Below, piece after piece: positions 1 through 42,603 of a stretch of DNA of 42,603 bases (position 1 is its first letter; the number at the start of each line of letters is the position of its first letter). Origin of the DNA: a virus; IMG/VR virus record IMGVR_UViG_3300030106_001778, positions 1 through 42,603 of that record. One strand, given 5' to 3'. Position numbers and translations under genes: made by a program. The notes beneath the pieces were generated by a model. The model had not been told where the DNA came from, did no database searches, and was given only the letters and a program-made list of their open reading frames with translations.

Positions 1-134
1 TTTGTAGCTGATGATCCTGTTGTAGATTGTGTATTAGTTGTAGCGCCTGCGCCAGTGACATCTGCAAATGCAAAACCAATTGCAAATGCTGCTAAAAACA
101 TACTTATCGCCAATGCTAAAATTATATTTTTCAT
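1..134 (-). CDS. Partial gene: secreted or membrane-anchored protein with signal peptide
   Basis: The ATG is at 132-134 on the minus strand and the gene runs off the left edge, so only about 44 N-terminal residues are visible. They begin MKNIILALAISMFLAAFAIG and continue FAFA-DVTGAG, a textbook Sec signal peptide: Lys near the start, a hydrophobic core of about 18 residues, and an Ala-x-Ala-like cleavage site. A Gly/Ala/Thr/Ser-rich stretch follows. A GGGGGA ribosome-binding site lies just upstream. The gene is the last visible cistron of the left operon, after the small basic proteins. Its function cannot be inferred from the visible part; an exported small phage protein (for example spanin-like) is only one possibility. 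Confidence 0.6.
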   Translation of the reverse strand, partial: MKNIILALAISMFLAAFAIGFAFADVTGAGATTNTQSTTGSSAT

Positions 135-152
135 GTGTCCCCCAACTATTTA

Positions 153-449
153 TCAACACTTCCAGCGTCGTCGTGCTTGTCTAATCCTAGAATTAGGATC
201 GTTACGTGTCTTTGCTGATGATCTTTTTAATTGACCAAGTGATCTAGCGCAATAAGATTTTCTTCTTTTTGCTGCCTTGCTTCCTTTTTTAACTTTACCT
301 GTGACTGCTGTTTTTAATTTACTGCCAGGGTTAGCGCGTCTGTATGCAGCCACACCTTTCTTTGTCATACCTGCACCACTTTTGGTAGGACGATAGTTTG
401 CGCCCTTACCAGTAGTGGTTTTAGGTATTTGCCCCCTGGTCGTAGCCAT
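153..449 (-). CDS. Small basic protein, DUF6321-like
   Basis: This 98-aa protein is very rich in Lys and Arg. The core (about residues 27-98) contains TKKGVAAYRRANPGSKLKTA, then RRKSYCAR and a C-terminal KTRNDPNSRI...RRRWKC. I recognise this pattern from the DUF6321 family of marine phage proteins; no biochemical role is known to me. Two Cys (in SYCAR and at the C-terminus) could bind metal or form a disulfide, but that is speculation. It is the most downstream of three tandem basic genes, and its ATG overlaps the stop of the previous gene by one base (TAATG), implying translational coupling. The charge suggests nucleic-acid binding or a virion DNA-condensing role. Confidence 0.8.
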   Translation of the reverse strand: MATTRGQIPKTTTGKGANYRPTKSGAGMTKKGVAAYRRANPGSKLKTAVTGKVKKGSKAAKRRKSYCARSLGQLKRSSAKTRNDPNSRIRQARRRWKC

Positions 450-631
450 TAGCTAGACTTCTTTTTTTTCTTTGGCTTCTTTGCAGTCTTAGCAGATCTT
501 TTTAGTGCAGCATCAGTTACGGTGCCTTTGCCTTTTCTACTTGTACCTTTTTTCTTACGCTGGTTCATGTAGTAGTAGAGACCTTTCTTAACTGTTCTGC
601 CGTCTTTTGTGACGTGTGTATCTTTTGCCAT
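449..631 (-). CDS. Very basic small protein (60 aa)
   Basis: The protein starts MAKDTHVTKDGRTVKKGLYY and ends in a lysine run (KKPKKKKKSS). I know the N-terminal pattern from marine phages, where it sits next to, or fused with, a DUF6321-like segment; here the two are separate, coupled genes. No catalytic motif is visible. The extreme basic charge suggests nucleic-acid or nucleoid binding, by inference only. Its start overlaps the upstream gene's stop by one base, and the next gene starts in its own stop codon. Confidence 0.75.
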   Translation of the reverse strand: MAKDTHVTKDGRTVKKGLYYYMNQRKKKGTSRKGKGTVTDAALKRSAKTAKKPKKKKKSS

Positions 632-843
632 TATACTTTGCCTCCTCTTTTCATAACTTTACCACCTCTTTTTAAGAAGCCCATTTTATTACGGACGTCT
701 TTAGATAGTTTTGGAAGTCCTTTGTTTCCTGGTGGAACTGGTTTCAAAGTACCGCCTTCGTTTTTCTTAACTCTTTTCTTTTTTTTCTTCATGCGTTTCT
801 TTACAGAACCGCCACGTTTCATACGTTTTTTCATGCCCATCAT
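631..843 (-). CDS. Very basic small protein with GGKV C-terminal repeats
   Basis: This 70-aa protein is dominated by Lys, Arg and Met. It begins MMGMKKRMKRGGSVKKRMKK and ends with two copies of a short unit, KRGGKVMKRGGKV. The terminal GG(K/R)V resembles short GGRV/GGRAG tags seen in several virion-type proteins of this window (18340-18963, 25363-26652, 27823-29157). The function is unknown; nucleic-acid binding is plausible from charge. The start overlaps the upstream gene's stop (840-842) and its stop is coupled to the following basic gene. Confidence 0.7.
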   Translation of the reverse strand: MMGMKKRMKRGGSVKKRMKKKKKRVKKNEGGTLKPVPPGNKGLPKLSKDVRNKMGFLKRGGKVMKRGGKV

Positions 844-1376
844 AGTCTGTATCTCCTATACTTTTGACGTTTTAAAACAGTGCCCTCGTAATAGTCGCGG
901 GGCCAGTGTGAATAATATCCAGTCTTACGTAAATTGTCACTAGCTTTTTCTAATTCATCATACTTTTGTATCAAAGCCATCATAAACTCATTGTCTGGCT
1001 GCCAATCACCTGTTTCTAAAAACTCTACAGGCTCGTCTTCTTCTTCATCGTGAGGATGTGAACCCATAATATAAACATCTTGCGGCACCAAGACTCTGTT
1101 TAAAATATCTACAACAGAATCAAACTCGTCGACTGTGTATCCTATGTCATCACAACCAACCATCACTATCTGTATGTCAGGATCTTTTACTAGCTTTGCT
1201 CCCTCTATTATGGTGTCTTGAAAGTTGGCAAAATTGTGGCATTCTAATATTCTGTATGTCTTTTTCAGTCTAGCTTGCTTAGCATACGGACATACCGGTA
1301 CGTCACCTAAGTGTTTGTTCTTTGGCTCCAGGTAATACTCAGACCATTGTAGTATGTCTTCAGTTATCGATCTCAT
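840..1376 (-). CDS. Unknown protein, 178 aa, N-terminal VCPYAKQAR motif
   Basis: A soluble protein with a conserved-looking N-terminal segment (about residues 9-35): WSEYYLEP...DVPVCPYAKQARLKKT. I have seen this CPYA/CPFA pattern in phage proteins and, loosely, in DUF1415-type proteins, but I cannot assign it firmly. The rest alternates predicted strands and helices (IQIVMVGCDDIGYTVDEFDS) and has an acidic loop rich in Glu and Asp around residues 108-118. No signal peptide or membrane segment is seen. It overlaps the downstream end of the HExxH gene by 17 bp and is coupled to the next basic gene by a 4-bp overlap. Confidence 0.7.
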   Translation of the reverse strand: MRSITEDILQWSEYYLEPKNKHLGDVPVCPYAKQARLKKTYRILECHNFANFQDTIIEGAKLVKDPDIQIVMVGCDDIGYTVDEFDSVVDILNRVLVPQDVYIMGSHPHDEEEDEPVEFLETGDWQPDNEFMMALIQKYDELEKASDNLRKTGYYSHWPRDYYEGTVLKRQKYRRYRL

Positions 1377-1758
1377 TTAAATTTTTCTTGAGCATGTCCA
1401 ACAGCCACGGGTTGTCTCTGTACACACCCATCATTGCATTAGATATTGTATTCACTACTAATTCTTCTGCATCGTCTTCTTTGAGTGGGCCGTTTGCTTG
1501 GTTGAGAGAAAAAATATATACCACTGCATGTAAAATTTCATGCCACGTTGTATTGCAACGTTCTTGCGGTACCAGCTGGTCTTGAACATAAATGACTCCC
1601 TCTCTGGCCCTGTATTCACCATAGCTGTCCGTCATGTCATCCATAATAAAATCAGGCCTGACATATTTTATCTTGATAGTTCTGTATCCTACCTTAACTT
1701 CCTCCGGTCTACCATTTGCTGGCACTACCATAGATTCTGTAATTCTTTTCTTTTTCAT
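1360..1758 (-). CDS. Small zinc metallopeptidase-like protein (HExxH)
   Basis: A 132-aa protein with TTWHEILHAVVYIF: H73-E74-xx-H77 is a zincin HExxH motif, and the Glu pair near residues 98-99 (in DDAEELVVN) is well placed as the third ligand, as in gluzincin-like ImmA/IrrE and related minimal phage peptidases. The segment after it (EELVVNTISNAMMGVYRDNP) fits the typical helix. Predicted role: Zn-dependent peptidase, possibly acting on a regulator; the substrate is unknown. There is no signal peptide, so it is cytoplasmic. It is the first gene after the 213-bp gap with TGTCCA repeats, so those repeats could control it. The ribosome-binding site is weak. Confidence 0.8.
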   Translation of the reverse strand: MKKKRITESMVVPANGRPEEVKVGYRTIKIKYVRPDFIMDDMTDSYGEYRAREGVIYVQDQLVPQERCNTTWHEILHAVVYIFSLNQANGPLKEDDAEELVVNTISNAMMGVYRDNPWLLDMLKKNLNEIDN

Positions 1759-1826
1759 TATATAGAAATATTTTTAACCACTTTTCTTAAAAAAGTCACT
1801 ACATGCACGCAAAGGATTAGTAGATT

Positions 1827-1914
1827 TGTCCATAATGTCCATTTGGACACACTGTATTTCCACCCTAAGTGCCTGTAATATCTGATTGAATTTGATTTTT
1901 GGACATTTTGGACA
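1827..1914. repeat. Five TGTCCA/TGGACA hexamers forming a 15-bp inverted repeat
   Basis: TGTCCA occurs at 1827-1832 and 1836-1841; its complement TGGACA occurs at 1844-1849, 1900-1905 and 1909-1914. The outer pairs have the same 9-bp period, so TGTCCATAATGTCCA (1827-1841) and TGGACATTTTGGACA (1900-1914) are inverted repeats matching at 14 of 15 positions with a 58-bp spacer. They lie in the 213-bp gap 1759-1971 between a small gene and the HExxH gene. This looks like a multi-site operator or replication/partition site. The gap also holds an open frame of 47 codons with a GTG start (1774-1917, minus), in which the repeats encode CPKCPK; it has no good ribosome-binding site and I do not call it a gene. 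Confidence 0.55.
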
Positions 1915-1971
1915 CACCTTTCGCTCGCAAAAAAAATATTTTTTATGTTTACAAAGTATCTATATAAGGGA

Positions 1972-2220
1972 TTAGACTTCGTCGACGTTGATTCTTTTCG
2001 CTTCGCAGTAGAAACCCCAGGTTTTAAGCCTATGTCCGTCTTCGTGGATACCGTGGATTCTGAACAGTTCTTCGACAAGGTCAGCTTTGTTGTCCCAGAT
2101 GTAATCCAAACATTCGCCACGTCCCTTGAATTGTTTAGCCTCGTAGTCCGTGTGCCCAAACTCATTGGTCCCCTCGTACCACAGCATCGCTGTTATTATC
2201 CATACCACGGTGGTATTCAT
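1972..2220 (-). CDS. Small unknown protein (82 aa)
   Basis: The protein starts MNTTVVWIITAMLWYEGTNE. The hydrophobic N-terminus could be a short signal anchor or a buried strand, and is followed by a soluble part containing GECLDYIWDNKADLVEE. No named family is recognised. The ATG at 2220 is preceded by GAGGAG at good spacing, which supports this start even though it overlaps the upstream nuclease gene by 59 bp. The next 213 bp downstream are non-coding. Confidence 0.65.
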   Translation of the reverse strand: MNTTVVWIITAMLWYEGTNEFGHTDYEAKQFKGRGECLDYIWDNKADLVEELFRIHGIHEDGHRLKTWGFYCEAKRINVDEV

Positions 2221-2878
2221 CTAGTCTCCTCAAGAAATTGTGTTTTGCTTCTCTAAACTCCTCCCCCTGTATAACAAACTGCTGGTAGTATAGGTCTTTA
2301 GAGCACATCATGATAACACCTTTCTCTATTTGTGTCCCGTAAATAACGTCATGCGCCATGCCATATGCTGCCATTTGTAGCATATAATCGCCAATCCATT
2401 CTCTTTGTTTCGGTTTATTTGTCTGTTTAAAGTCAATAATACTGACCTGGTCCTCGTGCAAAGCAACCATGTCCACGGACCCCGCATATAGATCCGGGTA
2501 AAATAGGGTAGCCTCTATGCCATAAATCTCCGATACATCCTTTAGACCACGGTCCACGATCACCTGTGCCATATCCGTTGCTTCTCTGCCCAGTGGTGTG
2601 AGGTCCAAGGACCGCTGACCGCGGCACAGATCCTCTAAATACTTATGCATTGCGGTTCCACGTATGGCCGCGTCACGCGTAATACGTTGCGCTTCGCGGA
2701 GCCCCACCTTAGCGCGCCACTTGTCTAGGCTGTCTTTCTTCTCTTGCGGTTGCGTTTCGCCCAGGACAGTTGTCACTGATGGCAGCTTCTGCTCAGATCC
2801 ATCAATCGAATAGTGTCTAAGACCAGAAATTTTGGCCCTTGTAGAAGAAGGATATTTATATTTATTTACAATCTTCAT
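2162..2878 (-). CDS. PD-(D/E)XK exonuclease, RecB/Cas4-like
   Basis: A 238-aa protein with the order of motifs typical of RecB-family phage exonucleases: RGTAMHKYLE (H78) early, E122, GSVDMV (D136), IIDFKQTNK (D149-x-K151) and the QxxxY motif LQMAAY (Q168, Y172). These would chelate Mg2+ and cut DNA; a role in recombination, end processing or degradation of host DNA is likely. I chose the ATG at 2876-2878 rather than the TTG one codon upstream. It overlaps the preceding unknown gene by 17 bp. It is soluble and no extra domains are visible. Family assignment is confident; the precise role (recombination versus DNA degradation) is inferred. Confidence 0.88.
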   Translation of the reverse strand: MKIVNKYKYPSSTRAKISGLRHYSIDGSEQKLPSVTTVLGETQPQEKKDSLDKWRAKVGLREAQRITRDAAIRGTAMHKYLEDLCRGQRSLDLTPLGREATDMAQVIVDRGLKDVSEIYGIEATLFYPDLYAGSVDMVALHEDQVSIIDFKQTNKPKQREWIGDYMLQMAAYGMAHDVIYGTQIEKGVIMMCSKDLYYQQFVIQGEEFREAKHNFLRRLDEYHRGMDNNSDAVVRGDQ

Positions 2879-3146
2879 CAAACTGTTGGTTAGTCTTTCT
2901 TTTTGCCTTTTCTAAAAATTTCTTAATCATAAATAGTTCTGCTTTAACCTCTCTTAGTTCGTTCTTGAGTGCAGCTATCTGTACAATGTAACCGTTTGCA
3001 CCATATATTTGCCAACATGTTACGTTCCACCCGTCTATCGAATTTTCTATCTGCCTTTCTAGTTCCTTTATATATTTGTCATCAGTATCTACTACATCCA
3101 AACTGCCTACGTATTTATATTTATGCCCCGTTACCTGCATTCCCAT
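2862..3146 (-). CDS. Unknown protein with C-terminal coiled coil
   Basis: A 94-aa protein if it starts at the ATG at 3144-3146, which has an AAGGAA ribosome-binding site; a longer form starting at 3209 (115 aa) would overlap Coq4 by 89 bp and has only a weak site. The N-terminal part is beta-like (TGHKYKYVGSLDVVDTDDKY). The C-terminal half is Glu/Lys/Leu rich with heptad spacing (LKNELREVKAELFMIKKFL), predicting a coiled coil. No family is recognised. It lies between Coq4 and the exonuclease, overlapping both, so it is co-translated with them. Confidence 0.65.
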   Translation of the reverse strand: MGMQVTGHKYKYVGSLDVVDTDDKYIKELERQIENSIDGWNVTCWQIYGANGYIVQIAALKNELREVKAELFMIKKFLEKAKRKTNQQFDEDCK

Positions 3147-3900
3147 GATAGTGGTTCCTTGCTTTATTGTATATTGGTCCAACTTCTGACCAGTATTTTG
3201 GTTTATCATCTAGTAATAATTCTTTTTTAACCTGTTGTAAATCAACATTTAAATACTGTTCCCAGTCAACGTCTATCAACCGCGGTGCGCGTTTCCCGCG
3301 CCACCAAGACTCAGCCACGAGCCTACAAAACGTGATTATCGGTGCATGCTTCATGGCCTTGAGCACACCTATGCCAGGCACATACTTAGACGGACGGAAT
3401 GTATTATAACTACAGTTCAGCAGCCCTATAAACAAGATGGTAGCGTAAGAGTCACGCCATTCTTTGGTCAGGTCAAAAGTTAAAACGCACACCTCGCCGG
3501 CCGGAGTCGTATCATAGCCATTTAAAAAATGTATCAGGTCGTGTTGCATCGTCGTTTCTTTAAAAAACTTACCGAGCTTACTGCTTTTCTTTGCTCCAGG
3601 ATATTCTACAGAGAACACATCTACAGCGCCGTCAGATTCTCTTAACCACGTTTGGAACTCAGCACCAAATGTGCCTGGCTCAAAGTTACCTGTTCTAATT
3701 CTATCAATCAAAGCGGTTTCTCTTTCTAATACTTTCTTACCCAGCTGTGTGTTTTTATAGTCTCTATAACTTTTCTTAAAATCTTTATTGTCAAGAGCCA
3801 TTATAAATTTAAAGATTACATCTAACGAAGTTTCGTTAAAGAAATCCATACGGAACCCGTAGGTCCAAAAAAGTTTTAACTTTATCCAAAAATTTTTCAT
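3121..3900 (-). CDS. coq4: Coq4 family protein (ubiquinone biosynthesis)
   Basis: A 259-aa protein containing the Coq4 signature HDxxHx11E: H120-D121-LI-H124 and E136 in HDLIHFLNGYDTTPAGE, which binds Zn2+. The C-terminal third (AESWWRGKRAPRLIDVDWEQ) fits the conserved end of alphaproteobacterial Coq4. Length is close to the family norm. In cells, Coq4 organises the coenzyme Q synthesis complex and takes part in modification of the ring C1 position on the inner membrane surface. Here it would be an auxiliary metabolic gene supporting quinone supply or respiration during infection; that is inference. The key residues are present, so it may be active. It is coupled (ATGA) to the upstream unknown gene. 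Confidence 0.88.
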   Translation of the reverse strand: MKNFWIKLKLFWTYGFRMDFFNETSLDVIFKFIMALDNKDFKKSYRDYKNTQLGKKVLERETALIDRIRTGNFEPGTFGAEFQTWLRESDGAVDVFSVEYPGAKKSSKLGKFFKETTMQHDLIHFLNGYDTTPAGEVCVLTFDLTKEWRDSYATILFIGLLNCSYNTFRPSKYVPGIGVLKAMKHAPIITFCRLVAESWWRGKRAPRLIDVDWEQYLNVDLQQVKKELLLDDKPKYWSEVGPIYNKARNHYHGNAGNGA

Positions 3901-4604
3901 TTATATATTCTAGCAACTGTACAAAATGTTCCTGAATTATTTTTTAAATCTACAAACACGCTTTCTAATTGTGTAAGTTTATATTTTTCTACTCTCTTTC
4001 CTTCAGGAGTAGATAAAAGTTGTCCAGCTATAATGTAACAGCGCTGACTACCTGCGCGCTCTATGTGCAAAGTATCACCGTTCATAACGTCAGCTCTATC
4101 AAATGTCCAACCCGCCTGGTACTGCATAGGACAAACCAATACAGTATCATGCTGTAATATTTCTACACCATCAGATCTTGTGTACGGTTGCCATTCTAGT
4201 TTTTTAAAGAAACCACTTGTCTCTGTTGGTCTATGTTCATACTCACCCCAAATATTATTGTCATCGTACTGTACGTTATATCGCTCTACAAAATTAGGGT
4301 GACCATTGTTTTCCATAAAGTCTATGTAATCTTGTATGTGGCTTTTATTGAAAGTTGTATCGCCATCGTTCCAAGAATATCTAATCCCTGTTTTCCCCTG
4401 CATCAATACGTAGTTTATAGGATTAGTAATTAAATGTGGTTTATCAGGGTGTTGTGTGAATAGTTGTCTACCTTTAGAATCTGTAGAAAACTCATCATAT
4501 GAATCTCTTCTAACTCTTTGGCCAGGCTCTGTGCCTAAACTTATAGATATTTGTATGTCATTGTTGACATTTGTAATCATAGAAAATGGTATGTTAAATA
4601 TCAT
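3897..4604 (-). CDS. Unknown protein, 235 aa, possibly beta-rich
   Basis: No family is recognised. The protein is soluble. The C-terminal half (about residues 150-235) has a beta-strand pattern with GDTLHIERAG and CYIIAGQLLSTPEG that loosely resembles cupin or double-stranded beta-helix proteins; the evidence is weak. The N-terminal part (IPFSMITNVNNDIQISISLG) is also beta-like. It sits in an operon of overlapping genes between a 123-aa unknown and Coq4 (4-bp overlaps on both sides). A metal-dependent cupin or a structural protein are both possible. Confidence 0.65.
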   Translation of the reverse strand: MIFNIPFSMITNVNNDIQISISLGTEPGQRVRRDSYDEFSTDSKGRQLFTQHPDKPHLITNPINYVLMQGKTGIRYSWNDGDTTFNKSHIQDYIDFMENNGHPNFVERYNVQYDDNNIWGEYEHRPTETSGFFKKLEWQPYTRSDGVEILQHDTVLVCPMQYQAGWTFDRADVMNGDTLHIERAGSQRCYIIAGQLLSTPEGKRVEKYKLTQLESVFVDLKNNSGTFCTVARIYK

Positions 4605-4972
4605 AATACGTCAGTGTCCTCCGCTGGTACATGTGTTTCAGGGTTTGGTTTTCTCCAAGTTTCTATTTGCCCTTGGTCTGTTACTTTACCTCTCTCTACA
4701 ATAACTTTATTTTCTACTCGATAATATGTAGCATCATATTTTAATTCTTTCATCCAAATTTCTAATATTTCTTGTTCTCGCGCCGCAACCATATTGTCCC
4801 AGTTTTGGTGACCTTCTCTTAAATAAAATTTTAATTCTGAAACAGGGAGCTCGTTGTGTTTCCAAATAATTTCTATTTCATTAGCTGTTTTGTCTTGTTC
4901 ACTGAAATTGTCATAATACCGAACTTGTTCAGGCATAACATTTAAAGTTTTTGTAAAATTAGAAAGGTCCAT
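4601..4972 (-). CDS. Unknown protein, 123 aa
   Basis: A soluble, acidic protein; no family is recognised. It contains YLREGHQNWDNMVAAREQEI followed by a helical, Glu-rich part. The GHQNW string is echoed by GHKNW in the 83-aa protein two genes upstream (5655-5906), so the two may be distant relatives, but this is a short match only. It starts within the stop of the fibre-like gene (TAATG) and overlaps the next gene by 4 bp. The neighbourhood suggests a role linked to that fibre-like protein, for example as an assembly partner. Confidence 0.65.
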   Translation of the reverse strand: MDLSNFTKTLNVMPEQVRYYDNFSEQDKTANEIEIIWKHNELPVSELKFYLREGHQNWDNMVAAREQEILEIWMKELKYDATYYRVENKVIVERGKVTDQGQIETWRKPNPETHVPAEDTDVL

Positions 4973-5658
4973 TAGAAAGCTTTTACATAAAAAGTTGTAG
5001 ACAATGAACTGGCACTACCCGATATCCACGTTGCGGCCCCGCCCGGAGTGTTTTGACTTCCAGCAGGAGTTGGACCTGCTAACACATTATCAAGGTTTTG
5101 ATTATAAACTCCGCTGGGATTTGGTTGTTGAAAAGTATCTGGTGTCCCTGTATACCCTGCTTTTATTCCAGTTCTAAAACGACCCGTATTTGTGCCGCTA
5201 GAATTATAAATATAAATATTTCTTTGTCTCCAGTTAGAGTCACCATAACCCGTAGGAGATAGATTACCAATTGTTAATAGGGTGTTGGCACTATTGCTAT
5301 GAAAATCTTTATTTGTTCCAATTGTAAAAAAACTACTTCCAACTTTAAAAGTCGCATCGGGAATGTTTCCAATGCCATTTCCTGGTGCACCAGTTCCATA
5401 ATAAATTATAGGTGATTTCCCTCCTGAGTTGTAAGTCGTGCCAATTACTTTTAAGTAGTCGGTTGAGTTGTCCGCACCGTAAAAATTAGCAACTGATATT
5501 GTCCCTGTAGAGCTTGTAGTAATGTTTGCATTAGCAGGCACAGGGTAAGCGTAAGGTCCTCCCCTGTAATACAAACTTAAATATACATTTGTTGAAGGCG
5601 AACCAAATTCAGCCCTAATGGTGTTATAGCTTAAACTGCCGCTTGATGGTAAAGTCAT
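4972..5658 (-). CDS. Fibre-like or decoration-like structural protein
   Basis: The N-terminus carries a module I know from marine phage virion proteins: MTLPSSGSLSYNTIRAEFG, then STGTISVANFYGA around residues 48-61. The remainder is rich in Gly, Ser, Thr and Asn and is beta-like with few charged residues, typical of adhesins. The related module GTITFSDIMNEF / NVKLSNYYG occurs in the big fibre gene at 32316-34040. Likely role: a virion fibre tip or surface protein. It is odd that it lies in the left operon, about 12 kb from the virion module, among oxygenase and Coq4 genes. It may have been acquired as a separate cassette. Confidence 0.65.
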   Translation of the reverse strand: MTLPSSGSLSYNTIRAEFGSPSTNVYLSLYYRGGPYAYPVPANANITTSSTGTISVANFYGADNSTDYLKVIGTTYNSGGKSPIIYYGTGAPGNGIGNIPDATFKVGSSFFTIGTNKDFHSNSANTLLTIGNLSPTGYGDSNWRQRNIYIYNSSGTNTGRFRTGIKAGYTGTPDTFQQPNPSGVYNQNLDNVLAGPTPAGSQNTPGGAATWISGSASSLSTTFYVKAF

Positions 5659-5906
5659 ATTAATACCTCGTGCTTAAAATACACGATCCCCGCTTCGTAG
5701 TCAATTTCGCAGGGGTTCTTGGCTGTTTCTAATGGATGTATTCTATCCATTCTAACCCAGTTTTTGTGACCAAATTTAGTCATACAAATTTTATCTGCTT
5801 CGTTAGCAGATATGGTTTGCTCCGTCTCCAGCATGTCAACCTCTGTGTACGGAGCCCCTGTGTCCTCTGGTATCCAGTCTATTTCTAATTCAAACTCGTC
5901 CGTCAT
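5655..5906 (-). CDS. Small acidic unknown protein (83 aa)
   Basis: A soluble, acidic protein starting MTDEFELEIDWIPEDTGAPY and containing KFGHKNWVRMDRIHPLE. No family is recognised. It overlaps the fibre-like gene and the upstream 2OG oxygenase gene by 4 bp each (ATGA type), so it is translated with them. GHKNW matches GHQNW in the 123-aa protein at 4601-4972. A small chaperone or partner of the fibre-like protein is possible but unproven. Confidence 0.6.
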   Translation of the reverse strand: MTDEFELEIDWIPEDTGAPYTEVDMLETEQTISANEADKICMTKFGHKNWVRMDRIHPLETAKNPCEIDYEAGIVYFKHEVLI

Positions 5907-6595
5907 ATAGTAAAATTTTTAAACTCCATTGGTACCGGTTCATATAATCCTGTAGTATTATACATAGTTTTAGCAGTAGGAATATCATTACTCCAATGAT
6001 GATGTTTTTTATAAACAGAAGGTATTTTTCTCCAAGAAGAAAACATTAAAGCTAGTCTATGTTTTACAATGTTCCTGTTTTCGACTGCAGAAACAGCGTG
6101 GTAAATAGGTTTGTCGAACAAAACCATATGATTAGTTTTTGGTTTTATAATAAACATTTCTTGTCCCTCTAATGGTTCAAAATCCGTATCTAATATTGGT
6201 CGTCCAATAATATACTCTTGGTTGGGTAGTAAAATTAAATCTCCTTTTTCCATTTTAGGATCTATGTATATGTACAAAATATGTGTGTTTAATGGAAATT
6301 CTTTTACCATTTCTGGATCTTCAGTGTCATATTTGGCGCGAGCCATTTTTGCCGCTAATTCGTTGGCATCAACGTGAAATAAAGTAGCTTCTGTGCTATC
6401 TCTAACCCAATACTCTACATGATTGTCATAGCCGATAAGGTTTCTGATTACCTCTTCTAAATAATTTCTAGGCTGTTCTGTTTTCCTTGCAAAATTATAA
6501 GTTGGGATTTCATTAAATTTTTCCAAACAAATTTGTTGCAAATTAGTAAGTGTCCCTGCGTCCAAAACATTTTTAGAATAGTATATGTGGTCCAT
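5903..6595 (-). CDS. 2OG-Fe(II) oxygenase-like protein (prolyl-hydroxylase type)
   Basis: A 230-aa protein with the facial triad of 2-oxoglutarate/Fe(II) dioxygenases: H74-V-D76 in TLFHVDANEL and H166 in KPIYHAVSAV, with R180 (KHRLALMF) as candidate 2-oxoglutarate binder. The strands between (ILYIYIDP, GDLILLP, MVLFD) fit the double-stranded beta-helix fold. The reaction would be hydroxylation or oxidation of a protein, nucleotide or small molecule; such enzymes are common in marine phages but their substrates are mostly unknown. No signal peptide. It is encoded just upstream of a fibre-like protein, so hydroxylation of a structural protein is a testable idea. Confidence 0.78.
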   Translation of the reverse strand: MDHIYYSKNVLDAGTLTNLQQICLEKFNEIPTYNFARKTEQPRNYLEEVIRNLIGYDNHVEYWVRDSTEATLFHVDANELAAKMARAKYDTEDPEMVKEFPLNTHILYIYIDPKMEKGDLILLPNQEYIIGRPILDTDFEPLEGQEMFIIKPKTNHMVLFDKPIYHAVSAVENRNIVKHRLALMFSSWRKIPSVYKKHHHWSNDIPTAKTMYNTTGLYEPVPMEFKNFTI

Positions 6596-6990
6596 TATTC
6601 TTTCATCGCATACGGATCAGTAGACAACTCGCGTTGTTTCTTGTCCGGCTGTTTACCCATAATGATATCTTCCATGTTTTTATGTAGGTAGTTAGACATT
6701 TGGCCTATCACATTATCTTGAGATAGTGTGTCAACTAAATCTTTCAAGGACTCACCATGTTGTAAACATCTGGATATAAGTTTACCTGATGCTCTCAACT
6801 CTCTATCCAAATACGAATCTGTTGGCTTGAGTTTGACCCAAAACGCCATAGGTGTTAGCCCAGTGTCGCTTGCTGTATAGTCTAATATGCCCACAACTTT
6901 TCTACCATCGATTGGTAAAGTGAAAGTTGCACTCATCATCCTATCTGGAATCTTTTTTCTCACGCCTTTATTTTCCTTAATTAAAGTCAT
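6595..6990 (-). CDS. TSCPD domain protein related to B12-dependent ribonucleotide reductase C-terminus
   Basis: This 131-aa protein contains KKIPDRMMSATFTLPIDGRK early, a beta-region (VGILDYTASDTGLTPMAFWV) and then LISRCLQHGESLKDLVDTL. That order matches the TSCPD domain found at the C-terminus of NrdJ/NrdZ class II ribonucleotide reductases and in stand-alone alphaproteobacterial proteins. In reductases the region is linked to activity or regeneration; stand-alone forms have no settled function. It may modulate host nucleotide reduction to supply dNTPs. No reductase is encoded in this window, so it would act on a host or distant phage enzyme. It is coupled to the oxygenase gene by one base. 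Confidence 0.75.
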   Translation of the reverse strand: MTLIKENKGVRKKIPDRMMSATFTLPIDGRKVVGILDYTASDTGLTPMAFWVKLKPTDSYLDRELRASGKLISRCLQHGESLKDLVDTLSQDNVIGQMSNYLHKNMEDIIMGKQPDKKQRELSTDPYAMKE

Positions 6991-7192
6991 CTCGATGCTC
7001 CTGAATAAATTGGTACAAAGAAATATTAGTTTCTTTGACTTGTTGTATCTCTAGCCACATCGTTTCTATAACTGAATACATATTAATCATTGTGACTATA
7101 TTTACAATCATTAATCCTATCCCCATCGCCAAAACTGTCCACACCAGTGTGTTACTAATGGACCAGCTTACTTTTAGGTTGAAATCTTTCAT
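6977..7192 (-). CDS. Small single-pass membrane protein (71 aa)
   Basis: Residues about 14-38 (TLVWTVLAMGIGLMIVNIVT and beyond) form one strong transmembrane segment. It is followed by a polar, heptad-like helix (IETMWLEIQQVKETNISLYQ). The ATG at 7192 is preceded by AGGAGG, which lies inside the end of the 54-aa gene. No family is recognised. Topology and size would fit an accessory lysis or membrane-remodelling protein, but nothing proves this. It overlaps the TSCPD gene by 14 bp. Confidence 0.65.
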   Translation of the reverse strand: MKDFNLKVSWSISNTLVWTVLAMGIGLMIVNIVTMINMYSVIETMWLEIQQVKETNISLYQFIQEHRDDFN

Positions 7193-7319
7193 TCATCCTC
7201 CTCTTTTGTAATTTTATCAGGTCTTCCAGTTTTTTGCTCCACATATCTTTCATTTCTTTATCTTTAGTTAGCTTCATAGCTGCCATTAGATTAGCTATTC
7301 TTTTCTTGTCTTTGTTCAT
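7155..7319 (-). CDS. Tiny basic helical protein (54 aa)
   Basis: This is a short gene read directly from the sequence: the ATG at 7317-7319 is preceded by AAGGAGG six bases upstream, one of the strongest ribosome-binding sites in the window, and the TAG is at 7155-7157. The product begins MNKDKKRIANLMAAMKLTKD and continues with a Lys/Met-rich helix (EMKDMWSKKLEDLIKLQK). It overlaps the end of the oxygenase gene by 29 bp and the start of the membrane protein gene by 38 bp. Function unknown. Confidence 0.6.
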   Translation of the reverse strand: MNKDKKRIANLMAAMKLTKDKEMKDMWSKKLEDLIKLQKRRMNERFQPKSKLVH

Positions 7320-7830
7320 CTCCCACCTCCTTATAATGTAAAAATAATTGTGATTGCCAAGACCCTTTAAACACAGGTCTACTGTGCTCTTCTTTTGCTC
7401 CTTGATATATCAAAGCATCTCCCGCTTCCAAATAAAACGGTTCTCGTTTTAAAAAAATAGGCCAAGGTTCATGAGCACCATAACCCATGCAAATCGTTGC
7501 AGACCACTCGTATTCAGGTTGATCTACGTGAACAGGTAATTTACATTCTGGACCATAAATCCTGTAATAAGATGTTACAGGAACTAAATCAAAACCAACC
7601 GTTTTTGAAATTTTTTCCCGGCAAAATAACAATAAACTATCAGCAAGTGCATCACCATACCTTAAATCAATACAATGCCCAATTGTTGGTTCGTAAACTG
7701 TTACACGTTGACCATCAGCGGCTTTAGGTCTGTTTGTTTTTGCCATAATTAAACTATACTCGCGAAATAATTCTAGAATATCTTTTCCAATAAAATCTCT
7801 AATTATATGGCTTCGCCTGACTTCATCCAT
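7291..7830 (-). CDS. 2OG-Fe(II) oxygenase-like protein
   Basis: With the start at 7830 the protein has 179 aa. The iron ligands are H101-V-D103 (LPVHVDQPE) and H149 (AKEEHSRPVF), with strands WSATICMGY, WPIFL, GDALIYQG and a terminal WQSQLFLHY, a pattern I recognise from phage 2OG oxygenases. The expected Arg for 2-oxoglutarate is not obvious at its usual place after the last His; R151 is very close to it. Substrate unknown. An ATG at 7884 is possible (197 aa) but lacks a ribosome-binding site and would overlap the zinc-finger gene by 82 bp; the 7830 start has AAGGAGG at a rather long 12-base spacing. Confidence 0.75.
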   Translation of the reverse strand: MDEVRRSHIIRDFIGKDILELFREYSLIMAKTNRPKAADGQRVTVYEPTIGHCIDLRYGDALADSLLLFCREKISKTVGFDLVPVTSYYRIYGPECKLPVHVDQPEYEWSATICMGYGAHEPWPIFLKREPFYLEAGDALIYQGAKEEHSRPVFKGSWQSQLFLHYKEVGDEQRQEKNS

Positions 7831-8006
7831 TTTGGTTCTATGCCTCCTTCTATATTTTCCCTGCATTGATTTGCTGGTAACCATACAAACATTTGATTAT
7901 CGCATTGAGCGCAGTCGTACGGTTTACCTTGCACTACAATATAGCCGTTGCCCTTACAACGAGGGCAAATAGCTTTAACCTTTTGATCGCCCGTTAGATC
8001 TACCAT
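7803..8006 (-). CDS. Small zinc-ribbon protein (67 aa)
   Basis: Two CxxC pairs (CPRC at 14-17, CAQC at 32-35) separated by a Gly-rich hairpin (KGNGYIVVQGKPYD) make a zinc ribbon similar to the DnaJ Cys-rich repeat. The protein has no other domain. It overlaps the upstream ribbon-helix-helix gene by 32 bp and the oxygenase by 28 bp, placing it second in the operon driven by the 8.2-kb promoter. A nucleic-acid or protein adaptor role is likely by family; the target is unknown. Confidence 0.7.
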   Translation of the reverse strand: MVDLTGDQKVKAICPRCKGNGYIVVQGKPYDCAQCDNQMFVWLPANQCRENIEGGIEPKWMKSGEAI

Positions 8007-8154
8007 TTTTCTTTTTTATCTCTTTCTCTAATAAAAACTCTATTACTTTCTGTACACTAACAGGAACTTCGAACCTGCTTTGTGCTAAACTCATAAGTTT
8101 ATTGTGTGTATCGGTAGATACAGACACTGATTTAAATTTACTTATATCTGGCAT
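7975..8154 (-). CDS. Ribbon-helix-helix DNA-binding protein (59 aa)
   Basis: A short gene read directly: ATG at 8152-8154, TAA at 7975-7977. AGGAGG lies five bases upstream of the ATG. The product has a strand FKSVSVSTDTHNKLMSLA followed by two helices with the turn EVPVSVQKVIEFLLEKEI and a basic tail. This is the strand-helix-helix layout of MetJ/Arc or CopG-type regulators, which act as dimers that insert a beta ribbon into the major groove. It is the first gene after the sigma70-like promoter at 8185-8214, so autoregulation of the left operon is the simplest hypothesis; TGCCGGCA sites nearby are candidate operators. Confidence 0.78.
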   Translation of the reverse strand: MPDISKFKSVSVSTDTHNKLMSLAQSRFEVPVSVQKVIEFLLEKEIKKKNGRSNGRSKG

Positions 8155-8184
8155 ATTGCCTCCTTTATTATACTATTATATGGG

Positions 8185-8214
8185 ATTATATATAGCAATT
8201 ATTATATTTGACAA
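8185..8214 (-). promoter_or_regulatory. Sigma70-type promoter for the left operon
   Basis: On the minus strand, TTGTCA (8209-8214) is followed after 18 bases by a perfect TATAAT (8185-8190). The predicted start of transcription is about 8178, leaving a leader of roughly 24 bases with AGGAGG before the ribbon-helix-helix gene. The region 8155-8291 is non-coding and very AT-rich. One mismatch in the -35 box and the 18-bp spacer fit host-type sigma70 recognition, suggesting early or middle expression. Confidence 0.7.
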
Positions 8215-8257
8215 TAGAATATTTTAATTTATTTTAGGAATTATCTCTCGCCTTCAT

Positions 8258-8292
8258 ATGCCGGCGGACTTTTTTCCTTTTTCTGCCGGCAT
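8258..8292. repeat. Inverted repeat ATGCCGGC ... GCCGGCAT
   Basis: Two perfect 8-bp arms (8258-8265 and 8285-8292) flank a 19-base, mostly pyrimidine (T-rich) loop. Each arm contains the self-complementary GCCGGC, so the site can also be read as two TGCCGGC(A) half-operators. It begins at the stop codon of the PD-(D/E)XK gene and lies upstream of the 8.2-kb promoter. No T-run follows on either strand, so it is not a classical terminator. It could be an operator or an mRNA 3'-end hairpin. Confidence 0.5.
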
Positions 8293-8606
8293 TATTCAAT
8301 AAATAGCTGTATATCTAGCCCTGTTTTATCTACAAATTGTTTTTGCTTTTTTGATAGAACTCGGTTTATCCTGGTAGATTTGTCGGTCCATCCTGGCGGA
8401 CAGTTTTTTCTTACTGATTTTGTTTTAACATCCACCAGATACACGGTCCCCGATTCAGGATCCACGGCCACAAGATCAAAGGGACATTGAGGGTCAACGC
8501 TTTTAGCTACGTACATACCAATCTCGGTCATCGCAGCGATGGCCTTGTGTTCTAGTGCTGCGCCTTTTGCTGCTTTGCTAATTTCTTTTGAGTTTGTAAA
8601 TCTCAT
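8292..8606 (-). CDS. Small PD-(D/E)XK endonuclease
   Basis: A 104-aa protein with the compact nuclease core: E19 in KGAALEHKAIAAMTEIG, D44 in CPFDLVAVDP, and D59-V-K61 in TVYLVDVKTKS. This matches the group of small PD-(D/E)XK proteins resembling Holliday-junction resolvases and intron-type endonucleases (PF11645-like). It likely binds Mg2+ and cuts branched or specific DNA. It sits directly after the zinc-ribbon and PolA genes, so a role in resolving replication or recombination intermediates before packaging is reasonable. The exact substrate is not shown by the sequence. Confidence 0.78.
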   Translation of the reverse strand: MRFTNSKEISKAAKGAALEHKAIAAMTEIGMYVAKSVDPQCPFDLVAVDPESGTVYLVDVKTKSVRKNCPPGWTDKSTRINRVLSKKQKQFVDKTGLDIQLFIE

Positions 8607-8787
8607 CTACGTAGTTAAAAGTTACCTTTCCGTTTATGTGTTGGGTGTGTTTCGCCTTGCATGTCATACACTGATAGACTCTTTTGTCATCAGGTATGAC
8701 CAGCCTTATAAAAGGCACATAGTTCTCGCACTTTTCACATATGCCTAACGTGATTTCTACGGGGTCTTCGTACGTATACTTTGACAT
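8578..8787 (-). CDS. Small zinc-ribbon protein (69 aa)
   Basis: Two CxxC pairs, CEKC near residues 17-20 and CMTC near 40-43, bracket a beta-hairpin region (YVPFIRLVIPDDKRVYQ), predicting one zinc site. The end is basic. It starts within the stop of polA (one-base overlap) and overlaps the nuclease gene by 29 bp, so it is made with the replication proteins. A DNA-binding accessory role is likely from context only. Confidence 0.68.
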   Translation of the reverse strand: MSKYTYEDPVEITLGICEKCENYVPFIRLVIPDDKRVYQCMTCKAKHTQHINGKVTFNYVDEIYKLKRN

Positions 8788-10622
8788 TATTTTATACTAC
8801 CCCAGTTTTCTCCTTTTTCATAGTCGACTTTATTCGGGACCTCGAGCCGTACCGCTTCTTCCATAATTCTAACAACTCGCTGTGCCTCTTCAGTGCTTGA
8901 TATTGAGATATCAAGTTCGTCATGAACTTGAACATGTGGAATCACCCCCTCTCGATATAATGCGATCATAGCTTGCTTTGTTTGGTCGGCAGCTGATCCT
9001 TGTATTAATTTATTTAGCCCCCGATAAAGAAACGATCTTTGAACCATACCTGGCCCGTACTCTGCTTCTGCTTCCTCTTTACCTTTAATAGGTTTAGCCA
9101 CGTTAAATCCATGCGGCTCCCAATATGGAAAATGTAATTTTCTACCGCCTAGTGTTCTAATAGCCCCTGATTGATTTGCTCTTGTTTCTACTTTTTTCTG
9201 AAGTTGTTTTAGTACAGGAAACATTTCATGATAATCCTTCCAAATTCTTTCTGCTTCGAGTTTCGTTAAGCCAAGCTCACCCATTAATTTATTTTTACCC
9301 ATTCCATACATGATGCCTAAGTTAATTCTTTTTGCTTGCTTACGTGTTATCTTAGCTATATCTGCAACAACCTGGTGAAAGTCTGCGTCCCCAGTTTGAT
9401 AAGCAGCTTTTAAAGTTTCAGAACCTTTAATCTCAGATAAAATCGCAAAGTGAACTAGAATTCTAGGCTCTTGTTGACTGTAGTCAAAACAGCCCCACTC
9501 ATGTCCCTCTTCTGGTAAAAACAATTCTCTAATTCTGTTCTTACTAGGTATCTGTTGTAAGTTAGGGTTCCTATAACTAAACCTTCCTGTTATCGTACCG
9601 CCTGCATCAGAACGCAATTGATTTATATCTGCATGTATTCTACCGTTTCTAACATGTTTTTCTAATGACTCTATAAAGCTTGATCTAGCTTTGTTTAACT
9701 CTCTTATCTCAGCTATACTAGACACGATAGGATTTGTATGTGTAGTCAAAAAGTTTTTTGTAAAACTTGGAGCCCCTGTTTTTGTCCTGTCATATTTTAT
9801 ATCTAGCTTGTCAAATACTTTTTGTATTGATGCGGCAGCCCAAACCTCTACGTCTATACCTGTTTGTTTCTTTATATTTTGTAATAAAAATTCTTCATGG
9901 GCAGCAAAGTCAGCCCTCAATTGTGCGGCTTTTTCCTGGTCAAAACGAACACCTTTAAATTTCATGTCGACTAAACACGGAAACAAATCTGATTCCATTT
10001 CAACAATTCGTGATATATCTTCTTCGTCAATTAGATGTTGAAAACGTTTATACAACTCGTAGGTTATGTCCGCGTCTGCTTCTGCATAATTACCAACAGA
10101 TGCAGCAGGTAGTTTCCACATCTCTGCTTTTGCATCAACGCCCCAAGAGTCTGCTTCTGCTTTTAGTATTTCTTCTTTTTTTGTTTGTCCTATGTATTCT
10201 TTTGCTACAGAATTTAAAGTATAAGAGTACCTATTCTCATCCAACAAACCAGCAATCAACATTGTGTCTTGTATTCTGCCTTTTAATTCTATGCCGCTAG
10301 CTTTTATCCAAGACACATCATACATCGCATTGTGAAAAACTTTTGTAGAATTCGTGTCGGCTACATTTTTCTTGAACCATTTCCAAACAACTGAAGGATC
10401 TAAGTTTCCTCCTGCTTCATGCGCTATAGGGAAGTATGCTTTGTAGCCAGGCACAGCCACAGCTATGCCGACTACCTCTCCTTCTCCTCTAACAGCACCA
10501 GACCCTAATGTTTTTAAGTCTGGATCTCTTGTCTCTAAGTCAACTGAAACTATTGGTTCCTTTGTAAGATCTTTAAATTCTTGCTGGTTCCAATTTGTGT
10601 CCGGTGTAAATAAAGTTTTCAC
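8787..10622 (-). CDS. polA: DNA polymerase I family A with 3'-5' exonuclease
   Basis: This 611-aa protein has an N-terminal DnaQ-like proofreading domain: D28-L-E30 (exo I), N98...D102 (exo II) and Y179...D183 (exo III), all intact. The polymerase domain has motif A with D380 in FDYSQQEPRILVHF, motif B RKQAKRINLGIMYGMG, and motif C VQVHDELDIS. It lacks the 5'-3' exonuclease domain, as is usual for phage enzymes. The residue equivalent to E. coli Phe762 is Leu435; in surveys of marine phage polymerases Leu at this site has been linked to slower, often temperate, phages. The start is GTG (10620-10622) with an AAGGAAG site, overlapping the DUF3310 stop. It is the replicative polymerase of the phage. 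Confidence 0.97.
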   Translation of the reverse strand: MKTLFTPDTNWNQQEFKDLTKEPIVSVDLETRDPDLKTLGSGAVRGEGEVVGIAVAVPGYKAYFPIAHEAGGNLDPSVVWKWFKKNVADTNSTKVFHNAMYDVSWIKASGIELKGRIQDTMLIAGLLDENRYSYTLNSVAKEYIGQTKKEEILKAEADSWGVDAKAEMWKLPAASVGNYAEADADITYELYKRFQHLIDEEDISRIVEMESDLFPCLVDMKFKGVRFDQEKAAQLRADFAAHEEFLLQNIKKQTGIDVEVWAAASIQKVFDKLDIKYDRTKTGAPSFTKNFLTTHTNPIVSSIAEIRELNKARSSFIESLEKHVRNGRIHADINQLRSDAGGTITGRFSYRNPNLQQIPSKNRIRELFLPEEGHEWGCFDYSQQEPRILVHFAILSEIKGSETLKAAYQTGDADFHQVVADIAKITRKQAKRINLGIMYGMGKNKLMGELGLTKLEAERIWKDYHEMFPVLKQLQKKVETRANQSGAIRTLGGRKLHFPYWEPHGFNVAKPIKGKEEAEAEYGPGMVQRSFLYRGLNKLIQGSAADQTKQAMIALYREGVIPHVQVHDELDISISSTEEAQRVVRIMEEAVRLEVPNKVDYEKGENWGSIK

Positions 10623-10837
10623 TTATATTCTTCCTTTAGTTTGTTCAAAAACCAAATAGCTTTGTCCAAATCTTCTATTGGTTTACCTTTGTGCTCATGG
10701 CGCCAAATGTATTTTATTGCTGAACCTTGAAGATAATATTTAAAACCTTCGCCTTGGCAAGACTTGATAGCATCAATACAACCTATGTCTCCTTTGTTAT
10801 AGTGGGAGGGAAAATTCACTGGATCGTGTTTTTTCAT
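10619..10837 (-). CDS. DUF3310 protein (nucleotide kinase-like)
   Basis: The 72-aa sequence VNFPSHYNKGDIGCIDAI...YLQGSAIKYIWRHEHKGKPI followed by EDLDKAIWFLNKL matches DUF3310 (PF11753) almost end to end. The same domain occurs in phage T7 gp1.7, a nucleotide kinase. The protein here consists of the DUF3310 domain alone. It lies between the helicase and polA, with a GGAGG-type ribosome-binding site, overlapping the helicase by 41 bp and polA by 4 bp. A role in the dNTP supply for replication is probable. Confidence 0.88.
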   Translation of the reverse strand: MKKHDPVNFPSHYNKGDIGCIDAIKSCQGEGFKYYLQGSAIKYIWRHEHKGKPIEDLDKAIWFLNKLKEEYK

Positions 10838-12467
10838 ACATTACCTCCTCCATTTTTATCTGCTCTTTCTCTAGGTCTTGCCATAAAGATAACAACGGAT
10901 AAGAGTTCTCAAAATTCTTAGCAAGAATAATATGCAAAGTCTCTTTGGTTCTTGTAACAGCAACGTATTGCTTTCTATGCACCTCTCCTCCGCCTCTTCT
11001 CATCTGTAAAACTTCAGGGTAAGCAATGTCTGAAAACAAAATTACGTGATCAGCTTCAGCTCCTTTTATAGTACTGATGGTAGAAATCCTGATAAGAGCA
11101 GGGTCTGTAAGTTGCCGGCCAGAATCCTCTATTTGTTTCATGTACTGCCTATCTTCATCAGATATTTTAGCAATACAATCGTACCACGGTCCGCGCACCA
11201 ATAACCCAAAGTTCTCCATGCACTGTTCAATAGTATACTCTTCAAGATCGTCCGGTGCCTTGGCGCCAGTTTTATATCCTCGCTTTACCGCGGTCCCCGT
11301 TTCAAGATACTTGTACAGTTCTTTTATCTGAGCTCCAGATAAAGTTTTACCGCTCTTGTTCCATCTTTCCCAGGTTGTTATAACCTCAACCAAAGACTCT
11401 TTCAAACCACTAGACTTAAAAGAATCAAACCTTAGTCCAGCATGTCGCAATGAGATCTCTGCAGACATTAAAGGTTTTTTAAAAGAACAAAGAACTAATA
11501 CGCTTTCGTTTTTATTTGACCATTCTTTAATTAAAGGAATGCATTCGTCAAAAGTCCACTTAACATCGATTGTAGATTCACCTTCCTGTTTAGGTAGATA
11601 CATCTTTTTAACTCTTCCTTTATCTTTCTTTATTATTTTTTCTGCTAAAGCATGTGGTCCTTTAGGAACTCTGTGAGAACTTTGAAGTTCTATAACTTCG
11701 TCACACTGGTGTACTAAAGATCTAAATTGATTAACGTCTGCTCCAGCCCATTCGTAAATAGCTTGGTCGTCGTCGCCTGCAAAGTAAACTTCTTCAAGAC
11801 CAGACTCAGCCATCATCTTTTTAATGCAATCCCATTGCAACGCACTTAGGTCTTGGCACTCGTCAACAATTAAAATTTTAAACTGTGGTGTAACCCCAGG
11901 AGGTAGTTCACAAAACTTTATTAAAAAATCGTTGTAGTCATAAAGATAATTTTCTTTTTTATATCTTGCGTACTCTTCGTTAATCTTTTCTAGAATTGAT
12001 CTTTTAATTTTAAAGTCCAGTTGTTCGTTGTTAAAGTATTCCATGACAGGAATTTTTTTAACAGTTGCAACTTGTATTGTTCTTAAATAAGGATTGCTTG
12101 TTTTTAAATTACCTTCTTTGTCAGTCGGTGTTTCCCAAACAATACCCTTTTTAAAATCATGATAGTTTACTGGTATTACAGCACCCATTGATGCATAGTC
12201 TGCATCTGTCATTAAGTTATCTCGTAACTCTGGAACGTGTGCATAGCAAAGTGAGTGTAATGTTTTAAAGTTTTCAAATTTCTTTTCTGGAACATTTGGA
12301 AAAGTTTTTATTGCTCTGTTCTTTGCTTCATCTGCTGCAATGTTTGTAAAAGAAATGTAAGCTATTTCTTTTGGGTCTACACCCTGCTTCATTAATTCTT
12401 CTACCTTTCTTATTAAGCTTTCTGTTTTACCAGTCCCTGGTGGACCGATGTAAAAAGTTTTTTTCAT
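10797..12467 (-). CDS. SF1 (UvrD/Rep-like) DNA helicase
   Basis: A 556-aa protein with the superfamily 1 motifs in order: Walker A GPPGTGKTES near residue 8, motif Ia SFTNIAADEAK, motif II VDECQDLSALQW, motif III FAGDDDQAIYEWAGAD, motif IV-V STISTIKGAEADHVI and motif VI QYVAVTRTKETL. All key residues are present. It should unwind DNA 3'-5' using ATP, either at the fork or in recombination. A strong AAGGAG site precedes the ATG. It is the first gene after the 250-bp regulatory gap with a promoter and twin dyads. No nuclease domain is fused to it. Confidence 0.93.
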   Translation of the reverse strand: MKKTFYIGPPGTGKTESLIRKVEELMKQGVDPKEIAYISFTNIAADEAKNRAIKTFPNVPEKKFENFKTLHSLCYAHVPELRDNLMTDADYASMGAVIPVNYHDFKKGIVWETPTDKEGNLKTSNPYLRTIQVATVKKIPVMEYFNNEQLDFKIKRSILEKINEEYARYKKENYLYDYNDFLIKFCELPPGVTPQFKILIVDECQDLSALQWDCIKKMMAESGLEEVYFAGDDDQAIYEWAGADVNQFRSLVHQCDEVIELQSSHRVPKGPHALAEKIIKKDKGRVKKMYLPKQEGESTIDVKWTFDECIPLIKEWSNKNESVLVLCSFKKPLMSAEISLRHAGLRFDSFKSSGLKESLVEVITTWERWNKSGKTLSGAQIKELYKYLETGTAVKRGYKTGAKAPDDLEEYTIEQCMENFGLLVRGPWYDCIAKISDEDRQYMKQIEDSGRQLTDPALIRISTISTIKGAEADHVILFSDIAYPEVLQMRRGGGEVHRKQYVAVTRTKETLHIILAKNFENSYPLLSLWQDLEKEQIKMEEVMYEKTRSSEFSLPL

Positions 12468-12485
12468 TTTTTCTCTCCTTGTGTG

Positions 12486-12525
12486 CAGGGCCTTACCCTG
12501 TTTTTATTTGCAGGGAAAATCCCTG
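12486..12525. promoter_or_regulatory. Twin hyphenated dyads CAGGG-N5-CCCTG
   Basis: Two identical dyads occur, at 12486-12500 and 12511-12525, 25 bp apart start to start. They lie between the predicted promoter and the helicase ATG. They could be a pair of operators on nearby DNA faces or two small hairpins in the mRNA leader. Identity of both arms and of the 5-bp gap makes chance unlikely. Confidence 0.5.
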
Positions 12526-12533
12526 ATTCGCTA

Positions 12534-12562
12534 AATATCTATAAAATAACAGAAAAAGTCAA
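12534..12562 (-). promoter_or_regulatory. Candidate sigma70 promoter for helicase-DUF3310-polA
   Basis: On the minus strand, TTGACT (12557-12562) is followed after 17 bases by GATATT (12534-12539). The -35 box is 5/6 and the -10 box 4/6 to consensus. The predicted start is near 12527, just ahead of the twin dyads, so these would lie in the leader. It would allow the helicase-polymerase block to be controlled apart from the primase block. Confidence 0.45.
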
Positions 12563-12717
12563 GTTGAAAACTTATTTGAAACGATTTGAGTCAATGTGCG
12601 TTGATCTGAATACTCCTGAAACACTAACGTTAACTAATGTTAACAAAAACTATCTATGTCTATCTATGTATTGCTAACACGTATATGTACGTACAGCGTA
12701 TGATAGTGTATGACAGG

Positions 12718-14358
12718 CTAAAAAGGACTTTTATTATATTCCGGTTTCGAACCTTCAACTTTTTCTTCTACATATGGTTTTATAGAAACCACAAAAATTT
12801 TTTTACCTCCTATTAATTTTCTTTTTTCTGATATGTAATTTGGAAGTCTAACTAAAAGTGCTGTAGTTTCTTCCTTAGAATGTTTCCAATTAGATCTAAC
12901 TAAATAATCGTCAAAGGATTTCATTCTAAAATAAGTTACCACAGGTTTGTTATCTTCATTTACTTCTGTATAAGAAACATTGTTTAAAACATCTTCTATC
13001 TTATTGCCCGTAGACATTTCTGTTACATAATCTTTTAGATGTTGTTCTAATAAATATGAAGGAGATAAAGAATAAATAGCTTTTATTAATGTTACCTTAC
13101 CATCAGCAGTCAAAGGAGTCACCACTAACTCCATCCACTTTGCTACAGTTAAACTTTTAGTAACAGGGAAAGAAACTCTTGCCTGCCCATAACACTGTTG
13201 AGAAAATTTTGAAGGCGTAAGCCATTCTTCTAAAGTAAGTTTTATTTCTTTACCCTCTACAGAAACATAATAAACAGCAGGAACTGTTTGAACTATTTTT
13301 AAATCTGAAATATGCGGTATGGTAAAATCCGAACCATCTGAAACACCAAACTTACATCCTGAACACTCTCTTGCCTTGCAATGTTCTTCTATAGGAGCAT
13401 CTTTACATTTATACTTGTATGTTTGTTTTGCTACAGACTTGATAAGATTATCCACTTCTTGATATGGAAGAGGAGGATTAAAATATTTATTGTTGTATTC
13501 CATCATTTTAGTTTGCCACATCCCCTCGTCGAATGCTTTTTTACAATACACGCCTACATTATATAAACCGTTGTTTCTGCTTCCTTGACTAAATCCTATC
13601 TTTGCTAAATGATTTAAACATGGCGGACCTTTAGGAAATGCCTCTTGCTTTTTAGCAATTGCATTTTTCTTTGCCTTCAAATCAGTGAACTCATCTGATG
13701 TTAAAGCTTTTGTGTCATAAAAAGTTTTTAAGTCAGAAGCATCTATGGCATTACCCTTATCATCATACGCATACCTTTGTGTATGCTCTGCATTTACATA
13801 TGGCATGTTTAAAAAACTACCAAAACCGTCTTCTCTTACACGATCTTGCTTAGGAAATATTTCTACATTTTTTGGTAAACCCAACTCTTTAGCTATTGAA
13901 CGTAATTTTTCTATCATAGCTGCGGCTGTGACCCATTCTTTTGTAAATAAAAAAACGTGTGCCCCACCGGACTTAGATCTAAATACAATCATTGGCACAT
14001 CTAGTTTTTGTATATCATCAATAACATTTTTATGGTTCAGGTCGTATTGATCTATATCTATACAACCCCACCTACAGTCAAGCGTGCCAGGTCTTATAGG
14101 TACTAAACCTAAACCACAAAAAGGTAATGTCTTATTGTATTTTCTACAATTGTCTGCTGTTTCTCCGGACACAGGTAATTCGTTTTTTAAATGTAGCTCC
14201 CAATGTTCTTCAGTAATCTTCTCAAACATAAACTCTACACTAACTTCTTCTTTACCATCTTCTCTTCTGATACCTTTGTTCACAGTTTGGCCGCGAACGT
14301 CAAGACGACTAGCAAACATATCCATAAATTCTGAAGCTAATTTTTTGTAATCAGTCAC
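12718..14358 (-). CDS. Archaeo-eukaryotic-type primase (primase-polymerase)
   Basis: A 546-aa protein. The catalytic core has D101-I-D103 (WGCIDIDQYDL), a second motif SGGAH (130-134) with H134, and a third region VEIFPKQD around 165-172, which together make the AEP fold seen in phage primases and TOTE-type primases. The middle part (residues 250-320) is helical (PriCT-like), followed by a Cys-rich cluster (CKDAPIEEHCKARECSGCKF) that may hold zinc or iron-sulfur. It should make primers or extend DNA at the fork. The start codon is GTG at 14356-14358, with GGGAAGG upstream. It heads the part of the replication operon that ends at the 250-bp gap. Confidence 0.85.
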   Translation of the reverse strand: MTDYKKLASEFMDMFASRLDVRGQTVNKGIRREDGKEEVSVEFMFEKITEEHWELHLKNELPVSGETADNCRKYNKTLPFCGLGLVPIRPGTLDCRWGCIDIDQYDLNHKNVIDDIQKLDVPMIVFRSKSGGAHVFLFTKEWVTAAAMIEKLRSIAKELGLPKNVEIFPKQDRVREDGFGSFLNMPYVNAEHTQRYAYDDKGNAIDASDLKTFYDTKALTSDEFTDLKAKKNAIAKKQEAFPKGPPCLNHLAKIGFSQGSRNNGLYNVGVYCKKAFDEGMWQTKMMEYNNKYFNPPLPYQEVDNLIKSVAKQTYKYKCKDAPIEEHCKARECSGCKFGVSDGSDFTIPHISDLKIVQTVPAVYYVSVEGKEIKLTLEEWLTPSKFSQQCYGQARVSFPVTKSLTVAKWMELVVTPLTADGKVTLIKAIYSLSPSYLLEQHLKDYVTEMSTGNKIEDVLNNVSYTEVNEDNKPVVTYFRMKSFDDYLVRSNWKHSKEETTALLVRLPNYISEKRKLIGGKKIFVVSIKPYVEEKVEGSKPEYNKSPF

Positions 14359-14395
14359 TTTTAGGCCTTCCCTTTGGCCTACCTCTGTTAGGCCT

Positions 14396-14409
14396 GTAAG
14401 TCGGCTTAC
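14396..14409. repeat. Small dyad and AGGCC repeats before primase
   Basis: The 71-base gap 14359-14429 holds a perfect GTAAG-N4-CTTAC dyad and three copies of GGCC within 14371-14394, two in the same TTAGGCCT context. It lies just upstream of the GTG of the primase, after the 65-aa gene. It may form leader structure controlling primase translation. The dyad is short (5 bp), so this is weak evidence. Confidence 0.3.
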
Positions 14410-14429
14410 ATAACTCAGTGCAATAAACT

Positions 14430-14627
14430 TTACTCTTTTGCCACTTTGTTATCTGAAACACCTGTTGGCATGTCGGACATACTTTGTTCATTTAATTTCT
14501 TTAACCTTTCTTCTTTTTGTTTCTTAGACTCCTTTGTACTTATATCCCACAACTCGTCTTGTTCTAACCAATACTCGTCAAACGTCAGAGACGCGTAAGG
14601 GGGGATATGCTTACGCGTCTCTCCCAT
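14430..14627 (-). CDS. Small acidic unknown protein (65 aa)
   Basis: The protein begins MGETRKHIPPYASLTFDEYW and continues with a charged helix (KESKKQKEERLKKLNEQ). No family is recognised. The ATG lies two bases after the stop of the SSB-like gene, without its own ribosome-binding site, so it depends on coupling. Its first 14 codons overlap a perfect 13-bp hairpin (14587-14622), which is unusual for a start region and raises the chance that translation is regulated or that the frame is not expressed. Confidence 0.5.
   Translation of the reverse strand: MGETRKHIPPYASLTFDEYWLEQDELWDISTKESKKQKEERLKKLNEQSMSDMPTGVSDNKVAKE
14587..14622. repeat. Perfect 13-bp inverted repeat AGAGACGCGTAAG
   Basis: Arms at 14587-14599 and 14610-14622 are fully complementary with a 10-base loop. 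On the minus strand it begins 7 bases after the SSB-like stop codon and covers the first codons of the next small gene. No T-run follows on either strand, so it is not a canonical intrinsic terminator. It probably folds in mRNA as a 3'-end stabiliser, processing site or translational switch; a protein-binding palindrome is also possible. Confidence 0.7.
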
Positions 14628-14629
14628 GA

Positions 14630-15388
14630 TTAAAACGGAACGTCTTCTTTCGAAGCCGCGGGCTCGTCTTTATCATGCTTTACTTCAACATTACGCATTG
14701 ATGAAGCAAATGCTTTTGCAGCCCCATACAGATTTTCATCTTGTACTGGACCAATCATAGCTACATTCCAACCAAACCAAGTTCCCTTTTCGTTTGATTG
14801 TTGTACTGTGCTAAGATTATACACGTGACTATAGGAAGCCGGTGTGAATAAACCATTCTTGCCTTTCAGCTTTAACGTATTCATCATCGAGTTCCAGGTT
14901 CTACTAACCTTCAACTGTGTAGCTTTCATAGTTATCAAAGCTTGTTGTAGGTCTTCTGTCATAACAAAGTATGACGCCGTGTTTTCAAGATAATTGCCGT
15001 TAGACAATCTATCTTTTCCTAGTCCGTCTCTAGTAGCTTCTTTTATGATGCCACTTTCTACGGAGTGGATAGCAACGGGAGCACCTGTGCCCTCGCCACG
15101 ATCCTGCCACTCAACATATTCCCGCTTGTAAAAGCATGGAACTACATTGATTCCCTTCTCGCCGTCATATGCCTGCTTAGTCACGGTATTGAATATCATA
15201 CCTGGCTCAGCACCTTCGACATACTTCGAATCCCGTTTGTTTGTCTCGGGTGACAATTGGCTAAGCACACGTAAGAATGGCATAGCAAAATCGTCTGTAC
15301 TCATTTGCTCCATTCCACCCATGCTGTCAGCTTCAAACATACCAGCCAAAGCTATGTTTGAATCTTTTTTCTTCGCTACTTGGTTCAT
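14630..15388 (-). CDS. Putative single-stranded DNA-binding protein
   Basis: A 252-aa protein. The core is beta-rich with conserved-looking blocks (FLRVLSQLSPETNK, NVVPCFYKREYVEW, SYFVMTEDLQQALITM, WFGWNVAMIG). The C-terminus is acidic and ends KEDVPF, like the partner-binding tip (DxPF) of SSB proteins. I know this type as a presumed ssDNA-binding protein in marine phages. It would protect ssDNA and recruit the helicase and polymerase. It has a strong AAGGAGG ribosome-binding site and lies directly upstream of the primase block. The family assignment is by pattern; no OB-fold proof can be given by eye. Confidence 0.65.
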   Translation of the reverse strand: MNQVAKKKDSNIALAGMFEADSMGGMEQMSTDDFAMPFLRVLSQLSPETNKRDSKYVEGAEPGMIFNTVTKQAYDGEKGINVVPCFYKREYVEWQDRGEGTGAPVAIHSVESGIIKEATRDGLGKDRLSNGNYLENTASYFVMTEDLQQALITMKATQLKVSRTWNSMMNTLKLKGKNGLFTPASYSHVYNLSTVQQSNEKGTWFGWNVAMIGPVQDENLYGAAKAFASSMRNVEVKHDKDEPAASKEDVPF

Positions 15389-15405
15389 GTTTCCTCCTTA
15401 TTGTT

Positions 15406-15960
15406 TCACGATTTCCGGCCTATTTTTGTTTGATCTTTAATAAAAATATTAAAGAACTGCGAGGGCATGTCGAGGCCGGCCTCAACACGCTCTCTATAGA
15501 GCGCTTTCAAAGTCATAGGTTCTACCTTTGACCTCTGCGAAGGTTCATAACCTTCTCGCGCTGCAAGGTCAAGCAACTGCTCAGCCTTGTTATCTTCGCC
15601 TCTACCAAACTGTACAGAAACCTCATTCTTAATGATGTCCCCCAGTTGGTTTTCTCGAAGCCAGTTGTAAGCTGATTCCATCTCATCTTTTTTAATGGTG
15701 CAGTTATATGACTTTCTTACGTCAACAGAACTGCCATCAGCTAATTTCAAAGATGATATACCCTGCTCTGCCAGCATATTAGGTATTATCTCTGAACTAA
15801 TCTTGTCTGCTTTTTCTCTCTTCTTTTTTATCTGCTCTTCTAATTCTGCAATCTCTTCTTCGTATGTCTGTAGTTCCCTGCAATAACTTGCAAGAGTATC
15901 TACATCTGCTTTTTCTATGACCTGTTGCTGGTCCTTTTCTAATTCCTCAATATTAATCAT
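15406..15960 (-). CDS. Unknown coiled-coil protein of the replication operon
   Basis: A 184-aa protein. Residues 1-60 form a Glu/Lys-rich coiled coil (QTYEEEIAELEEQIKKKREK). The C-terminal part has KVEPMTLKALYRERVEAGLD followed by MPSQFFNIFI, a conserved end I have seen in phage replication-region proteins without a named function. Size and coiled coil recall Gam-type nuclease inhibitors, but I cannot support that call. It starts with a 4-bp overlap with the upstream gene and ends 17 bases before the SSB-like gene. Confidence 0.65.
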   Translation of the reverse strand: MINIEELEKDQQQVIEKADVDTLASYCRELQTYEEEIAELEEQIKKKREKADKISSEIIPNMLAEQGISSLKLADGSSVDVRKSYNCTIKKDEMESAYNWLRENQLGDIIKNEVSVQFGRGEDNKAEQLLDLAAREGYEPSQRSKVEPMTLKALYRERVEAGLDMPSQFFNIFIKDQTKIGRKS

Positions 15961-16364
15961 TCTTCTTCTCCTTTCTCAAATAGGTTGAACGACAAAGGAT
16001 AGTATCTAGTTTCTTGCCTATCCCATTTTAACAAATTAAATTTCCCCTGTGTTATATCACTAACTATAGCTGTAGACAATCCTATGATTGCAGGATCACC
16101 TGAGCAAAGTATATAGTCAGTTTCTCTAAAGTCTCTTAAATTTTTTCTCATTTTGTGGATAAAAGGTGCTGGACTAAACAACATCTGTGAATTTTCCGGT
16201 AAACAAATTACAAGATACCCGTAGTCAGACGCTGTTAAAATATTTATATTTCTTGGCGGATGCTGTAAAACATAGACAAAACTTTCGTTAGGATTTGCCT
16301 TGTTAAATTCTAAAAATTCTGCCAATTGTTTTGGCCTATATAGCTCAAATAATTTATTTCTCAT
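15957..16364 (-). CDS. Unknown protein, first gene of replication operon
   Basis: A 135-aa soluble protein. It contains YILCSGDPAIIGLSTAIVSD and then GKFNLLKWDRQE, a block I recall from marine phage early regions, but without known function. There is no enzyme motif that I can name. It is the first gene leftward from the palindromic divergent promoter; the ATG lies about 18 bases from the predicted start point, with an AGAAAG leader also found in front of the SNF2 gene. An early role in DNA metabolism or takeover is likely from position only. Confidence 0.68.
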   Translation of the reverse strand: MRNKLFELYRPKQLAEFLEFNKANPNESFVYVLQHPPRNINILTASDYGYLVICLPENSQMLFSPAPFIHKMRKNLRDFRETDYILCSGDPAIIGLSTAIVSDITQGKFNLLKWDRQETRYYPLSFNLFEKGEEE

Positions 16365-16369
16365 TTCAT

Positions 16370-16426
16370 ACTTTCTATGTTGACAAACAACATAGTCATC
16401 CTTATATAATTGTCAAGTTAGAAAGT
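16370..16426. promoter_or_regulatory. Near-palindromic divergent promoter region
   Basis: The arms ACTTTCTATGTTGACAA (16370-16386) and TTGTCAAGTTAGAAAGT (16410-16426) are inverted copies matching at 15 of 17 positions, 23 bp apart. The right-facing promoter is TTGACA (16380-16385), 17 bp, TATATA (16403-16408). The left-facing one is TTGACA (16411-16416), 16 bp, TATGTT (16389-16394). The two promoters overlap, so their use may be mutually exclusive. An inner dyad CTATGTTG-N5-CAACATAG (16375-16395) covers the right-facing -35 and the left-facing -10, making it a good repressor site. Both leaders share AGAAAGT. Confidence 0.75.
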
Positions 16427-16436
16427 AAAATAAATT

Positions 16437-17882
16437 ATGATAAAAGATTATAGGTTTAAAACTAAGCCTTATGAGCACCAGCTCCAGGCATTAGAAAAAT
16501 CATGGGCCCAAGATACCTACGCATTATTTATGGAAATGGGTACAGGTAAATCCAAGGTCCTCGTTGATAATATAGCTATGTTATATGACAGAGGCGCGGT
16601 CCGCGGTGCACTAATCATTGCCCCCAAAGGTGTGTACAAGAACTGGAATGACATCGAGTTTCCCACACATATGCCAGAGCATGTAGAATATACAAAAGTT
16701 TTATGGGAACCAAACATCACGAAGAAAAAACAACACGAGCTCGATACATTATTTGTAGACGACGATAAACTTAAAGTATTGATAATGAACGTAGAAGCAT
16801 TTTCTACATCAAAAGGGCTGGACTTTGCTCATTCTTTCCTTAACATATTTGTTGGTAGAGCTTTGATAGGGATTGATGAATCTACAACGATCAAGAATCC
16901 GACAGCAAAGCGAACAAAAAATATATTAAAAATAGCGGATCTAGCGAAGTACCGTAGAATCTTGACAGGCTCACCAGTTACTAAATCACCACTTGACTTG
17001 TATAGTCAGTGTGAATTCTTAGACCCTTATCATCTGGGTCATCAGTCTTATTATAGTTTCCGTGCACGTTATGCAAATATGATAGACAGAAATTTCGGTG
17101 GCCGACGTGTACAGATTGTAGGTAGTTATCGTAGGTTACCAGAACTTACAGAGAAATTAGAAAAATTTTCTTACCGTGTACTAAAAGAAGATTGCTTAGA
17201 CTTGCCACCAAAAGTATTTACAAAAAGAATTATAGAACTAACAGACGAACAGAAAAAAGTTTACGCACAGATGAAACGTGAAGCTGTAGCAGAACTAGAA
17301 GGCAAAGTTATGTCTACTATGAATGTCATGACACAGCTTATGAGATTGCATCAAGTAACTTGTGGCCATTTTAAGGCAGACGACGAAACAATTACTGAGA
17401 TCAAAAACAACAGAATTGATTCGTTATTAGAATTATTAGAAGAGACAGAGGGCAAGGTCATTATCTGGGCAAATTACAGAGCTGACATAAAAAATATAGT
17501 CACTGCTCTGAAAAAAGCTTACGGAGAGGCCTCTACAGTCGAATATCACGGTGGGGTGGACCCTACCCTCCGCCAGGACAACATTGCTCAGTTTCAGCAA
17601 AAAAACAGCCCTACACGCTATTTTGTAGGAAACGCACAAACTGGAGGGTATGGAATTACCCTGACTGCTGCTAACACGGTAGTATACTACTCTAACAGTT
17701 ATGACCTAGAAAAAAGACTACAGTCAGAGGACAGAGCGCACCGTATCGGCCAGACTGGCAGTGTTACCTATGTTGACTTGATGGCAGAAAATACGATAGA
17801 TGAACGTATCGTTAAAGCATTACGGAAGAAGATAAACTTAGCAAATGAAATTATGGGGGAAGATATTAGTGAATGGATTTAA
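16437..17882 (+). CDS. SNF2-type DNA helicase/translocase
   Basis: The only plus-strand gene, 481 aa. It starts with the Q-like region YRFKTKPYEHQLQALEKSW; Walker A MGTGKSK is at 34-40. Motif II is D147-E-S-T (IGIDESTTIKN) instead of DEAH, as in many phage SNF2-like proteins. Then come TGSPVTKSPLDLYSQ (motif III), VIIWANYRAD (IV), GNAQTGGYGITLTAA (V) and LQSEDRAHRIGQTG (VI). It lacks extra domains and nuclease. It should use ATP to move on dsDNA, at forks, in recombination, or in removing bound proteins. It is driven by the divergent promoter and meets the endolysin gene tail to tail with a 4-bp overlap and no terminator between. Confidence 0.92.
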   Translation: MIKDYRFKTKPYEHQLQALEKSWAQDTYALFMEMGTGKSKVLVDNIAMLYDRGAVRGALIIAPKGVYKNWNDIEFPTHMPEHVEYTKVLWEPNITKKKQHELDTLFVDDDKLKVLIMNVEAFSTSKGLDFAHSFLNIFVGRALIGIDESTTIKNPTAKRTKNILKIADLAKYRRILTGSPVTKSPLDLYSQCEFLDPYHLGHQSYYSFRARYANMIDRNFGGRRVQIVGSYRRLPELTEKLEKFSYRVLKEDCLDLPPKVFTKRIIELTDEQKKVYAQMKREAVAELEGKVMSTMNVMTQLMRLHQVTCGHFKADDETITEIKNNRIDSLLELLEETEGKVIIWANYRADIKNIVTALKKAYGEASTVEYHGGVDPTLRQDNIAQFQQKNSPTRYFVGNAQTGGYGITLTAANTVVYYSNSYDLEKRLQSEDRAHRIGQTGSVTYVDLMAENTIDERIVKALRKKINLANEIMGEDISEWI

Positions 17883-18343
17883 GAAAGAAGTATCTGTTCG
17901 TATTTCGTCCGTCCTCCTACTTTGCTTGCTCTTAACACCTGTTTTCTTGGCTCTCCCTTCACCGCTGAACAGTGCACCCATCCAGAATTTGGATCTCCTT
18001 CATCATAAAATTCCAGAATTAACTGGTCAAATGTTGTATTTTTACTGATCCAAGTCGCAAGTTCTTTATTATCCACTCCTCCTATTTCAAAGTCTGCTGC
18101 CTCACCCCTGGCATGCTGTGACTTAGTCGAAGATCCGATAGCTTCGCACAGCGCTGGGCTACGATAGCCTGAAGATATCATGACCGCTTTACCAAAGTGA
18201 TCTCTCACTGGTTGCAGGACGGACTCCGCTAGGTGAATAAGGTTTTCTATTTCCGCGGTCCCCGGTTCGTTGTTAATGCCTTTGCGTACCGCGGTCTGTG
18301 ACTTAGTCAATTCTTTTAATGAAAAGTTTTCTGATAGTTTCAT
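17879..18343 (-). CDS. Endolysin, M15-type peptidase
   Basis: A 154-aa protein of the Peptidase_M15_3 type. SSGYRSP (57-63), then SQHARGEAADF with H77 and D84, and GWVHCS with H124 give the three zinc ligands of D-Ala-D-Ala/L-Ala-D-Glu peptidases. It should cut peptidoglycan peptides at the end of infection. There is no signal peptide, so it needs a holin; the XhlA-like protein 1.4 kb upstream is a good candidate. The N-terminal part (FSLKELTKSQTA) is typical of this family. Its 3' end overlaps the SNF2 gene by 4 bp on the opposite strand. Confidence 0.9.
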   Translation of the reverse strand: MKLSENFSLKELTKSQTAVRKGINNEPGTAEIENLIHLAESVLQPVRDHFGKAVMISSGYRSPALCEAIGSSTKSQHARGEAADFEIGGVDNKELATWISKNTTFDQLILEFYDEGDPNSGWVHCSAVKGEPRKQVLRASKVGGRTKYEQILLS

Positions 18344-18963
18344 ACTCTGCCCCCTTGTTTCAATTTACTTATATCTCCAAAAAATAATTTTCTCAATATT
18401 TCTCTTTGTTTAGGATCTTTTATTTTTCTTAATAAGTCTCTTAGTCCATAAAACTTTTTATATTCTGGCAGGGAGTCAGGTATTCTAGAACCTGCACTCT
18501 TAGCAAACTTATACATAGGAGATGTGTACATCATTGCTGATTTTATATTCTCCATAATACTCCTACCTCTATCTACAGGGAACCGAGCTCTACCTGGATC
18601 TAACTTCATCATCTGAGGGTAGTCTTTAAATCTAAAAAAAGCAGCTCCGTAAGGATCATCTGTACCTATTTCTCTAAGAGTCGGGGTTATTTTTTTTGAT
18701 CTAATAATAGGAACACCAGAATCCATTGCTCCTTGTGCGTATGTGCTGGCTGTACCACGATCTCTTGTAACATCTCTACCCTGTATTCCAGGGCCAAACA
18801 TTTTTTTACCACCGACTCTAGCTTGCATTCCTGCTATGCCAGCAGAATAAGGTAAAGTTTCTCCTCGCATGTATAGCTCTTTGATCTTAGATGGTTTTAT
18901 TTTTTTTAAAGGAGTTTTGCCAGCGGCTGCTAGTATACCTCTTATTGCTAAAGGAAGGACCAT
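18340..18963 (-). CDS. Unknown basic protein with C-terminal GGRV
   Basis: A 207-aa, Lys/Arg/Met-rich protein. The N-terminus is hydrophobic for 15 residues (MVLPLAIRGILAAAGKTP). The middle has Gly-rich and Arg-Asp segments (GIQGRDVTRDRGTASTYAQG). The end is KLKQGGRV, sharing GGRV with other virion-type proteins here. No family is recognised. Position between the ejection proteins and endolysin suggests a minor virion component. It overlaps the endolysin by 4 bp. Confidence 0.6.
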   Translation of the reverse strand: MVLPLAIRGILAAAGKTPLKKIKPSKIKELYMRGETLPYSAGIAGMQARVGGKKMFGPGIQGRDVTRDRGTASTYAQGAMDSGVPIIRSKKITPTLREIGTDDPYGAAFFRFKDYPQMMKLDPGRARFPVDRGRSIMENIKSAMMYTSPMYKFAKSAGSRIPDSLPEYKKFYGLRDLLRKIKDPKQREILRKLFFGDISKLKQGGRV

Positions 18964-18967
18964 AACA

Positions 18968-19708
18968 CTATGCTACATCCTTTGCTGCGTCTGTTGCCAT
19001 GATGCCTGAAGCATCCCCTAAATTAATTCTAACATCTGAACCTTCTCCTGGCGCAGAACCAAAATAAGAACCAGCTGTTCTTAGTGCATTATACATTCCT
19101 TTTTCCTTAGCTCTATTAAATAAATCTTTAGCTATGTCCATAGCACTAGCATCAGCAATAGGAGCATACTCACTACCACTTAAAGGATCATTTACGTTAA
19201 AATCATACTTGTCAGTTAAAATTAAATTTCCATCTTCATCAACCTCAAAGTTACCTCTACCTACTAAAGTTTTAAGATTGTATCTTGGGTCTGTAATATT
19301 TTCCATAAAAGGCCTGTAGAAGGAATCAATACCATAATCATCATAGTCTATATAATCTCTTCCCTCTGCTGCAGCGTTAGATATTATTTCTCTAAAAAGT
19401 TCTTGATCTGAAGCTGATAAATCTTTTTCTGTAAAATCTTCTTTACCTCCTGTTATATCATAAACAAACTGTCTCATGTTTGGAGGGATTAAATTTTTAG
19501 CTTTGTCTAATAATGATTGTTCTTCTTTAGTTTCTTTTTTCGTTTTTCTTTTTTCTTTTCTGTCTTTTGTAGGTGTTTTCTTTTCTACATTATTCTTTGT
19601 AGCTTTATCATCAGCTCGATTAGTAGAATACTTTTTACCTTTGTAGGTAAACGTTCCACCTGGTCCTTGTTCTTTTCTGGCTTTAGCAAATGCTTCTGCA
19701 AACGTCAT
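18968..19708 (-). CDS. Unknown protein with MTFAEAF start module
   Basis: The start used is ATG at 19706-19708 (ATGA overlap with the holin stop), giving 246 aa; a TTG at 19777 would add 23 residues with no support. The N-terminus MTFAEAFAKARKEQGPGGTF and TYKGKKYSTN is a module I have seen in several marine phage proteins of the same region. It is followed by a Lys/Glu-rich linker (about 35-65) and an acidic C-terminal part rich in Asp (DYDDYGIDSFYRPF). Function unknown; probably virion-linked or lysis-linked by location. Confidence 0.62.
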   Translation of the reverse strand: MTFAEAFAKARKEQGPGGTFTYKGKKYSTNRADDKATKNNVEKKTPTKDRKEKRKTKKETKEEQSLLDKAKNLIPPNMRQFVYDITGGKEDFTEKDLSASDQELFREIISNAAAEGRDYIDYDDYGIDSFYRPFMENITDPRYNLKTLVGRGNFEVDEDGNLILTDKYDFNVNDPLSGSEYAPIADASAMDIAKDLFNRAKEKGMYNALRTAGSYFGSAPGEGSDVRINLGDASGIMATDAAKDVA

Positions 19709-19968
19709 CCTAACATCCCCAATAAAGTTTCTATTACAATTAAACCAACGGCACCCACCGTGGTAAGAACTACCCAATAGATTTTGTCTATCTTGCCCCC
19801 CAAAGCTTCTACGTCTAAGTGTACGTGTGAAATTTTTTCATCTAGATGTTTAAGGTGGTTTGTCTTAATCACTTCTATTTCACGCTCCACACCTTTTACA
19901 TGTCCATACAAAGAGATAATGTGTTCTCTGTCGCCTTCTGGTGTTATGCCTTTAACTGTATCGTTCAT
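19705..19968 (-). CDS. XhlA-like holin
   Basis: With ATG at 19966-19968 the protein has 87 aa. Residues 10-60 form an amphipathic coiled coil (YGHVKGVEREIEVIKTNHLK) and the C-terminus is one transmembrane segment (IYWVVLTTVGAVGLIVIETL). This coiled coil plus C-terminal membrane helix matches haemolysin XhlA-type holins. It would make or regulate membrane holes so that the M15 endolysin can reach the wall. A longer reading from a TTG at 20001 overlaps the preceding gene by 32 bp and is less likely. It starts one base after the stop of the 1794-aa gene. Confidence 0.7.
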   Translation of the reverse strand: MNDTVKGITPEGDREHIISLYGHVKGVEREIEVIKTNHLKHLDEKISHVHLDVEALGGKIDKIYWVVLTTVGAVGLIVIETLLGMLG

Positions 19969-19969
19969 A

Positions 19970-22900
19970 TTAAGTTCCAAATATTGGGTCAGTAGCTCCA
20001 AATACTTGCTGACCTTTTATAGCAGTTTGTTGTGTAGTTCTAGGTGTAAGTGCACCAAAAGAATTTGTTTGTAGTGGGTTACTTAGGCCTTGGAAAACTG
20101 GTGATCCTTGTATTGGTAAAGAACGATCTTGCTGGAATGGATTTCGTATGTTAGGTAATCCAACTCCAAAAGGGACGCCATCATACAATCTAATTAAATT
20201 TCTAATAAACGGTTTAGCTTGTATGTATGGGTTAGGCTGCCCTATGTTTCTAGCATTTTCCGCAAAAGCAGCTTCAATATTTTCTGATGGTATAAAAGGT
20301 TTAAACTCACCACGCTTTATAGATCTTAATTGCACATTAGAAACCCTGTCCGCAAACTCATTATCTAATTGTCCGACTCTTGCTCCTAACTCCATGGCTG
20401 CGAAATAGTCTCTAAACATTTTTTCTTGCACATTATATAGAGCTTCACTAGCAACTTGATATCTGTCTGCAATTTGTTGTGGGGTAGTTGGACCACCACG
20501 TAATAAAGGAGAGGTAAACTCTCTACGAGCATTGTTAATACCAGTTCTAAAGTCAGCTATTTTAAATTTCATAGCTTTAACAGGATCAACCTCAACTGCA
20601 CGCAAACCTAAAAAACCTAATGCTTCATCAGGAATATTAAATGTATTACCATACTCATCAAACTTACCTTTTTTAATTATGTCCACAGGCTCAAACGCTA
20701 AATCTAGCCTTTGGAAAGATGCTATTGATCCAGGGAACTGTGTTTCTGCTAGGTGTAATAAACTTTTATTGACTCTTTCACCCCACGGCGTTTGGTCAGT
20801 GTACAATCTCCTGCCCTCTCTAGTTCTACCATTTCTAATTACGATATCAGATAAAGCGTTAGTCCAAATTGATTCACTAAAGAAAGGAGACAATGTTTCT
20901 TTTGTTCCTTCGTACATAGACTTTAATACTTCTTTGCCAAGCTCACCCTCTTCCATACCTCTTTGTACCCCTATTATCATGGAGTTTATGGGACGTATCA
21001 TTGTGTCGTATGCATTTGCATGAGAAAAGTCTATGTATTTTAATTTTCCATCCTCGCCCCGCATAGGAAGTATTGTAGAATTTTTAGACCAATCAGGAAC
21101 AAACCTTCTTAAAGCCTGCATTTCGTCTTCTGTTACATCATAGATAGCTTTGAATGCTTCTGAGGTAGCATAAGGTACACCTACAACAGTTGTACCCATA
21201 CCAAACAATCTTTTATACCCTATACCTTGTAGTGGTTTTACTATCCTGCCATCACTAAGTGTATGTTCAAAGTTTATTTCTTTTAATGACCTGTTTAAAA
21301 TATTTGCAGTGGTACGCATAATTTCCGCAGGGAAAGATACGAAGTTACCAAGAGGTAGTTTTCTTGTTGCCTTGATAAAGTCATTAACCATGTCATAGTT
21401 AGGTATATTATTTCTAATTATATCCGCTGCTTCTTCGTCTAGCTCTCCAGCTGTTTTTGCAATACCATACTTTTCGTATGCTCTTCCTAATCTTTGTCTT
21501 TCTAGTGCAAAAGAAGTTAGTTTCCAAAAGTCGTCTTCTGCTGTGTACAGGTCTTCTGTAAACTTTTTAAATTTAGAGAACGGACGCATAAGATCTCGTA
21601 AGGCTTTTGTAGTGTTTACACTTTCACCAAAGTTTGTGTCTTTTAATAGTCTTTGTAGGTCTCCTAATCTAACGTTACTGTTAACCACACCAAGTCTTAA
21701 TAACTCTCTATACCTTTCATTATCCATTCTAGCACCAGGTATTTGTAGTTGACCAAATGCTTCTTTAAATGCTTTACCAAAGTCATCTGGAGACACTAGG
21801 CCCGGTATTAAACCGTTTGCGGTTGCAAATGCTCCTGCGGATACAAAGTTTCTAACATGTGTTATGGGACTAAGAACTGTTTTGGCTAACTGAGAGGTTG
21901 CTTTTGGGTACAGAATAAAACTTTGGTACATTTGTGCAAGCGTGCTTGGAGCTGCTGCTACTTGCGACGCCTCTTCTAACGCTTCTGCTACACCACGTTC
22001 TGCATACTTACCATTTACAGGATTTGTTATACCCGCTTCTATGGTCTTTGAAGGATCTATTTCTATTTTTTTAATATTACCACCAAATGCTTCTACCGCT
22101 TCTTTTTCTGTTTCTCTAAAGAAACCTCTCAACTCTTTTGGCAATGTTTTGCCTGGATTATTTTTAAAAAATTCTGCTCTTTTTGGTTCTAATACTTCAT
22201 CAGCTTTTATTAAATCATTAAAGAATTGATTACGTCTACCTATCAATGACAATCTATTTGTGCCTGTAAGCATCGTTTGCATAGGGTCTGCTATTTTACC
22301 AAAAAGTTCTCCTATTATTTTTTTAGAATCTGATGCTAAATCGTCAAAAGCCACAGTTTTTTTGCCTAGCTCTATTTCATCTAATACAGTCTTGTTTGCA
22401 AAAAATTCAGGTGCATCAAAATAAATGCCTGTTGTTTTTTCTTTTGATGTAGAAATGTCTCTTGGCATTTTTACTGTTTCAATAGCTCTATCTACAAATA
22501 ACTCTGCTTCCCCTCTTGTAATAGGTTTACCAGCTTCTGATGCCGAATCCATAAACAACTTAATTGTTTTTTCTACAGCCTCTTCTGTTGGTTTGTATCT
22601 AAGGAAAGGCAATAGACTTTTGTTTTGAAATATTTCATAAGTTGATCCAAGATAACTTTTAAATTTGTTGCCAAACAAAGCTCTAAATTCTGACCTTCCT
22701 GCATCATCCATAGAATAACCTAGACGACTAAATATATGTCCCCATCCTAAACGCATTTGTTCAAAAGAATCAAACACACCATCAATGTCTTCTTGTTTAG
22801 CGTTTTTGCCTTTCATAATTTTTGTAATCTCATCTGATAAATTTTTATCCATAGGACCAAAATTAACTTTCCCTGTAGCATCCATTCTTATTTCACCAGA

Positions 22901-25354
22901 CAATAAAGTATCGTTTAATTTATCCATAAATTCAGATCGTCCTTTGTTGCCTAGTTTATTAAATGGATTTTTTACAAATGGAAATATTGCATCAATGTGT
23001 TTGTCTAGTTTACGAGCTTGTTCCCCTGCAAAATTTATATCCCCGGCCCGCGCACCAATATTCTTTCTTTCCATGTCAAAGAATGCTTGTGATTTTTTAC
23101 CTCTAGGTCTAAGGGTAGAAAAAAACTTATCGATAGCGTCATTATTAGAAGCTAGGTCATCTCGTCTTCTTGCTAAAGATTTTATCGCGGACCCCGTTCC
23201 ACCAATCAATCCTAAAAATAGTGCACCATCTACACCGAACCTAACTCTGTTTGCTATTTCTCTTGATGCAAGGTTTTCGTCGTTAGGATCTAGCTCAGTA
23301 GGCCCCATACCTATCATGTCACCAAACGTACCAACACCTTCAGGATCACCTACAAATATAGCATCTGTTGCGCCTACACCAGCTGCGCCTCCAAGTGTTG
23401 CCAGCAATCTACCTTTTGCATTCAAAGATGTTTTAAATTTTTCTTGGAGCACAGGGTCTGTAAGTTTAAAATAATTACCATTACGTTTTGCAAGAAGCGC
23501 GTTACGTGCAAGACGTTCACCTGCTTTGAATCCATACGCACCTGGTACACCTAAATTTGTAGCTATCCTAGCAAAACTGCCTAACCAGTGTTGTTCTGCT
23601 TTTTCATCAAAATCAGTAAGATCGTCAAACCATGCTTCCATTTTTGCTGAGTTGTTCGTACCAAATCCTACATCCATTAATGCAGCACCAAGAGTAAAGG
23701 CACCTTTTGGTATATCAATCAAACCTGCTCCGATACCTGCTAACAAACTTTCTAACGCACCAACTTTATTGCCTAAAGACTCATCGTCTAATGCAAATCC
23801 TTTTTTGTTTCCTCCAACCATACCCCCGATGTTAAATTTTTCTCTTTTAGCATTGTCTTTCATAAGTTCTATGATTGCGTCAGAAAAATCTAGACCAGTA
23901 GTCTCCATCATTTGTTTTACATCTGCATCAAATTTTTGTGTAGGACTAGCTACAGGCTGTATGCCGACACTACCACCGTCGTTTTTTAATTCTTTAAATT
24001 CTGTTTCTGTTATTGGTTTAAATTCACCTGGGTTAAAATAGGTACCTTGTACTGTTTTTCTTTTTCTTTTTGGAAGAGTAATACCTCTAGCTTCTGCAAT
24101 ATCAAAAATTTGTTGGCTTATAGATCTTTCAGGAACGTTATAATAATCAGAACTTTTTATTCGAGCGTATTCTGGAAGCCAATGGTTTTTTGAGTAATCG
24201 AACTTTAAAGGAAGTCCTGCTTTCGCTTCTATTTTTCTTAAGGCTATAAATTCTTTAATATCATCTTTTATTTTTTGTTCAAGTATATCAGCTTCATCAT
24301 ATTTGCCTGTAGCCCTCAATCTTTCAACTTCAAGATTTCTTAAAATTACACCTTTTTTTGAATGTTCTCCGGTAGTACCTGTTTCAAATAATTCACTTTT
24401 AGAAAGTCTTCCTCTGTTCTGAAGTTTTGTTGCAAATCCTAAATTTGAATATCGCATTGCTATTTTAGCAACGTCGTTTATTTGTTTTGGGGTTGCGTTT
24501 TTTATAAACTCATCAATATTATTAATACCAAGTTGTCTTATAACATCATAAACGGCTTGAGCATGTTCTATTTCTAGTGCTTTGTCTTGATCACCTCTTT
24601 TGCCGTAATAAATTCCAGATCTTTTATTTAATATTTTTTTCATTTCATTTACTTCACGTAAATGTTTTTTTTGACCTGCTGTGTAAGCTTTAGAAAATAA
24701 AAAATTTTTTAATTTTTGCATTTGCTGTGCGCTTGCACCTTTTAGTGATTTACTTTTGCTTTCAGTTTTGGTTTGTATACCAAGTTTTTTTAAACCTTGG
24801 TTATAAACAGATTTATTCATATTTGTTGTTGAAAATTGTTTTACCATTGCTCTGCTAGTAAGAGAGGGGTTAAAACTAGCATCAAAAACATTACTTGTTG
24901 CTTTTGAAGATTCTTTAAGTTTATCTATTACAAACTTACGAATGTTTTTGTCAGTAGGTAAAACAAAACTAGGGTCTTTTTCTCCATATGAAGACAACAA
25001 ACCTTTCCAAGTTTCTGGTTTATTTTTATTAAATTTTTTAGCCGCTTCATCTACTGCTCTTTGTTTTTTAATAAAATTTAAAACATTTTCTCCTGGAACA
25101 GGAGGTTGTAGTAAAAGATCTTTTTCTTTCTTAGAAAAACCTGCTTTGTCTATGCGCTTATTTCTTAAATTAATTGCATCCTTTAAAGTAACGTTGCTAT
25201 CTAATACGATTGGCTTTCTTTCTCCTGGTAATCCTATAGTAAGTTTATTATTGTCTGGTCTAATCTTTATATAATTACCAAGATCTTTACTTGATCGTAG
25301 GCCTTTTTTAGCAAGTTCAGACGCTGTTAATTTAAGAAGTGATGCGGCTACCAT
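19970..25354 (-). CDS. Giant internal virion / DNA ejection protein (1794 aa)
   Basis: The longest gene here. The N-terminal 450 residues are basic and helical. There are Gly/Ala-rich hydrophobic stretches (LLAGIGAGLIDIPKGAFTLG near 540; LLATLGGAAGVGATDAIFVG near 655) that could insert in a membrane. Short GG tags (NDGGSVGIQP; FNIGGMVGGNKK) precede them. The long C-terminal half is helical and ends in a Pro/Gln-rich tail. By size and position next to three other internal-type proteins and the lysis genes, it fits a podoviral ejectosome protein comparable in role to T7 gp16. A tape-measure is less likely because no tail-tube genes are seen. No lytic transglycosylase motif was spotted. Confidence 0.7.
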   Translation of the reverse strand: MVAASLLKLTASELAKKGLRSSKDLGNYIKIRPDNNKLTIGLPGERKPIVLDSNVTLKDAINLRNKRIDKAGFSKKEKDLLLQPPVPGENVLNFIKKQRAVDEAAKKFNKNKPETWKGLLSSYGEKDPSFVLPTDKNIRKFVIDKLKESSKATSNVFDASFNPSLTSRAMVKQFSTTNMNKSVYNQGLKKLGIQTKTESKSKSLKGASAQQMQKLKNFLFSKAYTAGQKKHLREVNEMKKILNKRSGIYYGKRGDQDKALEIEHAQAVYDVIRQLGINNIDEFIKNATPKQINDVAKIAMRYSNLGFATKLQNRGRLSKSELFETGTTGEHSKKGVILRNLEVERLRATGKYDEADILEQKIKDDIKEFIALRKIEAKAGLPLKFDYSKNHWLPEYARIKSSDYYNVPERSISQQIFDIAEARGITLPKRKRKTVQGTYFNPGEFKPITETEFKELKNDGGSVGIQPVASPTQKFDADVKQMMETTGLDFSDAIIELMKDNAKREKFNIGGMVGGNKKGFALDDESLGNKVGALESLLAGIGAGLIDIPKGAFTLGAALMDVGFGTNNSAKMEAWFDDLTDFDEKAEQHWLGSFARIATNLGVPGAYGFKAGERLARNALLAKRNGNYFKLTDPVLQEKFKTSLNAKGRLLATLGGAAGVGATDAIFVGDPEGVGTFGDMIGMGPTELDPNDENLASREIANRVRFGVDGALFLGLIGGTGSAIKSLARRRDDLASNNDAIDKFFSTLRPRGKKSQAFFDMERKNIGARAGDINFAGEQARKLDKHIDAIFPFVKNPFNKLGNKGRSEFMDKLNDTLLSGEIRMDATGKVNFGPMDKNLSDEITKIMKGKNAKQEDIDGVFDSFEQMRLGWGHIFSRLGYSMDDAGRSEFRALFGNKFKSYLGSTYEIFQNKSLLPFLRYKPTEEAVEKTIKLFMDSASEAGKPITRGEAELFVDRAIETVKMPRDISTSKEKTTGIYFDAPEFFANKTVLDEIELGKKTVAFDDLASDSKKIIGELFGKIADPMQTMLTGTNRLSLIGRRNQFFNDLIKADEVLEPKRAEFFKNNPGKTLPKELRGFFRETEKEAVEAFGGNIKKIEIDPSKTIEAGITNPVNGKYAERGVAEALEEASQVAAAPSTLAQMYQSFILYPKATSQLAKTVLSPITHVRNFVSAGAFATANGLIPGLVSPDDFGKAFKEAFGQLQIPGARMDNERYRELLRLGVVNSNVRLGDLQRLLKDTNFGESVNTTKALRDLMRPFSKFKKFTEDLYTAEDDFWKLTSFALERQRLGRAYEKYGIAKTAGELDEEAADIIRNNIPNYDMVNDFIKATRKLPLGNFVSFPAEIMRTTANILNRSLKEINFEHTLSDGRIVKPLQGIGYKRLFGMGTTVVGVPYATSEAFKAIYDVTEDEMQALRRFVPDWSKNSTILPMRGEDGKLKYIDFSHANAYDTMIRPINSMIIGVQRGMEEGELGKEVLKSMYEGTKETLSPFFSESIWTNALSDIVIRNGRTREGRRLYTDQTPWGERVNKSLLHLAETQFPGSIASFQRLDLAFEPVDIIKKGKFDEYGNTFNIPDEALGFLGLRAVEVDPVKAMKFKIADFRTGINNARREFTSPLLRGGPTTPQQIADRYQVASEALYNVQEKMFRDYFAAMELGARVGQLDNEFADRVSNVQLRSIKRGEFKPFIPSENIEAAFAENARNIGQPNPYIQAKPFIRNLIRLYDGVPFGVGLPNIRNPFQQDRSLPIQGSPVFQGLSNPLQTNSFGALTPRTTQQTAIKGQQVFGATDPIFGT

Positions 25355-25362
25355 ACCAGCTC

Positions 25363-26652
25363 CTACGTTTCTGCAAATTCAATAGCCGCTTGTACGTCGT
25401 TAAATGATGCTTTCTCACCTCTACTGTTTACAGCTACAAAGAAACCTTTTCCGATAACATTGTCTGGGTCAATAAAGACTGTGCCTGGTCTTTCATCTAA
25501 TGACTCTTTATCTAACTCTCCTCCATCATCTGTCGGTACCTTTTCTAAAGGTATGCCAGCAGCTTGTGCTTGGTTTATACCTTGTAATGTTCTTACTGTA
25601 TCTGTGTCTCCTGCAAGTAGTGCTTCTTGCATAGTAGCTTGGTTAACTGCTCTTTCACTCATAACATCAGTGATTGCTTGTGTGGCAGCTGCGTCTTTAA
25701 TTGATGCAGCTCTTTCATCTCTTCTTGCAACCTCATCAGCTAGGCCCGTACCAAATACATTACCTGCTGATATGTAGCCTTGACCTTGGTTAAGTGCTTC
25801 TGATGCTTCTAGTAATGATCTACCAAGAACACCTAAGTTGTTTTGTCCTTCGTCAGAATCTGACATTAATTCTTCATACAATGCTTTTCTTTGAGCAAAG
25901 TCTTGTCTTAATTGATCTTCAGCAGATATTCTTTCTACTAAAGATTCTACAGCAGGTGGATCAATATCTGGAGTAGCATCTATATCTGCTCTAGCTTCTT
26001 TTCCTCCTAGCTTTCTAGCTTCGTCTGATAAATTTTCCCCGGTAAAACCATAATAAGCCAAGCCTCCAGGAGTGTAATCTACAAGAGGATCAACAACATA
26101 ATCTCTAGCCATTTGCAAGCCTCTTAGTATAGGAGCATCTGATTCAGAAAAATCTGAGTCAGGTAAAATGTTAGATAGTAAACTAGCTGCTCCTCCAGCT
26201 CCTAAAACTCCTCCGGTTGTAACTCCCGCAGTTCTAAGGGCTCTTGAATTAAGAAGATCTTTCATAGACCTAACGTCTTTCATAGGTACTCCTCTTTTAA
26301 TGTACCCCCTAATAGGTTTAGTAGAGCCGCTCCTTAAAGACCTTAAAGTCGCTCCGAAACCTGGCCCAAAACCAAATGTACCTAATAATTTACCTATAGG
26401 AATCCCTCTAATTTTAAGTCCAGCTAAACCAAAACCTTTTTTGCCTAACCCTTTACCAGCCTTTACTTCTTTCGCAGTAGTCTCAGCTTTTTTACTTTCA
26501 AACATTTCATCAACAGGATCAACACCTCCTCCAGGTGCAAAACCTACACGGCCGCCCTTGTTGTAACGCATGCCAGATGTAATACCTACACCATGATGTC
26601 CAGGTACATTTCCACCCATACTAAACATTTTTCTTCTTAATGTATTAACCAC
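25363..26652 (-). CDS. Internal virion protein, GGRV-tagged
   Basis: A 429-aa protein with start GTG (26650-26652), preceded by GGAGG. The N-terminus MVNTLRRKMFSMGGNVPGHH and RYNKGGRVGFAPGGG is a module I recognise in marine phage virion proteins. Gly-rich, basic segments (about 70-130) lead to an Ala/Glu-rich helical half (EMQ-type repeats). Lacking enzyme motifs, it is likely a structural or ejection component, co-translated with the giant protein 8 bp downstream. The exact place in the virion is unknown. Confidence 0.65.
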   Translation of the reverse strand: MVNTLRRKMFSMGGNVPGHHGVGITSGMRYNKGGRVGFAPGGGVDPVDEMFESKKAETTAKEVKAGKGLGKKGFGLAGLKIRGIPIGKLLGTFGFGPGFGATLRSLRSGSTKPIRGYIKRGVPMKDVRSMKDLLNSRALRTAGVTTGGVLGAGGAASLLSNILPDSDFSESDAPILRGLQMARDYVVDPLVDYTPGGLAYYGFTGENLSDEARKLGGKEARADIDATPDIDPPAVESLVERISAEDQLRQDFAQRKALYEELMSDSDEGQNNLGVLGRSLLEASEALNQGQGYISAGNVFGTGLADEVARRDERAASIKDAAATQAITDVMSERAVNQATMQEALLAGDTDTVRTLQGINQAQAAGIPLEKVPTDDGGELDKESLDERPGTVFIDPDNVIGKGFFVAVNSRGEKASFNDVQAAIEFAET

Positions 26653-27823
26653 CGAATAATCCTCCGAGACTAGATAGAATGCCCGCGCCTGTTCCTAGTC
26701 CAGCCATCAATGATTGACCTGATGTTGGCTGTGGTCCAGCAGTCGTTCCGATACTTGTTCCTGTTCCGTATCCGCCCATTAGTCCAGAAATTTGTTGACC
26801 TACGAAACCTAATTGTTCGTAAGGTGCATACTGTGCAAGCTTATTAGTTTGCGCTAGAGCGTCTAATCCTGCTTGCGTTTGTTTTTGTTGTTGATCACCG
26901 AATGCAGATAGCACGCCGTATTGTTGTGCATCTAATGAAGGCGCAAGACTAGCAAGTTGTGTTTGCGCTGCTAGTGCATTCTGGAATGGTGACATTTGCG
27001 ATCCTGCTAACTGTCCTTGTGTTGTTCCAGCAGTTTGTAATGCAGATATGTCTTGGCCTAAAAGATCCCCAGCAGTAGTGCCTAGTCCTGCTTGTTGTGC
27101 TGAAAGCCCCATTAAGTTTGCAGCTTGTTGGTTTCTGTCTGATGCTGCTTGTTGATATCCTCTCATCAATAAATCTGCTTGTATTGCTGCTCTATTTCTA
27201 CCACGGTCCGCGAGCATCTGTTGAGTTGCAGACTCTGCTCGGCCCTGTCCAAACGTACCGCGTTGCGCTTGTGCTATTCCTAAATCTTGTTGTTGTTTTT
27301 GTGTGTCTAGATCATAGTCAGCCAATACAGAATCAATCACCTGTTGTTGGTATGGAGACATGAAATCTCCTATGCTCTGACCTAGCACATCTCTTGCGCC
27401 AGCAAGGTCAGCTTGAGCCAGTTGCATGCTCGGGTCTGCAGCCCCCGAAATAGCTTGAGCTCCTGCTAATCCTTGCATTTGATTTATTGCTGATGCAGCA
27501 TTTTGTAATGCAGTAGCACCGGCACCTTGAATCTGGTTTGCAGCTGTCGTAGCTTGATTTAAATATGGTTGAAAAGAAGCTAGCCCTGTTTGGGTTACTG
27601 CTCCTGTTGCTGGGTCATAAGAAAAACCTTGTTGGCCTAAGCCAAGTTTCATTGCTTCTTGTTGCGCTTGGTTTTGTGCAGCTACTGTTGGTGCAAAAGC
27701 AGCTGTGTTTATGTTTCCGCCTAATATTCCCGCTAATTTTGGTTCATACATTGCAAGCATCTTCTCCACTGCGGGAGAAGACATCGAGACCTGGGTGGTC
27801 TTGGTATCAAATTCTGATGGCAT
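26645..27823 (-). CDS. Internal virion protein rich in Gln and Ala
   Basis: A 392-aa protein with very high Gln, Ala and Gly content and few charges. It starts MPSEFDTKTTQVSMSSPAVE, and the long middle (LNQATTAANQIQGAGATALQ and similar) is predicted as low-complexity helix. The C-terminus is Gly-rich (GLGTGAGILSSLGGLFGG). I recognise the type from marine podovirus-like genomes, where it is encoded beside the ejection proteins. One-base overlap with the upstream gene (27823) couples translation. Confidence 0.65.
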   Translation of the reverse strand: MPSEFDTKTTQVSMSSPAVEKMLAMYEPKLAGILGGNINTAAFAPTVAAQNQAQQEAMKLGLGQQGFSYDPATGAVTQTGLASFQPYLNQATTAANQIQGAGATALQNAASAINQMQGLAGAQAISGAADPSMQLAQADLAGARDVLGQSIGDFMSPYQQQVIDSVLADYDLDTQKQQQDLGIAQAQRGTFGQGRAESATQQMLADRGRNRAAIQADLLMRGYQQAASDRNQQAANLMGLSAQQAGLGTTAGDLLGQDISALQTAGTTQGQLAGSQMSPFQNALAAQTQLASLAPSLDAQQYGVLSAFGDQQQKQTQAGLDALAQTNKLAQYAPYEQLGFVGQQISGLMGGYGTGTSIGTTAGPQPTSGQSLMAGLGTGAGILSSLGGLFGG

Positions 27824-29157
27824 TATACTTTGGCCTCCATATTATTCATAAGATCATACATTCTTTGTGCTCCTCTATTAACATCTCCATCACCCATACC
27901 ACGTACAGCGTCTGCTGTCATAACAAATTCATTTTTGGATAACATTGCTGGGACGTCATCAGCTTTTTCTGGTCCACCCATAGGAATAAAACCACCTGTG
28001 TTTCTATAATCTAGTTCCATACCTGCTGGTACACCCGGAGCAACTTGCATAATACCACCGCCAGCTCTTCCCATTCTTGGACTCATCATTTCTTGCATCT
28101 GCATATTTAACATCTGGTCTGCTATTGCATCTTCGTTTGCACCTGGAGATCCTTCAGGGAATAAAGCATCCATTATTAATTTTTTTTGTAACTCTTCGTC
28201 ATCTAACATCTGTTCTGGTGATACAATATCTCCCTCAGCATAACCTGCTCGACCACCATTAGCATACGTAAATAAATTGTAATTAGTTCCAGGGAATTGT
28301 CTTCTCCGCGGTCCGCGGTCCACGTTTACTGTTTGATAATCTCCTCCAGCCATGTCACCGTATGGTCCATATATAGTGTTTATTTCTTCATCCGTATATC
28401 CGGCTAATCTTCCTGATTGTAAGAAATCATCATACAACGCTTGAGCACTCATTCCTCCTGATGTTGCTGTGCCGCCTCCTCCTTGTCCAGCTTCCATTTG
28501 ATCTATTGCATCCATACCGGCGTACGTGGTCATCGGACCGAGCATAAAGGCTGCTTGTTTAGCTCTGTCCATATTAAATAATTGATCTGATATACTAGGT
28601 GCATCCTCTCCAAACTGTAAAGGTTGGTACATGCTTCTGCCTGTTTTTGTAATTACATCAGCAACTCTATCGCCAAAACTTGGTTTATATGTTTCCATAA
28701 ATGTTTCAAATGCAGCAGGATTTGCTTCTGCTAAAGCCATAGGATTAGAAGCACCAAGTATAGGCCCTGTACCTGCAGCTGTCCCAGCTAAACTTGTGTC
28801 TCCTACCATTGCCATTGATTGCCCTGGAGACAAAGGTGCTCCAGCTGTACCTGTAGTACTATACAAATCAGGGTTAGCGTCTGCAAAAGCTTGTTCTCCA
28901 CTTAAAGCTTTTCCTGATTGTCCTGCTTTAGCTATACCTGTCATAGCAGCTTGTAGTGCTAGTTTTTTATAATTTAATTTTCCGTAGTTTTTTGCATCTG
29001 CTAGAGCTTGTGCTGGTAGTGTTGCAAGCATACCAACAGGTCCTAAGAACGGAGCAGCCATAGCTATATAAGGAGCAACTTTAGCAACTTCTTTTGGCAT
29101 GATCTTGTCAGCCACTTTATTCATGACCTTATCGACTTTATCCTTGACCGATCCCAT
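27823..29157 (-). CDS. Internal virion protein with DDVPAMLSKNEFVMTADAVR end
   Basis: A 444-aa protein. The N-terminal helix is basic (MGSVKDKVDKVMNKVADKIM), followed by a hydrophobic Ala/Pro-rich stretch (VAPYIAMAAPFLGPVGMLAT) that may contact membrane. Near residue 305 is NGGRAGYAEGD. The C-terminal block DDVPAMLSKNEFVMTADAVR is a motif widely seen in phage internal and tail proteins, function unresolved. It is likely part of the ejection complex; it follows the HlyC-like gene with a one-base overlap. Confidence 0.7.
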   Translation of the reverse strand: MGSVKDKVDKVMNKVADKIMPKEVAKVAPYIAMAAPFLGPVGMLATLPAQALADAKNYGKLNYKKLALQAAMTGIAKAGQSGKALSGEQAFADANPDLYSTTGTAGAPLSPGQSMAMVGDTSLAGTAAGTGPILGASNPMALAEANPAAFETFMETYKPSFGDRVADVITKTGRSMYQPLQFGEDAPSISDQLFNMDRAKQAAFMLGPMTTYAGMDAIDQMEAGQGGGGTATSGGMSAQALYDDFLQSGRLAGYTDEEINTIYGPYGDMAGGDYQTVNVDRGPRRRQFPGTNYNLFTYANGGRAGYAEGDIVSPEQMLDDEELQKKLIMDALFPEGSPGANEDAIADQMLNMQMQEMMSPRMGRAGGGIMQVAPGVPAGMELDYRNTGGFIPMGGPEKADDVPAMLSKNEFVMTADAVRGMGDGDVNRGAQRMYDLMNNMEAKV

Positions 29158-29573
29158 TACAGCATATGCTCCTTAGTTGTTATAGACATATGACTTCTTA
29201 TTAATCCGTTAGGCGCTAGTCTTAACCATTGTACTTTTTTACCTGGCCCTAATAAGTGTGTGAAAAATGTTTTATAAAAAATCATATGCTCGTTATGTTT
29301 CCTCGTAAAGATTGTATCAATGACCCAAGTCCTATTGCCACTTTTCCAATCATGTAAATCTAGCTCCCTAGTTTCTAAATATTTTTTTTCGGCATCTTCG
29401 CTTAAAAAAGCCCAGTTTCTAAATCCGTAAACACCCTCATCGTCATGATGGATGTTAAACTGTCCTAATATCAAAGATGGGTAAACATGTTGGAATATTT
29501 CTTTTAGACTGTTATCTGACCACAATGGGTACTTAAACTTATAAAGTTCGATGATATCAAAAAGCTCATCCAT
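29157..29573 (-). CDS. HlyC-like (toxin-activating lysine acyltransferase family) protein
   Basis: This 138-aa protein has the family core: HVYPSLILGQF then YGFRNWAFLSEDAEKKYL, DWKSGNRTWVID (D86) and a later VQWLRLAPNG. HlyC transfers fatty acyl chains from acyl-ACP to Lys residues of RTX toxins. Aligning by the P-x3-GQ block, the position of HlyC catalytic His23 is W18 here (KYPLWSD versus a PLHRN-type sequence), while the catalytic Asp92 equivalent D86 is kept. So it may have lost or changed catalysis, or His is supplied elsewhere. It is encoded directly upstream of ejection proteins, suggesting it modifies or chaperones a virion protein destined for membrane. The latter is inference. Confidence 0.75.
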   Translation of the reverse strand: MDELFDIIELYKFKYPLWSDNSLKEIFQHVYPSLILGQFNIHHDDEGVYGFRNWAFLSEDAEKKYLETRELDLHDWKSGNRTWVIDTIFTRKHNEHMIFYKTFFTHLLGPGKKVQWLRLAPNGLIRSHMSITTKEHML

Positions 29574-29599
29574 AATCTACCGCAAGGTGGCTAATCTTG

Positions 29600-29842
29600 T
29601 TATTCGCCTGATCCAGCGCCTATCGGCAACTGAACCACTTTAATTTGTATGTCTTTTGCCTTGTGCACTGACCAAGGCTGACCGCAAGAACTACAAACAC
29701 CTGTAGCTTGTTCCTCTGAATCTACTTCATTTCCACAGTTTTTACAATATATTCTCTCATATACTTCAGGTTGTATAACTGGAACCTCTACCCCTTCTAC
29801 CATCTGTGTACCAATAACCTTAGAATCTTGTACCTTTTTCAT
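29600..29842 (-). CDS. Small zinc-ribbon protein (80 aa)
   Basis: Two CxxC pairs, C33-xx-C36 (YCKNCGNE) and C50-xx-C53 (CSSCGQPW), form a zinc ribbon in the middle of the protein. Flanking segments are beta-like (VPVIQPEVYE and IQIKVVQLPI). No membrane segment. It sits in the virion module between a small beta protein and the HlyC-like gene, with one-base coupling upstream. A structural metal-binding protein or assembly factor is possible; no named family. Confidence 0.65.
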   Translation of the reverse strand: MKKVQDSKVIGTQMVEGVEVPVIQPEVYERIYCKNCGNEVDSEEQATGVCSSCGQPWSVHKAKDIQIKVVQLPIGAGSGE

Positions 29843-37594: not shown

Positions 37595-39012
37595 TTTTTA
37601 TCCAGTTCCTTTATTGCTTCTATGATTAACGGTATAAGTTTGTCATAGTGAACTGTTTTGTAATCTTCCGATAATTTATGTAATTGAACAATAGGTGCCT
37701 CTGTTACGACTTCAGGTAAAACTTTTTCTACTTCTTGCGCACTGACTCCAACCTCTTTGTTATCTTTAAATGCAACAGGGTCTATCTCTTTTGCTTTATC
37801 ATTCCATGTGTAATAATAACCAGATAGTTCTTTTAATTTATCTAGTGCATTTTCTATTTTACCATCAAAGTTTTTAAGACGAGAGTCACTCGAATAAGCG
37901 GTAATGTTACCGGTCGCAGTAAGCGAAGAGCAAGAAATACTACTTCCTGGTGAGAACGATCCTGTTGGACCTGGAGGTCCGTTTGGTCCTGGAGGTCCGT
38001 TTGGTCCTGGCGGACCTGCACCACCTGGAGGTCCAGCTGGTCCTGTTAATACCGCGTTAGCAATAGTTGCTTTTTTAATTGCACCTGCAGACGTATCATA
38101 AACTGCAATTACGTCATCACTTGCAATACTAGTTTCTGTTGGGTGTGCTGACACTACGTCACCTGCTATGGTTCCTGTTACCATTATTCCATTTTGTACA
38201 GTAGAAAGTCTATGAGCATCTTGATACTTGAAATCCATAGTTCCGTTAAAATCTGCCGCTATATAATTGTGACTACCATTGGCGCTATTAATTCTTAGTG
38301 TGTCTGATTGTATTCTTAAAAAGTCTGCTGTACTAACAATTTTATCTATTTTATCAGTACCAGAATCATCGTGAAATATTTCTAAATCATTTCCTGTTCC
38401 AAATCTTGCTTTGACATCGTCATTAAAATCAACTCCGTTAGCACCACCAACTGCTGTAGCACTTGTAGCAATAGTATCAAGTTTAGTTCCATCAACACTA
38501 AGGTCACGTCCATCTACAGTTTCTGTGCCGGCCATTGTAATGTTGCCTGACATCTGTCCACCAGCTTTTGGTAAAGCTGCATTCGCTGTATTTGTAGTGG
38601 TTGTTAGGACACCATCTCTTGTTGCAATATCAACTCCGTCGACCGTACCGCCAACAGTTATATTATTTCCAATATCTACATTGTTAGAGCCATCCTCTAC
38701 AACAGCTTTTGATGCAGGTAGTGTACAAAATACATCTTTTGTACCTGCTCCAAAGTTAACTAAACTATCTGAGTTTGAGCTTGATAAAACTGTAGTTCTA
38801 GAAAGTGTGTCTGGTGTAGCATCAGTTACAGTACCTATACCAACTTCAAAATTACCTGTGCCAGCTGCTATGATACAATAAAAAGTTTCGTTGCCATTAC
38901 CAATACCAGTTACAAATGTCTCAAAGCCAGAACCTGCGCCATTTAAATTTATAGTGCCTGTACCAGTGCTGGTAGTCGTTTCTTTGACTCTATCGTTTAG
39001 GACAAAAGCCAT
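37585..39012 (-). CDS. Long tail fibre with collagen run and S74 chaperone
   Basis: A 475-aa protein. The N-terminal attachment domain is MAFVLNDRVKETTTSTGTGT...FYCIIAAGTGNFEVG. The middle is beta-helical (GTKLDTIATSATAVGG). Then a collagen-like run (GPPGPNGPPGPNGPPGPTG) precedes the C-terminal S74 chaperone, AYSSDSRLKNF with S375-D376, and the family end LIPLIIEAIKELDKK. It folds as a trimer with self-cleavage. It is the first fibre gene reached by transcription from the right, so it may be the main fibre. Confidence 0.85.
   Translation of the reverse strand: MAFVLNDRVKETTTSTGTGTINLNGAGSGFETFVTGIGNGNETFYCIIAAGTGNFEVGIGTVTDATPDTLSRTTVLSSSNSDSLVNFGAGTKDVFCTLPASKAVVEDGSNNVDIGNNITVGGTVDGVDIATRDGVLTTTTNTANAALPKAGGQMSGNITMAGTETVDGRDLSVDGTKLDTIATSATAVGGANGVDFNDDVKARFGTGNDLEIFHDDSGTDKIDKIVSTADFLRIQSDTLRINSANGSHNYIAADFNGTMDFKYQDAHRLSTVQNGIMVTGTIAGDVVSAHPTETSIASDDVIAVYDTSAGAIKKATIANAVLTGPAGPPGGAGPPGPNGPPGPNGPPGPTGSFSPGSSISCSSLTATGNITAYSSDSRLKNFDGKIENALDKLKELSGYYYTWNDKAKEIDPVAFKDNKEVGVSAQEVEKVLPEVVTEAPIVQLHKLSEDYKTVHYDKLIPLIIEAIKELDKKCR
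37967..38002 (-). repeat. Two 18-bp tandem repeats coding Gly-Pro units
   Basis: Two units of GG(A/T)CCTGGAGGTCCGTTT differ at a single base and are followed by a partial third. They code the collagen-like shaft of the long fibre. Such repeats are prone to length change. Confidence 0.85.
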
Positions 39013-39021
39013 TTACACCCC

Positions 39022-39468
39022 CTACGCTAGCCTAATAATCTCTGATCCACCACCCGCTGTTGGGAATTGAACTGTAAATGTTCCGTTACTTGCTGTGAAA
39101 TCACCACCAAACGCTAAAACAACAACCGCATCTGTATTAGATAAGTTGTTATCTGAACGATAAATTAATGCACCGTTAGCTGTAAAAGATGCGTTAGTCC
39201 AAGATGTATCATCAAAGTCAACGTAAGCTGGCGAAACTCCTGAGCCACCTGTTACAGATGGGTTAGCTAGTGTGTTTCCTGAAGCAACGTAAGCTGATCC
39301 TGATGTGTTAGTAATTTCGTTTGTAGTAACATAATGTGTTGTCGTTGCACCTAAAGTAGCCGAAGAAGTGTAAAGAGCGATCTTGTAAGTTGCTCCTCCG
39401 TCAAAATCATGGTTGCCTTTTAACAAGTTCATTTTAAAAACATTACAAACTGCTTGTGATATTGCCAT
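39022..39468 (-). CDS. Small virion-type protein (148 aa)
   Basis: MAISQAVCNVFKMNLLKGNH followed by YKIALYTSSATLGATTTHYV is a pattern I know from marine phage virion genes (role not settled; fibre-base or decoration). The sequence is beta-rich with high Thr, Ser, Gly. No enzyme motif. It sits between the head-tail adaptor and the first fibre, with 9-13 base gaps. Confidence 0.68.
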   Translation of the reverse strand: MAISQAVCNVFKMNLLKGNHDFDGGATYKIALYTSSATLGATTTHYVTTNEITNTSGSAYVASGNTLANPSVTGGSGVSPAYVDFDDTSWTNASFTANGALIYRSDNNLSNTDAVVVLAFGGDFTASNGTFTVQFPTAGGGSEIIRLA

Positions 39469-39481
39469 ATTTTTCTCCTAA

Positions 39482-40180
39482 TTATGGATTAGCACTAGGT
39501 ATCGGAATTCTAATAGCTCCGTCCCTGTACTCATCCCTTCGTTTCTTACCCATTTGTTCTTGTGCAAGTGCTGTTATAGATTCTCTATATGATTGCTCAT
39601 ACACTTGTTGGTTTTGTGGAGCTTTCAAGAACTTAAATGCTTCACATAAGCAGGCATACAATAATGTTCTAGGAGCATTCACACTAACCCAGTTTTCTGC
39701 ATTAGAAGAGGATAACCCCGTAGGTAATTTTGTAAACCCTACCTCAAATTTATATATTGCATTAGGAGTCGGCGCAAGAACTAATGTCCCTTGGTCCCAC
39801 ATACCGTAGTATTTTGGCACAGAAGCAGACCCAGTTTCTGGTGTATCGTAGTACTCATTCATAAAATCAGCGTCTACTTTATTTAATGGATATCTCTTTT
39901 TTGTGCCTGAATCGAGGTACAAAGTAACATATCTGACAGTAGTAAAGTCTGATAATCTAGGTGTTTCTTCATTAGCATTTTGACCTGGTAACGGAACCCA
40001 TCTGTTGTCTGCTGCTGTAGCACCGTTGGCTACAAACTTATAACAATCCAAATCAACGTCTTTAAATATACGTATTTCGGCGTGTTCAATAAAATCATTA
40101 CAAATAGCATCTGTTAAAACAGCACTATCTGTTTCTGTGTAATCCCTGATCTGTTGTAATAGTTCTGTATATGTTGTCAT
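39482..40180 (-). CDS. Head-tail adaptor protein
   Basis: A 232-aa protein: TYTELLQQIRDYTETDSAVL then ICNDFIEHAEIRIFKDVDLD, ending in a helical part (LLYACLCEAFKFLKAPQNQQ). This helix-beta-helix layout matches phage neck adaptors of podovirus-like marine phages (SU10-type/P22 gp4-like). It would bind below the portal ring and join head to nozzle. It overlaps the stopper gene by 4 bp. Confidence 0.72.
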   Translation of the reverse strand: MTTYTELLQQIRDYTETDSAVLTDAICNDFIEHAEIRIFKDVDLDCYKFVANGATAADNRWVPLPGQNANEETPRLSDFTTVRYVTLYLDSGTKKRYPLNKVDADFMNEYYDTPETGSASVPKYYGMWDQGTLVLAPTPNAIYKFEVGFTKLPTGLSSSNAENWVSVNAPRTLLYACLCEAFKFLKAPQNQQVYEQSYRESITALAQEQMGKKRRDEYRDGAIRIPIPSANP

Positions 40181-41184
40181 GCTGTTAAACTCACTGGTCC
40201 TACGGAAGCTTCTCTACCCCCAAATCTTCTTATACCACCACTTTCAAAGTATTTAAAGCCCTTACCTCCGGCAGCCTCAAACTGATTTACATAAGTTAAT
40301 CTGTCATCAATTAATAATTTATTAGCTCCACCATAAGGACCTTTATTAAAATTTGTAGCGTAATTTCTTGCTGCAGGAGCTCTGGCTCCTGTCAAATTAG
40401 CATCTATCCATGCATTTTTTTGGTTGGTTATGCTGGTGCCTGTAGTGGTGGACAATATTTCATAAGAACCGTTTTTGGCAATAACCAAATCTATAAGCGC
40501 GTCTGCTTCGGCTCTTTTACCTAAGTTTTGAAAGTATGACCCCGCAGAAGCAGCTAATGCAGCTAGTTCTATTTCAGGTGTTAAATTATACCAATCACCT
40601 CCTGAGTCTAGAAGACCATTGTTGGTCGCATAAGTAGCTACTGCTTGATAATATTCTGTAAGCACACCATCCATATCAACATAAACAGTAGTGGTTCCAG
40701 GACTACAATTAGCAGTTAGCCAATCTGTTAGAATATCATTTGGTGTAAAAGAAAAATTATCATCATCTATTTTTGTTACAATGTGGCCAGGTGCATAATT
40801 AATATCATGGTCTTGTATGTGTGAAACTTCTGGGTAAGCAGGGAAATTAGACTCCACTTGTCTAAATCTAACTGTTTGTCCGGTAGTAAAACCATGGCCA
40901 GGGTCATTTACGTTTACAACTGTAGAATCTCTAACGCCTGCACTTAATGCTGTTGAACTTAGCATGTGAGCAACAGGTGGTTCTGTTCTTGCTGGTCTTG
41001 CGTTTTGTAGTCCTTGTGCGTCGCCCCTAAATCTTTTTGGAAAAAGTTGTGGGTGTTTTGCTTCAAACTCACTTTTGTGTACAAAAGAACCATTCCATTC
41101 TTTGACCATTTCTCTATATGGAAAAGCCATTCCGCTTCTGTCAGAGATTGCTTTTGATTTTTTACCTGTAGAAAAATTAGACAT
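40177..41184 (-). CDS. Stopper-like virion protein with HAD/5'-nucleotidase-like domain
   Basis: A 335-aa protein. Residues 1-70 (MSNFSTGKKSKAISDRSGMA...HPQLFPKRFRGD) form a known virion module of marine phages; 80-155 are beta repeats. Residues 160-312 form a HAD hydrolase like the NT5C deoxynucleotidase: motif I VYVDMDGVL (D170, D172), motif II ILSTTTG (S/T 245-246), motif III K256, motif IV LLIDDRLTYV (D293-D294), then EAAGGKGFKY. All four motifs look intact. So a phosphatase for nucleotides may be built into a neck protein. Inserted moron domain, or recruitment for a structural role, are both open. Confidence 0.75.
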   Translation of the reverse strand: MSNFSTGKKSKAISDRSGMAFPYREMVKEWNGSFVHKSEFEAKHPQLFPKRFRGDAQGLQNARPARTEPPVAHMLSSTALSAGVRDSTVVNVNDPGHGFTTGQTVRFRQVESNFPAYPEVSHIQDHDINYAPGHIVTKIDDDNFSFTPNDILTDWLTANCSPGTTTVYVDMDGVLTEYYQAVATYATNNGLLDSGGDWYNLTPEIELAALAASAGSYFQNLGKRAEADALIDLVIAKNGSYEILSTTTGTSITNQKNAWIDANLTGARAPAARNYATNFNKGPYGGANKLLIDDRLTYVNQFEAAGGKGFKYFESGGIRRFGGREASVGPVSLTA

Positions 41185-41920
41185 TTGGATAATACGCCTG
41201 TGGAGTTATGTATGTACTAGAAGACGATCCGTCTTCTACAAGAGCTCTATTTAATTCATCTTCATAATATAGTTTCATTGCTTGTGTTAATTCTGGCTTC
41301 TCTTTTTGTGACAAATAGAAGGCTAGGCCAGAAGTCATGCAAGGTACAAACCTGTAAGGTACGTCTGATTGGTTTTGGTATGCTCCTGCATCTTGTATTC
41401 TTTTTATGTAATATAATGAAACATTGTTTGATGCCGCAGTAGTATCAGGTGTTGGGTACAAAGTTACTACAGTTTTATCTATAAATCTTTGTACATAATA
41501 TTGAGTTGGTTGAGACTTGTTAAGTTTGTTTGACAGTCCAGAATATGTAGATCTATTTATCTTTGTAAGAGCTGAGTCCACTTGAGATGTGGTAGTTCTA
41601 CCAGTTCTATATGTTGCTTCTAAAACATCGTGAATACCGTAAACACCGTTCGGTATAGAAGTTGCGCTAGTGCCATCAGTAGAGCTTCTAAAAAAAGTAT
41701 ACTCCGCCTGTCCCTCAACTAGATCAATATCCAAGTTATCTATTTGCCAATAGTGTAAACCTCTATTAGCCCATTCTTGAAACATGATATTTAGAGAGCG
41801 CCTTGCAGATTTTAATTGATAACCACTAACAGCATGAATACCTATTCTGTCATAGGCTTCTTGTATAATGTCATCAATATCAAAGCTACTTTCAAAAGTA
41901 GTTGTTCCCGATGTTGCCAT
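41177..41920 (-). CDS. Head-tail connector protein (gp4/gp11-like adaptor)
   Basis: A 247-aa protein. DIDDIIQEAYDRIGIHAVSG and ARRSLNIMFQEWANRGLHYW are typical of adaptor proteins in podovirus-like genomes. The C-terminal part VPYRFVPCMTSGLAFYLSQK followed by PELTQAMKLYYEDELNRAL is a long helix pair. It likely forms the 12-mer ring under the portal. Overlap of 8 bp with the stopper-like gene. No enzyme motif. Confidence 0.78.
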   Translation of the reverse strand: MATSGTTTFESSFDIDDIIQEAYDRIGIHAVSGYQLKSARRSLNIMFQEWANRGLHYWQIDNLDIDLVEGQAEYTFFRSSTDGTSATSIPNGVYGIHDVLEATYRTGRTTTSQVDSALTKINRSTYSGLSNKLNKSQPTQYYVQRFIDKTVVTLYPTPDTTAASNNVSLYYIKRIQDAGAYQNQSDVPYRFVPCMTSGLAFYLSQKEKPELTQAMKLYYEDELNRALVEDGSSSSTYITPQAYYPNV

Positions 41921-41928
41921 CTAACCTC

Positions 41929-42213
41929 CTAGTTAAACGTTACTGTAACGCCACCAGTAGCTGTTAAATCTAGATACACACCTGTCTTAAATTTTATACC
42001 ACTACCTGGTACATAAACCTCTAGTCCTTCTGTGCCAAACTTAAAAGTATGTGCTGTACCTGCTGCAGAAGTTCCATCATATAACACAACAGTTGAGCTT
42101 GCTGCTCCTGCTGCTTGTATAGAAGTTACTCTACAAGGTCCCGTTACTAATTGTCCGTCAGCTGCTAGATGCGCTGTCTTCTGATCAGATGTAAATGATC
42201 CACCACCTGCCAT
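41929..42213 (-). CDS. Small decoration-like virion protein (94 aa)
   Basis: Beta-rich and Gly/Thr-rich (LVTGPCRVTSIQAAGAASST; YVPGSGIKFKTGVYLDLTAT) with one Cys. AGGAGG is upstream of the ATG. The fold would be a small beta-barrel, fitting a head decoration or neck protein. It is separated from the next virion gene by a hairpin at 42233-42252. Confidence 0.68.
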   Translation of the reverse strand: MAGGGSFTSDQKTAHLAADGQLVTGPCRVTSIQAAGAASSTVVLYDGTSAAGTAHTFKFGTEGLEVYVPGSGIKFKTGVYLDLTATGGVTVTFN

Positions 42214-42232
42214 AATATTTTCCTCCTAAATT

Positions 42233-42252
42233 TGTGGGGCCGAAGCCCCACA
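42233..42252. terminator. Intercistronic hairpin with UUCG-type loop (attenuator or weak terminator)
   Basis: A perfect 8-bp stem, TGTGGGGC / GCCCCACA, encloses TTCG on the minus strand (CGAA on plus), an extra-stable tetraloop. After it the minus strand reads AAATTTAGGAGG, lacking a real T-run, so complete termination is unlikely. It probably blunts read-through or protects the 3' end of the upstream virion mRNA. Confidence 0.6.
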
Positions 42253-42262
42253 TTAATTAATC

Positions 42263-42603
42263 TTACGATTCTTTAGCAAAAACGCCTCTAACTTCAGTAA
42301 CTGACCAGTTAGTTGTGCTATCTAAAGATGCAATTACAACATAGTCACCTTGTTTAGAGGTAGCTTTTGTGTTGATTAAATCTTTATTGTCTGTCGCAGA
42401 ACCAGCGTACTGGATTCCGTCGTTAGCATTTGGGCTGATAGTTAATGTGTTAGTGCCATCTTCTGCAGCGTTTACAAATTTGTAAACCTCTCCAGTAGCA
42501 ATTGCCGGTAAAGTAAATACAACTCCATCAGTTGAACTTACAAAAGTTTTTCCTGAGTCTGTAGTAGCAACGACAGTGTAGTTTGAAGCTTTAGTTTCAA
42601 TAT
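42263..42603 (-). CDS. Partial virion protein (C-terminal 113 aa)
   Basis: The stop TAA is at 42263-42265; the gene enters from the right edge. The visible part (IETKASNYTVVATTDSGKTF; VFTLPAIATGEVYKFVNAAE; NWSVTEVRGVFAKES at the end) is a beta-rich module that I know from marine phage fibre and decoration proteins. The function cannot be fixed. Its stop is followed by a stable hairpin, which suggests it is a well expressed gene. Confidence 0.7.
   Translation of the reverse strand, partial: IETKASNYTVVATTDSGKTFVSSTDGVVFTLPAIATGEVYKFVNAAEDGTNTLTISPNANDGIQYAGSATDNKDLINTKATSKQGDYVVIASLDSTTNWSVTEVRGVFAKES

Follow-up and report, generated by a model that had tools for sequence, protein, structure and literature searches.

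The enzymes known from phage virions mostly hydrolyse cell walls or polysaccharides or act as esterases, as polymerases or as modifiers of host proteins, and a protein of the head-tail junction would be an unusual place for a nucleotide phosphatase. The nearest published parallel that we found, by analogy, is the neck of the 936 lactococcal phages, in which proteins of the neck passage structure carry carbohydrate-binding modules, and in which one neck module bound the host (PMC6669499). As may also hold for the fusion protein described here, accessory domains are carried there on a structural protein and have been proposed to aid host contact (PMC6669499). However, the lactococcal modules are binders in a long-tailed phage, whereas the domain considered here is that of an enzyme, and the two are likened by architecture rather than by sequence. 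Open-access papers were searched for a nucleotidase in the neck protein of a phage, and none was found to describe one; nor does the main text of two papers on HTVC023P-type pelagiphages mention a nucleotidase.

The enzyme itself has described counterparts. Stand-alone phage 5'(3')-deoxyribonucleotidases, such as MM5_037 of Morganella phage vB_Mm5 and ORF172 of Xanthomonas phage XacN1, share with our domain the HAD core, motifs I-IV and a similar length; however, they are separate small genes, whereas here the domain lies inside a structural-block protein and lacks the C-terminal segment that those enzymes carry beyond the last strand. The remainder of the protein resembles the phrog_28581 proteins of HTVC023P-type podophages (HTVC023P gp55, HTVC027P gp65 and that of 023Pt_psg01), with which it shares an N-terminal module and gene position and, in most relatives, also a beta-domain. 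In contrast, the proteins of these isolates (146-290 aa) have no HAD domain and carry other extra sequence or none.

Results

The fusion gene and its neighbours

The window, that is, the whole 42,603-nucleotide stretch of viral DNA that was analysed, is part of a 46.5-kb IMG/VR record. The nearest relatives of its DNA polymerase and tail proteins are those of 023Pt_psg01, Pelagibacter phages HTVC027P and HTVC023P, and phage DSL-LC04, and on this basis the phage of the window is related to HTVC023P-type podophages. The clade that bears the fusion consists of marine short-tailed phages, kin of the Pelagibacter phages. The features discussed below are as follows (residue numbers are those of the 335-aa protein).

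41177..41920, minus strand: upstream neighbour, phrog_12985; homologue in 91 of 94 fused loci
40177..41184, minus strand: whole fusion gene, 335 aa, an open reading frame with an ATG start; 17 full-length relatives
40969..41184, minus strand: N-terminal module, residues 1-72 (AISDRSG..FPY.EM..EWNG..VH..E.E.K.P), phrog_28581
40744..40968, minus strand: first part of the C-terminal beta-domain, residues 73-147 (E1-FCCH-like / endosialidase beta-domain-like)
40237..40737, minus strand: inserted HAD domain with short linkers, residues 150-316 (PHROG 2643, hhalign, AlphaFold2, Foldseek)
40666..40677, minus strand: HAD motif I, D170-M-D172-G173; both Asp and the Gly invariant in 56 distinct sequences
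40447..40452, minus strand: HAD motif II, S245-T246; S or T only in relatives
40342..40344, minus strand: HAD motif III, K281; invariant, aligned to the Lys of stand-alone enzymes
40303..40308, minus strand: HAD motif IV, D293-D294 (LIDDR); invariant
40180..40236, minus strand: last beta-domain strand, residues 317-335 (GIRRFGGREASVGPVSLTA), resumed past the HAD domain; matches the unfused C-terminus
39482..40180, minus strand: downstream neighbour, SU10-type tail adaptor (PF24175, E 5e-26); homologue in 92 of 94 fused loci

The reading frame overlaps both of its neighbours by a few bases. It lies between the capsid genes and the SU10-type adaptor, a position kept in HTVC027P and other relatives; homologues of both flanking genes are present in fused and unfused relatives alike, and the gene of phage CRP-902 at the position of the upstream neighbour is annotated as a tail adaptor. 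The gene is thus encoded in the head/tail block beside adaptor genes, as is characteristic of head-tail junction proteins, and from this gene order the fusion protein is probably located at the head-tail junction. Just outside the window, where the major capsid protein would be expected, lies a 300-residue ORF (L281:2719-3621), which from gene order and length we read as that protein.

In one HTVC027P-type relative (L181:1002-2492), the corresponding protein continues in frame into the SU10 adaptor (PF24175, residues 287-483), either as a natural fusion or through a frame error; if no sequencing error is involved, this read-through fits physical contact of the HTVC027P-type protein with the adaptor. 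Separately, the product of positions 37585-39012 (minus strand) of the window resembles a tail fibre and has a collagen-like stretch of GPP and, at its C-terminus, an S74 chaperone domain.

A HAD domain of deoxyribonucleotidase kind

The sequence-only reading of this gene had placed a HAD/5'-nucleotidase-like domain at residues 160-312, in one polypeptide with a head/tail-module protein. This was borne out by a PHROGs search of the 335-aa protein, in which residues 164-312 matched phrog_2643 (5'-3' deoxyribonucleotidase, E 7.7e-13), the phage-family profile that marks a 5'(3')-deoxyribonucleotidase (NT5C / PHROG 2643), and residues 1-147 matched phrog_28581, a family of uncharacterised function (E 6.5e-40). 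Pfam and NCBIfam searches gave nothing usable, the only Pfam match being a sub-threshold one to E1_FCCH in mid-protein. The HAD part did not reach the curated cut-off of Pfam NT5C (PF06941), and it is therefore filed as NT5C-like rather than as a member of that family. A PDB profile search with the HAD alignment returned chance matches only, and hhalign comparison of the domain with six stand-alone phage deoxyribonucleotidases gave a probability of 99 and an E value of 4.7e-18, with the catalytic motifs aligned.

All four HAD motifs that had been read from the sequence are present, including DMDGV (residues 170-174) and the DD pair, and together they supply the DxD of motif I, the S/T of motif II, the Lys of motif III and the acidic pair of motif IV that define the superfamily. 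Across 56 distinct fused sequences D170, D172, K281, D293, D294 and R295 did not vary, and position 245 was always S or T. Invariance of the catalytic residues argues for activity of the HAD part, which is apparently a catalytically competent phosphatase.

Structure prediction had been proposed as a check, with failure to yield a HAD fold counting against the domain. AlphaFold2, for which 32 proteins of the window and of IMG/VR were aligned, returned a HAD fold (mean pLDDT 81.5 for the fusion; 74 to 96 for most of the HAD domain). In Foldseek searches against the PDB, the model matched HAD enzymes with probability 1.00, including 3bwv (deoxyribonucleotidase-like), as well as the mammalian 5'(3')-deoxyribonucleotidases 2jao, 4mwo and 1mh9; the predicted fold is the Rossmann-like one of the superfamily. 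Judged by motifs and model, the domain is real and complete and of the 5'(3')-deoxyribonucleotidase kind. Two BFVD matches (339 and 310 aa, 27-30% identity) exceed a lone HAD domain in length and could be further fusions.

Site of insertion in the beta-domain

In unfused relatives, '..DDNTYTFTVATDTATTGN' runs nearly directly into 'GGGGRAYAGPTTITP', so that the chain passes from ..YTF to GGG..AGPVT.. without a HAD domain, whereas the fusion protein has the HAD domain after '..DDDNFSFTPND' and only then continues with 'GGIRRFGGREASVGPVSLTA'. Residues 317-335 match the C-terminus of the unfused proteins (GGG..A.AGPVTITP). In the AlphaFold2 model of the fusion, a strand at residues 143-146 precedes the HAD domain and a strand at residues 327-330 follows it; the corresponding strands of the unfused model (136-140 and 159-161) are near each other in sequence. 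By alignment and model, the HAD domain thus sits in a loop of a C-terminal beta-domain, directly ahead of its last strand; most relatives have this beta-domain uninterrupted. A simple C-terminal fusion was rejected, because the beta-domain strand resumes after the HAD domain.

The unfused beta-domain resembled, with low TM-scores in Foldseek, a domain of the endosialidase NF/K1F tailspike and the E1 FCCH domain. The likeness is one of fold only (Foldseek and the weak Pfam E1_FCCH match), and, unlike the fusion protein, these domains hold no HAD insert. Relatives of the HTVC027P type carry unrelated extra sequence in the same beta-domain, ending in GGGLNCLAGPV. Among 113 complete genes, picked by a pattern in the N-terminal module, length ranged from about 108 to 335 residues, and a HAD domain was found in only one, plus L018, which was re-found by the scan. 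By this survey of length and content, the HAD clade is a small minority and the C-terminal half is a variable region. In CRP-902-type relatives (L243, L253, L261 and L270), repeated GVAGTGAxG-like units replace the beta-domain in the C-terminal half.

Distribution, origin and selection

The IMG/VR collection was scanned twice, the second time with the HAD domain alone, the two scans overlapping partly in contigs. The first scan recovered the full architecture at 17 loci (61-97% identity) and also more than 60 HAD-less relatives, thus supplying the insertion-lacking relatives with which comparison had been suggested. The HAD-only scan gave 111 relatives; in the best 80 of these, the N-terminal module was present in 78, and the contigs of the other two begin inside the gene. 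Every examined HAD locus with an intact N-side was therefore fused (78/78). The fusion was not found in any annotated phage of the collection.

The sequence-only reading had itself named the possibility that the HAD part is a separate gene joined to its neighbour by sequence error. This explanation did not survive the comparison: the same uninterrupted frame recurs in dozens of independent contigs and the beta-domain resumes after the HAD domain, so that artificial joining by sequencing or assembly is now extremely improbable.

A midpoint-rooted tree built from the shared part united the fused sequences in one clade (support 100/100) when the long-branch isolates HTVC023P and 023Pt_psg01 were left out; HTVC023P, a HAD-less very long branch, had initially been placed inside that clade. 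A single acquisition of the HAD domain by the fused clade is the simplest reading of these sequences, with an ancient presence and later loss as the less simple alternative. In seven fused records phrog_2643 was not found as a stand-alone enzyme, and 13 unfused records, several of which are fragments, had no copy in any form; the enzyme thus probably arrived with the insertion and serves no general need of the group.

Median pairwise dN/dS among the 56 distinct sequences was 0.18 for the N-terminal module, 0.34 for the first part of the beta-domain and 0.20 for the HAD domain; because these are simple Nei-Gojobori estimates at high dS, only the similarity of the values across the parts is meaningful. 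The HAD part is under purifying selection.

The N-terminal module

The first 70 residues had been likened to a virion stopper. This assignment was not upheld: among the matches listed in Pfam, PHROG, PDB-sequence and Foldseek searches there was no stopper, and a stopper identity thus found no support in sequence or fold, the model of this module being of low confidence (about 55 for residues 41-70). No solved relative of the module was found by sequence in the PDB. In two more distant spring-water phages, the module is a stand-alone protein of about 80 residues with a CxxC and one further Cys, encoded directly or two genes before the tail adaptor (L288:2971-3213 and L289:2959-3204); these Cys residues are also kept in DSL-LC04. 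The sequences suggest a small zinc-ribbon-like ancestor, which in the marine lineage may have shed its cysteines and acquired the beta-domain.

Discussion

Our preferred explanation, to which we give a probability of about 0.5, is that the gene encodes a tail-junction protein of the virion on which a catalytically competent phosphatase is displayed as a module, acting at adsorption or entry. The product would be a structural protein at the head-tail junction of a marine podophage similar to the HTVC023P type, anchored beside the tail adaptors by its N-terminal module, with the C-terminal beta-domain as an exposed display platform. In the fused clade, a loop of this platform would hold a complete 5'(3')-deoxyribonucleotidase-like HAD phosphatase, kept catalytically competent; riding on the virion near the tail, the enzyme could hydrolyse a phosphomonoester, either dNMPs or a phosphate group of the cell surface, during adsorption or entry. 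Presence of the protein in virions is put forward on gene order, virion proteomics or structures for fused phages not having been found in the papers searched, and surface exposure, activity, substrate and timing are likewise inferred. The platform is suggested by the variation in extra sequence and length of the beta-domain across the family and by its likeness to the endosialidase tailspike domain. That the insertion lies in a variable region of what is probably a junction protein speaks for display on the particle, and a HAD domain inserted in such an exposed platform is most likely virion-carried. A broader proposal, in which a working nucleotide or phosphomonoester phosphatase sits on the tail junction and different clades fill the beta-domain loop with different modules, is offered more tentatively.

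We favour a virion-carried phosphatase, at roughly even odds, over an enzyme that works inside the cell or a domain that only binds. The HAD domain could be a late intracellular enzyme that is tied to a structural protein and dephosphorylates dNMPs, for example from degraded host DNA, before or during assembly, its presence in the virion being incidental. Since the stand-alone phage relatives are separate small proteins with a deoxyribonucleotidase annotation, encoded outside the head/tail block where annotation shows, the ancestral activity was probably intracellular. However, insertion into a structural protein ties copy number to structure and is an odd route to a cytosolic enzyme, and the absence of phrog_2643 from related unfused records also speaks against such a role. 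Release of a separate HAD product by internal initiation was rejected for want of a fitting start: the in-frame ATG/GTG codons at residues 74, 110, 171 and 174 are not preceded by a Shine-Dalgarno-like sequence, nor is any of them suitably placed ahead of the HAD domain. This is weak evidence, because the gene's own start also lacks such a sequence. On balance, an intracellular role seems unlikely.

Less likely still is that the HAD fold acts by binding a phosphorylated group of the cell surface, with catalysis secondary or lost. The carbohydrate-binding modules of the 936 lactococcal neck passage structure (PMC6669499) and the unrelated extra sequence in the same domain of relatives are in its favour, yet a pure binder would be expected to have lost some catalytic residues, and all are invariant in the 56 sequences.

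If the virion-carried phosphatase is real, it would be an enzyme class not described before on phage necks, with a role at the cell surface or in the entry of DNA. Activity on the virion would suggest that infection of abundant marine bacteria involves phosphate or nucleotide chemistry at their surface. The beta-domain of a widespread marine podophage protein would also be marked as a site of module exchange.

Elsewhere in the window, positions 3121-3900 (minus strand) match Pfam Coq4, of ubiquinone biosynthesis, with E 7.9e-8, above the curated cut-off, which is unusual for a phage. Residues 74-191 of the product of positions 7291-7884 (minus strand) match phrog_2954, annotated as ferrochelatase (E 2.7e-21); because a Pfam match is absent, this name may mislead. 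At positions 14630-15960 (minus strand), an adjacent gene pair matches the Pam3 phage gp34-like and gp33-like Pfam families.
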